DNA of 54,690 nt from a virus, in the IMG/VR virus record IMGVR_UViG_3300027859_000020, positions 1-54,690 of that record; one strand, given 5' to 3'. How positions within the stretch are numbered: position 1 is the stretch's first letter; each line of letters starts with the position of its first letter. A model generated the notes under the pieces. The model worked only from the letters and a program-made list of their open reading frames with translations. It had not been told where the DNA came from and did not search any database. Below are positions 1 through 54,690 of the stretch, in pieces. The position numbers and the translations under genes were made by a program.

Positions 1-1693
1 GCCCACCACCCTTGGATCGAGTGTGTGGATTTTCTTCTGGTATGATTATTTCTTTACCATGTAATACTGCAAGATAACCTGTATCAGGACCGTCAAAGAC
101 ACCACCGACCATTCCGCCTGGTGGTGGTGATCCCACTTCCTTATATATTTTATTTAAGAATTTTTCAATTCTTGGCACTGATGAAGAACTTCTTGGCACC
201 TCCCCCTTCTGACTCAAAACTCTCAACTCTCTGAATATATCATCAAGTTCTGTTTTAGTCATTTTCATGACTTTACTATTCATCATGTCGCTCATCACAT
301 CTTTAAATGCAGTTACTGTTTTTTTGAATTGTTCTGCATTCATATTCTCTGGAATTGTACCTTGTCGAAATGCTCTTGAGATTATCTGAAGGATACCATC
401 TATCTCTTGAGTATCTCTATAAACTTGTCCCTCACCCTTAAACATATCTTTTACATTTTTTTTATCCAAAAACTCTTGAAATTTATTAGATACTTTCTTA
501 TCAAGTTTACTAGAAGTTTTTATTGGTTTAATTCTTATAAATTTGAACATTTTAGCAAGCATTTCACTTTTCCGTTCTTGCTTTAATATTTTATTACTTT
601 CTCTAATTAATTGACCTTTCCTACTAAGTTGTGGATTGAAACTTCTACCAAAGTTTTTCTTGAATGCCCTTGCCATCCTTTCAGTTAAAGTTTCAGGTTT
701 GATCTTCGATGCATCTTTACTGAATTGTAAGAATTTAGATCCAGTTCTTGCTTTTTTACTCTTCAAAACATTTGCCAGAACTTTCTTTATACCAGCTTTT
801 TTACCAGCAGCAGCTGGGAATAGAATAATAGCAGCATCAAATAGAGTGTCAACAATTTTCATCAAAGCATTTGGTCTATTTTTTACTGGTACCCCTTCAG
901 TAGATTTTCTTATTCGCTCTGCTATAATTTTTTCTTCTTCTTCTTGCTCTCTAAATCTTGGTGCTTTCTTCTCAAACTTATTCAAAACTATCTCAAATTT
1001 GTCTAAATTTTCACCAAATAAAGTGCTTTGTTGTCTTGTTCTTTCCTCTTCTTGTATCCTCCTGAAGTCCGAACCTGCTCTCAATGTATTTTGACCATAT
1101 AATCTATCAAATAAGTTACCACCAGCCAAACCACCTAATGCTCCACCCAATACTCCACCCACTGCAGTACCAACACCAGGTAATATTGCTGTACCTAAAA
1201 GTGCTCCTATCTTAGCACCTCCAGCAAATCCACCCAAACCTGCTAGTGCACCACCACCAGCCTGTAGGTTGCTCTGACCTGATTGTTTCCTAGCAAAGAA
1301 GTCTAATCCTGTTGATGCTATTGCTAGAGGTCCTATTCTACCAAACTTTGATAGACTCTTTCCTAAAGGACCTTTTGGTAATTTTGGAACATTACCACTA
1401 CCACCACGTCCTCCTCCACCACCAAATCTTCTTATTACTTTACCTGTTCCTCCTAATCCTAATGCACCAATCAGAACATCAGTAAGTCCACCTTTCTTAC
1501 CTTTGCCCCCTAATTCTTTAGAAAGAGCAGAAAAAGTGTCTTCTCTTAATCTTTGTAGTTTTTCTTCTTCTTTATATAATTTTGCTCTTGCTATATTATT
1601 AATTATGTTACTACGCCTCATAGTTGAAGCGAGCATAGATGACTCCCTATCTGCAATATCTGCAACCTTTACTAACTTTCTTACGTCTATCAT
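1..1693 (-). CDS. Tape-measure-like tail protein, 3' end cut by the window
   Basis: The reading frame is open from ATG (1693-1691) to base 1, 564 codons, so the C-terminus is missing. The N-terminal ~60 residues are charged and probably coiled. Residues ~120-190 form a Gly/Ala-rich hydrophobic stretch, and a Lys-rich helical region follows. Near the cut end is a PPPGG segment and a GYLAVLHGKEIIIP motif, which resembles the 'LHGGEAVVP' signature found near the end of many tape measure proteins. It overlaps the upstream gene by four bases (ATGA). Its place after gp26 and gp51, the usual place of tape measure chaperones, supports the call. It could instead be another virion protein with hydrophobic patches, because cyanophages carry several of these next to gp51. 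Confidence 0.55.
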   Translation of the reverse strand, partial: MIDVRKLVKVADIADRESSMLASTMRRSNIINNIARAKLYKEEEKLQRLREDTFSALSKELGGKGKKGGLTDVLIGALGLGGTGKVIRRFGGGGGRGGSGNVPKLPKGPLGKSLSKFGRIGPLAIASTGLDFFARKQSGQSNLQAGGGALAGLGGFAGGAKIGALLGTAILPGVGTAVGGVLGGALGGLAGGNLFDRLYGQNTLRAGSDFRRIQEEERTRQQSTLFGENLDKFEIVLNKFEKKAPRFREQEEEEKIIAERIRKSTEGVPVKNRPNALMKIVDTLFDAAIILFPAAAGKKAGIKKVLANVLKSKKARTGSKFLQFSKDASKIKPETLTERMARAFKKNFGRSFNPQLSRKGQLIRESNKILKQERKSEMLAKMFKFIRIKPIKTSSKLDKKVSNKFQEFLDKKNVKDMFKGEGQVYRDTQEIDGILQIISRAFRQGTIPENMNAEQFKKTVTAFKDVMSDMMNSKVMKMTKTELDDIFRELRVLSQKGEVPRSSSSVPRIEKFLNKIYKEVGSPPPGGMVGGVFDGPDTGYLAVLHGKEIIIPEENPHTRSKGGG

Positions 1694-3123
1694 CTGTTTA
1701 TATTGAGTAGTAATCTATTCACAAACTTATCTACACTACCCCTAAATTCAACATCTACTGAAGGATCAGAGACACCTGAATCAGTTTCTTCTATCGCACC
1801 ATCGTCTTGGTAAGATGGAATTTCATCTTGAATAATTGGTATGAATACATTTTGTCCATTAAACTCAGGAGCATCATCGAGATTTTTTTTAGTTATAGTT
1901 TTTAAAGACTTCCTATTAAAACTACTGGCAACTAATCCTAATTCATCATCTCTTGTCGTTGGCATAACTTCATTCCCCATGATACCCAAAAAGTTTATCA
2001 ACGTATTATCCATATCTTCACGTTTTTTGCTACCAAAAATTGATTTGAAGTCGAGTTGACCATCATTACTCATCTTCAAGGTATTAGATACATTTTTTGA
2101 GTTGACTTTAGATTCATTTTCACCTGGCAATACACCACCATCTTTTAGAAATTCATCAAGAGTTCCCGCTTTCGCTTCTTGTGGTCTGAATAATTTCTTT
2201 ATACCCTCGAATATAGTGCCAAAAATTTGAAAGTTATCTTTACTTTCTTGCATTAGCTCTTCATCAGATTTGAAGAAATCCATTGTTCCCTTGAATGGAT
2301 TAAGAAGTGATAAAAAATCTGCTATTTGATTTTGAATATTCAATCTACCTTCCTTATCTCTTCCCTCTGCATCTCTACCATCTGCAAAAAATCCGTCGGA
2401 GTCTGGAGTATCATCTGTTGCAATGTCTAGGTTTGATATTTCCTGATTTACATTCTTTTTCCTTCTTTCACCACCTCCCATTCCATCAAGTATTCTCTCG
2501 AACCTATCTAATTGTGCACCAAATCTATCAGTATCACCAGAACTTATAATATTCTTCCTTGTTCTTCTAACACCTTGCTCTCTTCTAAATTCTGCTGTTG
2601 GTGCATTACTCTGATTATTTCTCCCTGCTCCCATTAAGAGTGGTGCCAATGCTAATAAAGGTAATGCCAAGAGACCTGCCTTACCTTTTGGCATACCGCC
2701 ACCTACACCGCCACCCAGTAATCCTTTAGTAGCAAGACCACCAACTACTATTTTTGATGTTATATCAATAATTTCAGGTATAAACGCTGCAACTGCTACA
2801 CCAGTATCTTGCAGTCCACCACCAATATTACCTTGAGAAAATTGTCTTAGTGCTGATGCACCAGAAGCAGCACCTATAATAGTTCTTAGATTGAATGTTG
2901 CTGCCCTAAGACCTGTAAGTGAAGACTCCTCTTTCTTTAATAATTTTGCTCTTTTCTCTTCAAACTTTCCCCTGTCTCTTATATCTGCTCTAAATTCATT
3001 TCTAAGTTGAATCAAATTCTTATTGACTTTCTCCAAATTCAATGAAGTTTTTGCACTACTCATCCTAGCAGTGGCTGAATCCACCATGCTTGTTCTTGAT
3101 GTAACGCTACCAGGAGTTTGCAT
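1690..3123 (-). CDS. Gly-rich putative tail structural protein
   Basis: 477 residues. The first ~75 residues are charged and helical. Residues ~80-170 are hydrophobic and Gly/Ala-rich (IIGAASGASAL, GLLGGGVGGG, LLALPLLALAPLLMGAG), and the rest is acidic, polar and low in complexity. No catalytic motif is visible. The gene lies between gp51 and the tape-measure-like gene, overlapping gp51 by 17 bases and the next gene by four, so all are probably cotranslated. The layout resembles its downstream neighbour (charged N-terminus, hydrophobic patch, polar tail), so the two may be related or work together inside the tail. The exact role is unknown. Confidence 0.55.
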   Translation of the reverse strand: MQTPGSVTSRTSMVDSATARMSSAKTSLNLEKVNKNLIQLRNEFRADIRDRGKFEEKRAKLLKKEESSLTGLRAATFNLRTIIGAASGASALRQFSQGNIGGGLQDTGVAVAAFIPEIIDITSKIVVGGLATKGLLGGGVGGGMPKGKAGLLALPLLALAPLLMGAGRNNQSNAPTAEFRREQGVRRTRKNIISSGDTDRFGAQLDRFERILDGMGGGERRKKNVNQEISNLDIATDDTPDSDGFFADGRDAEGRDKEGRLNIQNQIADFLSLLNPFKGTMDFFKSDEELMQESKDNFQIFGTIFEGIKKLFRPQEAKAGTLDEFLKDGGVLPGENESKVNSKNVSNTLKMSNDGQLDFKSIFGSKKREDMDNTLINFLGIMGNEVMPTTRDDELGLVASSFNRKSLKTITKKNLDDAPEFNGQNVFIPIIQDEIPSYQDDGAIEETDSGVSDPSVDVEFRGSVDKFVNRLLLNINR

Positions 3124-3298
3124 TCTGTGCTTGTTTTGCCTCTAAGTTCTTCTTCTCTATGTAATTAGATAGAAGAGTAATATATATTTCACGTTCAAAA
3201 GGAATCATATCTTCTATTTCAGTAAGACTCCAGTCATGATGCTGCATTAATGAGAAATTAGACTCATAATAGCTGTCAAGACTTGTATGATATAGCAT
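3107..3298 (-). CDS. 51: Baseplate hub assembly catalyst gp51-like
   Basis: 63 residues. The core ...HDWSLTEIEDMIPFEREIYITLL... matches the short protein called gp51 in T4-like cyanophages; a Trp-Ser-Leu followed by 'pFEReiY' also recalls the T part of tail assembly chaperones. The ATG overlaps the gp26 stop in TAATG, so translation is coupled. The frame lies -1 relative to gp26, and a slippery heptamer (3313-3307) sits nine to fifteen bases before the start, so it may also be made as a gp26-gp51 fusion. The C-terminus is Lys/Gln/Asn-rich. The family match is reasonable, but the biochemical role of gp51 is poorly known. Confidence 0.65.
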   Translation of the reverse strand: MLYHTSLDSYYESNFSLMQHHDWSLTEIEDMIPFEREIYITLLSNYIEKKNLEAKQAQNANSW

Positions 3299-4026
3299 TA
3301 TGCGAAAAAATTTGATAAACCCTCAATTACAACTTCAGATTCAACATCTGTTTTTGGGTTTTTGACTGTAGATTTATACTGCAGTCTAGGCATAGTAGTA
3401 AAGAAACTTTCAATTTTAGCAAATTGCTGAGAATTCAGTGATTCGATAAAACCAATCAATTCTTTCTTTGTGCAGTCACTTGCTGACCATGCCTCTTCCT
3501 CAGTAAAAACTTGATCTATGCAATCTGCCACAGACTCAAATGCCTTATCTATTCTCTTTTGGTTTGTTTCCTCTGGAGGTGTGATAAAGTTATTTTCAAG
3601 GAATTGTTGCATGGATGGATATTTCATCTTGATAGAAATACCACCACCTATGTCGATTGTATCATCATGACCATCAGGTATATGCAATTTGATGTCAGAT
3701 AAACCAATAGTAACTGGTACTGTTGTTTCTCCGTCATCTTGACATGTCACAATTAGGTCAACAGTTTCCCCAACTGATTTTCCTCTGACATTCAAAAACA
3801 GGTATTCAAGATCAAATGATGGTAAATCATCTATCTTTACTCTTGACATCATACAACCCTTCAATACATTTTTGATAGTTGCAGTGATATCCTTTTCAGT
3901 TCCATTTTCCATAGCAATGAGAAGTGCCTTCTCCTCCTTTACGAGGAATGGGCGATACTTTATTGCTTTTTGAGATGATATAAGATTCAGTTCAAATGTT
4001 GGTGCTACGACCTTTGGTAAAGGCAT
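3298..4026 (-). CDS. 26: Baseplate hub subunit gp26
   Basis: 242 residues. It is the T4 baseplate gp26 family (PF12322): an N-terminal MPLPKVVAPTFELNL and IKYRPFLVKEEKALLIAME block, a central FDLEYLFLNVRGKSVGE motif, and a C-terminal block GFIESLNSQQFAKIESFF...MPRL. T4 gp26 has about 208 residues. A late-type promoter (CTAAATAA) lies 18 bases before the ATG. The last codons TCA AAT TTT TTC contain a -1 slippery heptamer before the stop, and gp51 follows in the -1 frame. Family assignment is secure. A role as a tape measure chaperone rather than a hub structural part is inference from gene order. Confidence 0.85.
   Translation of the reverse strand: MPLPKVVAPTFELNLISSQKAIKYRPFLVKEEKALLIAMENGTEKDITATIKNVLKGCMMSRVKIDDLPSFDLEYLFLNVRGKSVGETVDLIVTCQDDGETTVPVTIGLSDIKLHIPDGHDDTIDIGGGISIKMKYPSMQQFLENNFITPPEETNQKRIDKAFESVADCIDQVFTEEEAWSASDCTKKELIGFIESLNSQQFAKIESFFTTMPRLQYKSTVKNPKTDVESEVVIEGLSNFFA
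3307..3313 (-). other. Candidate -1 ribosomal frameshift site between gp26 and gp51
   Basis: On the minus strand, gp26 ends with codons TCA AAT TTT TTC GCA TAA. The heptamer A AAT TTT fits the X XXY YYZ slippery rule in the gp26 frame. A -1 slip continues through TTT CGC ATA and then reads the gp51 ATG in frame, giving one fused protein. No clear stimulatory hairpin was identified. Seen in sequence; function inferred. Confidence 0.4.
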
Positions 4027-4044
4027 AATAATTACTTCAGTGAT

Positions 4045-4052
4045 TTATTTAG
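4045..4052 (-). promoter_or_regulatory. T4-type late promoter element before gp26
   Basis: The minus strand carries CTAAATAA 18 bases upstream of the gp26 ATG, in the gap between gp54 and gp26. The same octamer at about the same distance precedes several other late-type genes here. It resembles the T4 late consensus TATAAATA. Confidence 0.55.
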
Positions 4053-4056
4053 CAGG

Positions 4057-5016
4057 TCAGTCCCTGCTCATATTTGCATTATAGAACCCCTTACCTATGT
4101 CTTCAACAGGAGTTCCCATAAACTTATCTCCATTTAAGATTCTTGAGTTGGTTGACACTTTCTCTGGTGGTTCGCTTGTTGGTTTTATTAAGGTGTTACT
4201 CAATAGTTGAGGACTTGATATAATGCCAGGATCTCTCATATTCTTAGGTGGATTGTCGGATATTGCTAATACACTTCCTGATCTCGATGTTCTATCTACA
4301 AAGAAATTATCAATCTTGAACACAATAGTGGTCTTAATCAATTGTGCAGTGCCATATGCTAGTGGTGATGCCACTATGTTTATAGGAAAAGCATTTTGAC
4401 AATAGTAAGTTATACTACTTGGTGTTCTAATAACAGGAAACACCTGCTGTTTCTCTAGTCTTTGATGTTCTCTAAAAACATCATTACTAAAAGCTGTGAT
4501 TTCAATCTCACACTTATACTCGTCTGGATATTTTAGTCTTCTATATGATGCTTTTTCATTTCTTCTTTGTTGTGTGTTCGCACCAAATGTTCCATTAGCC
4601 ACTCTTGTTGGACTTATATACTCTAACCATGCATTGAATACATCATTAGTATAGTAGTCTTTTTGAGAAAAGAATGTAAGAGTCAAATCAGTCATCTTTC
4701 TCATGACACCAACCTGTGTCATCATACCTTGTCTAAGACCAGGTATTTCTTGTGCCTGAATAGATGAACCTGGTAATACTGCTTCTGAGCAGAATAATCT
4801 AAGGTAGTCTCCTATATCCGAATCTTGATTCTGATCGTAAAAACCATGCTGGTTGATAAACCCTAGTAAACCCCTAGCACCCCTAAAGTTGATATAAACG
4901 TCATATGAGTTGTTAAATGCAGGTACAATATTTCCAAACTTCGAGTCAGTCTTATGCAACATCTCCGTTGGGAGATGCTGTTTCTGTCTCATTAATACAT
5001 CTGCTAATCTTGCCAT
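4057..5016 (-). CDS. 54: Baseplate-tail tube initiator gp54
   Basis: 319 residues, against about 320 for T4 gp54. The start MARLADVLMRQKQHLPTEML, the segment SEAVLPGSSIQAQEIPGLRQGMM and the following MTDLTLTFFSQKDYYTNDVFN match gp54/gp48-type proteins, which share the tail tube (gp19) fold. gp54 caps the baseplate and starts tube polymerisation. It is divergent from gp4 with only 28 bases between the two start codons. The tail tube cap gp48 is a separate gene (5885-7426), and length favours gp54 for this one. The name gp48 is the only real alternative. Confidence 0.75.
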   Translation of the reverse strand: MARLADVLMRQKQHLPTEMLHKTDSKFGNIVPAFNNSYDVYINFRGARGLLGFINQHGFYDQNQDSDIGDYLRLFCSEAVLPGSSIQAQEIPGLRQGMMTQVGVMRKMTDLTLTFFSQKDYYTNDVFNAWLEYISPTRVANGTFGANTQQRRNEKASYRRLKYPDEYKCEIEITAFSNDVFREHQRLEKQQVFPVIRTPSSITYYCQNAFPINIVASPLAYGTAQLIKTTIVFKIDNFFVDRTSRSGSVLAISDNPPKNMRDPGIISSPQLLSNTLIKPTSEPPEKVSTNSRILNGDKFMGTPVEDIGKGFYNANMSRD

Positions 5017-5017
5017 C

Positions 5018-5025
5018 TAAATAAT
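5018..5025 (+). promoter_or_regulatory. Late promoter element before gp4
   Basis: CTAAATAA lies 19 bases upstream of the gp4 ATG, in the 28-base space between divergent gp54 and gp4. A TATAAT follows eight bases later (5031-5036), so a host-type -10 may also be present. No -35 partner is evident. Confidence 0.5.
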
Positions 5026-5044
5026 TGTATAATTTACCAAGAAA

Positions 5045-5479
5045 ATGTCTTATAAAGGCAAATTCAGACCATCAAAACCTAAGAAATATAAAGGTGATCC
5101 CACTAATATAGTATATAGGTCACTTTGGGAACTAAAATTCATGCGGTATTGTGACAGCAACAACAATATCGTCAAATGGTCTAGCGAAGAAATTGTTATT
5201 CCTTATAGATCTCCATTAGATAATCGTTTTCATAGATACTTCCCAGATTTTTATCTAAAGTACAAAAATAATTCAGGAAAGGTCGTTGAAAAGGTTATAG
5301 AAATAAAACCAGCAAAACAGGTGCAAGAACCAAAAATACAAAAAAGAAGAACTAAGAGGTATGTGACTGAAGTTGTGAACTATGCTAAAAATCAAGCAAA
5401 ATGGGAAGCAGCAGAAGAGTTTTGTAAGGATAGGAGATGGCAATTTCAAATACTAACGGAGAAAGAACTTGGAATTTAG
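5045..5479 (+). CDS. 4: Head completion protein gp4 (gp50/gp65), nuclease-fold
   Basis: 144 residues, T4 gp4 about 150. The motifs YRSLWELKFMRYCD, IPYRSPLDNRFHRYFPDFYLKY and KVIEIKPAKQ give the E...PD...EIKP pattern of the TnsA-like PD-(D/E)XK endonuclease fold that this family shares. gp4 completes packaged heads before tail joining. First gene of a four-gene plus-strand cluster (gp4, unknown, gp48, gp53) surrounded by minus-strand genes. The initiator ATG follows ACCAAGAAA, a weak ribosome site. Whether the nuclease centre cuts DNA is not known for the family. Confidence 0.85.
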   Translation: MSYKGKFRPSKPKKYKGDPTNIVYRSLWELKFMRYCDSNNNIVKWSSEEIVIPYRSPLDNRFHRYFPDFYLKYKNNSGKVVEKVIEIKPAKQVQEPKIQKRRTKRYVTEVVNYAKNQAKWEAAEEFCKDRRWQFQILTEKELGI

Positions 5480-5885
5480 TAATGTATTTCCAACATCAAA
5501 GGAGGTGGGATCTGCATCACCAGGTAAAGTGATGCTATTCCAATACAGTGCAAAATATGCCCAATCACTTCCTTTCTACGATAGAAACCCGTTATGTTAT
5601 ATTGTCGCTGTAGAGCAAAAGGCATTTTATGGTGTCAACCTTCATTACACTCGTCCATTTGATAGAATGGGAACATTGGAGTTTATTGACGCTGGTGGAG
5701 ATTTTAGTAAGTTAGCTGGATATAATAAATACCTCAAGTCCTATGTCAATGCTTTGTTTCTAGACCTTAGTGCTACAGATAGAGATAAGGCAATAGGAAT
5801 GGGTCTACAAGATTTTGTGCGAGATCTTGGTAGTGTTGAGATTTCAATTCCACAAAACGCTGTAAATAGGTATCTAAGAAAATAA
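5469..5885 (+). CDS. Conserved phage protein of unknown function, gp4-gp48 interval
   Basis: Up to 138 residues if the TTG at 5469 is used; the next candidate is ATG 5532 (117 residues). The conserved-looking part begins just before that ATG (PGKVMLFQY) and continues with LPFYDRNPLCYI and YGVNLHYTRPFDR, so the longer form is preferred. An AAGGAGG sequence near 5498 is not well placed for any standard start. Similar 'YDrnPL ... NLHY' proteins occur in many phages, but I know no function. It overlaps gp4 by 11 bases and gp48 by one (TAATG), so it is probably cotranslated with head and baseplate proteins. Confidence 0.65.
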   Translation: MEFSNVFPTSKEVGSASPGKVMLFQYSAKYAQSLPFYDRNPLCYIVAVEQKAFYGVNLHYTRPFDRMGTLEFIDAGGDFSKLAGYNKYLKSYVNALFLDLSATDRDKAIGMGLQDFVRDLGSVEISIPQNAVNRYLRK

Positions 5886-7426
5886 TGTCCGAACAACCAA
5901 TAAAACTTTCTGCTTATGGTACTAACGGTCCTTTGACCGAAGTTATGCATTACAATATCAATGGTCAAAAAATCTATGAGACATTAGATATTAATGTGAA
6001 TAGTCCTACATATGGGAAGGCTCTAAGTGTAAAAACAAAAGTTAATGGTAAATTAGACCATGTGAGTCCTAATAGTGAATTGGGTAAAGCAATAGCAAAT
6101 GATGATAATAGTACAAGACAAACAGCATATATTAATGAGATCTCGTTTATAAGTAGTAAGGCAGAGAATTCAGGTAATGGTAATAATCATGAATCAGCAC
6201 TGAGAAATTCAGGTATGTATGAAATGGGAAATGGTGATTTTCCATATAATGTCGAAATACCTGCTGTTGTTGAAATAAAACCAGTTGATGCAGAGAGTGG
6301 AGAAGGTGGAGAAGATGGTGGGAATACTACATCAAATGCTGTTTTCAAAGAAAAAGAAAAGAAATTTGTAGGAGTTTACTCATATCCATATAATGCTCAT
6401 TACACTGATAGAGGAGGAGCACCTACTCAGGATCATATGAAAATTGATATGTTCCAATATAAGGCACCTCAAGCAGATTATCTTTCTGATGATAGTGGTA
6501 ACTTGAATATAGGTGATACTGCACCAAGTTTTAGTAATACAGTGACTCAAGGATTGCAAAGAAATACTAATATCAAAAAATATCTAGGAACTGTAAAAAT
6601 GCCTATCCCTAATCAGTTGAGTACTGCTAATGGTGTATCTTGGGGTGAAGGAAGAGCAAATGCGTTTGAAGCAGCATCATTCCTTGGTGCTTTTAAGGGT
6701 ATAAGAGGTGCGATGGAAGGTAAGATTGGTATACAAGGTTTACTTAAAAGTGCTGCTGGTGAGGCAGCAAATCTTGGAGGGACACTACTTGGAGGAGGAG
6801 CACCTGATGCCAATACATTATTAGCAAGTGCAGCATCTAGAGCAGCATTAGCAGCAATCAATATAAACACTGATCCAAATCAGTTTATAACTAGAGCAAC
6901 AGGAAAGGCAATAAACCCAAATCTAGAATTATTGTTTGCAGGTCCCAAACTCAGATCATTTCAATTCTCTTTCCAATTTGCACCACAGAATATAGAAGAT
7001 GCTGCTGTAACAAGGAGAATTATGAGATTCTTCAAGCAAGGTATGTTACCAAGTAGAGCAGCAAGCAGTGATTTATTTCTAATGTCACCAAATGTATTCA
7101 GATTGGCATTTATGAATGGAGCACATAAGATAAGGTCATTGAACTCATTTAAAATGTGTGCTTTGACTACATGTCAAATAAACTTTACTCCTGATGGCAC
7201 ATATCAGGCATATGATGACCCTTCCGTTATATCTCAACCAGTTAGATCACAAATGACCCTTGGATTTACTGAATTGACACCAATCTTCCATGATGATTAT
7301 GATATGACTTCATCTAGATCATCTATCTTTGATTTACAGAGGACTATCTCAGAAGAAGGTCCTATGCCTAATCAAGAAGTCTTAGCAGACACAACCGTAC
7401 AAGCAGACAACGACATAGGATACTAA
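5885..7426 (+). CDS. 48: Baseplate tail tube cap gp48
   Basis: 513 residues, longer than T4 gp48 (364). The family signature is in the C-terminal 190 residues: NPNLELLFAGPKLRSFQFSF, FAPQNIEDAAVTRRIMRFFK, LMSPNVFRLAFMNG, CALTTCQINFTPDGTYQAY and MTLGFTELTPIFHDDYD. The N-terminal part is Asn/Gly-rich, with an acidic EGGEDGG linker (~residues 139-146) and an Ala/Gly helix region (~265-320). gp48 sits with gp54 on the baseplate and joins the tail tube. It overlaps both neighbours by one base (TAATG). The extra N-terminal half is the main departure from T4. Confidence 0.85.
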   Translation: MSEQPIKLSAYGTNGPLTEVMHYNINGQKIYETLDINVNSPTYGKALSVKTKVNGKLDHVSPNSELGKAIANDDNSTRQTAYINEISFISSKAENSGNGNNHESALRNSGMYEMGNGDFPYNVEIPAVVEIKPVDAESGEGGEDGGNTTSNAVFKEKEKKFVGVYSYPYNAHYTDRGGAPTQDHMKIDMFQYKAPQADYLSDDSGNLNIGDTAPSFSNTVTQGLQRNTNIKKYLGTVKMPIPNQLSTANGVSWGEGRANAFEAASFLGAFKGIRGAMEGKIGIQGLLKSAAGEAANLGGTLLGGGAPDANTLLASAASRAALAAININTDPNQFITRATGKAINPNLELLFAGPKLRSFQFSFQFAPQNIEDAAVTRRIMRFFKQGMLPSRAASSDLFLMSPNVFRLAFMNGAHKIRSLNSFKMCALTTCQINFTPDGTYQAYDDPSVISQPVRSQMTLGFTELTPIFHDDYDMTSSRSSIFDLQRTISEEGPMPNQEVLADTTVQADNDIGY

Positions 7427-8091
7427 TGGCATACTTTGATCAATTCCCAAATATATTAGTCCCTTCATATCATAATGATAGGACATCTAGCAATGATTTT
7501 GTCACTGCTAAAAACATCTTCAAAAGAGGTAAGATAAGAGATGACTTCTTTGAAAATGCTACTGCCTTCTCACAGTATAGTATTCAAGGCAATGATAGAC
7601 CAGATAATGTTGCAGAAGAACTATATGATGATGCAGAATTAGATTGGGTGGTATTATTATCAAATAATATTATAAGTGTACGAGATGAGTGGCCAATGGA
7701 GTCCCGTGAATTCAATGTATATTTGAACAACAAATATACATCAGAAAGACTGGCATCTATAAAATATTATGAAACTAAGCAAATAAGAGATAATGACAAT
7801 AAAATATTACTTGAAAGTGGTCAAATTGTTGATTCTGATTTTGTTTTCACTTATTCTCAAGATGGATTCAATTATTCTAAATCTGGTTCTAATATATTAA
7901 CATCAGTATCTCACTATGATTATGAGATAAAGAAAAATGATGCAAAACGTGTGATATTCACTCTGAGAAGAGAATACCTACAAGTTATTATGGAAGATAT
8001 GAAAGAAATTATGACTTATACTGATTCTTCTCAATTTATCAATAAGAGACTCAAGAAAGGAGATAATCTAAGAATACTGTCACCCAGATAA
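7426..8091 (+). CDS. 53: Baseplate wedge subunit gp53
   Basis: 221 residues, T4 gp53 about 196. It starts with YFDQFPNI and has YSIQGNDRPDNVAEELYDDAELDWVV followed by LLSNNIISVRDEWPM, the gp53 hallmark (substructure 'eDvA..lYgd..lhWvil..N...dp...WP'). The C-terminus REYLQVIMEDMKE is helical. gp53 joins the wedges during baseplate assembly. It is the last gene of the plus-strand cluster and its 3' end overlaps the convergent oxygenase gene by 12 bases, with no terminator hairpin between them. Confidence 0.85.
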   Translation: MAYFDQFPNILVPSYHNDRTSSNDFVTAKNIFKRGKIRDDFFENATAFSQYSIQGNDRPDNVAEELYDDAELDWVVLLSNNIISVRDEWPMESREFNVYLNNKYTSERLASIKYYETKQIRDNDNKILLESGQIVDSDFVFTYSQDGFNYSKSGSNILTSVSHYDYEIKKNDAKRVIFTLRREYLQVIMEDMKEIMTYTDSSQFINKRLKKGDNLRILSPR

Positions 8092-8616
8092 ATGATGTGG
8101 GTTCCTTTTATTGTGAGGAACGTCAAAAACTAAAGAAACTCTATCTACCTCGCCCACGTTTATCGCTGAGTGAGGTATTTTATTATAGAACCAGAAAAAT
8201 GTGCCAGGTTCTACTATCATTTTCTCTTCACCCACTGTATACTCATAAGTCCCAGCTAAAGATAAATGATATCTGTCTTTGTCTTGGTAATATAAACCCC
8301 TATCAATATGTGAATTAACTTTGTTGCCAGGTTTGAGTCTGAAGAATGCAGCTCTGCCTGTTTCTGATATATTCCACTCTTCCCAAAATTTTTGCACAGA
8401 TGTGTAGTTTTGATATAATGCTGTTCTACCCTGTCTATCCACATCATGTGGATCTTCACCTCTTTTGACTTTTGCCATAATAAGTGGTAGAAACCCATAT
8501 GGGTTAGTATCGCCACCTAACCCCTTTTGCCTAGAAACCCAATTCCAGTCATTTTCGGTAATTTGGTCTAAAAAGGGTTTTGGGTCAATACCTGTTTTTA
8601 TTATCTTTATGTTCAT
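8080..8616 (-). CDS. Aspartyl/asparaginyl beta-hydroxylase-like 2OG-Fe(II) oxygenase
   Basis: 178 residues from ATG 8616. A longer frame to 8661 is rejected because it would run through the gp32 terminator hairpin. Motifs: AAFFRLKPGNKVNSHIDRG (iron His), RYHLSLAG (the R.H.. of the Asp/Arg hydroxylase family, PF05118), EPGTFFWFYNKIPHSAIN (second iron His) and RVSLVFDV. This supports a jelly-roll oxygenase using 2-oxoglutarate and O2. The substrate is unknown. It follows the gp32 terminator, so its own promoter or read-through is needed. One of five different oxygenases in the window. Confidence 0.75.
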   Translation of the reverse strand: MNIKIIKTGIDPKPFLDQITENDWNWVSRQKGLGGDTNPYGFLPLIMAKVKRGEDPHDVDRQGRTALYQNYTSVQKFWEEWNISETGRAAFFRLKPGNKVNSHIDRGLYYQDKDRYHLSLAGTYEYTVGEEKMIVEPGTFFWFYNKIPHSAINVGEVDRVSLVFDVPHNKRNPHHLSG

Positions 8617-8632
8617 AAAAAACTTAAGGGGC

Positions 8633-8663
8633 AAAAAAATGGCGGAGTTTTTTTCCGCCATTT
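8633..8663 (-). terminator. Rho-independent terminator of gp32
   Basis: On the minus strand a nine-base perfect stem (AAATGGCGG / CCGCCATTT, loop of nine) runs straight into a T tract, seven T in total. It lies 27 bases after the gp32 stop codon. Confidence 0.85.
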
Positions 8664-8689
8664 CTGTAATTCAAAAGTTGAATTTGGTT

Positions 8690-9583
8690 TTACTCGTTTG
8701 CTAACTTTTGAAAGTATGATAGTGCATCGTCATCACCCATACCTGCACCTGACCCTGCTGCCACAGGAGTAGTGACTGATTCAAGTGAAACTGGTGCAAC
8801 AGTCTCCTCTTCTTGTCTAACTTCTGGTGCCACACGAGTCTGTTTGTTGTTCAATACAGCATCCAAACGTGTTTGTAGTTCGGTGTATGATTTGAACTGA
8901 TCTGGATTAGTGAACTCAACAAGTGAGTACTGCTTGTTCCATATTGCTTCCATAGCATCGTCATCTTCAAGTAGAGGACTGACAGCAGCAAACTCAGAAC
9001 TATCATAGTTTCTGTAACCTGCTACATTCTTTGCTTTTAACTTGAAGTTAGCACCTTTCCAGAAATCGAATGGATCGATTGCTTCTTCGTCTTCAAACTC
9101 AGGTTGCATCGCTGCAGTAAGTTTGTCAAAGATTTTCTTACCAAACTTGTATAAGAATACCTTACCTTCGTTGTGTGGGTTGGTAGGATCTTTTACAACA
9201 TAGATGTTTGCAGTGTAAGATAGTTTTCTCTTCTGCTTACGTGCAAGTTCTTTGTCTGCATCGATGCCACTGTTCCATAGTAGTCTGTTGTACTCAGATA
9301 CTGGGTCTTTACCACCAAGAGTAGTAAGACTGTTCTCTATATACCAACCACCAGGTCCTTGGAAGGCATGAGAGTAGAGTTTTGCCCAAGGTAGTTCTTC
9401 TTTGTCTGGGGCAGGTAGAAATCTGATAACAGCATAACCATTACCTGCTTTATCGACCTCTAACTTCCATAGTCTTTCGTCTGCACCACCTTTGGTGCCT
9501 TTGCTCATTTTTTCTATTTCGTTAGTCAGTTTGGAAGTAAGACTGCCTAGTTTAGATTGTTTTTTTAGATTCGAGAATGACAT
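8690..9583 (-). CDS. 32: Single-stranded DNA binding protein gp32
   Basis: 297 residues from ATG 9583 (MSFSNLKKQSKLGSL); T4 gp32 has 301. The longer frame to 9646 would start at the transcription start region and is rejected. It has the basic N-terminal cooperativity segment, the OB core (AVIRFLPAP, YTANIYVVKDPTNPHNEGKVFLYKFGKKIFDK, FWKGANFKLKAKNVAGYRNYDSS, each family-typical) and an acidic tail ending GDDDALSYFQKLANE. The T4 zinc ligands Cys77, Cys87 and Cys90 are absent in the matching region; only the His is kept (YSHAFQGPGGWY). It covers ssDNA in replication and recombination and recruits gp59 and others. Own consensus promoter and own terminator, so a single-gene unit is possible. Confidence 0.93.
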   Translation of the reverse strand: MSFSNLKKQSKLGSLTSKLTNEIEKMSKGTKGGADERLWKLEVDKAGNGYAVIRFLPAPDKEELPWAKLYSHAFQGPGGWYIENSLTTLGGKDPVSEYNRLLWNSGIDADKELARKQKRKLSYTANIYVVKDPTNPHNEGKVFLYKFGKKIFDKLTAAMQPEFEDEEAIDPFDFWKGANFKLKAKNVAGYRNYDSSEFAAVSPLLEDDDAMEAIWNKQYSLVEFTNPDQFKSYTELQTRLDAVLNNKQTRVAPEVRQEEETVAPVSLESVTTPVAAGSGAGMGDDDALSYFQKLANE

Positions 9584-9651
9584 AAATTTGATTCGTTGGA
9601 TTCTTCGGATTGAGTAGATTACGGGATTGATCCCTTGCATATACAAAGGTT

Positions 9652-9680
9652 ATTATAAACAACTATTTAGGTTTTGTCAA
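9652..9680 (-). promoter_or_regulatory. Perfect consensus sigma-70 promoter of gp32
   Basis: The minus strand reads TTGACA (9680-9675), 17 bases, TATAAT (9657-9652). Both hexamers are exact. The -35 overlaps the last codons of the upstream SGNH gene. The expected start is near 9645, giving a ~60-base leader with a short hairpin (GGGA, TCAA loop, TCCC). A CTAAATAG octamer in the spacer (9670-9663) resembles the late element. Confidence 0.85.
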
Positions 9681-10293
9681 GGTAATTTGTTAGCATTTGA
9701 GCAATAATCTTATGACCCAATTCATTAGGATGATTGCCAGTTGTTAAGTAATTTTTTAGTCTTGGATAGGGTGGTCTATCTCCCCATTGTTTATGAATGG
9801 CATGTCTTTTTTTATTGTCATAAAGATCGAGAGATATGTCCATGTCAAAAGGCACGAATGATTCTCTAGCACAAGTAACAATCGTATGTTTTTTATCTCG
9901 TAATATTTCTCTCAGTAAATTATAGTAAATTTTTTCGTCAGTTATACCATATTTTTTATGGTATATTTTTTCGTAATATGTTGTCCAATATTCTCTCAAT
10001 TCTTTTGGGAATGATGATGGTAATGCAGTCTTTACTTGTCTAAATTTTTTTTTATCCTCATCAAACCATTCCGTTCGGTTGTGATTCACCATTTGAATAA
10101 CTACAATATCATAATTATCCAGATCATGCTTCAAAATATTTCTTGCAATCGCTCTATTGCAACCACCACTCTTAGCAATATTATATTCTTCTGCACCAAA
10201 ATAATCACATATTAGTTTACTAAACCTACTATCAGAAGGATTTTCTAAACAGTCCCCTGCAGTCCACGATGTTCCATCAAAATAAATTTTCAT
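9667..10293 (-). CDS. SGNH/GDSL-like hydrolase
   Basis: 208 residues. SGNH blocks are visible: FDGTSWTAGD near residue 5 (nucleophile Ser in a T-S-W-T variant of GDSL), AKSGGCNRAIA near 40 (Gly/Asn blocks II/III), VVIQMVNHNRTEW near 65 and HPNELGHKII near the end (catalytic Asx-His block V, N..H variant). Such enzymes are esterases, lipases or acyl/acetyl hydrolases, often acting on glycans. Substrate unknown. It overlaps the upstream oxygenase by four bases (ATGA), so the two probably work together. The gp32 promoter lies over its 3' end. Confidence 0.65.
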   Translation of the reverse strand: MKIYFDGTSWTAGDCLENPSDSRFSKLICDYFGAEEYNIAKSGGCNRAIARNILKHDLDNYDIVVIQMVNHNRTEWFDEDKKKFRQVKTALPSSFPKELREYWTTYYEKIYHKKYGITDEKIYYNLLREILRDKKHTIVTCARESFVPFDMDISLDLYDNKKRHAIHKQWGDRPPYPRLKNYLTTGNHPNELGHKIIAQMLTNYLDKT

Positions 10294-10922
10294 AAGTCTA
10301 AAAGATATTGATGGTGATTCCTGTTCTTCTTAATTAGATCAGGTTGTACAAGAAACACTGATAGCACTACTCTATCACATTTACTAGAATACCTGTGCCA
10401 TGTCTTATTTGGTACACTATTATGCACAAAAAGTTTATTAGGTTTCCATTCAACTTCTATTTCAAAATCACTTTCTTTATCTGCCTTGATGTGATCTCCA
10501 TCATCATTCCTACTAGGATTCTTACATAGAATGGTTCCAGTCTCATGTTCAGGCCAAATGTAATAAGTACATGTGTTTATCCTTGACGCATTATCAATGT
10601 GTGTAGGATAATTGTAATTTTCTGGAGTGATTGCCCAATGAATTAACTTCTTAAGATCTCCTCTGTAACCTCTATGTTCTGGTAACATCTTGAAGAACTG
10701 ATTTGTCTCTGGTATGATATCTTCTGTTAAAAATTTTGTATACTTACTCCTCGATGTATACTCTTTTGTTTTGTGCTCTGTATACACGGAGTTGACACCA
10801 ACCTTTTCATACTCAGCGTACTCAACCATGGCAAGTTTTTTTATCTCCTCAAACCTATCGGCAGATAAAAAATCATCTACCTGTAAATGATGCCATGGTT
10901 TATAGTGGTGATTAATTTTCAT
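10290..10922 (-). CDS. 2OG-Fe(II) oxygenase-like protein
   Basis: 210 residues. The core NYPTHIDNASRINTCTYYIWP gives the iron H.D pair, and KLFVHNSVPNKTWHRYSS with DRVVLSVFLV gives the distal His and the 2-oxoglutarate Arg. This is the double-stranded beta-helix pattern of phage prolyl-hydroxylase-like oxygenases. N-terminus PWHHLQVDDFLSADRFEEI is also typical of this group ('...i.nfls...c..i...'). Start overlaps the 3' end of the membrane protein gene by four bases. Substrate unknown; it is linked to the SGNH hydrolase downstream. Confidence 0.65.
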   Translation of the reverse strand: MKINHHYKPWHHLQVDDFLSADRFEEIKKLAMVEYAEYEKVGVNSVYTEHKTKEYTSRSKYTKFLTEDIIPETNQFFKMLPEHRGYRGDLKKLIHWAITPENYNYPTHIDNASRINTCTYYIWPEHETGTILCKNPSRNDDGDHIKADKESDFEIEVEWKPNKLFVHNSVPNKTWHRYSSKCDRVVLSVFLVQPDLIKKNRNHHQYLLDL

Positions 10923-11140
10923 CTCATTGAAAGAATTACGAGACCTGGTATAATAATAAAAAATTGTGGTAGGAAGTTCAGAATAAGAGCACGTTCTCCC
11001 GTTTTTCTACCAACATATATCCATCCAGCAGCACCAAACATTTGCAAAATACTATTCCAAGGAGTCCATCCCATCACATGAAATACCATGGCGATAGGTA
11101 TTATAGTAGCACTACACCACTTAATTGTTTGTACTTTCAT
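10919..11140 (-). CDS. Small membrane protein
   Basis: 73 residues from ATG 11140; a GTG at 11149 would add three residues. Two or three hydrophobic helices are visible: SATIIPIAMVFHVMGW, NSILQMFGAAGWIYVG and ILNFLPQFFIIIPGLVIL, separated by a short basic loop (RKTGER). This looks like a conserved T4-like cyanophage membrane protein of unknown function. It overlaps the upstream gene by 20 bases and the downstream gene by four. Not a clear holin. Confidence 0.6.
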   Translation of the reverse strand: MKVQTIKWCSATIIPIAMVFHVMGWTPWNSILQMFGAAGWIYVGRKTGERALILNFLPQFFIIIPGLVILSMR

Positions 11141-11780
11141 CTTCTTCACATTTTGACTTGTATGCCCACTCAGTTGTGTGACCTACAGACCACTTGTCTG
11201 AGTTTTCAACCATGTAATTCTGTGAACAAACCTCAAAGTCTGGTTGTATAACATTATCAGAAATTAGACTTTGATCTTTCCATATAATTCTATTGTTAGG
11301 TTGCAAAGCAAACTGTCCGTTGTCAAGTGCTATACAATTAAATGATTTGTGCTCTGGGTCGTCTTGACTGTAGTTTGTATTGAGTGTAGATGATTCTGAG
11401 TGACAATTGTCAATCGTGAAACAATACTGTCCCTTGTGCATCTGTTTATCCTTACCAAAGAACTCACACCTATTGAGTAATGGTTTCTCTATGACAGTCA
11501 AGTTATAGTCAAAACAATCCCATATCTGTAGTGTGTCAAGTGGTAGTAATTTGTCTGGGTCGTAGTCTGTCTTCCATACAAAAGCACTGATAGGTAACTT
11601 ATCAAACAGTGCACCATAATCATACAGTAATGTCTCAAAGTACAATGCCTTGTGTTGCACACTCTTGACTGATATCCATGTACCAGGTGTTGTCTCGCCA
11701 TGACCCTTCTGATGGTCGTATAAAAATTCTTTTCTCACATGCACCGAGTACGGTGGTAAATTATGAATCAAAAATGACAT
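11121..11780 (-). CDS. Conserved cyanophage protein, function unknown
   Basis: 219 residues without a motif I recognise. It is rich in Trp, Tyr and Cys (for example DTLQIWDCFDYN, FTIDNCHSESS, FEVCSQNY) and probably a beta-rich globular protein. No signal peptide or membrane segment. The start overlaps the DUF1825 stop (TAATG). It lies in the group of genes inserted between gp59 and gp32, and I believe homologues are common at this place in other cyanophages. Confidence 0.6.
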   Translation of the reverse strand: MSFLIHNLPPYSVHVRKEFLYDHQKGHGETTPGTWISVKSVQHKALYFETLLYDYGALFDKLPISAFVWKTDYDPDKLLPLDTLQIWDCFDYNLTVIEKPLLNRCEFFGKDKQMHKGQYCFTIDNCHSESSTLNTNYSQDDPEHKSFNCIALDNGQFALQPNNRIIWKDQSLISDNVIQPDFEVCSQNYMVENSDKWSVGHTTEWAYKSKCEEDESTNN

Positions 11781-12109
11781 TATCTTTTTAGGTTTTTTTG
11801 TACTTGATTGAGGGTGGTTTTCATGTTAGTAAATATTGTTCCAAGATCTTTATCTCCAAATCCCAATTGAGATGATCCCTTCTCAAGTTGCTTCTTCATC
11901 TCCAATGCTTTTGGGTCATCAGATAGTTTTATTCTTGCCCACATTATCTCTTGCTTCTCAAGAAGTTCTTTGATTGTTTCTATGTGTTCCCACTTTGCTT
12001 CGTCACTCATTCTAGGGAACTCTAAGATCACAGAGTACAATTCTTTTTGTATGTCCATGATATCTTGCATCTCATCTTTGATGATAGGAGACTCAAAAAA
12101 ATTACTCAT
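11780..12109 (-). CDS. DUF1825 family protein of cyanobacterial type
   Basis: 109 residues, the usual family size. It matches DUF1825 (PF08855) closely: start NFFESPIIKDEMQDIMDIQKEL, centre FPRMSDEAKWEHIETIKELLEKQEIMWARIKLSDDPKA and an amphipathic end. The family is nearly limited to cyanobacteria and their phages, so it is a host-derived gene. The function is unknown; the all-helical charged sequence suggests a protein-binding role. It overlaps gp59 by eight bases and so belongs to the replication and late-transcription unit. Confidence 0.8.
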   Translation of the reverse strand: MSNFFESPIIKDEMQDIMDIQKELYSVILEFPRMSDEAKWEHIETIKELLEKQEIMWARIKLSDDPKALEMKKQLEKGSSQLGFGDKDLGTIFTNMKTTLNQVQKNLKR

Positions 12110-12704
12110 TAATCTTGTCCTCTACTACTGATAGCATGTGTTTTTTGTATTTGCTTTTGTCGATATTTAGAAAGGGAAGATACTTCTTTATCTTCATAGA
12201 AATAGTTTTCCATACAGGATCTTTTAGTTTCTTATCATAGTCATTACAAAAAGAAAATAACTTTTCATAGATGCACATTTGTTCTACAGATATTCTACCA
12301 CCTAAATGTTCTTTCAGCAACGGTGGATGCCCTCCTGATGGATTGAATAATGTATCAAGGTCATAATTATCCATCATGTCCTCTGATTGTTGTTTGAAGT
12401 CATAGAACAAACTCTGTTGTCTCTTCTGCCAGTCTTTATATACTGTCTCTCCTGATCTTATAATATTTCCTATCCATAATCCCTGTGGATTATCAGTCGC
12501 TACAAAATTAGCGAGAAAGAAATCACAGACCTCTTCATCGTTATACTTTCTTGATGTTTTTTCAAACCAATATCTATCTTTTCTTTTGTAAAATGATTCT
12601 ACCTTTGCTCTTGATTTACCACCGTACCTATGGTAATCATATTTTTCTTTGGTAAAATGATTTTTGTATGCTAAGTATTGTTTGTACGTATCAAAGGGAG
12701 TCAT
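12102..12704 (-). CDS. 59: DNA helicase loader gp59
   Basis: About 200 residues; start chosen at ATG 12704 (MTPFDTYKQYLAYKNHF) because cyanophage gp59 usually begins this way. ATG 12716 would add four residues and neither has a good ribosome site. T4 gp59 has 217. Shared features: KYDYHRYGGKSRAKVESFYKRKDRYWFEK, DFFLANFVA, LWIGNI and a C-terminal Lys-rich helix. gp59 loads the gp41 helicase on gp32-coated forks. It lies directly after gp33, as in T4 (33, 59, 32), but five extra genes separate it from gp32. Confidence 0.85.
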   Translation of the reverse strand: MTPFDTYKQYLAYKNHFTKEKYDYHRYGGKSRAKVESFYKRKDRYWFEKTSRKYNDEEVCDFFLANFVATDNPQGLWIGNIIRSGETVYKDWQKRQQSLFYDFKQQSEDMMDNYDLDTLFNPSGGHPPLLKEHLGGRISVEQMCIYEKLFSFCNDYDKKLKDPVWKTISMKIKKYLPFLNIDKSKYKKHMLSVVEDKINE

Positions 12705-12719
12705 GACAAGATGCATAAT

Positions 12720-12989
12720 TCAAATAGCAAATCGGGCGAGTGATGTTTTCTTTAGATAGTTTAATTCAGTTGCATTACACTTCAACTTTTCTTTCAATGG
12801 TTTTGATATCAATTTAGATACGTTTTCTATCTCAATATTATTCTCGTCACAATAGTGGCAGATTGCCTCTATGTAATCCATTTCATTGTTATGCTTGACT
12901 AACATCTCAATGTCATTGGAGAATTTATCTTGACAAAGAAAATTCTTTTTCAAGAGTTCTCTTCTCGCTTGTTTGGATTCAGATGGCAC
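12720..12989 (-). CDS. 33: Late transcription coactivator gp33
   Basis: 89 residues from GTG 12989, chosen because GGAGG lies nine bases before it; the frame is open further to 13007 but only with TTG. The family block is NEMDYIEAICHYCDENNIEIENVSKLISKPLKEKLK, followed by a short hydrophobic tail. In T4, gp33 bridges RNA polymerase and the sliding clamp gp45 at late promoters. Its presence agrees with the late promoter elements found in this window. The start overlaps the exonuclease gene by 11 bases. Confidence 0.8.
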   Translation of the reverse strand: MPSESKQARRELLKKNFLCQDKFSNDIEMLVKHNNEMDYIEAICHYCDENNIEIENVSKLISKPLKEKLKCNATELNYLKKTSLARFAI

Positions 12990-13638
12990 TAAGTTTGTCC
13001 TCCACAAATTTTTCTATGTACTTTACAAGAAGTCTCATATACTTTAGTTTATCATACTCTTCGTAGACTGTCACCTCTCCGTTCTCACATGTCATAAGAA
13101 TGACAAGTTTCTTCACAGGTATTCCTGTAAGTTCATAAAACATACAAGCATATGCTGCTGCTTGGACAAAATAATTTTCAATCCAATCCCTTCTCTTGGG
13201 TTTAGCAGCAGTTTTGAAATCTATTATCGACAGTTCGCCATTATATTCTGCAATGCAATCAACAGTACCTGCGACACCAAGTTCTGTTGAATAGAGACTC
13301 TTCTCTAGAGCGTAGATATTATTTATATTTCCTAAAGTTTTTTTCGCTTGAGTGAACAACATCTTAGGACCTGGTTTATCAAACTCAACATCCTTATTCA
13401 GTAGATGACTTTCGATTAACTCATGTGTGGCAGTTCCCCTAGAGGTAGCACGTTTTGTAATTCTATTTGCTTCAGTTTCTCCTATTCTTTTTCTCCAATC
13501 AACAAAGATATGTTTATTAAAATGAGAAGTGACCGAGGTAATGGATACCATCGGTCTGTCATTTACATTGTAATACCTCACACCATCAATAGTTTTCCTA
13601 CTCAAGGCAGGAAGTTCACACTCTACATGATCAAACAT
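12979..13638 (-). CDS. PD-(D/E)XK exonuclease, Cas4/RecB-like
   Basis: 219 residues. Motifs in order: RGTATHELIESHLL (the G..H helix, ~67-80), GVAGTVDCIAEYNGELSIIDFKTA (Asp, then the D-F-K of D...(D/E)XK, ~125-148) and YFVQAAAYACMFYEL (the Q...Y motif). This is the RecB/Cas4-type nuclease layout, without visible Fe-S cysteines. It is found beside phoH and gp33 in many cyanophages and may degrade host DNA or process recombination ends. TAATG overlap with PhoH. Confidence 0.75.
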   Translation of the reverse strand: MFDHVECELPALSRKTIDGVRYYNVNDRPMVSITSVTSHFNKHIFVDWRKRIGETEANRITKRATSRGTATHELIESHLLNKDVEFDKPGPKMLFTQAKKTLGNINNIYALEKSLYSTELGVAGTVDCIAEYNGELSIIDFKTAAKPKRRDWIENYFVQAAAYACMFYELTGIPVKKLVILMTCENGEVTVYEEYDKLKYMRLLVKYIEKFVEDKLSAI

Positions 13639-14390
13639 TACATACCTAATTCAATTTTACTAATAAGATAACTTTTGACTATACCTGATCTTACAATATC
13701 ATCCACACCAAACTCAACCAAATCAAACTCAGGCATTCTAGCAATGATCTTTTGAAAATCAAGGATACCATTCTTGTCGTTGGTTTTTACGAGGTCAGTC
13801 TGGGCAACATCACCACAGAACATAATCTTACAGTTTTCACCGACTCTTGTCATTATACTATCTAATTCGTGAAAGTTCAAGTTTTGTGACTCATCCACAA
13901 TAATAATAGCATCATCTATTGTAGTTCCTCTGATGAATGAGGTAGACCAGAACTTAATACTATCCTGTGTCTTTAGATTACCCCACAACATATCAAAATC
14001 ATTGTCTGTGGGCAGTTCAAACATATACTTTACCATATGTTTGTATGGTATCTGATAGATGTCAGATTTATCCTCATGATCACCTGGTAGGAAACCAATC
14101 TCTCTTGTAGATACCAGAGACCTTACGATGTATAGTTTTTGATAAGGTGTAACTGGATCAAGAACTTCTTTCATCGCTAGGTAGAGAGTAATGAATGTTT
14201 TACCAGTACCTGCTGCACCATATAAGAATAAAGATTTACCCTCATTATATGAATCAAATACTACCTTTTGATTCTCAGTTATAGGTTCAACTGGAACCAT
14301 CATGTCAGAATGAAAAGGTTTCTTTCTCTGCATCTGTTTACCAGTCATACCAGCACCCACACTGGTAGATAATTTCTTTTTCCTTGCCAT
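13638..14390 (-). CDS. phoH: PhoH-like ATPase
   Basis: 250 residues. Walker A GAAGTGKT at 58-65 and Walker B AIIIVDESQN at 161-170; sensor-type FCGDVAQTD follows. The N-terminus is basic. This is the PhoH P-loop family, fused to nothing else, as usual in marine phages. In Escherichia coli phoH is phosphate-regulated, but the phage function is not established, and no pho box was seen here. The position upstream of a RecB-like nuclease suggests nucleic acid work. Translation is coupled to genes on both sides. Confidence 0.92.
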   Translation of the reverse strand: MARKKKLSTSVGAGMTGKQMQRKKPFHSDMMVPVEPITENQKVVFDSYNEGKSLFLYGAAGTGKTFITLYLAMKEVLDPVTPYQKLYIVRSLVSTREIGFLPGDHEDKSDIYQIPYKHMVKYMFELPTDNDFDMLWGNLKTQDSIKFWSTSFIRGTTIDDAIIIVDESQNLNFHELDSIMTRVGENCKIMFCGDVAQTDLVKTNDKNGILDFQKIIARMPEFDLVEFGVDDIVRSGIVKSYLISKIELGM

Positions 14391-14638
14391 TATGGGAACC
14401 TTTTCTGTGGTTTTACTTTAGAACCTGGTACTTGTGCAACCTTTGATAAGACTTCATTCCATCCCCCGTCAGTTCTAGAGTACACATCTCCTGTGCCACT
14501 AACTACTCCTCCAGATCCTTTCGACCAATCTTTATCCCAGTCAGGATTATCTTTTCTCCACTCATCATACTCTTTCATCGTCATAGACAACTCTTTAGTC
14601 TCACCTGTCTTCAAATTCTTTAATGGATATGTTGGCAT
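14390..14638 (-). CDS. FmdB-like small protein without the zinc cysteines
   Basis: 82 residues. The start MPTYPLKNLKTGETKELSMTM followed by EYDEWRKDNPDW has the outline of FmdB-type zinc ribbon proteins (MPTY.F.C..CG), yet both cysteine pairs are missing. T4-like cyanophages commonly carry this cysteine-free form. The middle is Gly/Ser-rich and the end basic. Function unknown. It is preceded by a late-type element and is coupled to phoH by TAATG-type overlap. Confidence 0.6.
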   Translation of the reverse strand: MPTYPLKNLKTGETKELSMTMKEYDEWRKDNPDWDKDWSKGSGGVVSGTGDVYSRTDGGWNEVLSKVAQVPGSKVKPQKRFP

Positions 14639-14657
14639 AATTTTAGTAACGGTGATC

Positions 14658-14665
14658 TATTTATT
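14658..14665 (-). promoter_or_regulatory. Late promoter-like element before the FmdB-like gene
   Basis: The minus strand has AATAAATA 19 bases upstream of the ATG at 14638, overlapping the last codons of the radical SAM gene. It agrees with the T4 late form NATAAATA. Confidence 0.4.
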
Positions 14666-15473
14666 TTGTTATTATAACCTTTCTTTTGGTTTTTTGCTGC
14701 TGTGCTGCACTAAAATGTAATGGTTTGTGAGTGCACATGTTACAAACTGACTCTGCTTTTGTCGAATTGTCACAGAATTTTTCCAGATCTTCATCCGAAC
14801 AGTTGACAGGCAAACCATCTACAAGATATGGATCCCACTCTGGATCCTCACTCTGCTCCATAACATACAACATCTCTCTTAGAAATGCAGTGTTCGGACA
14901 TTTCCACAACTTTCCATTATATAATTGAGCATTAGAACAACTACACCACTTAAAACTTTTTTCTGGATCACCCTGATTAAATGGATGAACTTTGTCACCC
15001 CTTTTCTTTATAGAATCAAACCATCTATCAATACCAGTGTGATGTTCAGTAATCATTAACTTAGGGTGATCAAACTGCTTGACATTTTCTATTATCTTCC
15101 TTCCTCTTTCTGTAGACTCTGGTAGATGTAAACTAATTCTCAAAAATACTTTTGGATCATCAAGATAATCTCTTATCCACTGATTCTCCATGATCAGTTC
15201 ACCATTTGTATACATCCATACTTGATGGGGTGCATACTCTATGCATGTTTTCAGTATCTCTTCACACCTTGGATTGAGTAATGGTTCTCCACCAATGACA
15301 CTTACTCTTTCTACGTCGAGTCTTGGTAAGATAACCTTTATATCTTCTAATAAAGAATCTGTATCTAATTTACTACCTGCTGAGAAATAATTACTAAAAT
15401 GATTACAACCTTTACAACTAAGATTGCAACCGATAGCAGAACTTACATCAAGTATTCCCAGTCTTGGTGCCAT
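14661..15473 (-). CDS. Radical SAM enzyme with C-terminal cysteine cluster
   Basis: 270 residues. Cys16-x3-Cys20-x2-Cys23 (GCNLSCKGC) is the radical SAM [4Fe-4S] site; VSVIGGEPLLNP (~57-68) is the SAM-binding GGEP motif. C-terminal cysteines (WCSCSNAQ, KCPNTAF, VNCSDED, FCDNS, VCNMCTHKP) suggest auxiliary clusters as in SPASM-type enzymes. Such proteins modify peptides, sugars or cofactors. The gene overlaps the carbamoyltransferase N-domain gene by 26 bases, so a joint pathway, for example modification of a carbamoylated sugar, is plausible but unproven. Confidence 0.8.
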   Translation of the reverse strand: MAPRLGILDVSSAIGCNLSCKGCNHFSNYFSAGSKLDTDSLLEDIKVILPRLDVERVSVIGGEPLLNPRCEEILKTCIEYAPHQVWMYTNGELIMENQWIRDYLDDPKVFLRISLHLPESTERGRKIIENVKQFDHPKLMITEHHTGIDRWFDSIKKRGDKVHPFNQGDPEKSFKWCSCSNAQLYNGKLWKCPNTAFLREMLYVMEQSEDPEWDPYLVDGLPVNCSDEDLEKFCDNSTKAESVCNMCTHKPLHFSAAQQQKTKRKVIITK

Positions 15474-16248
15474 AGTGTACTAGGTATGCTGCTCCTATTG
15501 ATGTGCCACCATCATGAGCGATGGGTTCAGTATATAGTTTTACAGATCTTGGTAAACTTTTACGTAACTTATAGTTGGCAACACAATTCAACATACAACC
15601 ACCTGATAGTACTATACAATCACATCCTGTTTCTCTGATGGCATCCTCTACCAACACATGAAGTCTTGCCTCCCATAGTTTCTGACACTCATGAGTATCA
15701 CCCTCACCAAGTGCAGCGTGACCCATTACCTTACCTGCTTCTCTATGATCCCATCCCATTGATGTAGCAGTGATCTCAAATAACTTACCAAATCCTACAC
15801 TCTCTTTTCTTGTAATTCTTTTCTGAACACAATTGAATTCATTGTGACTTACATGGAATATACTCTCACATTCTCCATTAGATCCCACACCATCTACTAC
15901 CACCACTGCTGCTTCTAGGAAATCTGATCTATAATATCCACATGCAGCATGACATAGATGATGTTTCTTCATGTAATCATGAATTGGTACATCAGGAAAT
16001 AATCTTTTAATCTTTGCATTTGCTTTTGCTGTAAACATCATCTTGTCACATCCTTCTCTCGCAAAAAGATAATCACAATCCACCACCGATATTGCATCAG
16101 GTTTCAAATCCTCAGTGATGAGATCTTCTACTCTAAAATCATATTTTTTTCTAGTTACTCTCTCTGCTTCATGATATAGTTCTATCTGCCCATCATTGAG
16201 CAAACATATAGAACCATGTTCTGCCAAATTCACTCCAAGTATTCTCAT
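15448..16248 (-). CDS. Carbamoyltransferase (NodU/CmcH type), N-terminal domain only
   Basis: 266 residues. The N-terminal domain of the NodU/CmcH family: MRILGVNLAEHGSICLL, KKHHLCHAACGYY (metal His 96, 97, 100), VVVVDGVGSNGE and, near the end, VLSGGCMLNCVANYKL and YTEPIAHDGGTSIGAAY. Full-length family members have ~550-600 residues; this one stops right after the first domain. The C-terminal domain is encoded by the separate gene 16310-16906, which lies upstream in transcription order. The two products would need to assemble. Carbamoyl phosphate is the usual donor and a sugar hydroxyl the usual acceptor. Confidence 0.82.
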   Translation of the reverse strand: MRILGVNLAEHGSICLLNDGQIELYHEAERVTRKKYDFRVEDLITEDLKPDAISVVDCDYLFAREGCDKMMFTAKANAKIKRLFPDVPIHDYMKKHHLCHAACGYYRSDFLEAAVVVVDGVGSNGECESIFHVSHNEFNCVQKRITRKESVGFGKLFEITATSMGWDHREAGKVMGHAALGEGDTHECQKLWEARLHVLVEDAIRETGCDCIVLSGGCMLNCVANYKLRKSLPRSVKLYTEPIAHDGGTSIGAAYLVHYGTKTGNT

Positions 16249-16309
16249 AAAAACCTACAGGTCAAAAATTTTGCCGAGTTTTTTTTCCCGATATATGGTA
16301 AATAAAAAG

Positions 16310-16906
16310 TCATTTTGAAATTACCTTCTGCACCTCTGGGAAATAAAGATAGTCTAGTTCACTCTTCATAAAAGTATCTATAGCTTCTCTTGGTGACTCT
16401 ACAAGTGGATCACCTGCCATATTAAATGATGTATTGAATACCATTGGCACCTCAGTTATATTATAAAAGGCAGTAATAAGATAAAAGAAATGAAAGTTTT
16501 GACTTGAAGTAACAGTTTGTATTCTACATGTGTGATCCACATGTAGCACAGCAGGTATGACATCTCTTACATCTGGTAAACTATCTACAGCGTACATCAT
16601 ATGAGGTGACTCATACATACCTGCCATATCAAACCATGATGATGCTTCTCTTTGTAAGATAGTAGCAGCGAAAGGTCTGAATGATTCTCTTTTTTTTATT
16701 TTATTAACTACATCCTTTCCATTAGGATCTCGTGGGTCATATAGTATAGATCTGTTACCTAATGCTCTAGGACCTGCCTCTGACCTACCTTGAAATATTG
16801 CTACAGTTTTTCTTGATGCTAAGAAGTGTGCTATCTGATCATAGTTTGTATCTGTTCCCTGTATCTTACTAAGATCATGTGTAGGACCTAAGTAGAGTGT
16901 TCCCAT
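16310..16906 (-). CDS. Carbamoyltransferase (NodU/CmcH type), C-terminal domain only
   Basis: 198 residues. It starts with LYLGPTHDLSKI and has FQGRSEAGPRALGNRSIL, KKRESFRPFAATIL, AVLHVDHTCRIQTV and VFNTSFNMAGDPLVESPREAID, the complete C-terminal domain signature. It has its own ATG at 16906, overlapping thyX by 19 bases. A 61-base gap separates it from the N-terminal domain gene. Because the C-domain gene is transcribed first, this is a fission with swapped order, not a simple frameshift. No stop-codon debris is visible, so both parts look functional. Confidence 0.82.
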   Translation of the reverse strand: MGTLYLGPTHDLSKIQGTDTNYDQIAHFLASRKTVAIFQGRSEAGPRALGNRSILYDPRDPNGKDVVNKIKKRESFRPFAATILQREASSWFDMAGMYESPHMMYAVDSLPDVRDVIPAVLHVDHTCRIQTVTSSQNFHFFYLITAFYNITEVPMVFNTSFNMAGDPLVESPREAIDTFMKSELDYLYFPEVQKVISK

Positions 16907-17529
16907 TCCAATGCCTCACTCACTGCAGGGAATTGACCTGCAAAAATACATGCACATTTCTTTGCTATCTCCATATGCTCCTTCTGTGTGCCATGTGCTG
17001 ACCTAAGATTGATGTAATGTATCCATGACCTGCATGATCCAGTCATATAAATCTTTGTAGGTGTACATAATGGTAGAACCATTCTAGCACACTCTTTTGC
17101 CACACCATCCTCTAGCATTTGATTATATAATGCAAATGCACTACTGAATAATGTATTCATTTGCCTATTCAATGTATCAACAACCTTCGGATCTAGATCG
17201 TCAATACTATTCTGTCTATTCTTACTGTCTTGTCTTCTCAATTCTGGCAGTTCAATTGTTTCAAGAAGTTTCGCATCAGCATATCTCTGACTGAACTCTT
17301 GGAATGTGAATGATCTGTGTCTTAGTATCTGTGCTGCTATAGCACGAGTGGTTTCTATCTCCAATGTCATGGTTGCCTGTTCAAAAACAGACCAATGATT
17401 GTGTACAATACAATACTTCAAGAGACCTGCATACTTTTCGTTCTCTTGGTTGTTTGGATTAGAAACTCTGGCAATGTATGCCATAGTTTTTTCAGCATCG
17501 GGTGTGATACTGACAAGTTTAACGTTCAT
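16888..17529 (-). CDS. thyX: Flavin-dependent thymidylate synthase ThyX
   Basis: 213 residues. The ThyX motif RHRSFTFQEFSQRY lies at 70-83, and the C-terminal substrate part YMTGSCRSWIHYINLRSAHGTQ is typical. The enzyme methylates dUMP to dTMP using methylene-tetrahydrofolate and FAD, and with NrdAB it supplies thymidylate for phage DNA. The start overlaps the small upstream gene by ATGA. Confidence 0.95.
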   Translation of the reverse strand: MNVKLVSITPDAEKTMAYIARVSNPNNQENEKYAGLLKYCIVHNHWSVFEQATMTLEIETTRAIAAQILRHRSFTFQEFSQRYADAKLLETIELPELRRQDSKNRQNSIDDLDPKVVDTLNRQMNTLFSSAFALYNQMLEDGVAKECARMVLPLCTPTKIYMTGSCRSWIHYINLRSAHGTQKEHMEIAKKCACIFAGQFPAVSEALEWEHST

Positions 17530-17678
17530 GTTCCCTCGAACTCTTCATCATATCCCAGTTCAACTGGGTCTATGTCGTTGTATCTATAAGACTCCGTGTC
17601 GGAATAAACTTCTGCCTTGAGTGCTGAGAGCAGCATCTCAAGGTCAGAAATTATAACTTTTAGTTTTCCCTGATCCAT
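17526..17678 (-). CDS. Small acidic protein, 50 residues
   Basis: ATG 17678 to TGA 17526, too short for routine ORF calls. The product starts MDQGKLKVIISDLEMLLSAL, a helical segment, and continues with an acidic tail (DTESY, NDIDPVELGYDEEFEGT). Its ATG overlaps the stop of the ParB-like gene (TAATG) and its stop overlaps the thyX start (ATGA), so it fits exactly between two real genes, strong support that it is translated. Similar small helical proteins occur in other cyanophages. Function unknown. Confidence 0.65.
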   Translation of the reverse strand: MDQGKLKVIISDLEMLLSALKAEVYSDTESYRYNDIDPVELGYDEEFEGT

Positions 17679-18874
17679 TAGAAACCAAATTCTTTTCTAT
17701 GATCTCTGTGACGAGTATGAGTCCAATCTCTTTTCACTTCAATAAGGTCATGTGCTCCCTCTCTTTCATCGGTTTGATCTTGAGGCATTGCTACATGTAT
17801 TGCATCTTTTCTATTGTAAGGTAAAGTGCATATATTTTTACCAGGATTCACAAACCTTATGTATGGTTCTATAGTCTTATCAAAAAAATCAAATATTCTT
17901 TGTCTCCTTTTTTCAACGTCTTCCCTATCGTATCCATAACTAGGTGGATCTACCGTCATGATAATAGACATGGTTTTATTTCCTTCCCATGCTTCCATGA
18001 TTCTATCCTCAATATAATTTCTATTTGCACATAAAGTATATTCAGACACAAAACATAGGACGATAGAACTATTGTCATGTAATACATCGTACAAAGGGTC
18101 TACCTCTACTCCATTTTGTTTCTCTGATATTACTTCTTTCCACCATTTATGTGTATTTTTTTGATTTACCCAAGATTTTGCACCCTTCCCTGTCTTTTGA
18201 GTCTCTTCATGAATTTTTTCATTTATTAAGTTTGTGATAGCGTTTGGTGTGATGGATGAATTTTTAGCGTATCTTGTGATTGTATCAGCAATCCATTCAC
18301 CTGTTACTTCAAAATCCTCAAGTTTTTTATACTCAATGAGTGTACGATTGTAAGTATTCTCAATATCTTCTGGTGAGTTATCTTTGTTTTCCTTGACAAT
18401 AGTATTGTTGACAATAAGAGCAAATTCATTTTCTATAATGTCGCCTATGGTATCATTTGTAGGAAAATTTAAACCTACCGAATGCATCCCATCAATACCA
18501 TCTATCTCTTTTGTTTGACCCCAACATGTAGAATGTCTACCTTCACCATCAGTTCTTTCTTTTGTACGTGCATTGTAGTATATTGGTTCTAGAGTTGGGT
18601 CAACACCATATGCTTCAAAACTCTTTGCTAATTTTTGTCTATCTGCTTTTGATTTAGATCTGAGTTTTCCTCTATTTTGAAGGTAAGTTCCTTGGATATA
18701 GTAATCCCATGGTCTGTACTTCATTTCATGTCCGTCTGCAATGGATACTCCTATACCTTCAGGGTCAAGTTGTGCCCAAATAGGATTGTCTCTATTCAGT
18801 TGATCAAGTCTTGCTTGTACATCAAACGTGTATATTGTTTTATCACGTAATGCCTCATTTATAGGGTCAGTCAT
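17678..18874 (-). CDS. Putative ParB-like protein
   Basis: 398 residues. Residues ~50-120 contain RPWDYYIQGTY, LAKSFEAYGVDPTLEPIYYN and TDGEGRHST, which resembles the ParB N-terminal domain (...S....G...PI......DG.hR). The rest is charged without a motif I know; C-terminal HTRHRDHRKEFGF is basic. Some ParB-like domains cut DNA or use CTP, but that cannot be read here. It has its own promoter with an inverted repeat over the -10, so expression seems separately controlled. Alternative: an uncharacterised phage protein with accidental similarity. Confidence 0.45.
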   Translation of the reverse strand: MTDPINEALRDKTIYTFDVQARLDQLNRDNPIWAQLDPEGIGVSIADGHEMKYRPWDYYIQGTYLQNRGKLRSKSKADRQKLAKSFEAYGVDPTLEPIYYNARTKERTDGEGRHSTCWGQTKEIDGIDGMHSVGLNFPTNDTIGDIIENEFALIVNNTIVKENKDNSPEDIENTYNRTLIEYKKLEDFEVTGEWIADTITRYAKNSSITPNAITNLINEKIHEETQKTGKGAKSWVNQKNTHKWWKEVISEKQNGVEVDPLYDVLHDNSSIVLCFVSEYTLCANRNYIEDRIMEAWEGNKTMSIIMTVDPPSYGYDREDVEKRRQRIFDFFDKTIEPYIRFVNPGKNICTLPYNRKDAIHVAMPQDQTDEREGAHDLIEVKRDWTHTRHRDHRKEFGF

Positions 18875-18880
18875 AATAAG

Positions 18881-18915
18881 AAATTCCTGTTATACAAAAA
18901 GTATAACAGGAATTT
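18881..18915. repeat. 15-base perfect inverted repeat over the ParB-like gene promoter
   Basis: Arms AAATTCCTGTTATAC (18881-18895) and its exact complement (18901-18915) flank a five-base loop. The -10 hexamer of the minus-strand promoter spans 18900-18905. It could be a repressor operator, or a bidirectional terminator: read on the plus strand it ends in TTTTATTT. Confidence 0.85.
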
Positions 18916-18928
18916 TATTTGTTGTCAA
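18900..18928 (-). promoter_or_regulatory. Sigma-70-type promoter of the ParB-like gene
   Basis: The minus strand reads TTGACA (18928-18923), 17 bases, TATACT (18905-18900). The expected start is near 18893, inside the far arm of the inverted repeat, about 20 bases before the ATG. Confidence 0.7.
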
Positions 18929-18935
18929 GTTTTAT

Positions 18936-19079
18936 TTAACTACAAGGTGATGCCTTGCTGCTGACCTTGATTCCACGATACATTAGATCGTGTCTATTAC
19001 GCTTTGCTGCTTCTGCAAGCACTTTAGCGTTGTACTCTTCAGCGTTGTACTCAACGCCTCTGTAAGTGACCTTTGTCAT
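18936..19079 (-). CDS. DUF4278-like small protein
   Basis: 47 residues, ATG 19079 to TAA 18936. The protein begins MTKVTYRGVEYNAEEYNAK; the opening 'TYRGV.Y' is the mark of the cyanobacterial DUF4278 family, and YRGIKV recurs near the end. GGAG lies eight bases before the ATG. The ~120-base leader holds two copies of a structured element that looks like the Downstream-peptide (glutamine) riboswitch, whose typical downstream gene is exactly such a short peptide. Function unknown; regulation by glutamine, a nitrogen signal, is inferred. Confidence 0.75.
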   Translation of the reverse strand: MTKVTYRGVEYNAEEYNAKVLAEAAKRNRHDLMYRGIKVSSKASPCS

Positions 19080-19113
19080 TTGTTTTCTCCAAAGTAGTAG
19101 GTGTTTTTAATAC

Positions 19114-19155
19114 CGTTCCTTCAGTCAACATTTGCGTCCCCGAAGGGATGAACGT
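19114..19155 (-). ncRNA. Glutamine riboswitch-like aptamer, 3' copy
   Basis: On the minus strand: ACGTTC, then a hairpin ATCCC-TTCG-GGGA, then CGCAAA, and closing GAAGGAACG, which pairs with CGTTC to form P1. This matches my memory of the Downstream-peptide/glnA consensus (CGUUCAUCC..GGACGC...GAAGGAACG). It lies 35 bases before the DUF4278 start. Confidence 0.65.
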
Positions 19156-19158
19156 ACC

Positions 19159-19201
19159 CGTTCCGTGTCTGACTTACTTGCGTCCCTAATGGGATGAACG
19201 T
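19159..19201 (-). ncRNA. Glutamine riboswitch-like aptamer, 5' copy
   Basis: Minus strand: ACGTTC, hairpin ATCCC-ATTA-GGGA, CGCAAG, then CACGGAACG closing P1. It shares the CGTTCATCCC and GGGACGCAA blocks with the 3' copy, 46 bases away. The 3' side (GACACGGAACG) departs from GAAGGAACG, so ligand binding may differ. The expected transcription start (~19202) is directly at its 5' end. Confidence 0.55.
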
Positions 19202-19219
19202 TGTGTTAATATTAACACA
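19202..19219. repeat. 18-base perfect palindrome over the riboswitch promoter -10
   Basis: TGTGTTAATATTAACACA is a perfect palindrome that contains the -10 TAATAT (19214-19209 on the minus strand). The position fits a dimeric repressor operator. Confidence 0.7.
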
Positions 19220-19237
19220 GTTATATTATATAGTCAA
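19209..19237 (-). promoter_or_regulatory. Sigma-70-type promoter for the riboswitch-DUF4278 transcript
   Basis: The minus strand reads TTGACT (19237-19232), 17 bases, TAATAT (19214-19209). The -35 overlaps the stop codon of the upstream gene. The predicted start falls at the 5' edge of the tandem aptamers, which supports both calls. Confidence 0.65.
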
Positions 19238-19479
19238 CCTTTATTGTATCGTTTGATACTTTTTTCAAAATCTCCGAAAGATGATTGAAGTTGACCTTCA
19301 TTTTCCTTTGGATCTAGTTTATTATATCCTTTTGCCTTTTTCCAATTACTATAGAGTGCACCAAGATGCCATGATTGAGACAAACTTTTAGGACCGTTCT
19401 CTAACAGGTCAAGTTCCATCTTGTTACTGGTGTATGCTTTGTACTCCTCTCGCCAATTAGAATCGTCATATGGTTTCAC
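19234..19479 (-). CDS. Conserved small phage protein
   Basis: 81 residues, hydrophilic, with several aromatic residues (DSNWREEYKAYT, SQSWHLGALYSNWKKAKGY). No domain recognised. The ATG overlaps the end of the DUF6433-like gene by one base, so it belongs to the unit running from 21487. The stop lies in the -35 of the following riboswitch promoter. I expect homologues only in related cyanophages. Confidence 0.55.
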   Translation of the reverse strand: MKPYDDSNWREEYKAYTSNKMELDLLENGPKSLSQSWHLGALYSNWKKAKGYNKLDPKENEGQLQSSFGDFEKSIKRYNKG

Positions 19480-19928
19480 TACTTATCTCTCCAAACAATC
19501 TCAGGGTATGCTTGTTCTACTACAGATCTAGTAATTCTATACTTGCTCTGAAGTTCTTTATCTTTTACAAGGCATACTATTTCTGCTTCATCTTCTTGCA
19601 ATGATTCGAGCAACTGAATAAGTAATGTTTCTCTTCTCATGTTGGAGATACTATTGTTACCACCCTTCACAAAGTTGTAAAGAGTTCTCCATTCATGTAC
19701 AAGTCTTGTATGACCTGCAGTACCTGCTGGTGAGTCATTCTTTTTATATGGTACATCTCCTTCTGGAACTGCACTCTCAATACCCTTATCAAAATTCCAA
19801 ATGAATAATGCTTTTACATCATCACGTTTGTGCTCTTTGAGTAGAGCAACTTTTTGTGGAGCAGTCTTCTTACCATGAACTGCTTTGAATAATTCAGAAA
19901 CCAAAGGGTTGTTTGGTAATTTAGCCAT
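19479..19928 (-). CDS. T4-like phage conserved protein (DUF6433-like)
   Basis: 149 residues. Segments KALFIWNFDKGIESAVPEGDVPY, HTRLVHEWRTLYNFVKGGN and ETLLIQLLESLQEDEAEIVCLVKDK, each conserved, are familiar from a family found in almost all T4-like cyanophages and many other T4 relatives, which I recall as DUF6433. No function is known. The helical, charged C-terminal half suggests protein or nucleic acid binding. It starts three bases after the stop of the upstream membrane protein gene. Confidence 0.7.
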   Translation of the reverse strand: MAKLPNNPLVSELFKAVHGKKTAPQKVALLKEHKRDDVKALFIWNFDKGIESAVPEGDVPYKKNDSPAGTAGHTRLVHEWRTLYNFVKGGNNSISNMRRETLLIQLLESLQEDEAEIVCLVKDKELQSKYRITRSVVEQAYPEIVWRDK

Positions 19929-19930
19929 AA

Positions 19931-20149
19931 TTAGTCGTCGTCATCATCATTGTATAATCTATCAGGATCAAATCTGAATGCTATCAGTTCGTCTGGTAGA
20001 GGGTTTCCATTCTCATCGTACATCTCAGGATGAGAGTACTGTGGAGTGGTGTCTTGTATATAGGAGCGAACTAGGTACCCGATTACGAGACCTAACCCAA
20101 GTGTCAGTATTCCTACTGTAACACTGAGAACAAGAACTATCTGTTCCAT
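19931..20149 (-). CDS. Single-pass membrane protein with acidic tail
   Basis: 72 residues from ATG 20149, chosen because AGGAG lies six bases before it; an ATG at 20278 would overlap glutaredoxin and add a basic segment without a ribosome site. Residues ~4-26 (IVLVLSVTVGILTLGLGLVIGYLV) form one transmembrane helix, followed by RSYIQDTTPQY and an extremely acidic end (NDDDDD). A common T4-like cyanophage small protein; function unknown. Confidence 0.65.
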   Translation of the reverse strand: MEQIVLVLSVTVGILTLGLGLVIGYLVRSYIQDTTPQYSHPEMYDENGNPLPDELIAFRFDPDRLYNDDDDD

Positions 20150-20232
20150 TTTACTCCTTTTTTTTAATTTAGGTGAGTTAGAAACTGGACGTTTCATACT
20201 CATCATTAGTTCTGCACCCTTGTTGATAGAGT

Positions 20233-20472
20233 TCAGATCATCTTTTGTTTCTGTAGATAATGTAGTGTGTCCTTGCATCCACCTATGTGTTTAGAATTGA
20301 TTTGTACTTGTGGGAAGGTAGCACCCTCACCAAATTCCTCATAGAAACCTTTCTTATCAAAGTCTCTTTCAAACTTATACTCTATGTAATCTATATCAAC
20401 TGCTGCAAAGAGTTGTTTGACTCTATCGCACCACTGGCAATTGTCTTTTGAGTATAGGACTGCTTGGTTCAT
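20233..20472 (-). CDS. Glutaredoxin
   Basis: 79 residues. The thioredoxin-fold signature is complete: VLYSKDNCQWCDRVKQLF with the redox pair Cys12 and Cys15, the cis-proline loop TFPQVQIN and the glutathione-binding GGCKDTL. It can reduce ribonucleotide reductase, encoded by nrdA/nrdB in the same window, as T4 nrdC does. Its start overlaps the stop of the 2OG-oxygenase gene (ATGA). The next 83 bases after its stop show no gene. Confidence 0.88.
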   Translation of the reverse strand: MNQAVLYSKDNCQWCDRVKQLFAAVDIDYIEYKFERDFDKKGFYEEFGEGATFPQVQINSKHIGGCKDTLHYLQKQKMI

Positions 20473-20981
20473 AGTAGTTTAGTTATGTTACCGACGATTA
20501 CAAGTCGATCATTGGCATGTTTTAATTTATCAACTCCATGAATTGCATAAGATGGGTAAAACATGAGGTCGAATGGTTTCTGAGTCTCAGGATATATCTT
20601 TTCATCCCCTACCAAAAAGTAAAAGCACTTCTGATCAGGGACATCTAGAAAATGTATCCATGATATTATCTGTTTGAGTTCAGTAAAATGATGATGTGGT
20701 GTAACCACTGCTTCCATTTCTTTTTTGTAATATTGTCCCCATATACTAGAGTATGAGAACATACCATTCAAACCAAATTTCTTTAGAACATTTTTAAGTA
20801 TGGGAACATAGGTAGATAATAATTCTTTATCTAAAAACTCACTATTACGATGATACCCAGTGTAATGTGCACCAAGTTTCTTATCCTCCTTTACAGTAAG
20901 GAAATAATCATCAGAATATCTTTCCTTCCATTTATCAATGGTAGGTTGTGGTAAGACAAATTTCTCTGTCCATATATTCAT
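20469..20981 (-). CDS. Putative 2OG-Fe(II) oxygenase
   Basis: 170 residues. The core TPHHHFTELKQIISWIHFLD and PFDLMFYPSYAIHGVD, with RLVIVGNI at the end, matches the phage oxygenase group PF13759: iron His in the HHH region, the distal His in the 'yPs...HgV' loop and the Arg for 2-oxoglutarate. It belongs to a run of overlapping small genes. Substrate unknown. Confidence 0.65.
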   Translation of the reverse strand: MNIWTEKFVLPQPTIDKWKERYSDDYFLTVKEDKKLGAHYTGYHRNSEFLDKELLSTYVPILKNVLKKFGLNGMFSYSSIWGQYYKKEMEAVVTPHHHFTELKQIISWIHFLDVPDQKCFYFLVGDEKIYPETQKPFDLMFYPSYAIHGVDKLKHANDRLVIVGNITKLL

Positions 20982-21205
20982 TAGTGAAGAACCATACCAT
21001 CTGGATACTCACCCTGCTGATAAAATCTATCAGGTGGGAATAGATCTGGAACTTCAATCATCAGAGGAGCGTCTAGGATCCTCTGTAAGGTCACTGCCAT
21101 ACGTCTGAACCCAGTTCCAACATAGATCTGTCCAGCGAACACAGCAACGGTTGCTGCACCCCAGAAATAGTAGTAAGTTCTACTTTTCTTTTGCCTTGGT
21201 TTCAT
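20981..21205 (-). CDS. Small membrane protein
   Basis: 74 residues. The start is basic (KPRQKKSRTYYYF), followed by one hydrophobic helix (WGAATVAVFAGQIYVGTGF) and a soluble end with PDLFPPDRFYQQGEY. This resembles a small membrane protein common in T4-like cyanophages. It overlaps the preceding gene by 26 bases and the next by one. Function unknown. Confidence 0.6.
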   Translation of the reverse strand: MKPRQKKSRTYYYFWGAATVAVFAGQIYVGTGFRRMAVTLQRILDAPLMIEVPDLFPPDRFYQQGEYPDGMVLH

Positions 21206-21320
21206 CCTGTTTTATACTTTTCCTAATCATCTTAGCATAAACTATTTCAGATGTCGAGTATAATTTAGGATGTTTTTTTGCTCTTTTTATTAACTTTTTT
21301 GCTGCTTTACTATCTTGCAT
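21180..21320 (-). CDS. Small basic protein
   Basis: 46 residues from ATG 21320; the frame is open to ATG 21368 but that lies inside the upstream gene. Sequence begins MQDSKAAKKLIKRAKKHPKLYS and is Lys-rich throughout. 'kkHP.lYs..E..Y' recurs in small cyanophage proteins. Neither start has a clear ribosome site; a TATAAATA-like sequence and short inverted repeat (AAGTATAAATACTT) stand just before ATG 21320. Function unknown. Confidence 0.5.
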   Translation of the reverse strand: MQDSKAAKKLIKRAKKHPKLYSTSEIVYAKMIRKSIKQDETKAKEK

Positions 21321-21334
21321 GCAAGTATTTATAC

Positions 21335-21487
21335 TTACATCAAGACCTCTTTGCATATTCTTTTGCATGTATGCTGATCATCATTACATTCTATCAAACA
21401 CTCGTAGTACTCTGATAATAGTCTATCATCATGTGGGTCTTTATATGAACCTGCCAGTTCATTAAATGAAACTAGATTGTGATGCAT
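21335..21487 (-). CDS. Small cysteine-containing protein, 50 residues
   Basis: Start ATG 21487 is chosen because GGAGG lies four bases before it; the frame extends to 21586 but that would overlap the amidinotransferase gene. The C-terminal half has four cysteines: YYECLIECNDDQHTCKRICKEV, a C-x3-C and C-x3-C spacing that could bind a metal or form disulfides. A CTAAATAA element lies 20 bases upstream. Function unknown. Confidence 0.55.
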   Translation of the reverse strand: MHHNLVSFNELAGSYKDPHDDRLLSEYYECLIECNDDQHTCKRICKEVLM

Positions 21488-21506
21488 GATCCTCCGTACT
21501 TCTGAT

Positions 21507-21514
21507 TTATTTAG
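21507..21514 (-). promoter_or_regulatory. Late promoter element before the 50-residue Cys protein
   Basis: Minus-strand CTAAATAA ends 20 bases before ATG 21487, with GGAGG between. It would drive the small-gene run 21487-19234. Confidence 0.5.
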
Positions 21515-21560
21515 AGAGTATGTTATGAAATCATAACATTTCCTTAGCCGAAAGAAATGC

Positions 21561-22901
21561 CTAGTCCCTATCAGGAAAATAATCATTCATCTGACCTATT
21601 CTACTGATGTCACTGGTATTACAGTGAAGTCCACCATCCCAAAACCATCTGTGTCGAAAGTTGACAACGTGTGGAGTTATACCATACCTATCAAAAGCAT
21701 CATAAACTTTTTTATTATATCCATTACACATTACATTCTTCTCATCAATAACAAGCATGTTGACATCAAATACAGACTCCTCAACATAGGTAACCCAATC
21801 ACCCAACCATGTTTCAACATAGTCCACAAGGTCATCATTATCTTCTTCACCTGGTATCCACCATTTACCTTGACATTTATCTTTCATTTTTAGGAATCCT
21901 TCAACCTTCTTGTAACTCTCATCTGGAAGATGAATTACATCCCAATCAGGAAATGAATTTTTATATTTCTTTGGATTACATATTGTAAAAATAAGTCCTG
22001 GTATAACTGGACAGAAGAGACCATCAGCATGACCCCCTACATCCATGAGATGTATTCTGTAATCAGGAAATAATTTTTGCCACTTCTGTTTCATATTATC
22101 TTTGGACAATCCATCAATCATATTAACATTACCAAAATATAAATCCTTTCCTACTCTGGTCATTGTTGCAGAATTTATATACTCATCGTAAACTATTGGA
22201 ACATTATTTTTATTCAACCATGTTTCAATTGTTTTCAATCCGTTGACTCTTTTATTATTAGGAAATTTTACATTGGATCCTATTGTTTGGCACTGTGCCT
22301 GTACAATCATCTGCTTCACGGAAGAAAAATCTATGATTTCTTTTAGTAAATAAAATTCCACCTCCTTCCCATTATATTTGAATCTTTTATTACTTGTAAC
22401 TCTTGATTGAAATTTCAAAAGAGATGCTGTAGGTGATGCACTGTTATTTGGGTTTAGTATGTCTTCTATTTTTTGAGCGAGTTTGCATGCAAGAGAATCT
22501 CTTATGTTACTTAACTTTTTTTGACTCAGTTTCCACAATAGATCCTCAAATATTTCATCAACGTTAAAATTTTGAGCATAGGATTTACCAGGCATGTAAA
22601 AAGTATCCCCTACCATAGCAGTAAAATCTCTTGGGCACATAGGAGGTGGTTCTACCACCACACCATCTTTATTACAATAATCATCAACATTATCGGAGAT
22701 GTCTGTTCTTATAACTTCTACATTAAACTCTTCTAATTTAGATATTATCTTTTGATAATCCTCTTCAGTTTCAATTGCAACCTTCTCCATTGCACTACGA
22801 ACCTTTGAGTTTTTGATTCGACTATAGAATTCTGGAGGGAAGGATCTTCCGACTGCACAGACTTTAAGAGGATCCCAGTGTTGATATACGGAGTGTTGCA
22901 T
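21561..22901 (-). CDS. Amidinotransferase/arginine deiminase-like enzyme
   Basis: 446 residues. Guanidino-group modifying enzyme superfamily: N-terminal WDPLKVCAVGRSFPPEFY, PPPMCPRDFTAMVGDTFYMPG (substrate carboxylate loop), MDVGGHADGLF (catalytic His) and GGLHCNTSDISR near the C-terminus (catalytic Cys). Overall it is closest to glycine or inosamine amidinotransferases. An insertion of roughly 90 residues (~120-210) is Lys/Asn-rich. It may transfer an amidino group from arginine or hydrolyse it; the substrate cannot be read. Its promoter starts inside the psbD terminator. No ribosome site is visible. Confidence 0.72.
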   Translation of the reverse strand: MQHSVYQHWDPLKVCAVGRSFPPEFYSRIKNSKVRSAMEKVAIETEEDYQKIISKLEEFNVEVIRTDISDNVDDYCNKDGVVVEPPPMCPRDFTAMVGDTFYMPGKSYAQNFNVDEIFEDLLWKLSQKKLSNIRDSLACKLAQKIEDILNPNNSASPTASLLKFQSRVTSNKRFKYNGKEVEFYLLKEIIDFSSVKQMIVQAQCQTIGSNVKFPNNKRVNGLKTIETWLNKNNVPIVYDEYINSATMTRVGKDLYFGNVNMIDGLSKDNMKQKWQKLFPDYRIHLMDVGGHADGLFCPVIPGLIFTICNPKKYKNSFPDWDVIHLPDESYKKVEGFLKMKDKCQGKWWIPGEEDNDDLVDYVETWLGDWVTYVEESVFDVNMLVIDEKNVMCNGYNKKVYDAFDRYGITPHVVNFRHRWFWDGGLHCNTSDISRIGQMNDYFPDRD

Positions 22902-22910
22902 ATTTTACAT

Positions 22911-22933
22911 AAAAAAAGGGAGATTCCTCTCCC
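22911..22933 (-). terminator. Rho-independent terminator of psbD
   Basis: Minus strand: GGGAGA, GGAA loop, TCTCCC, then seven T. Perfect six-base G/C-rich stem placed 30 bases after the psbD stop. Confidence 0.9.
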
Positions 22934-22961
22934 ATTATATATTGATTATAGATGAGGTCAA
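22934..22961 (-). promoter_or_regulatory. Host-type promoter for the amidinotransferase gene
   Basis: Minus strand TTGACC (22961-22956), 16 bases, TATAAT (22939-22934), directly after the psbD stop codon. The start would fall near 22927, in the loop of the psbD terminator, so transcripts from here escape that hairpin. Confidence 0.55.
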
Positions 22962-22962
22962 C

Positions 22963-24039
22963 CTATAATGCATTACCTCTTGGTAATACTTCCTCTGGGA
23001 ACACAAAGTTCTCATGTGGTTGGTCAACTGATGACATCCATGCTCTCATACCTTCATTGAGAAGAATATTCTTCGTGTAGAAAGTCTCGAACTCTGGGTC
23101 TTCTGCTGCTCTTATCTCTTGAGATACAAAATCATATGCTCTGAGGTTAAGTGCTAGACCTACAATACCTATTGATGATGTCCACATACCCATGACAGGT
23201 ACGAACAACATTAGGAAGTGTAAGAATCTTTTGTTTGAGAAAGCAACACCAAATATCTGTGACCAGAATCTGTTTGCTGTAATCATACTATAAGTTTCTT
23301 CTTCCTGTGTAGGATCAAATGCTCTGAATGTTGTGCTTTGAACCTTGCCTTCTGAATAAACAGAGGTGTCTTCATACAAAGTGTTCTGTACTGTTGCACC
23401 GTGAATGGCACATAGTAATGCTCCACCTAATATACCTGCTACACCCATCATGTGAAATGGATTTAGAGTTATGTTGTGGAATCCTTGTATGAAAAGGATG
23501 TAACGAAAGATTGCTGCGACACCAAATGAAGGTGCGAAGAACCAACTGTGCTGCCCTAATGGGTAGATCAGAAAGATGCTAGTGAAGACTGCTATAACTG
23601 CTGAGAATGCTAAAGCATTGTAAGGACGTATCCCAACAAGACCTGCTATCTCAAACTGTCTTAACATAAAACCTATGAGTCCGAAGACTCCGTGCAATGC
23701 TACAAAGTTCCAGAGTCCACCAAGTTGAACCCAACGAACGAATGAACCTTGTGCTTCAGGTCCCCAAAGGAACATGAGACTATGACCCATTGCATCACCA
23801 GGTGTGGAGACTGCTGCTGTTAAGAAGTTTGCTCCCTCTAAGTAAGAGGATGCGATACCGTGTGTGTACCATGAGGTAACGAAAGTAGTTCCAACGAACC
23901 AACCTCCGATAGCAAGGTAAGCACAAGGTAGAAGTAGAAGACCAGACCATCCGATGAATACGAAACGATCTCTCTTCAACCAGTCATCAAGAACATCAAA
24001 CCAACCCCTTGTGGGTGCTTGTAAGGTAGATGCTACCAT
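22963..24039 (-). CDS. psbD: Photosystem II reaction centre protein D2
   Basis: 358 residues, full length. D2 landmarks are all present: [20 protein letters not shown] at the start, [38 protein letters not shown] (chlorophyll and iron His), [13 protein letters not shown] and the end [14 protein letters not shown]. Five membrane helices are evident. AGGAG lies before the ATG. It follows psbA directly, and the psbA terminator sits between them, so the D2 message depends on read-through or an internal promoter in psbA. Phage D2 replaces the host protein that turns over during infection. Confidence 0.97.
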
Positions 24040-24053
24040 TAATTTCTCCTATG

Positions 24054-24077
24054 AAAAAGGGGTCACGAAGACCCCTT
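24054..24077 (-). terminator. Rho-independent terminator between psbA and psbD
   Basis: Minus strand: AAGGGGTC, TTCGT loop, GACCCCTT followed by TTT. An eight-base perfect stem starting 23 bases after the psbA stop and ending 15 bases before the psbD ATG. Confidence 0.85.
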
Positions 24078-24100
24078 GATTTGATATCAGTTATTCTATA

Positions 24101-25189
24101 CTAACCGATTGCAGGTGCTGTTAGTGCAACTGTTGTAGACTCTGCTGCTGCAAGGTCTAATGGGAAGTTGTGTGCATTTCTTTCATGCATTACTTCCATT
24201 CCTAAGTTTGCTCTGTTTAGAACATCGCCCCATGTTGGTACAATCTTACCACCAGCGTCTACGACAGACTGGTTGAAGTTGAATCCGTTTAGGTTGAATG
24301 CCATTGTACAGATACCCATAGAGGTCAACCATACACATACAACTGGGAATACAGCAAGGAAGAAGTGTAAACTTCTTGAGTTGTTGAATGAAGCATACTG
24401 GAAGATAAGTCTACCAAAGTAACCGTGTGCTGCCACGATGTTGTATGTTTCTTCTTCTTGTCCAAATTTATAACCGTAGTTTTGAGACTCAACTTCTGTA
24501 GTTTCTCTGATTAGAGATGATGTAACTAAAGAACCGTGCATTGCACTAAAGAGTGATCCCCCAAACATACCTGCTACACCTGCCATGTGGAATGGGTGCA
24601 TAAGGATGTTATGTTCTGCTTGGAACACAAACATGAAGTTAAATGTACCTGAGATACCTAAAGGCATACCGTCTGAGAAAGATCCCTGACCGAAAGGGTA
24701 CACTAAGAATACAGCGAATGCTGCTGACACTGGAGCAGAATATGCTACACAGATCCATGGTCTCATTCCTAATCTGTATGATAGTTCCCACTGTCTGCCC
24801 ATGTAAGCAGAGATTCCGATTAGGAAGTGGAAGATTACCAACTGGTAAGGACCGCCATTGTATAACCATTCATCTACTGTTGCTGCTTCCCAAATTGGGT
24901 AGAAGTGTAGACCAATAGCATTAGATGATGGAACAACTGCACCAGAGATGATGTTGTTACCATACATGAATGAACCTGCTACAGGTTCTCTGATTCCGTC
25001 GATATCGACTGGAGGTGCTGCTATGAAAGCAACGATGAAGCATGCTGCTGCTGCGAGCAAACATGGAATCATAAGAGTTCCAAACCAACCAACATAGATT
25101 CTGTTGTTTGTGCTTGTTACCCACTCACAGAACTCAGGCCATCCCTTTAGGATACCATTTTGTCTGCGTGTAATATTTGAGGTTGTCAT
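24101..25189 (-). CDS. psbA: Photosystem II reaction centre protein D1
   Basis: 362 residues from ATG 25189 ([12 protein letters not shown]); the longer frame to 25246 has no family support. Landmarks: [51 protein letters not shown] and the processing site NFPLDLA followed by a 15-residue tail AAESTTVAL.... The Gln in GRQWEL corresponds to residue 130, the D1:1 (low-light) form rather than Glu. The first ~20 residues differ from typical host D1 by a small insertion. The gene is uninterrupted, with no group I intron as in S-PM2. The product repairs photosystem II during infection. Confidence 0.97.
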
Positions 25190-25230
25190 TGTAATAAGAC
25201 GTTTAAATAGGGCTTCAAGGGTAGAAGCGA

Positions 25231-25238
25231 TATTTATT
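25231..25238 (-). promoter_or_regulatory. Late promoter-like element in the psbA leader
   Basis: Minus-strand AATAAATA lies 42 bases before the psbA ATG. A second NATAAATA (GATAAATA, 25328-25321) overlaps the -10 of the host-type promoter. Together they suggest early and late transcription of psbA. Confidence 0.35.
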
Positions 25239-25325
25239 TCCTGCAACCCCTCGCTACAGGATAAAGAGACGAAGTATTATACTGCCTATAAAGGTCTCGG
25301 TTGAGAGCAGTGTGTGTAGTTATTT

Positions 25326-25354
25326 ATCTTAGTATATCGTAACAATTATGTCAA
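25326..25354 (-). promoter_or_regulatory. Sigma-70-type promoter of psbA
   Basis: Minus strand TTGACA (25354-25349), 17 bases, TAAGAT (25331-25326). The start would be near 25318, giving a leader of about 130 bases. A further TATAAT (25280-25275 region) downstream lacks a -35. The 200 bases between psbA and the next gene otherwise show no ORF. Confidence 0.75.
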
Positions 25355-25391
25355 CACATGAGTACATATACCTAAATAACGATTATCATTT

Positions 25392-26195
25392 CTAATCATT
25401 ATTATAAGAAAAACTTATATATTTATCAACCCATTCCATTAATTTATCTTCCCTATCCCAGTAATGATAATAGAATTTTGGATATAATTTAGTAATTTTA
25501 TATAATTCATGTAAGATATCATGTCTTTTCTTCCATTGATCCATGTCACCCTCTTGTGGGTGTAATTTATTTCTATCTTTTTTATTAGTAAAGTCTACAC
25601 CCACACTCATCCAATCCTCAACTACATTCCAATTAAGATCAGACAATTGTTTTGCTAAATCAAAACCTATCATGTCACAACGTGTAGAAATCTGAGAGAA
25701 CTCCCACCACATTTCATAAAAAGGTGAGTCAACTACGGTCTGCCATATACATGCACATACAGGACTAGAATAATGCTTGAATTTATATCCCATGTCCTTT
25801 GCTGTTTGAGTTATCTTTATAACATCCTTTGCACTATTGAATGCACCTATATAACCCTCAATAATTTCCTCATAGTATGTAAATCTTTTCGGATGTCTCA
25901 TAAAGGTGCGAGGAAACATCCCTTTAGATCTCTCCACCCATTCCTTTGTCATCACATAACAACCATCAATCCATACTACATCAGTTCCAATAGGAAAAAG
26001 TTTATCTATTCTTATTTTTGGGTACAGAGCACGACGTAGTGGGCACTTATGTTCTATTGGAATTTCTCTAAATTCCCATGCTCCCTTATGAGTAATAGTT
26101 CCATCAGTGTAGCAGATGTATTGAACATCAGGATCATAGTAATGATTATCAGGTATATCATCATACCCATTTGTAATACAAGTTACAACAATCAT
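25392..26195 (-). CDS. DUF616-like glycosyltransferase, paralogue 1
   Basis: 267 residues from ATG 26195, which overlaps the stop of the preceding paralogue (ATGA). Motifs: VTCITNGYDDIPD, VQYICYTDG, WEFREIP, LYPKIRIDKLFP and VVWIDGCYVMT, the DUF616/TOD1-like pattern ('ItngYD..p', 'fTD', 'pK..p...fp', 'WIDg'). Later: MRHPKRFTYYEE, YSSPVCACIW, HPQEGDMDQWKKR. DUF616 proteins are glycosyltransferases of GT-A type as far as known. Last gene of the 16-kb glycan operon; no terminator seen after it. Closest to paralogue 2. Confidence 0.7.
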   Translation of the reverse strand: MIVVTCITNGYDDIPDNHYYDPDVQYICYTDGTITHKGAWEFREIPIEHKCPLRRALYPKIRIDKLFPIGTDVVWIDGCYVMTKEWVERSKGMFPRTFMRHPKRFTYYEEIIEGYIGAFNSAKDVIKITQTAKDMGYKFKHYSSPVCACIWQTVVDSPFYEMWWEFSQISTRCDMIGFDLAKQLSDLNWNVVEDWMSVGVDFTNKKDRNKLHPQEGDMDQWKKRHDILHELYKITKLYPKFYYHYWDREDKLMEWVDKYISFSYNND

Positions 26196-27034
26196 GATGG
26201 TGGCCACTTAGGATCAATAACATTATTGTTTATGAATCCTTGATGATTATATGTTGCATATAATTTAGGGTGCATACCAGTAATTCTTCTTATCTCACTT
26301 AACATTTTATCTCTCTCCTTATACTGACTCATATGCCCTGCTTGTGGATGTCTTTTTCTTCTATATTTTTTACCACCACTTCCAAATACAATACCCACAC
26401 TACCTGCACTCTTACCATCTCTAGGATCTAACCAACCATCTTCAATATAATCTATATTTGCTTTAGTATATTGTCTTGCTCCTTCAAAAGATAATTGATC
26501 TCTATTAGGACCTATGAGTGACCACTCCCACCACAGATCGTGTAGTCTTACTATGTCTTCAGATAAAATTCTCCATATGGCACCGAGAACGGGACTTGAA
26601 TACTTATAAAAATTGAAACCTTTTTCCTTTAGAAATTTAGTGATGGTAACTTGATCCTCAAACGTATTCATGGATGCAAGAAATCCCTCAAGTATCTCAT
26701 CCATGTAAGAGAATTTTTCACAGTGTCTCATGATAGTAAAAGAACTTTGAGATAATATCCTTTTCGATTCTTCTACAAATTTCTTAGTCATAATATAACA
26801 CCCATCAATCCACACAGTTTTACTTCCCATAGGGAAAACTTTATGTGGATTTATTTTTGGATATGCAGACAATCTTCTTGGACACTCATGCTCTATAGGT
26901 ATATCTCTAAACTCCCATGGATCTTTGTGTTTTATACTACCATCAGTGAAGCAAATATACTTAACATCAGGATCATAGTAATTTTCATCTGGTAGTTCAT
27001 CATAACCATTCGTAATACATGTGTATATTATCAT
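26192..27034 (-). CDS. DUF616-like glycosyltransferase, paralogue 2
   Basis: 280 residues. Same block order as paralogue 1: YTCITNGYDELPD, VKYICFTDGS, WEFRDIPIEHECPRR, YPKINPHKVFP, VWIDGCYIMT, IMRHCEKFSYMDE, YSSPVLGAIW and HPQAGHMSQYKER. An insertion with GSGGKKYRRKR lies near residue 220. The close similarity to paralogue 1 in the first 90 residues indicates recent duplication. ATGA overlap on both sides. Confidence 0.7.
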   Translation of the reverse strand: MIIYTCITNGYDELPDENYYDPDVKYICFTDGSIKHKDPWEFRDIPIEHECPRRLSAYPKINPHKVFPMGSKTVWIDGCYIMTKKFVEESKRILSQSSFTIMRHCEKFSYMDEILEGFLASMNTFEDQVTITKFLKEKGFNFYKYSSPVLGAIWRILSEDIVRLHDLWWEWSLIGPNRDQLSFEGARQYTKANIDYIEDGWLDPRDGKSAGSVGIVFGSGGKKYRRKRHPQAGHMSQYKERDKMLSEIRRITGMHPKLYATYNHQGFINNNVIDPKWPPS

Positions 27035-27852
27035 AACCCACTTATTATATCTAAGACAGGATCATTTTTTGTAAAGTACTTTGATCTATCACCAAGTATA
27101 AGTTGACCTGTCCCCTTCAATCTGGCTGCACGATACCTCATAGTTTTATTCAGACCAGTGATTGCTGATAATTTATCAATCAAATCATTAGGGTCTCCTC
27201 CCATACAATATTTGTAATCACCAGTTCTATTCTTCCACCACACTCCATCAGGTTCTGCATCTGTAAATTTATTCAAGAAAGATCTAGCATCATCAGTTTC
27301 GTATTTTACTTTTGATAATTGCAATGCCACAGAAAAAGATAATTGATCTCGTATACCACCTTTCATATACCAATCCCACCATAAATCATTGAAGTGCCAT
27401 TGATTTCTTCTTATCAATATAGTGCACATGGGAGAAAAGAATTTATTGAATTTAAATTTAGACTCCTTTATCTCTTCAGTAAATTTTATCAATGTCTTTT
27501 CATCTACCCATCCTCTACTATAATATTCTGCACATTCCTCAAGGTAAGTATGTTTATGTGGGTGCTGCATTACAAAGAAATTTGTTTCTCTCAATATAGA
27601 TTCACATAAATCTATAAAACTATCATTTATTAAGTGAAGTCTAGATGCATCAATATATACACTTTCATCAAATGGACAATATATCTTATGATACCTTGAT
27701 AATCTTACTGGATCTTTTATATAAGTTGGATTAGGTAATGACTTCCATGGTGCTGGTGGATTATCAACACCAAAAACATAATACTCAGCACCACTTGGCA
27801 TGTGAGTGGGCAATGAAACATAGTCATTGGTAAGGCATGTGTATATTATCAT
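27031..27852 (-). CDS. DUF616-like glycosyltransferase, paralogue 3 (divergent)
   Basis: 273 residues. It keeps the start YTCLTNDYVSLP and the block SRYHKIYCPFDESVYIDAS, where WIDG has become YIDA, then MQHPHKHTYLEE, FFSPMCTILI and the WW.W..GG.RDQLSFS helix shared with paralogue 2. The TD of the fTD block is replaced (VFGVDN), but an Asp remains. It is the most divergent of the four copies and may use another sugar. ATGA overlap with both neighbours. Confidence 0.6.
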   Translation of the reverse strand: MIIYTCLTNDYVSLPTHMPSGAEYYVFGVDNPPAPWKSLPNPTYIKDPVRLSRYHKIYCPFDESVYIDASRLHLINDSFIDLCESILRETNFFVMQHPHKHTYLEECAEYYSRGWVDEKTLIKFTEEIKESKFKFNKFFSPMCTILIRRNQWHFNDLWWDWYMKGGIRDQLSFSVALQLSKVKYETDDARSFLNKFTDAEPDGVWWKNRTGDYKYCMGGDPNDLIDKLSAITGLNKTMRYRAARLKGTGQLILGDRSKYFTKNDPVLDIISGL

Positions 27853-28568
27853 ACTGCTGCCCTCAAAATCTTACGAGCATTTCTAGTAAATTCTTTTTCA
27901 TTTTCATTCATAGTAAAGTCGTATGATAATTCATACGACTTTCTTCTTGTGCTTTTTGATAAATTCACTTGCAAAGGAACTCTTGGTAGACATTTATTGT
28001 AAACCAAATACTCAGCAATGGCACTTGTTATCTGACAACCATGAAACAATTCATAATCAACATACCATCTCCAATATTCCTCATTCCATTTAGTTACTTG
28101 ATCTGAACAGTTTCTCCATAGGCAACAGTTTATAGTATGATCAAAGAATGAAGGTTTGAATCCTGTTGCAGCAAGATCCTTACAAAATTTATACAATCTT
28201 TCCTCTGGTACAAAACCCCACCGATATAATTTCAATAGTTCTTTCAATAATGTTCTCTTATCTGGATGATGCATCAGAGTAATCTCATTCTCCTCAAGAA
28301 ACATCTTAGAATTCTCAACAAATTGTTTAGTCATGGTATAACAACCATCAATCCATACATGTGGTTCATCAAAGAATAGATGCGACAAACATCTAGTATG
28401 ATATGCGTTCAGCACAGGATGATCATACTTACAATCTAATTTTATAAATTCCCAATTACCTTTCTGTTCTACTGGTTTATCATAAAACATCACATACTTT
28501 ACATCCCCATCATAATAGTGATCGGGGATGTTATCATAAGCATTAATATTAGTGGTAAAAATTATCAT
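27849..28568 (-). CDS. DUF616-like glycosyltransferase, paralogue 4
   Basis: 239 residues from ATG 28568, which overlaps the P4H-like gene by ATGA; the frame upstream to 28598 is an extension. Blocks: FTTNINAYDNIPD, VKYVMFYDKP, NWEFIKLD, HVWIDGCYTMT, LMHHPDKRTLLKE, FDHTINCCLW and W..EYWRWYVDYELFHG. The C-terminus is shorter than in the other copies and lacks the HPQ.G block. First copy transcribed. Confidence 0.65.
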   Translation of the reverse strand: MIIFTTNINAYDNIPDHYYDGDVKYVMFYDKPVEQKGNWEFIKLDCKYDHPVLNAYHTRCLSHLFFDEPHVWIDGCYTMTKQFVENSKMFLEENEITLMHHPDKRTLLKELLKLYRWGFVPEERLYKFCKDLAATGFKPSFFDHTINCCLWRNCSDQVTKWNEEYWRWYVDYELFHGCQITSAIAEYLVYNKCLPRVPLQVNLSKSTRRKSYELSYDFTMNENEKEFTRNARKILRAAV

Positions 28569-29335
28569 CCATTTGGGGGTGCTTCTCTGTTGAACCAACC
28601 TGTTGCAATATACTTATCAATATCACCTGTCAAGAATGCACCTCTATGCATGTGAGTATATGATGCTGGCCAAAATACTATAGTACCTGCTGTAGGTTGG
28701 AATGATAGTTTCTGATGTAAGAAATCAGTTGCACCACCATTCTCAATAGGAATATCATTCAAGTAAACCATCCATGTCAATACACGATCTCTATACAAAA
28801 ATCCACTGTTTTCACAATGCCATACATGATATCCACCACCAGGTGGAGTCTTCTGTATTTTATATGTCCATGATGATAAAGGATCACCTTCTATCACACC
28901 TCTATATGTTTCGGTATAAATTCTAAAACAATCACCTAACCATTTTGCAAGAGCAAGTGCCATACCCTGATCATGTGTTTCTAAAAATAGTTGTGTATCT
29001 TTCCTCCCAAGAGATCCTTTAGGAAATTGTTTGGCTCCATCCATACCAGAGTTGATTGAACTTACAACGTCTCTTTTATTGTCATGACCTGATGCAAATT
29101 TTGTATGCACCATAGAATCATTTACAATAAATTTTTTAGAGTACCAAAAATCAAATGATGATATGACTGCTTCACAAATATCTGGAGGTATAGCATTTTT
29201 AAAAACACCAATTGCATCATGATCCTCCATTTCTAAAGGGCGATTTTCTGGTGGAACTGGTATATTATGTTCTGGTTCAGCAGCAGCACCTGCTTTAGGT
29301 GTCTTATCTTCCTCTGGAAGCACAACTTCAGGCAT
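28565..29335 (-). CDS. Prolyl 4-hydroxylase-like 2OG-Fe(II) oxygenase
   Basis: 256 residues. After a Pro/Glu-rich N-terminus (~1-35) come AIGVFKNAIPPDICEAVI, GGGYHVWHCENSGF (iron His and Glu/Asp position), LTWMVYLNDIPIENGGATDF (P4H family 'mYLNd...GG.T.F') and PTAGTIVFWPASYTHMHRG (distal His). P4H relatives hydroxylate proline in proteins or free substrates; here it sits between glycosyltransferase genes, so it may prepare a hydroxyl for glycosylation. The overlap with both neighbours shows it is part of the operon. Confidence 0.75.
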   Translation of the reverse strand: MPEVVLPEEDKTPKAGAAAEPEHNIPVPPENRPLEMEDHDAIGVFKNAIPPDICEAVISSFDFWYSKKFIVNDSMVHTKFASGHDNKRDVVSSINSGMDGAKQFPKGSLGRKDTQLFLETHDQGMALALAKWLGDCFRIYTETYRGVIEGDPLSSWTYKIQKTPPGGGYHVWHCENSGFLYRDRVLTWMVYLNDIPIENGGATDFLHQKLSFQPTAGTIVFWPASYTHMHRGAFLTGDIDKYIATGWFNREAPPNG

Positions 29336-30167
29336 TTTTTAGTTCCTCTTTTGCTTGATTAAAATATACTGATGGTGGTATTCTACCACAATACTCGTCT
29401 AATTGCATAACTTCATCAACTTTTACATCTGCACCATTCTCTCTCCAAAAATCTGCAAGAGCATTGTTACTTCCTTTATGGAAAATATCAATGTGTTCTT
29501 CATGTATAGCAGAACCCATATCTAATCTGTAATTAAATAATGGTGTGGAATATGATTTTCCACTGTCAAGAATCAAGTCTTCGGAGACTGCTCTTGGTCT
29601 GATGTTTTGGTCGATCTTCCACTGCGATCCTCTTTGGTGAAGTTTGAGAAGTTTAGTTGCATGATGACGAGTAATAAGGTAGCAAGCAGCAGAAAAGTCA
29701 TTTATAAATCTATGATGTAGTTTTAAAGTTATACCATTAGGATTTATGATTGTCAATTGTAAGCAGTCAAAGTTTATAGGCAGTCTTTTTCTTATATCTT
29801 TCCACGTAAAGTTCCAATGTCTAGCAGTATCTAAATCAACATCGTCTTCCATGATGACTATCTCATCAAGATCAGTTTCTTCAACAAAATATTTGATGGC
29901 ATTCAAGTGTGACATGACACAAGCACACTCTCCTGAGTTCATATTATCTGGGACTGTCCCCTTCAAATACTCCTCATATTCAATACCATCAACACCAGAG
30001 ATACGATGATGATTTTGTATTTCCCAATAAGAAAATTGGTTTTCCATATAGGTTTTCCTTTCGGGAAACCTATCAAGGTTTATCCATAACACATTAGGAA
30101 AACCTGCAAGTTTGAATACAGATTTATTTTTATCCCGTAACAGGGATAGCTCTTCTTGTTTTTGCAT
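29328..30167 (-). CDS. Glycosyltransferase family 25 (LPS type)
   Basis: 279 residues. GT25 signature: NVLWINLDRFPERKTYME, HRISGVDG, SGECACVMSHLNAIKYF and EIVIMEDDVDL, with the EDD metal site. Members add galactose or glucose to lipooligosaccharide or proteins (collagen GalT type). The start ATG 30167 overlaps the 3' end of the preceding gene by 38 bases. Near the C-terminus a second domain-like part (VDEVMQLDEYCG) is not recognised. Confidence 0.8.
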   Translation of the reverse strand: MQKQEELSLLRDKNKSVFKLAGFPNVLWINLDRFPERKTYMENQFSYWEIQNHHRISGVDGIEYEEYLKGTVPDNMNSGECACVMSHLNAIKYFVEETDLDEIVIMEDDVDLDTARHWNFTWKDIRKRLPINFDCLQLTIINPNGITLKLHHRFINDFSAACYLITRHHATKLLKLHQRGSQWKIDQNIRPRAVSEDLILDSGKSYSTPLFNYRLDMGSAIHEEHIDIFHKGSNNALADFWRENGADVKVDEVMQLDEYCGRIPPSVYFNQAKEELKNA

Positions 30168-31065
30168 AACCTACGTGATCATAATAAAGTTGGAGTTCTT
30201 CTTTTTTACAGGATTTTAATTTTTCCCATAGTTTTCTATTACTTTCTATATGAGGATTATTAAACCATGAGTTTTTTGATCTGCAATGCTCAAGATGAAA
30301 TATTCTTTCATCCATTCTAGCAACCTTTGATAGCATACTAAATCTATAATGTCTTTCATCATCTTCGTAACCATAAGCAACAAATCCCTCGTTTTCACCA
30401 CCTAATCTTTTATATTCTTCAGTATCAAAGAATTGTACAAAACCATACTTTGCATCATATGCTCTCCAGTTTTTGAATTCTTCAAAATTGAATTCATTAT
30501 TCATAAAATTAGATACTTCTTCATCACTCGCTGTAAGTTGAGCTTGGTAAGGTCCTATTCCATATGGGTAAACACATTTAGGATAAAAAACTTCAGAATC
30601 TTCTGTTTCTTTATATCCATTCTTTATTAAGTTTATGGCATAAGCATAAGAGGTTTTTGGTAATAATATATCGCAGTCATAGTTTGCTACGTATGGTGTT
30701 TCTACCATCCATAACATATCGTTGATGATTTTAGTTCTGTGGAAGGTGTACTCGTCTGACTGCTCAAATATGTGGGTGAGTCCTTCCAACTGAAAATCTT
30801 CTAAGGCTGCCTCCAATGCAGGTTGCACAGATTGTTTGAAGATTGATTCTTTATCTACTTCTTTTACTATTACATTTGTCTTAAAATTTCTGAGAAGATA
30901 TATTAGTGTTGTGATTATGTTTCTCATTCTATCTCTTGATTCTATACGAAGAGGAATGATGAAAGTACAATCACTTATGTCCCAGTGTTGATTTTTAAAC
31001 TGTGGTTCAAGTACATTAACCCTATCAGTCGATGCTACCAATTCAGCATCTATTTTATCCGTCAT
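30130..31065 (-). CDS. GT-A glycosyltransferase with galactosyltransferase-type C-terminal domain
   Basis: 311 residues. N-terminal half: CTFIIPLRIESRDRMRNI (GT2-type strand and loop) and YVANYDCDILLP (D.D metal site). C-terminal: RLGGENEGFVAYGYEDDERHYR is the GT7 C-terminal domain motif ('GgEdddf..wG.EDdD'). Such enzymes transfer galactose or GalNAc. Overlaps the fucosyltransferase stop by one base. Acceptor unknown. Confidence 0.75.
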   Translation of the reverse strand: MTDKIDAELVASTDRVNVLEPQFKNQHWDISDCTFIIPLRIESRDRMRNIITTLIYLLRNFKTNVIVKEVDKESIFKQSVQPALEAALEDFQLEGLTHIFEQSDEYTFHRTKIINDMLWMVETPYVANYDCDILLPKTSYAYAINLIKNGYKETEDSEVFYPKCVYPYGIGPYQAQLTASDEEVSNFMNNEFNFEEFKNWRAYDAKYGFVQFFDTEEYKRLGGENEGFVAYGYEDDERHYRFSMLSKVARMDERIFHLEHCRSKNSWFNNPHIESNRKLWEKLKSCKKEELQLYYDHVGYAKTRRAIPVTG

Positions 31066-31850
31066 TAGATTACCTCCCAGTTAATACAATACAAATCGGA
31101 TGTGTCATGAGCAGAAGTGTATCCTTTTCCGAACCACTTCTTTGGTGCGATTATTCTCTTGTCTGGATTTTCTGACAACCAAGAACCCCACCAAGAGAAT
31201 GAGGAGTTGGCGATAATGAAATCACTGCACATGGACATCATGCACAAGTCTGTAAGATTGTCACCACCTTCTGAGACAAGGAACCTGTCATCAGGGAACT
31301 CAGTACTACACCATTTAGGATCATCAGAAAAAATAACAACTGTACGAGTGTTATCAAACTTTGACAATGCAGTGTCATAATATTCTTTGGGGCAAGGTGG
31401 GTGATTATCAGAGTTCTCTATATAATCCCCTCTCCTCACATGTAGTGCGATAGGGTTGTCAAGAGTGTCCATCATATCCTTGCAAGGTATATAGATGGAA
31501 TTTTTGAACTGAAAATCTTCTCTAATTTCCTCTTCAATATGGTCAAAGTATTTTGTGCTTTGTAGGTATGCATAGACGTTATGTCCGTCGGGCATATTAT
31601 TGAAAAGGTTCTCATCAAAATGAAAGTGTGCCTCCTGAACGTAAGTACCAGGACACACACCTATGTTTGTAAGACTTTTTAGTTTGAACGCTTCAAATAA
31701 TTGATGATCGTTCCATTCATCTTTGAAGTCACTTGATGGTATTTGAAAATCAAAACCACGATGAGCAGCGATACCTCGTAAACCTGCATACTGGAACATT
31801 TGATTGCCCAGTCTTCCGTGTCTTCCTAAGTGGTTGAATCCTATAGTCAT
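31065..31850 (-). CDS. Alpha-1,2-fucosyltransferase family 11
   Basis: 261 residues. GT11 motifs: GRLGNQMFQYAGLRGIA at the start (donor site), HVRRGDY (the H.RRGDY GDP-fucose motif) and FIIANSSFSWWGSWLSENPDKRIIAPKKWF. Very typical for bacterial alpha-1,2-fucosyltransferases. Needs GDP-fucose, for which no synthase (gmd/fcl) is in this window. ATGA overlap with both neighbours. Confidence 0.88.
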   Translation of the reverse strand: MTIGFNHLGRHGRLGNQMFQYAGLRGIAAHRGFDFQIPSSDFKDEWNDHQLFEAFKLKSLTNIGVCPGTYVQEAHFHFDENLFNNMPDGHNVYAYLQSTKYFDHIEEEIREDFQFKNSIYIPCKDMMDTLDNPIALHVRRGDYIENSDNHPPCPKEYYDTALSKFDNTRTVVIFSDDPKWCSTEFPDDRFLVSEGGDNLTDLCMMSMCSDFIIANSSFSWWGSWLSENPDKRIIAPKKWFGKGYTSAHDTSDLYCINWEVI

Positions 31851-32536
31851 GATAAATGTTTTACTTTCAAGTATTCAATTTCCTCTGGTAAGAGGTGATC
31901 ATACGTTCTTTGTGTTTGAGACTGATGTTCCCTGTTAGATATATGTATATCCTTTAGTATAACTGGGTCTCCGTGATATTTATACAGTCTGTAATACATA
32001 TCACAGTCCATTAACATAGTCAATTTCTCATCAAAATATTCTTCTATACCACTCCTCAAAGCAAGTATAGATGGTGAACTTAGAGTGTTCACACCTTCTA
32101 ATAATCTATCATTATAGAATGGTACCTTTGGATTGTAATGTTCTAATCCATCTGTGAATGTATGAGCATATCCTGTCACTGCCCATGCTACATTATCATT
32201 AAATGTTTTATCTAATTGTTCTACTAAAGTTTTAGTAAGAATAAAATCATCAGAAAACAAAACCTTTAGGATGTCCCCGTCAGCACACCGTAGTGCATTA
32301 TTAGTATTAGAAGAAATGTTGCCCAACCCAGTTGGATTCTTAACAAAATTGATCTCGAAAACATCGGCATACTCCTGACATGCTTTTAATATTTTATCAG
32401 ACTTACTATGATCTGATATCCATACGTTGAAATCCTTACAGGTTTGATTTTCAAGAGCATAAAAAATGTCAAACAAATACTGTTGACACTTAGCATTACC
32501 ATCATGAGTGGGTATACAAAAACTTACTCTAGGCAT
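31847..32536 (-). CDS. Glycosyltransferase family 2
   Basis: 229 residues. VSFCIPTHDGNAKCQQYLFDIFYAL and DFNVWISDHSKSD are the GT2 first strands, GNISSNTNNALRCADGDILKVLFSDDF the nucleotide and D-D metal site region. C-terminal helix ends LLPEEIEYLKVKHLS. Donor and acceptor unknown. It sits between the two fucosyltransferase-like genes. Confidence 0.82.
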   Translation of the reverse strand: MPRVSFCIPTHDGNAKCQQYLFDIFYALENQTCKDFNVWISDHSKSDKILKACQEYADVFEINFVKNPTGLGNISSNTNNALRCADGDILKVLFSDDFILTKTLVEQLDKTFNDNVAWAVTGYAHTFTDGLEHYNPKVPFYNDRLLEGVNTLSSPSILALRSGIEEYFDEKLTMLMDCDMYYRLYKYHGDPVILKDIHISNREHQSQTQRTYDHLLPEEIEYLKVKHLS

Positions 32537-33323
32537 TTACGTATTCAATGATGTTTCTCGTAAGTCTAGGAACTACATCATTATCTGAGTGATACTTTTT
32601 AGCAATCTCATAATTTTTTTCTATCGCATTCTTCCTCCAATCATATGCATCAGCATCTAGTTTTCTTATTATAAGTTTTAACTCATCTAAGTCAGTGAAA
32701 GTTATAACACCATCCATGTGGAACCAATCACTAAGATTAGGGCAACCATAGTATATGGGTACAGTTTTACTTGCAAAACAATCTATGATTTTCTCTGTAA
32801 AATAATTCTTCTGTCTTGAATTCTCTGCACATATATGAAACTTGGATGACTCAAAGAAATCGTTCCTTCTCTCATGGAATGGAGGTGATTTGTGTGAGTA
32901 ATATTGCATACCATTGGATACATCAACAGTCTTTAGCATGTCATATATTTCAAGTCTAAGTTTATGTCCTACTGACTGACTCTTATTACTTGTGACAAAA
33001 GAAACATTATTAGATTTGTTTATCTTCAAGTCTTTGAAATCTAACCATGTAGATCCCCACTCAAACAGTTCTGCTTGAGGATACTTGTCTAATATTGATT
33101 GGCAAAATGTGTATATCTTATCAAACATATATGCATTTCTCATAGCACCCTCACTAACTGTGGGTAGGATCGCTAGAGGTTCTGCAAGGAATAATATTTT
33201 TTTATCTGCATCCTTATCGTAAGATAGATTGTCTATAGAGATACTTACTTTCTGATCAAAAACTATTGATGCATCTCCCCAAGGGTTCCACCATAGTGGG
33301 TAAAGACTCGCTGCTTGTTTCAT
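32529..33323 (-). CDS. Family 10-like (alpha-1,3/4) fucosyltransferase
   Basis: 264 residues. KFHICAENSRQKNYFTEKI and DCFASKTVPIYYGCPNL together are the diagnostic alpha-1,3-fucosyltransferase motif of GT10 ('FEN....dYvTEK...al.ag.vPvy.G'). The N-terminal half is divergent. Uses GDP-fucose in known members. Overlaps the GT2 gene by eight bases. Confidence 0.8.
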   Translation of the reverse strand: MKQAASLYPLWWNPWGDASIVFDQKVSISIDNLSYDKDADKKILFLAEPLAILPTVSEGAMRNAYMFDKIYTFCQSILDKYPQAELFEWGSTWLDFKDLKINKSNNVSFVTSNKSQSVGHKLRLEIYDMLKTVDVSNGMQYYSHKSPPFHERRNDFFESSKFHICAENSRQKNYFTEKIIDCFASKTVPIYYGCPNLSDWFHMDGVITFTDLDELKLIIRKLDADAYDWRKNAIEKNYEIAKKYHSDNDVVPRLTRNIIEYVNA

Positions 33324-33988
33324 CGTATATCTTGGAAATGATAATGAAAACCAAAGGTCTCAATACCTTTGTGTTCTGGGCATTCTACTTCTTTACTGAA
33401 GCGAGCCGCCACCTCGACGGGAGCATACACACATCCCTGTCCCTCGAAGATGTGCCTATTGTGGCAGCATATGTTCCCGTCCTCATTATATAGACCTGCA
33501 TTCTGATGCTTATAAAATGTACCTTCGTTTACTTCCCAAGGGACGGTGACTTTACTGGGGACTTCGAGAAGACGCTTGGAGCGTAAGGAAAATCCTCCAT
33601 TACCGACACGTTGGTTTTTTCCCCACGGGTCGAGGTAGGCATCTGGGTCATCTCTCCACGGGGCACCGATATAATCGTAATCAAGAAACTTATTATCCCA
33701 TAACTGAGGACGAATAACGTAGCCGTCTGGATGTATGAGAAGGCAGTGCGAGGTCCTGACGTGATTAGTAAGATTGTAAATACAATAAAAATTAAAGTCA
33801 TTAATGCTTTGTATAGGATAAGTCTCTTCATATTCTACCTGATCACATAGACCTTCTGGTCTCTTGCTACCTAAAAATTTGGCAGCACCCCATTCAATTT
33901 CTTCACATGATTTATTTATTGCATAGACCGCATCTTCGAGATCTAAATCTGCCAGCATTAGCAGTGTGACATCAGGTATTTTTAGCAC
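33320..33988 (-). CDS. DUF5672-like glycosyltransferase
   Basis: 222 residues. The block FLDYDYIGAPW...VGNGGFSLRSKRLLE is the DUF5672 signature ('YDyIGaPW..........vGNGGfSLRsr'). CLLIHPDGYVIRP precedes it. Ends with EVECPEHKGIETFGFHYH. DUF5672 proteins are counted among sugar transferases, but donors are not established. Part of the base composition in its 3' half is more GC-rich than in the neighbouring genes (33380-33760). Confidence 0.72.
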   Translation of the reverse strand: MLKIPDVTLLMLADLDLEDAVYAINKSCEEIEWGAAKFLGSKRPEGLCDQVEYEETYPIQSINDFNFYCIYNLTNHVRTSHCLLIHPDGYVIRPQLWDNKFLDYDYIGAPWRDDPDAYLDPWGKNQRVGNGGFSLRSKRLLEVPSKVTVPWEVNEGTFYKHQNAGLYNEDGNICCHNRHIFEGQGCVYAPVEVAARFSKEVECPEHKGIETFGFHYHFQDIR

Positions 33989-34886
33989 GGATAACCGACC
34001 TATTGAATATACTGTATAAGTCTAGCAGATTTAGATCTAAATTTCTAGCCTCTATAAACAGATGATCATTCTCTGCTAACAAAGTTTTATTAATATCAGC
34101 ATAGTCATCTACCCATAGCACAGGATAATCTTTATAACACTCTTGAAGATATCGATTCTTCTTCATGACAGGAACTCTCTTCAAACATAACACCTCCCAG
34201 TTTCTATGACAGTCCACAGCATTTCCTTCTGGACATATCATAAATTTATTGTCTCTTATCCTACTACAATACTCAGCATAGTTCACACGGGGACTAACAT
34301 AGGCATAGGATTTATCTGCAAACATCTCTCTTATATTACCACGTTCACTTATATTAGTATGTTCAGCATGGTTTATGTAAAGTAAACTTGTCGGCTTAGG
34401 ATTATCCTCCATGAAAAATTTGATACATCTGGTTCTATTGTCATCGTGTTGTAGTCTACGTTGTAAACCATATGGTAGTGGGTGTAATTTCTCACCATAA
34501 CCTATGGCATTCGCTGCAAATATTCCTAAAACATTATCAGGTATATCAATGTCATCATGTATAGGTGTGTCCTCATTACTACAAAAAACTATGAACTTTG
34601 TATCAGGTAAACTCCCACACAACTTCATGAGATCTTCTGCTGCCATCAGCTCATCAACGTGCCTCTGATCTGCATCATTATTACAAGTTATCTTACGTTG
34701 ATATAATCTTATATTATCAATAAACAAAGTCATATAATCTCTACTCTCAGCGATGTTGAGAAACTCAGCATTAGTATCGTTCGCTCTCTTCATGAAAGCA
34801 CCAGGCACATTACCTATACACCCTGCTTGATCTCCAAAGTCATAGTCGCATAGATTAGCGACTGAAGGTCCGTCAAGTACGTTCAT
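33972..34886 (-). CDS. Exostosin-like (GT47-type) glycosyltransferase
   Basis: 304 residues. The C-terminal block YCSRIRDNKFMICPEGNAVDCHRNWEVLCLKRVPV, then LWVDDYADI, resembles exostosin-type transferases ('...s.F.l.P.G.....R..e.l..gciPVi'). N-terminal half without clear motif, with DNIRLYQRKITCNND. Overlaps neighbours by 17 and 14 bases. Function as a transferase is likely; sugar unknown. Confidence 0.6.
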   Translation of the reverse strand: MNVLDGPSVANLCDYDFGDQAGCIGNVPGAFMKRANDTNAEFLNIAESRDYMTLFIDNIRLYQRKITCNNDADQRHVDELMAAEDLMKLCGSLPDTKFIVFCSNEDTPIHDDIDIPDNVLGIFAANAIGYGEKLHPLPYGLQRRLQHDDNRTRCIKFFMEDNPKPTSLLYINHAEHTNISERGNIREMFADKSYAYVSPRVNYAEYCSRIRDNKFMICPEGNAVDCHRNWEVLCLKRVPVMKKNRYLQECYKDYPVLWVDDYADINKTLLAENDHLFIEARNLDLNLLDLYSIFNRSVIRAKNT

Positions 34887-35415
34887 AATTAATGTTCAAA
34901 CTCATTCTAATATTCTTAGATGGTGGGGAACTTGAATGGAATGTAAGTCCATCAAAGATAACCATCTTACCCCTCTCAGGAGTTTCTCTATGTATGATCT
35001 TACCATCATTATCAAAAAAGAAAGTGTCTCCATCAGCATCATTGATATAATATAAGATTACGACATGTGGTTTTTCATTATCAATATGTGCGTTATGATG
35101 CTCACCAAATTTTTCAGGTTTAGGAAAGTGAAATGTTATATGTGATCTAATCATTGCCTTCTTATTTTGATGGGCAAAATCACTTATAAAATCAAGAGGA
35201 AAAAATTTATGATGCTCACTTATTTTATCACCTTGAGATAATGAATGAGAGAAGTATGGATTCCTATCCAATCCATCTCTCTGTATAATATCTTCTGGCA
35301 AAGCACAGTCATGAAAAAAATACCAAGGCACTTTATAAGACTCTACCTCTATAATGTCAGCAACTCTCTTGGGTAATTTACGTCTTGTAATCCAAGATGA
35401 ATTGTCTTTGTTCAT
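34873..35415 (-). CDS. 2OG-Fe(II) oxygenase in the glycan operon
   Basis: 180 residues from ATG 35415, chosen because GGAGG lies seven bases before it. Core: GEHHNAHIDNEKPHVVILYYIND (H.D iron pair), TFFFDNDGKIIHRETPERGKMVIFDG, LTFHSSSPPSKNIRMSLNINY (distal His and 2-oxoglutarate Arg). Cyanophage oxygenases of this kind are common and their substrates unknown. Its gene overlaps two glycosyltransferase genes, so glycan or glycoprotein hydroxylation is plausible. Confidence 0.7.
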   Translation of the reverse strand: MNKDNSSWITRRKLPKRVADIIEVESYKVPWYFFHDCALPEDIIQRDGLDRNPYFSHSLSQGDKISEHHKFFPLDFISDFAHQNKKAMIRSHITFHFPKPEKFGEHHNAHIDNEKPHVVILYYINDADGDTFFFDNDGKIIHRETPERGKMVIFDGLTFHSSSPPSKNIRMSLNINYERT

Positions 35416-36151
35416 CAGTGTTCCTCCACTCACCTGGTAAAAAATAATTTAGTAAATGCATTTGATGTACTTTTACATCGGTGTTCAATAACATCTTCCA
35501 ATTAAGATGCTCTGAGATTGCTAAGTCAGTGCAATAAAAATTTTCTATCTTTTGACTACAGAGTGCTGCTGCTATAGCAAATGTTCCAACACCAGAGTTG
35601 GCAACATTTTTTGCTCCAAGTAATGTGCCGAAATCTTCCTCAATTGAACCACGCTGTACTGTTACTTTGGGATGTAATGATATCTCCTCTACAATAGGAT
35701 TATAATCATCAGGTTCTGTCACGACTATTGCATGTTTAAATGATTTTATAAGAGTCTTATAATAAGATAACGGGTTGGGAGCATACATCTCAGGATTCCT
35801 CACTGTCTTATCAAAGACATCACCACTCCTTATATGAATGACTATAGTATCATCTGGGACATCTATTACAGGTATGTCAAGTTGAGGAAAGATATATTTC
35901 TTACATATCTCTCTCATATTTTTATAGATATGTTTTGGTTCAAGGTTTACCTCACGGTAAGGACCTTCCCAATAAAAAAATTTAGAGGTGATATCATAAT
36001 TAACATTACCGAAGGAAGTTTCGTGTGGTTTGATCCACCCGTGTGTGGTATTCTGAAAAGAGGTTTGGAGATCCTGTGCCATCATTGTGGCAACAGCACA
36101 CTGTTGTATGTTGTTACCTAGTCTCCCATACCAATGAGAGATTCTAATCAT
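35378..36151 (-). CDS. Fucosyltransferase-like glycosyltransferase (GT11/GT23 fold)
   Basis: 257 residues. Start MIRISHWYGRLGNNIQQCAVATMMA resembles the GT11 donor loop, TIVIHIRSGDVF the H.R.GD motif of GT11/GT23 GDP-fucose binding, and VANSGVGTFAIAAALCS a family helix. More distant from GT11 than the gene at 31065. Overlaps the GDP-mannose epimerase gene by ATGA. Confidence 0.65.
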   Translation of the reverse strand: MIRISHWYGRLGNNIQQCAVATMMAQDLQTSFQNTTHGWIKPHETSFGNVNYDITSKFFYWEGPYREVNLEPKHIYKNMREICKKYIFPQLDIPVIDVPDDTIVIHIRSGDVFDKTVRNPEMYAPNPLSYYKTLIKSFKHAIVVTEPDDYNPIVEEISLHPKVTVQRGSIEEDFGTLLGAKNVANSGVGTFAIAAALCSQKIENFYCTDLAISEHLNWKMLLNTDVKVHQMHLLNYFLPGEWRNTDEQRQFILDYKT

Positions 36152-37269
36152 TTGTTGCAGTTTCCATATGCAAGGTATTTTTTATCAGACATGTCAGCAT
36201 CGTTAGCAATTTCTTTTGCTATTTGAGACATGATCCAATTATAGGTCTTTCTTATTCCCTCTTCAAGTGTTTGTGAATAATCCCAACCAAGTTTTTCTCT
36301 AATCAAATCATTGTTAGAGTTACGTCCACGTACACCTAGAGGTCCTTCAATATGATCCTTATCAATTTTTTTGTTTGCAACTTTAGCAGCAGTATCTACC
36401 AATTGATTGATAGTAACCATCTCTTCTGAACCAATATTGACAGGTCCTACAAAACTGGAATCCATAAGCCTACGGGTTGCTTCGATGCATTCGTCGATGA
36501 AGAGGAAGGATCTTGTTTGCTCTCCGTCTCCCCAGACTTCAATTGTGTCTTCGATCCCTGCATAGGCAACTTTTCTACAGATTGCTGCAGGTGCTTTTTC
36601 TCTTCCACCATACCATGTTCCTTCTGGACCAAAGATATTATGGTAACGAGCAACACGAACAGGTATACCATGGTTACGACTATAAGCGAAATATAATCTT
36701 TCCGAGAAGAGTTTTTCCCATCCATATTCGGAGTCAGGGTTAGCAGGGTAAGCGGATTCTTCACGACAGTCTGGGTTGTTAGGGTCTAGTTGATTGTGTT
36801 CTGGATACATGCATGCAGAACTTGAATAGAATATTTTTGTTACTCTTTTATTTTCTACTGGTCTTTGATTCCAATCAGCACCATAAGATTCGTTCAACTT
36901 ATGCTGACACTCAAGTACATTTAAGTTGATAGAGGCAGAGTTATGCATGATGTCTGCATCATTTTCTCCTGTGAAGATAAAACCTGCACCACCCATGTCA
37001 GCAGCAAACTGATAGATCTCATCAAAAGTTTCTATCAAATAGTTTGGTACTGATTCGTAGAAGTTTCCTTGCTCTCCTTTGTATTCAATAACACGTCTTA
37101 CAAAATCCATGTCACGTAAATCACCAGTGACAAATTCATCTGCTTTTGTTTCAGAAAACTCAGGGTATTTCAAGTCAACTGCTCGTACCCAATAACCATC
37201 TTTCTTGAGTCTGGTGACCATCGCATGTCCGATGAATCCACCGCCACCTAATACGAGTGCTGTTTTCAT
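36148..37269 (-). CDS. GDP-mannose 3,5-epimerase-like SDR enzyme
   Basis: 373 residues. GGGGFIG (8-14) binds NAD; QFAADMGGAGFIFTGENDADIMHNS (88-111) is specific to GDP-mannose 3,5-epimerase, followed by SSSACMYPE with Cys153 and the YGWEK pair (Tyr182, Lys186). The product in plants is GDP-L-galactose, so the operon may supply L-galactose-type sugars. ATGA overlap with the dehydrase gene upstream. Confidence 0.88.
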   Translation of the reverse strand: MKTALVLGGGGFIGHAMVTRLKKDGYWVRAVDLKYPEFSETKADEFVTGDLRDMDFVRRVIEYKGEQGNFYESVPNYLIETFDEIYQFAADMGGAGFIFTGENDADIMHNSASINLNVLECQHKLNESYGADWNQRPVENKRVTKIFYSSSACMYPEHNQLDPNNPDCREESAYPANPDSEYGWEKLFSERLYFAYSRNHGIPVRVARYHNIFGPEGTWYGGREKAPAAICRKVAYAGIEDTIEVWGDGEQTRSFLFIDECIEATRRLMDSSFVGPVNIGSEEMVTINQLVDTAAKVANKKIDKDHIEGPLGVRGRNSNNDLIREKLGWDYSQTLEEGIRKTYNWIMSQIAKEIANDADMSDKKYLAYGNCNK

Positions 37270-38570
37270 TTGTGTTCCTTGATGTACTTCAATACTACTT
37301 CATCTATGTAGTCTAACATAGGCATTGTAATAATAGGAGATGTTCCGAGAAAAAATACATTATCTAAAACTTCTGAAGCTCTGGGATAGTTTGATGCAGG
37401 TTCAATATGCCTATAAGCAGGATGCATAAGAATATTACCAGCAAAATAGTTTCTCGTTTGAATTCCATGATCCTCTAGATACTTTACGAGGTGGTGTTTA
37501 CCGTCTTTATATATTATAGGTACACCAAACCAAGAGGTCTCTGCATGTTCTTTCTCTTCAACAACCCTGCAACCAGGAATTTGACTGAAGATCTGAGTCA
37601 TAGCAGTTTTATTCATACGACGGACACAATGTATCTCTGTCTGCTTAGTCAATTGTATAAGACCGATAGACCCTTGCAGATCGGCAGGCTTGAGGTTGTA
37701 TCCTTGAACGCCAAAGACATACTTATGATCGACATCCTTGTCATACCCTTCCAACCAACGGTCAAAGCGTTGCCCACAGACACCGTTGGGCAATTTATTT
37801 TGGGATCCTACACAGTAGCATCCACGACCCCACCAAGCAAACGATCTGGCGATCTGGACTACCTCCTCGATATTAGAGGAGACCATGCCACCTTCGATAG
37901 TACAAATATGATGTGCTGGATAGAAAGAACAAGACGCTGCGACGGCATTTTCAGTAAGAAACTTACCTCTCCACTTGCTACCGAGGGCATCACAGTTGTC
38001 AGCGATGTACTTCAATCCATTCGTATTGATAATCTCCATGAACTTATCAAAGTCATAGGGATTTCCAAGCACAGGAGAAGAAAAAGCGGCCACAGTCCTG
38101 TCTGATATCTTTGCTTCTACTTGTGATAGATCCCAATTAAGATCATCCATATTAATATCAACAAAGACAGGTTTCAATCCGTTCTGAATAATAGGATTGA
38201 TAGTGGTGGGGAAACCACATGCACATACCAATATCTCGTCTCCATCTTTCCAATCAAAATATTTTTTTAGTGCTGCTATCATCACAAGATTAGCAGATGA
38301 ACCACTGTTTACCATAACAGAGTAATCAAACTCAAACTTCTTAGAGAATGCACGTTCAAACTTATTAACATTCTCACCTGCAGGTAACCACTTACCTGTT
38401 AGTAATGCAGTGATGGCAGCAGTAGGTTCTTGATCATCCCAGTAAGGACCTGAGTATAATATTTGATCACCAGGTTTCCAATCTCTATTAGGTAAGAAGG
38501 GAAATAATTTATACCCTTCCTTTTCAAGATGTAATATAAAATTACCTACCTGATCTTCTACTGAATACAT
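37266..38570 (-). CDS. PMP-dependent 3-dehydrase (RfbH/E1-like)
   Basis: 434 residues. DegT/DnrJ aminotransferase fold, but the Schiff-base Lys is replaced by His in SFYPAHHICTIEGG (His220/221), as in CDP-6-deoxy-4-hexulose 3-dehydrase E1. Cys251 and Cys253 (GCYC) with Cys265 (NGVCGQRF) resemble its [2Fe-2S] ligands. The pathway removes the 3-hydroxyl to make 3,6-dideoxysugars. A matching E3 reductase is not seen. The gene overlaps the SDR gene upstream by 13 bases. Confidence 0.85.
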   Translation of the reverse strand: MYSVEDQVGNFILHLEKEGYKLFPFLPNRDWKPGDQILYSGPYWDDQEPTAAITALLTGKWLPAGENVNKFERAFSKKFEFDYSVMVNSGSSANLVMIAALKKYFDWKDGDEILVCACGFPTTINPIIQNGLKPVFVDINMDDLNWDLSQVEAKISDRTVAAFSSPVLGNPYDFDKFMEIINTNGLKYIADNCDALGSKWRGKFLTENAVAASCSFYPAHHICTIEGGMVSSNIEEVVQIARSFAWWGRGCYCVGSQNKLPNGVCGQRFDRWLEGYDKDVDHKYVFGVQGYNLKPADLQGSIGLIQLTKQTEIHCVRRMNKTAMTQIFSQIPGCRVVEEKEHAETSWFGVPIIYKDGKHHLVKYLEDHGIQTRNYFAGNILMHPAYRHIEPASNYPRASEVLDNVFFLGTSPIITMPMLDYIDEVVLKYIKEHK

Positions 38571-39376
38571 AACTCTTTTACAATTGATTCGTTAGTGACT
38601 TGTGGTTCAAAACCTAAAGACTTCAACTTGGTAGTATCCATCCAGAAGTGTTGTGTCTGTACATTATTATGAAACTCTGGTGGGTCAATGTTTATTAATT
38701 GACCACGAGACTTACTATAGTCTTTTGCAAAATTCATAATTTCTGCTACTGTTGTGGGATTACCTGACCCTATGTTATAGATCTGATTGGTCTCACCCTT
38801 TTCCATAACAAGTTTGATCGCTCTACACACATCAGATACATGCATTATATCACGTCTATGAGAACCATGATCATATATCTTCACATCATTGTGTGCATTC
38901 AATTCATTTATCATCCATTGCATAGCATTCTTTTTCTTTGATGCTTTCCCATCACCTGCACCCATTACATTACACAGTCTTAGTATCCTATACTTCATGC
39001 CTGTAGTCTGAGCGAAAGAAATGATAAGATCTTCTGCACATTTTTTCGTAATAGAATAAAAACCTGTGGGGTTGCATGGCGACGACTCCGTTGCAGGTAG
39101 AACATCTCCTTTTCCATATACAAACCAAGATGATACAAAGTTGAATGTGATATCATTCGATCTGCAGTGCTCAAGGGTTTCACACAAGACTCGTAAATTA
39201 GTATCGACATCTCTAGTGATGTTATCATGCACATGGTAATTGTGAATTGTAGATATAAAGTACAAGATATCTTTGTGAGCAGGGACTCTTTCATCCCTTC
39301 CTTGTACGTCAACATCTGAATCATACATGTATTTGAAGTGGGTGCCAATAAAACCACACCCATATAATGAAATCAT
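38558..39376 (-). CDS. NAD-dependent sugar epimerase/reductase (extended SDR)
   Basis: 272 residues. LYGCGFIG gives the dinucleotide site, FVSSWFVYGKGD and YSITKKCAED the active-site Ser/Tyr-x3-Lys, and RDIMHVSDVCRAIKLV, IYNIGSGNPTTVAEI the substrate half. The NAD loop is slightly shortened relative to RmlB-type enzymes. Probably a 4-epimerase or 4-reductase acting after the dehydratase. Confidence 0.8.
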   Translation of the reverse strand: MISLYGCGFIGTHFKYMYDSDVDVQGRDERVPAHKDILYFISTIHNYHVHDNITRDVDTNLRVLCETLEHCRSNDITFNFVSSWFVYGKGDVLPATESSPCNPTGFYSITKKCAEDLIISFAQTTGMKYRILRLCNVMGAGDGKASKKKNAMQWMINELNAHNDVKIYDHGSHRRDIMHVSDVCRAIKLVMEKGETNQIYNIGSGNPTTVAEIMNFAKDYSKSRGQLINIDPPEFHNNVQTQHFWMDTTKLKSLGFEPQVTNESIVKELCIQ

Positions 39377-40317
39377 GATAATAAATCTAAGTAATGTGTA
39401 ACAGTGGCACGAAGACCAATGTCAAAATCAGTAAAGGGTTTCCACCCTGTACGGTTTGTTATCTTACTATGATCCATACCATATCGTTTGTCAATACCTG
39501 GTCTTCCTTCGTTGATACCTATCAGTGAGAATGGTTTTTTCATCATACTAAGAATCATTTTTGTGACATCTATATTTCTCATCTCACATGACCCACCAAT
39601 ATTAAAGGTGTCATTTATAACTGCCTGTATTTCTAATTCCCATATAGCAGCACAATGATCGTAGACATATAACCAATCTCTAATTTGATTACCACCACCA
39701 TGCATATAAGTTATCTTATTATCTAATGCATTACTTACCACAAGTGGTATAAGTTTCTCTACATGTTGATGAGGACCATAGTTGTTACTGCAGTTAGTAA
39801 TAAGGTAAGGTAAACCATAAGTGTTATGCCACGTCTTGACAAAATAGTCAGACGCAGCTTTGCTTGCTGAGTAGGGATTTCTTGGGTCATATGGGGTGGT
39901 CTCCTTGAACAATTCTGTGTCATCATATTCCAAAGATCCATACACCTCATCTGTAGAGACATGGTGAAACTTTTCTATGTCATACTTGACACTAGCATTT
40001 AGTAGATTGATAGTGCCAACAATATTTGATTCTAAGAAAGGTCTATAGTTTTTTATAGACCTATCAACATGACTCTCGGCAGCAAAATGAAATACTTTTC
40101 TAGGTTTATACTTTTCAAAAATATAATTTACATTTTTCTCATTAGATATATCACACCACTCAAAAATAAATTGCTCTGTATCAGGGATAAATTTTTGATC
40201 GGCAGCATATGATAAGTTGTCTATAATAACAACAGGTTCTATTAGATCAGTGTCTTTAGAAATGTAGTGTAGGAATTGACTACCAATAAAACCTGCACCA
40301 CCAGTTACTAGGAACAT
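39373..40317 (-). CDS. rmlB: dTDP-glucose 4,6-dehydratase-like enzyme
   Basis: 314 residues. MFLVTGGAGFIGSQFL, HFAAESHVDRSI, FHHVSTDEVYGSL, NPYSASKAASDYFV and NCSNNYGPHQHVEKLIP are the classical RmlB/RfbB motifs, including the Asp-Glu dehydration pair in STDEVYG. It yields the 4-keto-6-deoxy sugar nucleotide from which the downstream enzymes start. Nucleotide (dTDP or CDP) cannot be told by eye. Confidence 0.88.
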   Translation of the reverse strand: MFLVTGGAGFIGSQFLHYISKDTDLIEPVVIIDNLSYAADQKFIPDTEQFIFEWCDISNEKNVNYIFEKYKPRKVFHFAAESHVDRSIKNYRPFLESNIVGTINLLNASVKYDIEKFHHVSTDEVYGSLEYDDTELFKETTPYDPRNPYSASKAASDYFVKTWHNTYGLPYLITNCSNNYGPHQHVEKLIPLVVSNALDNKITYMHGGGNQIRDWLYVYDHCAAIWELEIQAVINDTFNIGGSCEMRNIDVTKMILSMMKKPFSLIGINEGRPGIDKRYGMDHSKITNRTGWKPFTDFDIGLRATVTHYLDLLS

Positions 40318-40547
40318 AATTCAATGTATTTGTCGATGTATGCTTTTACTTTCTTGAGGTCTTGAACTTTATCATCCTTGTGACCTGCACGACAAATATA
40401 CTTTACTATATTACCAGCAAAAAAATCTAATTTTTGATCTGCTATAAAATCCCAGACCTGTATCTTACCACGTTGGTAATGTGCAGGGTCTTCTGGTGTA
40501 AAATGTGAAGTTAGTGGTGCACCACTACGAAGATCTTCTACGTTCAT
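40308..40547 (-). CDS. DUF3310 family protein
   Basis: 79 residues from ATG 40547 (TAATG overlap with the cupin gene). DPAHYQRGKIQVWDFIADQKLDFFAGNIVKYICRAGHK, then QDLKKVKAYID is the DUF3310 (PF11753) signature: HY, 'DFI', 'GN.iKYi.RaghK', 'DL.Ka..Y'. Found in many phages, often near nucleotide metabolism genes. Function unknown. Confidence 0.85.
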   Translation of the reverse strand: MNVEDLRSGAPLTSHFTPEDPAHYQRGKIQVWDFIADQKLDFFAGNIVKYICRAGHKDDKVQDLKKVKAYIDKYIELCS

Positions 40548-40909
40548 TAGTAATGCCCCCATGCATGTTCCTCTACTCTATTATAATCATCTTCTAGTCT
40601 TACGATATCATCCTCTATACACTTACCTCTTTGTACTTCAATAATAGTAATACCTTTTTTACCACCTCTGATACGATGTCGTTGCTCAATTGGTATAAAG
40701 AATGTATCACCAACCTTACATGGTGTTTCAAGATTACCTTGTGTAATCTCACCATCACCATTAACAACTACCCAGTCTTCAGTTCTATACCGATGAAACT
40801 GTAGTGAGATTCTCATGTCCTTTTCTACAAAGAGTTCTTTGACACAATAATTGTCACCTCTTTGTAGGACTTTAAACCATCCCCATGGTCTGTACTCTTT
40901 TTCAATCAT
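40547..40909 (-). CDS. Mannose-6-phosphate isomerase-type cupin
   Basis: 120 residues. YRPWGWFKVLQRGDNYCVKELFV, MRISLQFHRYRTEDWVVVNG, IPIEQRHRI and IIEVQRGKCIEDDIVRLEDDYNR reproduce the C-terminal isomerase domain of ManC/AlgA in full, with His and Glu metal ligands. The guanylyltransferase domain is missing, so the protein would only interconvert fructose-6-P and mannose-6-P, or act on another hexose. Confidence 0.85.
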   Translation of the reverse strand: MIEKEYRPWGWFKVLQRGDNYCVKELFVEKDMRISLQFHRYRTEDWVVVNGDGEITQGNLETPCKVGDTFFIPIEQRHRIRGGKKGITIIEVQRGKCIEDDIVRLEDDYNRVEEHAWGHY

Positions 40910-41559
40910 AACATTTTTATAGTTGCCTCGTAATCCTGTTGGAACAGGTCGAGACCTTTATCAGTTAGAACATGATTATACATCTTATCAAACACACTTG
41001 GAGGTAATGTAACAACATTGGCACCATATTCATATGCTCTGCCAACAGATCTCACATCTCTCAGTGATGCTGCAAGAATTTCAGTTCTTTTCCAGTTCTG
41101 CTTAGTGTATATATTAGAGATATCTTTGATCAAACATAGACCACCAAAAGAGTTATCATCAACTCTCCCCACAAATGGTGAGACATATGCAGCACCTGCC
41201 TTGGCAGCAAGAATTGCTTGAGATGGTGAGAAGATAAGAGTTACATTGACTCTAATAAGTTGTCTGGATAATTCCTTACATACAGCAAGACCATCAGGTG
41301 TGCATGGAACTTTGATTGTTGCCTGTGAAGCAAACTTCTTTGACAATCTAAGACCCTCTTCATACATTTCTTTTCTATTTCCAACAACCTCCATACTGAT
41401 ATCCATCAATCCCATTTCTATAAGATCTTCATATACTTTCTCAGGATCTCTTCCACTTTTTCTAATAAGCGAAGGGTTTGTTGTTATACCATCTATGAGT
41501 CCAGTGTTGTATCCTTTTTGGATTAATTCTGTATCAGCAGTATCTAAAAAAAGTTTCAT
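40906..41559 (-). CDS. talC: Transaldolase, short TalC type
   Basis: 217 residues from ATG 41559 (MKLFLDTADTE). The longer frame to 41625 contains the promoter and is rejected. Schiff-base Lys83 in ATIKVPCTPDGL; start LIDGITTNPSLI and the end NHVLTDKGLDLFQQDY are TalC/MipB type, the form typical of cyanophages, shorter than host TalB. It feeds the pentose phosphate pathway for NADPH and ribose-5-P. First gene of the glycan operon behind a perfect promoter; the next gene overlaps by four bases. Confidence 0.93.
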   Translation of the reverse strand: MKLFLDTADTELIQKGYNTGLIDGITTNPSLIRKSGRDPEKVYEDLIEMGLMDISMEVVGNRKEMYEEGLRLSKKFASQATIKVPCTPDGLAVCKELSRQLIRVNVTLIFSPSQAILAAKAGAAYVSPFVGRVDDNSFGGLCLIKDISNIYTKQNWKRTEILAASLRDVRSVGRAYEYGANVVTLPPSVFDKMYNHVLTDKGLDLFQQDYEATIKML

Positions 41560-41592
41560 GAATTTGTAAAAACCTACGCTATATCTAGGATC

Positions 41593-41621
41593 ATTATAGT
41601 AAGAATACCTAGCATTGTCAA
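41593..41621 (-). promoter_or_regulatory. Perfect consensus sigma-70 promoter of talC and the glycan operon
   Basis: Minus strand TTGACA (41621-41616), 17 bases, TATAAT (41598-41593), all exact. The start is expected near 41586, 27 bases before the talC ATG. No terminator hairpin is visible in the genes down to 25392. Confidence 0.85.
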
Positions 41622-41626
41622 CCATA

Positions 41627-41634
41627 CTAAATAA
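41627..41634 (+). promoter_or_regulatory. Late promoter element of the secreted-protein genes
   Basis: Plus-strand CTAAATAA, 24 bases before ATG 41659. The intergenic region therefore has a host-type promoter leftward and a late-type promoter rightward. Confidence 0.5.
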
Positions 41635-41658
41635 AGCTAAACGAATTAGGTAAATCTA

Positions 41659-42147
41659 ATGAAGAGAATACTCTTTGCATTTACTTTATTATCGATGAGT
41701 CTACCTGCAAGAGCAGATATCACTCACAAATTGTCAAGCAGTATTCAATTACAAGTGAACGCTGCAGCGACACAGGTTGAGAGGATCGGATCCTCATTTT
41801 CCGTAACAGGAAACGGTGTTGATACCACTGATGGTACAACAGCAGGTACAGTATCAGTTGGAACTATAACTTCAGGAGTTTATAGTCCTGGTACTATAGC
41901 AGCAACACAGGATGTACCTGGTGCAGCGTTCAGCTTCACTCAGTCATACACACAAGCCGACGCTGTTGCAACATCAGCACCAACTGTTGGAACTGTAGGA
42001 AACTTCAGTACACAAGTTTCGACTGCTGCTGGTACTAAAGACACACTCGCTGGAACTATAACCAGTGCAGGTGTTATGGCACTAACAGCTGGTGGAGCTG
42101 GTACTGTGGCGACTGGTCAGCATGTGACCGAACTCAGTATCCAATAG
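41659..42147 (+). CDS. Putative secreted protein 1
   Basis: 162 residues. Signal peptide MKRILFAFTLLSMSLPARA, cleavage after ARA (residue 19). The mature part is Thr/Ser/Ala/Gly-rich (TVSVGTITSGVY, FSFTQSYTQADA) with regular alternation, suggesting beta structure. A Sec signal is unusual for a phage particle protein. No cysteine. Six bases separate it from the next gene. Function unknown; cell-surface or periplasmic action is inferred. Confidence 0.65.
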   Translation: MKRILFAFTLLSMSLPARADITHKLSSSIQLQVNAAATQVERIGSSFSVTGNGVDTTDGTTAGTVSVGTITSGVYSPGTIAATQDVPGAAFSFTQSYTQADAVATSAPTVGTVGNFSTQVSTAAGTKDTLAGTITSAGVMALTAGGAGTVATGQHVTELSIQ

Positions 42148-42153
42148 AGAGTT

Positions 42154-42588
42154 ATGGTAAGAAGATTTCCATTCTTACTATTACTTTGTCTAGCATCACC
42201 TGCTAGTGCCGTTCCCGTGGTCCCTAATTTTACTCAAGGTACGATGACCCAGACGACGGAAACGACTTCCACCGTGACAGAGACCATTAATTCGATGGAC
42301 TACTCGACTGGTTGGACATATTCAGTAAGTGGTACAAATGTACAACACGATGGCACGAGCATGACACCTGATACAGGTAGTGCTCAAACAAATACATTGA
42401 ACGGAGTGACTTCATCATGGACAGGTCTAGATGTGACCAACAAACCCAATTGGACACAGACAAATGTGGGCGACCCCTTCCAATTTACGGAGCACTATGT
42501 AGCCCCAGGTCTTCAGACTCATACGATCATACAAAGAAACCAAACAATACAATCCGTCACCACATCAACAAGTATCTTCTCCCAATAG
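42154..42588 (+). CDS. Putative secreted protein 2
   Basis: 144 residues. Signal peptide RRFPFLLLLCLASPASA, cleavage after SASA (~residue 19-20). Mature part: Thr-rich (TQTTETTSTVTETI), then SWTGLDVTNKPNWTQTN and HTIIQRNQTIQSV, and no cysteine after the signal. Style resembles secreted protein 1, so the two may be related or cooperating. The 3' end overlaps the next reading frame by at least 25 bases. Confidence 0.65.
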   Translation: MVRRFPFLLLLCLASPASAVPVVPNFTQGTMTQTTETTSTVTETINSMDYSTGWTYSVSGTNVQHDGTSMTPDTGSAQTNTLNGVTSSWTGLDVTNKPNWTQTNVGDPFQFTEHYVAPGLQTHTIIQRNQTIQSVTTSTSIFSQ

Positions 42589-43274
42589 TAGCAGCATTCA
42601 CATGCTCTCCTGTTATGGCGACTGACGTTGGTGGTGTATCGGCAACAGCAAACCCTGTTGCCAACTCGTCTGGCTCCGTAACCAACCAGGCAATACAAGT
42701 TTTACAAGGTCCTTATATTACGAACACCTACGGAGGTGGTGTTCAATGTCAAGGTCCTACCGCTAATTTTACCCCCTATGTCACAAGAACTGGAACTTGG
42801 CAAGATCCTACAGAGTTATGGTATAATGATCCCGTATATAATAACGCTGACAATAATGATGATAATATCCCTGACTCTCCTGGTGAGATCCTTTATTATA
42901 TCCCGACTCGCACAGGGCAGAAGAGTAACCAAAACATAAATCTAGGATTCTCTGCAACACTATCGTTTCCTCTAGACAGACAATTACAAAGACAGTGCAA
43001 AGAAGCAGCACAGGCAGTTATAAACAACGTAACACAACAGACAGCAAATAAAAGATTAGACTTTGAGATAGCCCGTTTAAAAAATTGTGGAGAATTAATG
43101 AAGGCTGGAATTATGTTCCATCCAAAGTCACCTTATCATAAGGTATGTGCTGACGTAGTATTAGTAAACCCACCTGGTGTGGTGGGTCAGCACAAGCATG
43201 TAATACCAACAGGTGATGCTACTTCTTTGAATTCGATTTCGATTGGATCTTCAAAGGTGGCAGACCCTTCTTAG
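42417..43274 (+). CDS. Putative secreted protein 3, start uncertain
   Basis: 285 residues from the only upstream ATG (42417), but the first ~49 residues overlap secreted protein 2 and look like frame noise. A signal-like stretch NKYLLPIVAAFTCSPVMA lies just after codon ATC 42564, so initiation at this ATC or by coupling seems more likely, giving ~236 residues. Mature part: TDVGGVSATANPVANSSG, GVQCQGP, a Gln/Arg-rich helix LDRQLQRQCKEAAQA and CGELMKAGIMFHPKSPYHKVCADVV. Converges with the minus-strand gene, overlapping it by 56 bases. Function unknown. Confidence 0.55.
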   Translation: MDRSRCDQQTQLDTDKCGRPLPIYGALCSPRSSDSYDHTKKPNNTIRHHINKYLLPIVAAFTCSPVMATDVGGVSATANPVANSSGSVTNQAIQVLQGPYITNTYGGGVQCQGPTANFTPYVTRTGTWQDPTELWYNDPVYNNADNNDDNIPDSPGEILYYIPTRTGQKSNQNINLGFSATLSFPLDRQLQRQCKEAAQAVINNVTQQTANKRLDFEIARLKNCGELMKAGIMFHPKSPYHKVCADVVLVNPPGVVGQHKHVIPTGDATSLNSISIGSSKVADPS

Positions 43275-43989
43275 CACGATAAGAATTAGCACGTATCTCA
43301 CTCTTAGACAATCCACGATGAGTACCCAATTTCTTTTGGACGGTAGCGATAGCTTTCTTTACAGCAGGTTTAATTAATCGTATCAAGAGTGGTGTCGCTG
43401 CAGCACCTGCTGTTGCTATAATAGCTATCGCTGCTGTAGTGCTGGTTTGATTTAGTGATGGTAAAAATTTTTCAATTGTTGTAGTATCCTCGTATAATGT
43501 CACACAGGTTTTACCTCTCAGTTCGTGACCTATAACTCTCTCATCACCTGACTGTGTAAGGTCACCAACTCTAAGTTGACCTGCACCTGGACACTCAGTT
43601 TCTGTGGGTATGTCACCCGTATCAGGTAGTGCTGGTGGATCTATTTCAGGTGGTGGTTCAACAACAGGTGGTGGTATCTCTCTTTCTATTATAAGTTGGT
43701 CTGGTACGTAGTCCATCGCATTATAACCAGCCATGCCAGGTTCATCACAGTAAGTTACTACATCATCATCCTCTGCTAAACTTTTATTCTTAGTGCCACC
43801 TGCACCTGTATTATTATTTGGATTCGCCTCGACACAACCTGGTATCTCAACGATAGGTTTACCTATGTAAGTAGTTACAGGCACATAAGGAACTTCTGGA
43901 TGCATGATAGTAACATCAGCACCCCATATATTTGGTATGCTTACCTCTTTGACTCCCGACTTAGGAATTACTATCTGTGGAATCGACAT
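43219..43989 (-). CDS. Conserved cyanophage protein with Pro-rich centre
   Basis: 256 residues. N-terminus MSIPQIVIPKSGVKEVSIPNIWGADVTI; the middle is Pro/Glu-rich (EIPPPVVEPPPEIDPPALPD); one hydrophobic segment AAIAIIATAGAAATPLLIRLIKPAV follows near residue 185-210; the end is basic. A membrane-inserted or virion protein is possible. Its 3' end overlaps secreted protein 3 on the other strand and its start overlaps the next gene by 29 bases. Confidence 0.55.
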   Translation of the reverse strand: MSIPQIVIPKSGVKEVSIPNIWGADVTIMHPEVPYVPVTTYIGKPIVEIPGCVEANPNNNTGAGGTKNKSLAEDDDVVTYCDEPGMAGYNAMDYVPDQLIIEREIPPPVVEPPPEIDPPALPDTGDIPTETECPGAGQLRVGDLTQSGDERVIGHELRGKTCVTLYEDTTTIEKFLPSLNQTSTTAAIAIIATAGAAATPLLIRLIKPAVKKAIATVQKKLGTHRGLSKSEIRANSYRAKKGLPPLKIQSKSNSKK

Positions 43990-44206
43990 CTTTCACCTTA
44001 AATACTAAAAGTTCCTCACCATTTTTTACATCTTTCATCTCTGGATGTACGTTTCTATACGCTTTCATAGCATCACCATATGATTTCACGGGTCTCCTAT
44101 CCATATCAGATAAAACTGATCCCATAAGTTTCCACATGAATGCAAAGGTTGCACCACATATAGACACAAAAAATACTAGGTAAACAAATACTGTTACGTC
44201 GTTCAT
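43961..44206 (-). CDS. Small single-pass membrane protein
   Basis: 81 residues. Membrane helix VFVYLVFFVSICGATFAFMW at 5-24; then SDMDRRPVKSYGDAMKAYRN, 'HPEMKDVKNGEELLVFKV' and a polar tail. Cyanophages commonly carry this protein with the 'HPEmkdVk.GEeL' end. Function unknown. ATGA overlap with the SNase-like gene. Confidence 0.6.
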   Translation of the reverse strand: MNDVTVFVYLVFFVSICGATFAFMWKLMGSVLSDMDRRPVKSYGDAMKAYRNVHPEMKDVKNGEELLVFKVKDVDSTDSNS

Positions 44207-44646
44207 ATTCCTCTTATATCTCTAAGTTCTTGGAAGTCTTTTTTCTTAGTACCACCATCATACTCCCATGCATATCCCTCAGTAATCATCTTTTCGTTGA
44301 GAGATATGTCAGAAGAACCAACATATAACCAACCAAGAAGCCTCCCGTATTTACCCACACCACCTTTGAGTTCGGTTCTGATAGTAAGTTCATCATCGCC
44401 TTTGATTGCTCCTTCTAAATGTTCTTTCATCCATGCTGTAGCATCAAGTCCTAATGCCTTCTCTTCTAAATCTCTTGTCCTTTTCTCAGGAGTATCTACA
44501 CCAGCGATCCGAACTCTTTCTTTTTTCATAAGATCAAAACCAAGGTCTATGGTAACATCAATTGTGTCACCGTCCACCACCCTATTGATCTTTACAACTC
44601 TAAAATTATAACAACTCTTTCGACTCGGTGGGTGCATCTTCGCCAT
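44203..44646 (-). CDS. Staphylococcal nuclease-like (SNase) nuclease
   Basis: 147 residues. Motifs RVVDGDTIDVTIDLG, RVRIAGVDTPEKRT (Arg and Asp of the Ca2+ site) and GGVGKYGRLLGWLYV plus NEKMITEGYAW; the catalytic Asp/Glu/Arg set is present. No signal peptide, so it acts in the host cell, probably on host DNA or RNA. ATG 44637 is an alternative start. Its start overlaps the small membrane protein gene by 41 bases. Confidence 0.85.
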   Translation of the reverse strand: MAKMHPPSRKSCYNFRVVKINRVVDGDTIDVTIDLGFDLMKKERVRIAGVDTPEKRTRDLEEKALGLDATAWMKEHLEGAIKGDDELTIRTELKGGVGKYGRLLGWLYVGSSDISLNEKMITEGYAWEYDGGTKKKDFQELRDIRGI

Positions 44647-44746
44647 CTCTCATCTCCATGAATGACATACGAAGTATATAGTAGATGTACCACGATACTG
44701 CTAGTAGTAATATAACAAGCATCCAGATGACACCCCAGACAACCAT
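44606..44746 (-). CDS. Small membrane protein, 46 residues
   Basis: ATG 44746 to TAA 44606. MVVWGVIWMLVILLLAVSWYIYYIL is one membrane helix, followed by an acidic tail (EMRDGEDAPTESKELL). The ATG overlaps the upstream stop (TAATG). Real translation is likely from the junction and the clear helix-tail layout. It overlaps the SNase gene by 41 bases. A single-pass holin-like role is possible but not supported further. Confidence 0.55.
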   Translation of the reverse strand: MVVWGVIWMLVILLLAVSWYIYYILRMSFMEMRDGEDAPTESKELL

Positions 44747-44904
44747 TAGTCTTCTTTAATACAATACTCTGCTTTGTGTGGAGCGTTGAACCCCCTTAAA
44801 TCTTCTTCTGCTTGTTTGATGGCATTGTATGCATCTTCTGCATACTCACAGATCTCATGTAGTCCATTGTAGTTATCGTGATAACCTACAGTGTAGTGGG
44901 ACAT
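44746..44904 (-). CDS. Small cyanophage protein, 52 residues
   Basis: ATG 44904 to TAA 44746. The product starts MSHYTVGYHDNYNGLHEI and ends EYCIKED; the 'YTVGYHD' start is shared by a small protein seen in many T4-like cyanophages. TAATG overlap with the following gene. A TATAAAATA sequence precedes it, but no convincing promoter. The 70 bases on to 44974 hold no gene. Confidence 0.6.
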   Translation of the reverse strand: MSHYTVGYHDNYNGLHEICEYAEDAYNAIKQAEEDLRGFNAPHKAEYCIKED

Positions 44905-44974
44905 AATCGTAAATTCTAGTATATTTTATATAGTACCAGAATTAGTGATAAATGCCTAACAGAGTGTTGATGTA

Positions 44975-45580
44975 CTAACAGTTCTTATTCAGATCCTCTG
45001 CCATACCACCACCTATATCAGAGCCCTTATCACCACCGAACATTGCCACCCAACCAGCAGCAACCCAACCAATAAAGGGAATGCCACTAAGAGTAGGAGC
45101 AGCACTAGCACCAATCGATGTACCCACCAAACGTCCTGTTCCTTTTGCACTTCCGATTGCTTCGATACACGCTTCACTTTTTCGTGCAGCAGTTATTTCC
45201 TCCGCTTGTTGTTGAGTCAAACCAGGCTGTTGATCAATCCAAGACCTATGATTAGAAACGGGACCACCCTGATTAATCTGACCATCCATAAAGTATTCTT
45301 CTACTACCTTAGTAGTATTATTTGCTAGTCCTAAGAAACCACCCTTCTCTTTGATATCCTTAGTGATGTATGCTGTCTTAGGATCGTTTGCACTATATGA
45401 AATAACATAACTATCGTCTGTTACACTTGCCTTATATGATGTGTAAGGACCTACAGGTATGTTCAAACTAGGTAACTTAGGTTCATCTTTTTTACTTGCA
45501 ATATAACCTATCATACCAAGATGTGAGACAGCAAAAAGACTACCCACCACACCAATTGATATCCACTTTATATTATTCAT
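44975..45580 (-). CDS. Putative membrane-anchored protein
   Basis: 201 residues. One N-terminal hydrophobic helix (ISIGVVGSLFAVSHLGMIGYIA, 6-27) and a Gly-rich hydrophobic C-terminal region LVGTSIGASAAPTLSGIPFIGWVAAGWVAM (two possible helices). The middle has QQPGLTQQQAEEITAARKSEACIEA. Common in cyanophages, function unknown. ATGA overlap with the preceding gene. Confidence 0.55.
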   Translation of the reverse strand: MNNIKWISIGVVGSLFAVSHLGMIGYIASKKDEPKLPSLNIPVGPYTSYKASVTDDSYVISYSANDPKTAYITKDIKEKGGFLGLANNTTKVVEEYFMDGQINQGGPVSNHRSWIDQQPGLTQQQAEEITAARKSEACIEAIGSAKGTGRLVGTSIGASAAPTLSGIPFIGWVAAGWVAMFGGDKGSDIGGGMAEDLNKNC

Positions 45581-45975
45581 TTCGAGTCAGGGGTAATTTT
45601 TATGGGTGCTTGTTCGATTCTTATTGTCTGTGCTGGTGCTGTCTGTGATGCCTTCTCTATAAGAATCTCCATATCTTTCTTACTTATGTTACCACTCGCT
45701 GCATTACCATTCTTCTTGTTAGAACCTGCTTGGACACCGAACGTAGCTAGTACCCCAGTAAAGACCGAAGCTATGAAGGTCGGATCTATTTTCTGTTCCT
45801 GTTTGTAACCAGGTATTTCAACATAATTAAGAGTCAATATACTGCCCGCCCAGATCATTACACCAAGACGAACAAATGTACTTAGTATAACTAACTGTTC
45901 CTCCTTATCCTCTGCTGCTTCCTTTATCTTACCAACAATACCTTTCTTAGGTTCTTTCTTTGCTGAGTCTGTCAT
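45577..45975 (-). CDS. Putative membrane protein, holin-like topology
   Basis: 132 residues. After a Lys/Glu-rich start there are two hydrophobic segments, LVILSTFVRLGVMIWAGSIL and FIASVFTGVLATFGVQA, then a polar tail with TIRIEQAPIKI. Two helices with a charged N-terminus would fit a holin, but this is only topology; no lysin is adjacent. Late promoter 20 bases upstream. Confidence 0.5.
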   Translation of the reverse strand: MTDSAKKEPKKGIVGKIKEAAEDKEEQLVILSTFVRLGVMIWAGSILTLNYVEIPGYKQEQKIDPTFIASVFTGVLATFGVQAGSNKKNGNAASGNISKKDMEILIEKASQTAPAQTIRIEQAPIKITPDSK

Positions 45976-45995
45976 AATATAATAACAATGCTGTC

Positions 45996-46003
45996 TTATT
46001 TAG
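45996..46003 (-). promoter_or_regulatory. Late promoter element before the holin-like gene
   Basis: Minus-strand CTAAATAA ends 20 bases before ATG 45975 and overlaps the end of the preceding gene. Confidence 0.55.
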
Positions 46004-46341
46004 TATAATATTTCTTTCAATACCCACTCATTAGATAGAACAGGTTCACCAAACAAATCTACTTGTATGTTATGTGCATCTACTTCAAGATCATCCTTAT
46101 CCTTACGACAATGTAACCAGTAGTATGTACCATCCTTTCTTATGTAAAAGTAACTGGTGTTGTGTGAGTCAAGACAAAAGACAGCATATAAGTAAGGGTA
46201 TTCTCTCTTGCGATTTGGATCTGGTTTACATGATTTACCCATGTTCGCATACATAGGTGTCTTACCACTACCATGAGGGGTGGGTATGTCTCTCAGGACA
46301 TGCCAATCATACCCTCCTTTAATCTCGTTGTCTCCAGTCAT
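46000..46341 (-). CDS. Unknown phage protein
   Basis: 113 residues, rich in aromatic residues (YPYLYAVFCLD, YFYIRKDGTYYWLHC), no motif recognised. It looks like a small globular beta-rich protein. The start overlaps the preceding gene by 23 bases. Confidence 0.55.
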   Translation of the reverse strand: MTGDNEIKGGYDWHVLRDIPTPHGSGKTPMYANMGKSCKPDPNRKREYPYLYAVFCLDSHNTSYFYIRKDGTYYWLHCRKDKDDLEVDAHNIQVDLFGEPVLSNEWVLKEILY

Positions 46342-46618
46342 CAGATCTTTCTTGATGAAACCATTCTACTACATCTTCTGGTTTATAGAAACCCCTACGG
46401 TGATTACTTGAATCGGGGTCTCCTATATTCAAGTTATTCAGAAAAGACTCGTCAGGATTGGTTGCCATCCTACGAGCCTTGTTTAGTATACCTCTAGCAG
46501 AGGTGTTTGCTTTGGCAAGTTTGCTTGCCCACATCATATCTTCTAAACTTACCTCAGTTCCAGAGGCAATGTCTTTACAGATTGACTCCAACCTCAGACG
46601 ATAATTAGATGATAGCAT
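46319..46618 (-). CDS. Conserved helical cyanophage protein
   Basis: 99 residues. SSNYRLRLESICKDIASGTEVSLEDMMWASKLAKANTSARGILNKARR is a helical block that I associate with a family found in most T4-like cyanophages; end is Asp/Arg-rich. Function unknown. It begins three bases after the stop of the preceding gene. Confidence 0.6.
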   Translation of the reverse strand: MLSSNYRLRLESICKDIASGTEVSLEDMMWASKLAKANTSARGILNKARRMATNPDESFLNNLNIGDPDSSNHRRGFYKPEDVVEWFHQERSDDWRQRD

Positions 46619-46621
46619 TTA

Positions 46622-46849
46622 TTAGAAACCTAGTGGTAATTCTGGTAGAGTAGGTACTGCATCTCCTGTCATCTCTGGAATTGCATCTGTAATACCGCCA
46701 CCTATGGATGGTAAAACTGCTTCCATTACTTGTCCCTTTACCTTCTCTATCAAGGCATCTTTATTTAGATAAAGGTATCCACCTGTACCTACGATTGCAA
46801 GTGTAACTACACCTGATCCGATTGCAATTGCGTTGATAATTTTTTGCAT
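46622..46849 (-). CDS. Small membrane protein
   Basis: 75 residues from ATG 46849. IINAIAIGSGVVTLAIVGTGGYLYL is one membrane helix, then NKDALIEKVKGQVMEAVLP and a Gly/Pro-rich end. Family common in cyanophages. The frame is open to 46876, but that start has no support. Overlaps the upstream gene by 43 bases. Confidence 0.6.
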   Translation of the reverse strand: MQKIINAIAIGSGVVTLAIVGTGGYLYLNKDALIEKVKGQVMEAVLPSIGGGITDAIPEMTGDAVPTLPELPLGF

Positions 46850-46971
46850 AATGATTCTACTAATTGATCTGCACACTCATATATAGCACGATTATTTGCC
46901 TCCTTACCACGATATTTTTTGAAGTGTCCCATGACTATTGGCAACACTATCTGTCTAATTTCCTGTTCCAT
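46807..46971 (-). CDS. Small helical protein, 54 residues
   Basis: From ATG 46971 (MEQEIRQIVLPIVMGHFKKYRG). A fully helical, charged peptide with one Cys pair far apart. It overlaps the endonuclease gene by 17 bases and the next gene by 43. Support is only position and composition; an ATG at 46989 is an alternative start. Confidence 0.45.
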   Translation of the reverse strand: MEQEIRQIVLPIVMGHFKKYRGKEANNRAIYECADQLVESLCKKLSTQLQSDQV

Positions 46972-47287
46972 TGATAAAGTGTTTGGCATCTACAACTGCC
47001 AAGGGTTTCTTACCGTTTTTCTTAATGAATACGATAGGTTCGTGGTCACCTGAGTTTGCACATGCTTGTTCATATGCATCCCAGACATTCAACTTCTCTT
47101 GGTTCTTACATTCTATACTATATGGAAACTTTTGTCTAGCATCTCGTGCCATTATTAGGTCTTCACCACCTGCCCCCATACTCCTAGACTCAATGTCTTC
47201 GGGATGAATGTTTCTATGTTCAATAAGTTGGTCTCTGACCCATTGTTGTAACTTTCTGCCTTTTGCTTTGGCAGATTGTGGTTTCAT
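46955..47287 (-). CDS. PD-(D/E)XK endonuclease, Holliday junction resolvase-like
   Basis: 110 residues. KGRKLQQWVRDQLIE (N-terminal helix with Glu), SRSMGAGGEDLIMARDARQKFPYSIECKN (Asp...E-C-K core) and WDAYEQACANSG. This E...D...ExK pattern is that of small resolvase-like endonucleases found next to RNR genes in phages. Overlaps nrdB by ATGA. Cuts branched or single-strand DNA by analogy. Confidence 0.75.
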   Translation of the reverse strand: MKPQSAKAKGRKLQQWVRDQLIEHRNIHPEDIESRSMGAGGEDLIMARDARQKFPYSIECKNQEKLNVWDAYEQACANSGDHEPIVFIKKNGKKPLAVVDAKHFINGTGN

Positions 47288-48468
47288 AATTTGAATCCGC
47301 TAAATGAATCTTTTTTCATATCTTGTTTGATACCACCTACAACATAAGATTCAACTTCAGTTTCTTGTGGAGCAACCTGTAGTCCTTTAGATGAGATCCA
47401 GTGCTCTGTCCAAGGTAGTGGGTTGTTCTTTATAGGTGCATCGTATATAGGGTCTAATCCAATCGCTCTCATTCTCTTATTACATATCCACTCAACATAT
47501 TTGACGAGTAGTTTGTCATTAAGACCTATCATAGTACCATCTTTGAATAGGTAGTGTGCCCACTCTTTCTCTTCTTCTACTGCATTTCTAAACATATTGA
47601 TCACAGTATCTTTTTCCTCTTCAATAATCTCTAACATCACAGGGTCATCACCTTTTTGCCATGCCTTGATCATTTGTTGGGTGAGAACTGTATGTTGGTT
47701 CTCGTCTCTTGATATAAGGGATATGATTTTAGCACTCCCCTCCATAAGTTTGAGTTCACCAAAGGCAAAAGAACAAGCGAAACTAACATAAAAACGAATA
47801 CCTTCAAGGATGTTGACATTAGATACAGCAAGATAGAGTTTACGTTTTAATTCTTTCTCTTCCACACAAGCATTAGGACTCTCCCAATCTGGTTTCCACC
47901 AGTTACTCTGACCATACTGCTGTGCTGCATTGATAAAGTCATCGTATGCTGCAGTCACCGACTTAGCACGAGATATAATTTTCTCATCATCAAGTATGGT
48001 ATCAAGAACCTCAGTTGGATTTGAATAAACATTCTTGATAATATAAGTGTAAGATCTACTATGAATCATCTCCATAAACTGCCACACATTCATTGCAGCT
48101 TCTAGTTCTGGTAGAGCACAGTAAGGAGCGAATGCCATACCAGGTCCTCGTCCTTGTACAGAGTCTAAAAGAATCTGATACTTCAGATTACTCGTGAAGA
48201 TATGCTTCTGCTCTGGTCTGAGTGTCTGGTAATCTGCACGATCTTTCTGTAGTGACACCTCTTCTGGTCTCCAAAAATACCCAAGCATTTGATTAGTTAA
48301 CTTATCAAATACAGGATACTTATAAGTATCGTACCTTTGAACTCCTAAAGGTGCACCAAAAAACATAGGTTGTTTTTTAGTATCGACGTGCTCTTGATTG
48401 AACACGGTCATTCCTTTGACATTCATAGGTTTGTTGGGTTTGTTTGCTCTAAATTGCACAGGATTCAC
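47284..48468 (-). CDS. nrdB: Ribonucleotide reductase class I, small subunit
   Basis: 394 residues. Metal ligands: ALPELEAAMNVWQFMEMIHSRSYTY (Glu and Glu/His, with Tyr140 in SRSYT at the radical position) and SRDENQHTVL (Glu/His). C-terminal tail GGIKQDMKKDSFSGFKL binds NrdA. It overlaps nrdA by 20 bases and the endonuclease by four. Works with glutaredoxin and ThyX to make DNA precursors. Confidence 0.94.
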   Translation of the reverse strand: MNPVQFRANKPNKPMNVKGMTVFNQEHVDTKKQPMFFGAPLGVQRYDTYKYPVFDKLTNQMLGYFWRPEEVSLQKDRADYQTLRPEQKHIFTSNLKYQILLDSVQGRGPGMAFAPYCALPELEAAMNVWQFMEMIHSRSYTYIIKNVYSNPTEVLDTILDDEKIISRAKSVTAAYDDFINAAQQYGQSNWWKPDWESPNACVEEKELKRKLYLAVSNVNILEGIRFYVSFACSFAFGELKLMEGSAKIISLISRDENQHTVLTQQMIKAWQKGDDPVMLEIIEEEKDTVINMFRNAVEEEKEWAHYLFKDGTMIGLNDKLLVKYVEWICNKRMRAIGLDPIYDAPIKNNPLPWTEHWISSKGLQVAPQETEVESYVVGGIKQDMKKDSFSGFKL

Positions 48469-50743
48469 AGGTTTCTTCTTCTTCGTTTGTTATTTGGGAC
48501 AGTATATCGGATAATGGAGGTGCTTCATCAACGTCATCTGACTTCATGTCATGAGTATTTTGATAATAAGATGTCTTCCAACCATACTTGTATGTTGTTA
48601 GGAAGTCTTGTGCCATTACAGACACAGGCACCTCATTATCAGGAAAATGTTCTGGATTATAAGACCAGTTACCAGATATACCTTGATCAAAGAACTTCTG
48701 CATCACAGATACAATATTAATGTATCCACGATTACTCTTCATATCCCACAGTAAAGTATATTTATTTTTTAAAGAATTGTAACTAGGAACAATTTGCTTG
48801 AGAGGACCTTTCTTAGACTTTTTGATGGATAAAAACCCTCTTGGTGGTTCAATTCCATTAGTTGCATTACATACAACTGAAGAAGATTCTGATGGCATCT
48901 GAGAAGAAAGAGTGCTGTGTCTTAGTCCAAACTCCTTGATATCATTGCGAAGTGTTTGCCAATCATGAATTAAAGGTTCTGATGTTATCTCATTTACATC
49001 TGTCTTGAAGGTATCAATTGGTAGAATTCCCTGAGAATACTTTGTTCTGTGGAAGTAATCACACTTACCTTTCTCCTTTGCTATCTGATTAGATGATTTG
49101 AGGAGATAGTATTGGAAAGATTCTGTAAGTCCATGTACAGCATCCCATGCCTCCTGTGAGTCGTAATTATATCCTAACTTGGCAAGGTAATGGGCGAGAC
49201 CAATGTACCCTATTCCAAGCGATCTACGTGCCTTTGTAGAGATCTCTGCAGCAGAGACTGGATACTCTTGATAATCAATAAGTTCTTCCAATCCACGGAC
49301 TGCTAGATCACATAAGTCTTCTAGTTCCTTGTCCGACTGAATCTTACCAACATTGATAGCAGATAGTATACACAATGCTATCTCACCACCCTTATCATCT
49401 ATGTGATTTAATGGCACTGTAGGTAAGGTAATTTCCTGACAGAGGTTACTCATGTTCACCTTGTCTAGGAATGAACTGTGACTGTTGCAGTGGTCTATAT
49501 TCATGATATAGATACGACCTGTCTCTGCTCTCTCCTTGAGTAGGTTTAGTATGAGTTCTTGAGCAGCAATTGTTTTTCTAGGAATTGTTGTGTCTGCCTC
49601 GTACGCTGTATAGAGTCTATCGAACTCTTCGGTTCCAAAGACATCATAAAGATTAGGAACATCGTGAGGAGAGAACAGACTGATATCACTACTGGTAATG
49701 AATCTTTCATAAAATAATTTACTAATTTGAATACTATAGTCAAGTTTACGAACACGATTATCTTCTGTGCCTTTATTGTTCTTTAGAACAAGTATATCTT
49801 CTATTTCTTGGTGCCAGATTGGAAAGTGGACAGTTGCTGATCCACCTCTGATGCCATTTTGTGTGCAGCATCTGACAGTAGCTTCAAACTTTTTAAGGAA
49901 AGGGACGACACCTGTGTGTTGAACTTCACCGCCCCTGATTTTACTGTTGATGCCACGGATTCTACCTGCATTGATGCCAATACCTGCCCTTTGTGCAACA
50001 TAACGACCAATGGCCATATCAGAACTAAAAATACTATCCAAGGTGTCGTCAGCATCAACCAGAACGCAAGACGCAAACTGCCGAATAGGTGTTCTGACAC
50101 CTCCCATGATTGGGGTTGGTATGTTGAGTTTGTGTTTGGAAATGGCATCATAGTATCTCTTTACATAATTTAGTCTAGTTTCTTTATCGTACTCAGCAAA
50201 TATTGTCATACTTATCAACATGTACATTTGCTGTGGTGTTTCATATACTTGACCAGTGCTTCTGTCTTGTACAAGATACTTGTCTGCAACTTGCCTTAGA
50301 CCTGCATATGTAAATATATAATCTCTGCTGTGATCAATGACTCCCTGTAGTCTATTGATTTCTTCTTCAGTATACTTATCAAATATACTAGAATCATAAA
50401 CCCCATCATCAACACATTTGTGTATGTGGTCAGAAAGGTGAGGAATGTCTTCTATAACACCATATAAACTCTTCCTAATAGAGAACAAAAGGAGTCTAGC
50501 AGCGACAAACTGGTAGTTTGGGGCATCCAAATCTATAAGATCATTTGCAGACTTAATAAGTATCTCCTGTATCTCTGCAGTAGAAATACCATCATAGAAT
50601 TGTATACCTGATTGTATCTCTACCTGACTTGCAGAGACCCCTGCAAGACCATCACATGCTTTATCCATCATCACATGCATCTTTTCAAGATCTAAAGGTT
50701 CAATAGTTCCCTTTCTCTTTTTTACGGTGATGCCATTACTCAT
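48449..50743 (-). CDS. nrdA: Ribonucleotide reductase class I, large subunit
   Basis: 764 residues from ATG 50743, which overlaps the primase stop (ATGA); ATG 50755 would lie in primase. ATP-cone at the N-terminus (ITVKKRKGTIEPLDLEKM), active-site region ASCVLVDADDTL, RIYIMNIDHCNSHSSF and NLCQEITLP, and the C-terminal redox pair Cys759 and Cys762 (CESCAI). Full length, no intein or intron. Reduces ribonucleoside diphosphates using the NrdB radical. Confidence 0.95.
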   Translation of the reverse strand: MSNGITVKKRKGTIEPLDLEKMHVMMDKACDGLAGVSASQVEIQSGIQFYDGISTAEIQEILIKSANDLIDLDAPNYQFVAARLLLFSIRKSLYGVIEDIPHLSDHIHKCVDDGVYDSSIFDKYTEEEINRLQGVIDHSRDYIFTYAGLRQVADKYLVQDRSTGQVYETPQQMYMLISMTIFAEYDKETRLNYVKRYYDAISKHKLNIPTPIMGGVRTPIRQFASCVLVDADDTLDSIFSSDMAIGRYVAQRAGIGINAGRIRGINSKIRGGEVQHTGVVPFLKKFEATVRCCTQNGIRGGSATVHFPIWHQEIEDILVLKNNKGTEDNRVRKLDYSIQISKLFYERFITSSDISLFSPHDVPNLYDVFGTEEFDRLYTAYEADTTIPRKTIAAQELILNLLKERAETGRIYIMNIDHCNSHSSFLDKVNMSNLCQEITLPTVPLNHIDDKGGEIALCILSAINVGKIQSDKELEDLCDLAVRGLEELIDYQEYPVSAAEISTKARRSLGIGYIGLAHYLAKLGYNYDSQEAWDAVHGLTESFQYYLLKSSNQIAKEKGKCDYFHRTKYSQGILPIDTFKTDVNEITSEPLIHDWQTLRNDIKEFGLRHSTLSSQMPSESSSVVCNATNGIEPPRGFLSIKKSKKGPLKQIVPSYNSLKNKYTLLWDMKSNRGYINIVSVMQKFFDQGISGNWSYNPEHFPDNEVPVSVMAQDFLTTYKYGWKTSYYQNTHDMKSDDVDEAPPLSDILSQITNEEEETCESCAI

Positions 50744-51714
50744 ATTTTTTTCCAAGATTGTAGTTTTAGTTTTGCTTCTAAACCAGAATACGTATTTGAT
50801 TCTAGCAGGGTTTTTATATTCTGTCCACCAAGAAACATATCGTTGATATCTTTCTCAACAATGTTTTGTGGCCATAGAACTACCTTGTCTCCGTTGTCAA
50901 TGACTCTGGAGACTCGATTGATGTTCTCTCTGTTACGTGGTTCGTTATCAAAAACCCAAATATAATTGCTCCAACCAAGCGACCTAATATCAACATCGGA
51001 GCCACACATAGCAACCGAGTTTTCCACGAGTGTGGAATCGAACGGTCCTTCAACGATGTAGATTGGTTCTTCTTCATTAATTGTATCAAGACCATACAGT
51101 TTAGGCGATTCTTCTGATAGCATTATAGTGAGATATTTAGGTTTCTGAGAAGGGTCTAAAGACCTCCCCTGCAACCCAATCAAAGTTTTATTTTTGTCAT
51201 ACATTGGTATGACTATACGAGGGTGATCTACCTTTGTATTTTCAAATGTTGGTTTGAGAGTATTGCAAAAGTGTTTGAATTTGTCTGCATAATAAAACTT
51301 TTCTGGATCTAGTCCTCTCTCCCTCAAGTATACCTTTGACTCTGAATCTTCAGTTGCTAGTGGTAGATTTATTTTCTTCTTGAATACAGGTTTCTTGAAT
51401 GTAAAAGTAGGTTCTTCAGTGAATCTACCCTTACCTGTCAGTCCACTCTTATATCTCTCCATGGTGTACTGACCATGTAGAGTTGGGTCTATCTCCTTTA
51501 GGAAAGTAGAGAAACCCTTTGATGCACCACAGTTATGGCACTTAAAAATAAAATCCCCTTTCTTCTGAAAGAGGTATCCTCGTGCTTTATTCTTATGTTT
51601 CTTAGAATCTCCACAGAAAGGACATCTAAAGTTGTATAGATTATCCTTAGTTCTTTTGAACTTACCTAAACGAGCAGACACCAACCCAATGTATTTGGAA
51701 TCGATGTGTAGCAT
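50740..51714 (-). CDS. 61: DNA primase gp61
   Basis: 324 residues; T4 gp61 has 342. Zinc ribbon Cys31, Cys34 (CPFCGDSKK) and Cys59, Cys62 (KCHNCGAS); Toprim core IYIVEGPFDS (~218-227) and YIWVFDNEPRN. It primes lagging-strand synthesis with the gp41 helicase. Overlaps nrdA by four bases and starts directly after the stop of the next gene. Confidence 0.92.
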   Translation of the reverse strand: MLHIDSKYIGLVSARLGKFKRTKDNLYNFRCPFCGDSKKHKNKARGYLFQKKGDFIFKCHNCGASKGFSTFLKEIDPTLHGQYTMERYKSGLTGKGRFTEEPTFTFKKPVFKKKINLPLATEDSESKVYLRERGLDPEKFYYADKFKHFCNTLKPTFENTKVDHPRIVIPMYDKNKTLIGLQGRSLDPSQKPKYLTIMLSEESPKLYGLDTINEEEPIYIVEGPFDSTLVENSVAMCGSDVDIRSLGWSNYIWVFDNEPRNRENINRVSRVIDNGDKVVLWPQNIVEKDINDMFLGGQNIKTLLESNTYSGLEAKLKLQSWKKI

Positions 51715-52116
51715 TCATACGTTTATATCTGTACTGACTATAGCAGACTGTGCTGTATTTGTAAACGCTCCTCTCATGAATCTTTGTCCGATTGGACTAA
51801 CCATGAAAGATATAATAGCAAGACTACCAAAAATAGACCACATTTTCTTTTCCATGAGTCTAAGACGGTCATCAACCAATTTAATATCCCTCTCACACCC
51901 CTTCTTAATTTCTGTGCTTTGTCTATTAACTTCTCTATGTAATGACTCGATTTTTTCAAATAAAACTGCATCGATCCTGTCCTGTTTGTCTAATTTCTCA
52001 TTATGAACTGACAAAAGGTTACCCATCTTTACAGAATTATCCTGTAAAGACTCAACTATTTTCTCTAGTCTCTCCAGCAGTGCTGTGTTGACATTATTAT
52101 TATTATTGTCCACCAC
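51715..52116 (-). CDS. Coiled-coil membrane-anchored protein
   Basis: 133 residues; start is GTG 52116 (or GTG 52113). An Asn-rich N-terminus, a long heptad region (~12-88: LLERLEKIVESL, IDAVLFEKIESLHREVNRQ) and one membrane helix IFGSLAIISFMVSP (~94-108). The layout resembles XhlA-like or other small coiled-coil membrane proteins of phages. Function unknown. Late-type element 21 bases upstream. Confidence 0.6.
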   Translation of the reverse strand: MVDNNNNNVNTALLERLEKIVESLQDNSVKMGNLLSVHNEKLDKQDRIDAVLFEKIESLHREVNRQSTEIKKGCERDIKLVDDRLRLMEKKMWSIFGSLAIISFMVSPIGQRFMRGAFTNTAQSAIVSTDINV

Positions 52117-52136
52117 TAGGTCTTTATACTACCAAT

Positions 52137-52325
52137 CTATTTATTAGGCATCCATGTTTTACGGGATCTAGGACCTAAGTATGCATATTTTTTCTTCTTT
52201 TTCTTCCTTACAATAGGGTCATCTCCTAACTCAGTAGCAGGTTTTATATTACCACTAGAAATATTATTCGTAGGCATGTCCTCACGAATTATATTCATTA
52301 TTCTATTGAATTTGGACTCGTCCAT
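52137..52325 (-). CDS. Conserved small phage protein with basic C-terminus
   Basis: 62 residues from ATG 52325 (MDESKFNRIMNIIREDMP). The end KKKKKKYAYLGPRSRKTWMPNK is typical of a cyanophage family ending 'kYAYgG..SRK.WMp'. TAATG overlap with the upstream gene. The poly-Lys part suggests nucleic acid binding. Probably virion-associated, not proven. Confidence 0.6.
   Translation of the reverse strand: MDESKFNRIMNIIREDMPTNNISSGNIKPATELGDDPIVRKKKKKKYAYLGPRSRKTWMPNK
52138..52145 (-). promoter_or_regulatory. Late promoter-like element before the coiled-coil gene
   Basis: Minus-strand AATAAATA 21 bases before the GTG start at 52116, overlapping the last codons of the preceding gene. Confidence 0.4.
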
Positions 52326-52696
52326 TAGATTGCATTTAGAATAGCATTGCAATTTTTATCAATATCAATAGAATCTAAACCTGATTTTGGATAATCTGGT
52401 ATTCGATTTAGAAATATTAAAAATGTTTTGAGTATACACCAGTATTCTTTCTCTATCTTGTAGAAAAGAAGAGGTATAGTGCCTTCACCAAATATATTGA
52501 AACATATAATAAGGTGGTTTAGGATGAGATGATGCTTCAACTCCCCTGAAACCACATACTTCTTCAACAGTCTCTTGATATATTTGAATCTTTTTAGATC
52601 TTCCTCAAAGTCTTCCATTGTGGCAGCGTGAGGATTTTCATAATACTTAATAGCAAAGAGGAGATGGTTCTCCTCGTTCAATTCATCAAATTTCAT
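52325..52696 (-). CDS. Conserved helical phage protein (DUF7207-like)
   Basis: 123 residues. KFDELNEENHLLFAIKYYENPHA, EEDLKRFKYIKRLLKKY, LILNHLIICFNIFGEG and LKTFLIFLNRIPDY are a block order I recall from a T4-like phage family (DUF7207). Functions unknown; probably helical. Starts seven bases after the stop of the structural gene. Confidence 0.65.
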   Translation of the reverse strand: MKFDELNEENHLLFAIKYYENPHAATMEDFEEDLKRFKYIKRLLKKYVVSGELKHHLILNHLIICFNIFGEGTIPLLFYKIEKEYWCILKTFLIFLNRIPDYPKSGLDSIDIDKNCNAILNAI

Positions 52697-52703
52697 TTAC
52701 ATA

Positions 52704-53273
52704 TTATGCTGTTACGGTAATTGTGCCAGCAGCAGTACCAATAGAAGCAGCGTTTGTGATAGTAGACGCTGTGTTAGTGCCCTTATCCTTCACTGTTCCA
52801 CCGTTCAATGCCATAGCGTTTGCTCCAATTGATAGTACGTCATCAGCATCAGTTGCAGCGTTACCAGCAGCGATTGTGAGTGAGAATACCAATTCGTTTG
52901 AACCTGTTCCTGATGCATATGACAATGTATGATTGGCATTTGTATCGTTGACCACTGTAAGTTGTGGTGTACCTGTTACATCAACTGCTTCGTTGAATCT
53001 TGCTCTTACCTGAATAGTTCCACCATCTGACTTGTCAAATGCTGTGGTGATGAACTCAAGTTCAGTGATGTCAGCAGCACCAAGTGATACTGCTAGTCCA
53101 CTGATAGCTACTAAGAGTTCAGGATCTGCGTCGGCATTATCGTTACCTGATAGTGCAGAACCTGCTTCTCTTACCCAACCACTACCGTTTGCAAAGACTT
53201 CTTTCTTCTCAGCAGTTGTTAAATTTTTAGGCTTTGATTCATCAGCGTCTGATGCTCCCCATAGTGGTGCCAT
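52704..53273 (-). CDS. Virion-type protein with SwmB-like Ig repeat
   Basis: 189 residues. N-terminal ~45 residues (MAPLWGASDADESKPKN, AEKKEVFANGSGWVREAG) resemble a cyanophage structural protein. Residues ~75-185 match the SWM repeat: RFNEAVDVTGTPQLTVV, LSYASGTGSNELVFSLTI, DDVLSIGANAMALNGGTVKD. Such repeats occur in the large surface protein SwmB of swimming Synechococcus. The gene has AATAAATA in front. A capsid or tail decoration is inferred. No signal peptide. Confidence 0.7.
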   Translation of the reverse strand: MAPLWGASDADESKPKNLTTAEKKEVFANGSGWVREAGSALSGNDNADADPELLVAISGLAVSLGAADITELEFITTAFDKSDGGTIQVRARFNEAVDVTGTPQLTVVNDTNANHTLSYASGTGSNELVFSLTIAAGNAATDADDVLSIGANAMALNGGTVKDKGTNTASTITNAASIGTAAGTITVTA

Positions 53274-53304
53274 TTGTTTTTCTTCCCTTACGTGATAGTT
53301 TTAT

Positions 53305-53490
53305 TTATTCTAGTAGTGCTTTCTCCAAAGCTTCTACTAACTGGTCATCTACTTTGTTGCCTGATTTGGCAGCAGCTTTCTTTAAAAGTCCGATGAGAAA
53401 CTCTTTCAGTTTTGTTTCTAGATCCTCTGGGATCTTATCTACCGCTTTGTTGATGACATTAATAGCGATAGGTAGTAAAAATTTAGTCAT
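53305..53490 (-). CDS. Small amphipathic helical protein
   Basis: 61 residues: FLLPIAINVINKAVDKIPEDLETKLKEF, then LLKKAAAKSGNKVDDQLVEAL. Probably all helical with an amphipathic N-terminal helix. Similar peptides occur in other cyanophages near structural genes. Function unknown. Confidence 0.5.
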   Translation of the reverse strand: MTKFLLPIAINVINKAVDKIPEDLETKLKEFLIGLLKKAAAKSGNKVDDQLVEALEKALLE

Positions 53491-53520
53491 AATAATACCG
53501 TGTGGTGTATTATATATGCG

Positions 53521-54669
53521 TTAGCACTTCCACTTTCTCAACGCCAATGCTTTACGTGTAGGTTTACCGTTAGGTTTCTTCATAGGTCCTTTCATTCCAC
53601 CCATGCGAGCACAAAAAGACTTCCTTCTTTTCGCTGCCTTACCACCTGCTTTTACCTTGCCTGTGACAGGTGCCTTGAGGTCTGAGCCAGGATTCTGTGC
53701 CTCGTAAGACTTTCTTCCTTTCTCATTCAGTCCACCCTTAGAGTTCTTTCCAGATTTCTTCTGCCATGCAGCAGATCCTTCTAGCATCTGACCCTCTGGT
53801 TTGTAAGAGTTTTGCCAGTGTGATGGGTCACCACCAGAGTTTCTTATCTTCTGTAGGTGCTGATCCTTTGTTATGTTTGGTTTCATTACAGGACCTGTGA
53901 AGATTTTCTTGAGACCTGACTTCAGTTTACTTCCTACCTTTTTCAAGTCTAATTCAGATATCACCTCACCTTTGGATGCATACTGATCCTCTAGTTCTTT
54001 AGGCACGAATTCAGATACCTTTGCTTGATACTCTCTTCTTTTAAGCAGTCTTCTACCTCTGGCACCTGCATCCATTGCCTTCTTAGGCTTTTTTTCAGTT
54101 TCTACTGCCTCACCCATGTTCAACTTCTTCAGGTAATTCATTCTACCCTTTTCACCAGGTAACTTGAATTTTTTAGGGTTCACTTTCTTAGATCCATCTG
54201 CATTGAACTGACTATTAGAACCGCCAGGTACATGTAATGGTGATAGTTTAGAACCGTCATTAGTTACAGAGACCTGCTCATTTTTTGGTCTGCAGTCAGG
54301 AACTAACTTACCACCCTTCATCTTCATACCAACTTTCTTATGAGTCTTCCAGCACTCGTCCATGAAGTCAGAGAAACTCTTGTTACTATAAGACTCCTTC
54401 TTACTATTACCGTAGTTAGCAGCACCCTTCTTACGACACTGAACTAATCTACCAGAGGCATAGGCAGACGGCCAAACATCACTAGCTGCTTTTACTTTTT
54501 TGTAACAAGCATCTTTTTTACCACTACCTTTACCCTTCTTATCTTTCCTCTTCTTACCTTTTCCCTCTACTACTACCTCTTCCTTTGATAACTTATCACT
54601 TGCCTTCATCACCCCATCTTGTCTCTTCTTAGTCTTTTTATAGTCACCTTTAATAGCACTTGTTGCCAT
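53521..54669 (-). CDS. Lys-rich, DNA-binding-like phage protein, 5' end uncertain
   Basis: 382 residues from ATG 54669, but the frame stays open to the window edge (54690) and no ribosome site precedes this ATG, so the true start may lie outside. Very basic. Two Cys motifs are known from phage proteins: KDACYKKVKAASDVWPSAYASGRLVQCRKK (divided here by residues ~52-80) and, at the end, RKSFCARMGG, ALALRKWKC. The first resembles a family often linked to virion or DNA-condensing proteins; between lies low-complexity sequence. Function unknown. Confidence 0.6.
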   Translation of the reverse strand: MATSAIKGDYKKTKKRQDGVMKASDKLSKEEVVVEGKGKKRKDKKGKGSGKKDACYKKVKAASDVWPSAYASGRLVQCRKKGAANYGNSKKESYSNKSFSDFMDECWKTHKKVGMKMKGGKLVPDCRPKNEQVSVTNDGSKLSPLHVPGGSNSQFNADGSKKVNPKKFKLPGEKGRMNYLKKLNMGEAVETEKKPKKAMDAGARGRRLLKRREYQAKVSEFVPKELEDQYASKGEVISELDLKKVGSKLKSGLKKIFTGPVMKPNITKDQHLQKIRNSGGDPSHWQNSYKPEGQMLEGSAAWQKKSGKNSKGGLNEKGRKSYEAQNPGSDLKAPVTGKVKAGGKAAKRRKSFCARMGGMKGPMKKPNGKPTRKALALRKWKC

Positions 54670-54690
54670 CTGTGTGGATGCTTTCTTTAT

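Follow-up and report, generated by a model that had tools for sequence, protein, structure and literature searches.

The -1 frameshift of phage lambda G/GT was reportedly described by Xu, Hendrix and Duda in 2004, and its slippery sequence differs from the one at the locus considered here. As is proposed below for that locus, lambda makes a short and a long tail assembly chaperone from one cistron by -1 slippage; according to a 2016 review, G-T frameshifting is widely conserved among phages with long tails, T4 being the exception (PMC5009743). For T4-like phages, gp26 and gp51 have been published as tail assembly chaperones (Vladimirov, Gautam and Davidson 2022, Virology 566:9-15, as relayed in PMC10885494 and PMC12846349), and poly-T signals closing the short gene are cited for this group. 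As far as these accounts go, the T4-like chaperones resemble the proteins described here in belonging to PF12322 and PHROG 150 and in having short and long forms. T4 gp26 and gp51 have also been listed as hub assembly chaperones, with gp51 absent from the final particle (PMC3004832).

A further parallel is the tail assembly chaperone (TAC) locus of the Vandenendeviridae and Andersonviridae, as in phage Adele, where a -1 open frame was likewise wrongly annotated as a separate gene, although the phage families are different and the motif is GTTTTT rather than T TTT TTC (PMC12846349). A literature search on ribosomal frameshifting in cyanophage baseplate genes returned no paper on the gp26/gp51 locus in cyanophages, and no frameshift or ribosomal slippage mark was present in any public record examined. 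In public cyanophage records gp51 appears as a separate 'baseplate hub assembly catalyst', appears as a hypothetical protein, or is omitted.

Gene order and the gp26–gp51 junction

The stretch of DNA analysed here, from a T4-like marine virus (IMG/VR record IMGVR_UViG_3300027859_000020, positions 1 to 54,690; hereafter the window), carries on its minus strand, in this order, a tail tube protein (4057..5016), a gp26 homologue directly downstream of it (3298..4026), gp51 (3107..3298 as annotated from its ATG) and a 477-aa ORF that overlaps the gp51 end (1690..3123). The tail tube protein is clear by both Pfam and PHROGs (PF23849, E 7e-13; PHROG 45, E 1e-22). The gp26 protein (242 aa, 27.1 kDa) belongs over the whole domain to the T4 gp26–gp51 family, matching PF12322 at E 3.9e-68 (domain positions 2-219 of 219) and PHROG 150 at E 1e-74, and it is the single PF12322 copy on the contig. 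The gp51 protein matches PHROG 634 (E 2.8e-26) and also, at positions 240-277 of 282, the tail of PHROG 150, the profile of the gp26 family; this indicates that some family members carry both parts fused. On the plus strand, at 5045-5479, lies a head-closure (gp4-type) protein with a strong match to a TnsA-like nuclease N-domain (PF08722, E 7.5e-24).

The junction reads ATT GAG GGT TTA TCA AAT TTT TTC GCA TAA TGC on the minus strand. As the original prediction had it, the gp26 frame ends TCA AAT TTT TTC GCA TAA with an in-phase A AAT TTT (3307..3313, minus strand), and gp51 occupies the -1 frame; this frame stays open over the junction, from 22 nt ahead of the gp26 stop through 191 nt past it. 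A second heptamer, T TTT TTC (3304..3310, minus strand), overlaps the first, is also in gp26 phase and has its first base 10 nt ahead of the stop. Slippage at either heptamer would be expected to give the identical fusion protein, calculated at 306 aa and 34.9 kDa, in agreement with the size of about 35 kDa first proposed. The likely products are thus a 27 kDa short tail assembly chaperone (TAC-N), which is gp26 itself, and a 35 kDa long one (TAC-NC), whose C-terminal part would be the -1 frame extension (3107..3304, minus strand; PHROG 634; collinear with the T4 gp51 C-terminus). The predicted junction peptides in the window are TDVESEVVIEGLSNFFR for the fusion, joined to the extension, and TDVESEVVIEGLSNFFA for the gp26 end.

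Conservation of the slippery run and its probable stimulators

Relatives were collected as a first set of 80 loci related to the window gp26 (81 sequences with the window), and this set was widened by querying with gp26 or gp51 proteins from P-HM1, phiM12, Vibrio PG216, Aeromonas phiAS5, T4 and a Salmonella ackermannvirus. The loci were retrieved by patterns inside gp26 and not at the junction, and conservation of the heptamer is therefore not circular. The 246 relatives counted below are the whole set minus the Tevenvirinae (T4-type), the Ackermannviridae and phage IME-SM1; reduced at <85% nucleotide identity, they form 149 clusters, which are still related by descent and are not phylogenetically independent.

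T TTT TTC occupies the same place in all 81 sequences of the first set, in phase with gp26 and 10 nt ahead of the stop. Across the wider set an in-phase T TTT TTN, and hence a conserved XXXYYYZ heptamer within the overlap, stands at the gp26 end in 246/246 relatives and 149/149 clusters (TTTTTTC in 135 clusters, TTTTTTT in 7, TTTTTTA in 6 and TTTTTTG in 1); no synonymous interruption of the T run was seen in the 246 relatives, and the -1 frame is open as far as the gp51 core in all of them. The alignment of junctions that had been suggested as a check thus bears out the constant -1 frame and a slippery heptamer, but not the heptamer originally named: only 20/246 loci (16/149 clusters) retain A AAT TTT, which was rejected as incidental, and the comparison identifies T TTT TTC as the working site.

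Might the T run be kept merely by a Phe-Phe requirement in AT-rich genomes? TTT makes up 69% of the Phe codons in these genes, and a Phe pair or its equivalent is widespread. The first T of the heptamer, however, is the wobble base of a preceding codon whose residue varies (Ser, Asn, Asp, Ala, Gly, Thr or His), and this codon ends in T in 149/149 clusters, against about 93 expected from synonymous usage. Such a requirement would also leave the constant -1 phase, the upstream element and the hairpins described below unexplained, and we regard it as hardly credible.

The window carries the Shine–Dalgarno (SD)-like sequence GAGGG 9 nt upstream of the heptamer (3320..3324, minus strand), where it is probably a frameshift stimulator. 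An AGGG, GGAG or GAGG lying wholly within 5-19 nt upstream of the heptamer occurs in 113/149 clusters, compared with 56 +/- 6 under a synonymous-codon null, and its end is nearly always 8 or 9 nt before the heptamer. The enrichment is also evident within a single kind of codon pair, as Glu-Gly pairs are written with AGGG in 104/126 cases at the site versus 24/75 elsewhere in gp26 (Fisher p 7e-13). Downstream, 70-nt folds have a mean z of -2.05 versus -0.86 in control windows, and a strong stem begins within 12 nt in 44% of clusters, whereas nine control windows give 4-9%. These hairpins are lineage-specific; one stem, of the GTATGGCTCA...TGAGTCATAC type, can pair fully or almost fully in 23 clusters, a number that drops to 0-1 once the partner is shifted by 1-6 positions. 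In the window itself the only such structure is a weak possible stem at the stimulator position (CATAATGCT / AGC-T-ATTATG; 3265..3302, minus strand; -7.2 kcal/mol), and its 70-nt downstream fold (z -0.19) is not clearly above chance, which counts against frameshifting there. The arrangement recalls Escherichia coli dnaX, in which an SD-like element about 10 nt upstream and a downstream hairpin stimulate -1 slippage, as appears to be the case here. Unlike the window, dnaX is a host gene with an A AAA AAG heptamer, and its product ends soon after the shift.

Start codons, exceptional relatives and the T4 paralogues

In the window the gp51 ATG overlaps the gp26 stop (TAATG, 3298), so coupled re-initiation could make free gp51, and this too counts against frameshifting. 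It is conceivable that gp51 is a separate protein made by such stop-start coupled translation after gp26, with no fusion at all; every examined record that annotates gp51 gives it as a separate gene, and in 95/149 clusters an in-frame ATG precedes the gp51 core. In 33/149 clusters, by contrast, the -1 frame offers no ATG, GTG or TTG from the heptamer up to the conserved gp51 core, and in 8 of these 33 a -1-frame stop abuts the heptamer or sits one codon upstream of it. Another 13/149 have only GTG or TTG available, and 8/149 could not be anchored in this census. Coupling has no need of the invariant T run or of the T-ending codon before it, and no SD-like sequence stands at initiation distance from the window ATG, the GAGGG being about 20 nt away. 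T4 gp51, moreover, is a zero-frame fusion, as described below. Taken together, these points make a separate gp51 without fusion very improbable.

A milder form of the same idea is that frameshifting makes the fusion while some free gp51 arises by re-initiation in the phages that keep an in-frame ATG, the window included. The ATGs just counted are what this would use, but they lack conservation and differ in position, no SD stands at a fitting distance, and a free extension would have no known function; we consider such a mixture unlikely, though less so than gp51 made by coupling with no fusion.

Relatives without a slippery site or with gp51 in another frame, which had been named as evidence that would speak against a frameshift, proved to be nearly absent. 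Only the Ackermannviridae relatives (L087, L089, L090, L093 and L269-L286) have no XXXYYYZ heptamer, which stands against frameshifting, but in them too the gp51-like extension always follows gp26 in -1 phase. Most of them share GA(A/G)ATTTTCAT(T/C)TAAT; some have TAATG, while in others no start is obvious, several having no ATG at all for the extension. In Stenotrophomonas phage IME-SM1 (L088:3226-3245) a run of five T puts gp51 in another frame. Phage Mendera has a canonical run of six at the same place (GAT TTT TTC GGC TGA TG; L287:1437-1455), and the IME-SM1 run is for this reason probably a homopolymer sequencing error; IME-SM1 was accordingly dropped as counter-evidence. The other records are likewise one base longer than IME-SM1 over this stretch, a comparison of total length and not of the bases at the run.

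T4 differs from the window in having two separate genes and no frameshift, where the window has one gene pair joined by -1 frameshifting. Genes 26 and 51 of T4 (L092:3803-5229) are paralogues on opposite strands. T4 gp26 (208 aa) is the PF12322 domain alone and stops at the junction; T4 gp51 (249 aa) has PF12322 at residues 1-201 (E 3.9e-52), continues into the extension in the same frame and spans PHROG 150 positions 13-280 of 282. In an alignment the T4 gp51 junction falls exactly over the -1 fusion of the window (GLSNFFRIMLYHTSLDSYYESNF) and over the fusions of PG216, phiAS5, phiM12 and P-SSM2, and T4 gp51 and the predicted fusion can be aligned over their whole lengths. Of the records searched for PF12322 (eight of named phages and two of other viruses), T4 alone has two copies. 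Comparison of the sequences thus identifies T4 as a phage without the frameshift that carries the short (gp26) and long (gp51) chaperones as two genes, a correction to the original proposal. The single-copy frameshifting arrangement was found in KVP40-type Vibrio and Aeromonas Straboviridae.

In a tree of the domains, the Tevenvirinae gp26 and gp51 are sister groups (97/95), with the frameshifting Straboviridae PG216 and phiAS5 on the other side of a midpoint root. This grouping agrees with a duplication in the ancestor of T4 that took the place of frameshifting. We somewhat favor a history in which frameshifting was ancestral throughout the T4-like supergroup and used a signal of three parts (SD-like element, T TTT TTN and a lineage-specific hairpin); it would have been replaced once, in the Tevenvirinae ancestor, when a duplication gave rise to the short gene 26 and to a long gene 51 in zero frame, while the Ackermannviridae would have kept the phase and express the long form by an unrecognised route.

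Proposed chaperone function and meaning for T4-like phages

The universal slippery run, the constant -1 phase, the missing gp51 starts, the SD-like element, the lineage-specific hairpins and the zero-frame T4 gp51 together support a -1 frameshift parallel to that of lambda G/GT, as was first suggested for the window. On this sequence evidence it is very probable that gp26 and 'gp51' are one cistron in two frames, joined by programmed -1 frameshifting. Most ribosomes would terminate at the gp26 TAA, yielding the short tail assembly chaperone. A presumed minority, with tRNA-Phe in the P and A sites on T TTT TTC, would slip back by one base, aided by the upstream GAGGG and, in many relatives, by the downstream hairpin; these ribosomes would continue through gp51 (...GLSNFF-RIMLYH...) and produce the long form of 35 kDa. 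If lambda gpG/gpGT is a guide, the short form would coat the tape measure protein, and the C-terminal extension of the long form may recruit tail tube subunits.

Tail assembly chaperone genes typically stand in the order seen here, with the tail tube gene first, then gp26 and gp51, and last a long variable ORF. In lambda, G/GT sits between the tail tube and tape measure genes; in the window the tail tube gene upstream is clear, and the tape measure gene is a candidate by position. The candidate is the 477-aa ORF, on the strength of its position, the size range of its counterparts (420-921 aa) and its hydrophobic segments. Identification by sequence was tried and dropped, as the ORF has no PHROG or Pfam match and profile comparisons with T4 gp29 and with the phiM12 and PG216 proteins were not significant. 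The ORF in the tape measure region of phiM12 matches tape measure PHROGs at E 1.8e-5. At the tape-measure position of P-HM1 (L083:2381-3696) the ORF is annotated as peptidase M15 and matches an endolysin PHROG; this may be a wall-hydrolase domain within a tape measure protein.

Confident AlphaFold models were obtained for gp26 (pLDDT 85) and a T4-type gp51 (pLDDT 88). Neither had a PDB match below E 0.001 (best Foldseek E 0.19), and the best score in a VIA fold comparison with solved structures was a Z of 4.8, under 5 and to an unrelated protein. No solved chaperone fold was thus matched, a point against the proposed reading. Among predicted structures, the T4-type gp51 model matches gp26 and gp51 of T4-like phages.

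The window frameshift is, as judged from comparative sequence data, a well-supported new instance of a principle already published in general form for T4-like phages, and the gain lies in the evidence and in correct annotation, not in a new principle. The frameshift reading supplies a precise junction peptide to look for. Rather than a separate protein, the 'gp51' annotated in hundreds of cyanophage genomes is probably the C-terminal portion of what the frameshift produces. The same reading brings T4 genes 26 and 51, labelled 'hub assembly', into the general tail assembly chaperone scheme, and would explain why T4 has been named as the exception to G/GT frameshifting.

Follow-up and report, generated by a model that had tools for sequence, protein, structure and literature searches.

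Marine picocyanobacteria carry glutamine riboswitches of the ON type upstream of DUF4278 genes (PMC6316151), and some glnA RNAs occur in tandem (PMC2864571). The picocyanobacterial Glutamine-II RNA (Downstream-peptide, RF01704) combines a CGUUCA-hairpin-CGCA-...-GGAACG core with a small DUF4278 target; translational ON switching is reported for it in hosts, and in crystal 6QN3 strands are exchanged between two molecules (PMC6698751, PMC7357161). In that dimer the CGUUC of one molecule is paired with the GAACG of its partner, and vice versa. The crystal's authors presumed a monomer in cells, and a two-piece form binds glutamine (PMC6698751); strand exchange and a working two-piece form are both described (PMC6698751, PMC7357161). 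Rfam scans have already listed glutamine riboswitches in cyanophages (PMC9964418, PMC9602691), including a 99-nt glnA match in S-CREM1 although the model is 53 nt long (PMC9964418).

On sequence evidence, the cyanophage element described here is the covalently joined equivalent of the Glutamine-II crystal dimer, which is how the exchanged arrangement has been known so far. It shares core and target with host Glutamine-II, but host copies are single and compact, whereas phage copies are double and exchanged, with P3 linking the halves, and frequently carry genes in their loops. Its outer unit has the three-way junction P1/P2/P3 of Glutamine-I (glnA RNA, RF01739), with AAGUA and GAAGGAACG; unlike Glutamine-I, it has a further aptamer-like unit (P4, P5 and core B) within the P3 loop, and CGCAA replaces CGGAA. 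Like tandem glycine and tandem glnA riboswitches it places two related aptamers in one leader, but strand sharing between its halves rules out separate domains. Tandem glnA RNAs are said to have been credited by Weinberg et al. with a steeper, digital response. Group I and group II introns are structured RNAs with protein genes inserted in peripheral loops, and in this they resemble the phage element; the latter is no intron and differs as a predicted metabolite-sensing leader with the start and usually the stop codon in the aptamer itself. New here are the strand-exchanged fold, the nested genes and a covarying anti-Shine-Dalgarno helix, all three with inferred functions. The element looks like an undescribed way to build a riboswitch.

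Two glutamine-aptamer-like repeats in a cyanophage

The window, the whole 54,690-nucleotide stretch analysed, is a cyanophage fragment. Its relatives are Kyanoviridae and similar T4-like cyanophages, in which the locus lies near thymidylate synthase or talC; they bear out the phage origin proposed in an earlier, sequence-only reading. An Rfam scan of all 54.7 kb at gathering thresholds returned two RNAs only, one of them Glutamine-II. Rfam places PhotoRC-II at 25226-25322 on the minus strand (54.7 bits), the usual psbA-linked leader of cyanophages.

Two glutamine-aptamer-like repeats lie at 19114-19200 on the minus strand, 5' of a 47-aa DUF4278 gene. By sequence inspection their CGTTC starts (19196-19200 and 19150-19154, minus strand) are 46 nt apart; repeats, stems, GGAACG closures, spacing and gene (18936-19079, minus strand) are all present as first described. 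Assignment to the glutamine-aptamer family also stands, in full for one copy. Copy 1 (19154-19203, minus strand) meets the Glutamine-II gathering score (RF01704, 36.8 bits against a cut-off of 33, E 1.9e-5), but copy 2 (19110-19156) falls narrowly short of both glutamine families, with 29 bits against RF01704 (cut-off 33, E 7.9e-7) and 30.7 bits against Glutamine (glnA) RF01739 (cut-off 35, E 1.6e-4 locally). The window element scores 30.7 and 24.7 bits against RF01739, both below the 35-bit gathering score, a cut-off that several relatives pass or nearly pass. The sequence-only reading thus rightly spotted a relative of glutamine riboswitches; its topology is wrong. What it took for degeneracy of the 5' copy, a deviating 3' side, reflects the different parts that the two copies take in a single joint fold. 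Single-aptamer models in the style of Rfam misread such elements, returning two weak matches instead of one strong one.

Pairing between the two copies

The structure of the two repeats as one strand-exchanged double aptamer is well supported by covariation. In the proposed fold, all on the minus strand, C1 (CGUUC, 19196-19200) would pair with G2 (GAACG, 19114-19118) as the 5' and 3' strands of an outer helix P1, an assignment drawn from covariation, pair counts and the minimum free energy (MFE) structure. G1 (GAACG, 19159-19163) would pair with C2 (CGUUC, 19150-19154) as the 5' and 3' strands of hairpin P4, by covariation, pair counts and the tree. P2a (UCCC-AUUA-GGGA, 19183-19194; Rfam alignment and covariation) and P5, or P2b (UCCC-UUCG-GGGA, 19137-19148; comparison of relatives), would be the two aptamer hairpins; they are the sites of nested ORF1 in some relatives and of nested ORF2 in most collected relatives, respectively. 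P3 would connect the two cores, near-invariant core A (CGCAAGUA, 19175-19182) and core B (CGCAAA, 19131-19136; alignment), through a 5' strand AGUCAGACA (19166-19174) and a 3' strand UGUUGACU (19123-19130), both identified by covariation and pair counts and the former also by MFE.

The first sign of exchange came from three relatives without the standard strands, in which copy-1 G[C]AACG occurs together with copy-2 CGTT[G]. Variant C2 was selected in one scan and variant G2 in another, with the partner strand left free in each; all scans together yielded 195 distinct units for covariation. Throughout, the copy-1 5' strand partners the copy-2 3' strand and the copy-1 3' strand the copy-2 5' strand; covariation within a copy never occurs. 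G1:C2 takes the forms GGAACG/CGTTC (133 units), GCAACG/CGTTG (60) and GAAACG/CGTTT (2), and C1:G2 the forms CGTTC/GGAACG (186) and CGTTT/GAAACG (5), with 4 units not cleanly parsed. G1 against C2 therefore varies as GC, CG and AU, and C1 against G2 as CG and UA, with 0 exceptions among cleanly parsed units, whereas within-copy pairing would break in about 60 of the 195. P3 covaries between core A and core B as AGUCG:CGACU, AGUCA:UGACU, AUUCG:CGAAU and GGAAGG:CCUUCC, the last a complete replacement of the P3 sequence in one case; the long type of P3 keeps A-C mismatches.

An alignment of 51 sequences, with nested genes trimmed to their stems, gave the same answer. The exchanged structure is 96.1% paired, with 16 pairs showing two-sided changes and 0 breaks in the two diagnostic exchanged pairs; the within-copy structure at the same positions is broken 9 + 9 times and shows 0 two-sided changes. 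RNAalifold returned exchanged P1 and P4 unprompted, and did not return P3. On a tree built from nested-gene DNA with aptamer columns excluded, G1:C2 changed at least 17 times and C1:G2 at least 2, rough counts given a short and possibly recombining gene. Four of five pairs are invariant in P1, and likewise in P4, so each exchange depends on one variable pair plus P3.

Folding energies agree within limits. The unconstrained MFE structure of the window's aptamer region is the exchanged fold, at -24.1 against -15.1 kcal/mol for two separate aptamers. The element's folding energy is ordinary relative to shuffles (z -0.87), and we discarded energy alone as evidence. With leader and gene start included, the free MFE structure of the window is a third one, so energy does not distinguish the ON and OFF states. 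Scored with a covariance model of the joint fold, the window, itself a training sequence, reaches 86.9 bits, and host single aptamers do not exceed 27. RF01704 describes a single compact aptamer with a within-copy CGUUC/GGAACG pseudoknot; here pairing runs between copies. By covariation and MFE, the outer unit C1/P2a/CGCAAGUA/P3/RAAG/G2 forms the RF01739-type three-way junction P1/P2/P3 with AAGUA and GAAGGAACG.

Exchanged pairing could instead be the ligand-free state of an RNA that switches to within-copy pairing when glutamine is bound. The strands are interchangeable in most sequences, the window included, and an unconstrained ensemble of the window gives the G1:C2 hairpin p 0.99, as expected of an unbound form. 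We nevertheless judge such switching unlikely: in about 60 relatives the innermost pair of the within-copy helix is impossible in both copies, the type-1 consensus is matched better by the outer unit C1-P2a-CGCAAGUA-P3-RAAG-G2 than by either copy alone, and P3 crosses the within-copy helices.

For the exchanged double aptamer, glutamine binding is predicted; nucleotides that contact the ligand in the Glutamine-II crystal (C1, G2, G18 and C39 in the numbering of PMC6698751) are present in both halves. The outer site also fits the type-1 core (AAGUA, RAAG), and one or both sites may bind. Somewhat less probable still than a two-state switch is that the element has decayed into a relic, retained for its structure or its nested genes without binding glutamine any more. 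Such a relic would account for scores below those of host aptamers (36.8 and 29-31 against up to 75 bits) and for a second copy beneath the cut-off, yet low scores are expected if the model topology is wrong, the contact nucleotides occur in both halves (PMC6698751), and 51 divergent aligned sequences show almost no variation in CGCA, the CG/CG closing ends or the AAG that precedes G2.

Two independent aptamers in series, as first proposed together with a steeper, digital response, are very improbable and contradicted by covariation: each copy alone matches Rfam glutamine models, P2 and the closing strands can pair within a copy in most sequences and tandem glnA RNAs are on record (PMC2864571), but covariation, pair counts and MFE agree that neither copy closes its own P1, since about 60 of 195 units have mismatched closing pairs within the copies, without any two-sided change, exchanged pairs are never broken, P3 links the cores of both copies, and the within-copy fold is worse by 9 kcal/mol in the window. 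The sharper response derived from a series arrangement is likewise unsupported. If the exchanged double aptamer is real, it is natural evidence that evolution uses a strand exchange dismissed as a crystal effect.

Genes within the aptamer loops of relatives

Read side by side, most collected relatives replace the copy-2 hairpin with CGTTCATCCC-ATG...ORF...TGGGACGCAAACGACTAA-AGGAACG. Further relatives were gathered by a pattern scan of viral contigs. Loops P2a/P5 are simple/ORF in 124 of the 195 units, ORF/ORF in 30, simple/simple in 26 (window included), ORF/simple in 12 and unclear in 3, proportions that depend on the search patterns used. Because both loops of the window copy are plain hairpins, nested genes are shown in relatives only. 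GenBank records annotate most nested ORFs as ordinary hypothetical genes.

The nested reading frames are fitted closely to the aptamer, with the start codon in or beside an aptamer stem. ORF2 (phrog_504) occupies the P5 loop in 154 units; in 133 of them its start codon lies 10 nt downstream of the beginning of CGTTC, and in 148 its stop is reached after 10 or 13 nt of the core, so that aptamer core sequence encodes its C-terminal residues (DAND, AKAD and similar). ORF1 (phrog_6471), sometimes additional, occupies the P2a loop; of 41 cases, 17 end inside the core (GRK-stop) and the remainder in or before the P2a stem. The P2 stem closing over the gene covaries, with pairs 3-5 Watson-Crick in 86, 84 and 79% against 72, 45 and 52% in shuffles. 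As a possible Shine-Dalgarno sequence for ORF2, the linker carries GGAG in 55 of 98 units with ORF2, compared with 0 of 33 simple units. Third codon positions hold 54% of ORF2 differences (shared ancestry uncorrected), two cysteines are invariant, and a structure model gives a helical hairpin (pLDDT 77). ORF1 and ORF2 proteins have hydrophobic N-termini, and ORF1 sequences too contain paired cysteines; the proteins may be exported and may form a disulfide.

Reading a nested gene and holding the folded aptamer would be mutually exclusive, and nested genes and DUF4278 would be regulated against or after one another. We moderately favour the general proposition that T4-like cyanophages carry an intramolecular exchanged double glutamine aptamer whose loops dock small genes with start, and usually stop, codons in the aptamer, that sensing excludes nested translation, and that the same fold switches DUF4278. 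Literature searches covering few subscription papers found no genes inside riboswitch aptamers. If the proposition holds, we know of no earlier riboswitch whose aptamer contains protein genes.

Host genomes offered no origin for either feature. RF01704 scores above cut-off in 66 of 101 host-family genomes; host 3' halves coincide with complete compact RF01704 aptamers in 51 of 51 cases, and none of these 51 shows gene nesting at the search sensitivity used. Phage-type 3' halves occur at control level in 201 host-family genomes, and we rejected a host origin of the nested genes and exchanged fold; the one real match among the 201 is a phage contig. In 101 host-family genomes, a composite model matched that phage contig and, weakly (27 bits), one host single aptamer.

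Output and flanking sequences

A covarying helix that would block ribosome binding at DUF4278 is consistent with ON switching by glutamine. Its two arms can be formed by CURAAG, preceding G2, and by CUUYRG, a segment that overlaps the Shine-Dalgarno sequence of DUF4278 or lies directly next to it. In the window, covariation identifies the proposed anti-Shine-Dalgarno arm CUGAAG (19119-19124, minus strand) and its partner CUUUGG (19089-19094, minus strand), which overlaps the Shine-Dalgarno GGAG at 19087-19090. A CTTCAG-type partner occurs in 32 of 79 CTGAAG units and 0 of 38 CTAAAG units. Glutamine would stabilise C1:G2 closure; with C1:G2 and P3 closed, CURAAG would be withdrawn from its helix with the segment overlapping the Shine-Dalgarno sequence, and the freed site would turn DUF4278 translation ON at high glutamine, like host Glutamine-I/II switches. 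ORF2 phages carry the nested stop codon within CURAAG, so a terminating ribosome would also be expected to open the helix. Taken whole, the locus is quite probably a cyanophage glutamine riboswitch before DUF4278, a strand-exchanged double aptamer with predicted ON switching and regulation of nested genes.

The target is a 47-aa DUF4278 gene with two YRG motifs (18936-19079, minus strand; Pfam and alignment). It narrowly meets the Pfam gathering score (PF14105, 26.1 against 25.3 bits), the YRG motifs are invariant, and its structure model has a pLDDT of 68. The small target named at the outset is thereby confirmed, and the same pairing of riboswitch and gene is described for hosts (PMC6316151). 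In the glutamine synthetase inactivating factor IF17, DUF4278 forms the N-terminal part, which IF17 can function without (PMC6316151). The C-terminal IF7-like inhibitory part of IF17 is absent, the 47-aa protein being DUF4278 only; we rejected a role as glutamine synthetase inhibitor, which its length does not support.

Two conserved features precede the aptamer. A putative NtcA-type box, GTATCAAACGATAC (GTA-N8-TAC; 19246-19259, minus strand), is conserved in relatives: GTAN8TAC occurs in 86 of 121 distinct upstream regions against 4.3 expected from shuffles, at a tightly fixed distance. Such sites have been described in cyanophages before (PMC3037559). Directly 5' of the aptamer is an 18-bp perfect palindrome, TGTGTTAATATTAACACA (19202-19219), a conserved inverted repeat. 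At its position 93 of 122 relatives have an inverted repeat of at least 6 bp, against about 8 in shuffles, with arms that differ between phages (TGTGTTA/TAACACA, GGTCTA/TAGACC, GGTATG/CATACC). A 5' RNA hairpin and an operator are candidate readings of it. The promoter match claimed earlier, TTGACT-17-TAATAT (9/12), is present, but its -10 (19209-19214) lies inside this conserved repeat, so it does not establish that transcription begins exactly at the aptamer; initiation within the repeat or 5' of it is equally likely. Some relatives carry TATAAATA, a late-promoter form, upstream of the repeat. If these assignments are true, a marine phage reads host nitrogen at two levels, 2-oxoglutarate via the NtcA-type box and glutamine via the leader, and offers a direct test.

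On the 3' side, an intrinsic-terminator-like hairpin of 15 pairs follows the DUF4278 gene (18881-18915, minus strand), so the unit looks monocistronic. A promoter-like TTGACA-17-TATACT (11/12) at 18900-18928 (minus strand) overlaps the terminator, 5' of a 398-aa gene (17678-18874) without Pfam or PHROG match. In four relatives' loci a manA RNA lies directly 3' of the DUF4278 gene, before talC where annotated (L008 1403-1597, L016 1688-1873, L019 1876-2073, L022 1762-1963).

Phage-type sequences also turn up under cellular labels. In the Prochlorococcus single-cell assembly AG-418-C09, contig QCLS01000003.1 (L147, also G001:C3; 189106 bases) carries the phage-type element and is probably a cyanophage genome. 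Contigs labelled Rhodospirillaceae, Nonlabens and Dehalococcoidia (L143, L144 and L145) encode phage-type DUF4278 proteins, and are probably viral contigs binned into those genomes; L143 and L145 contain the phage element as well.
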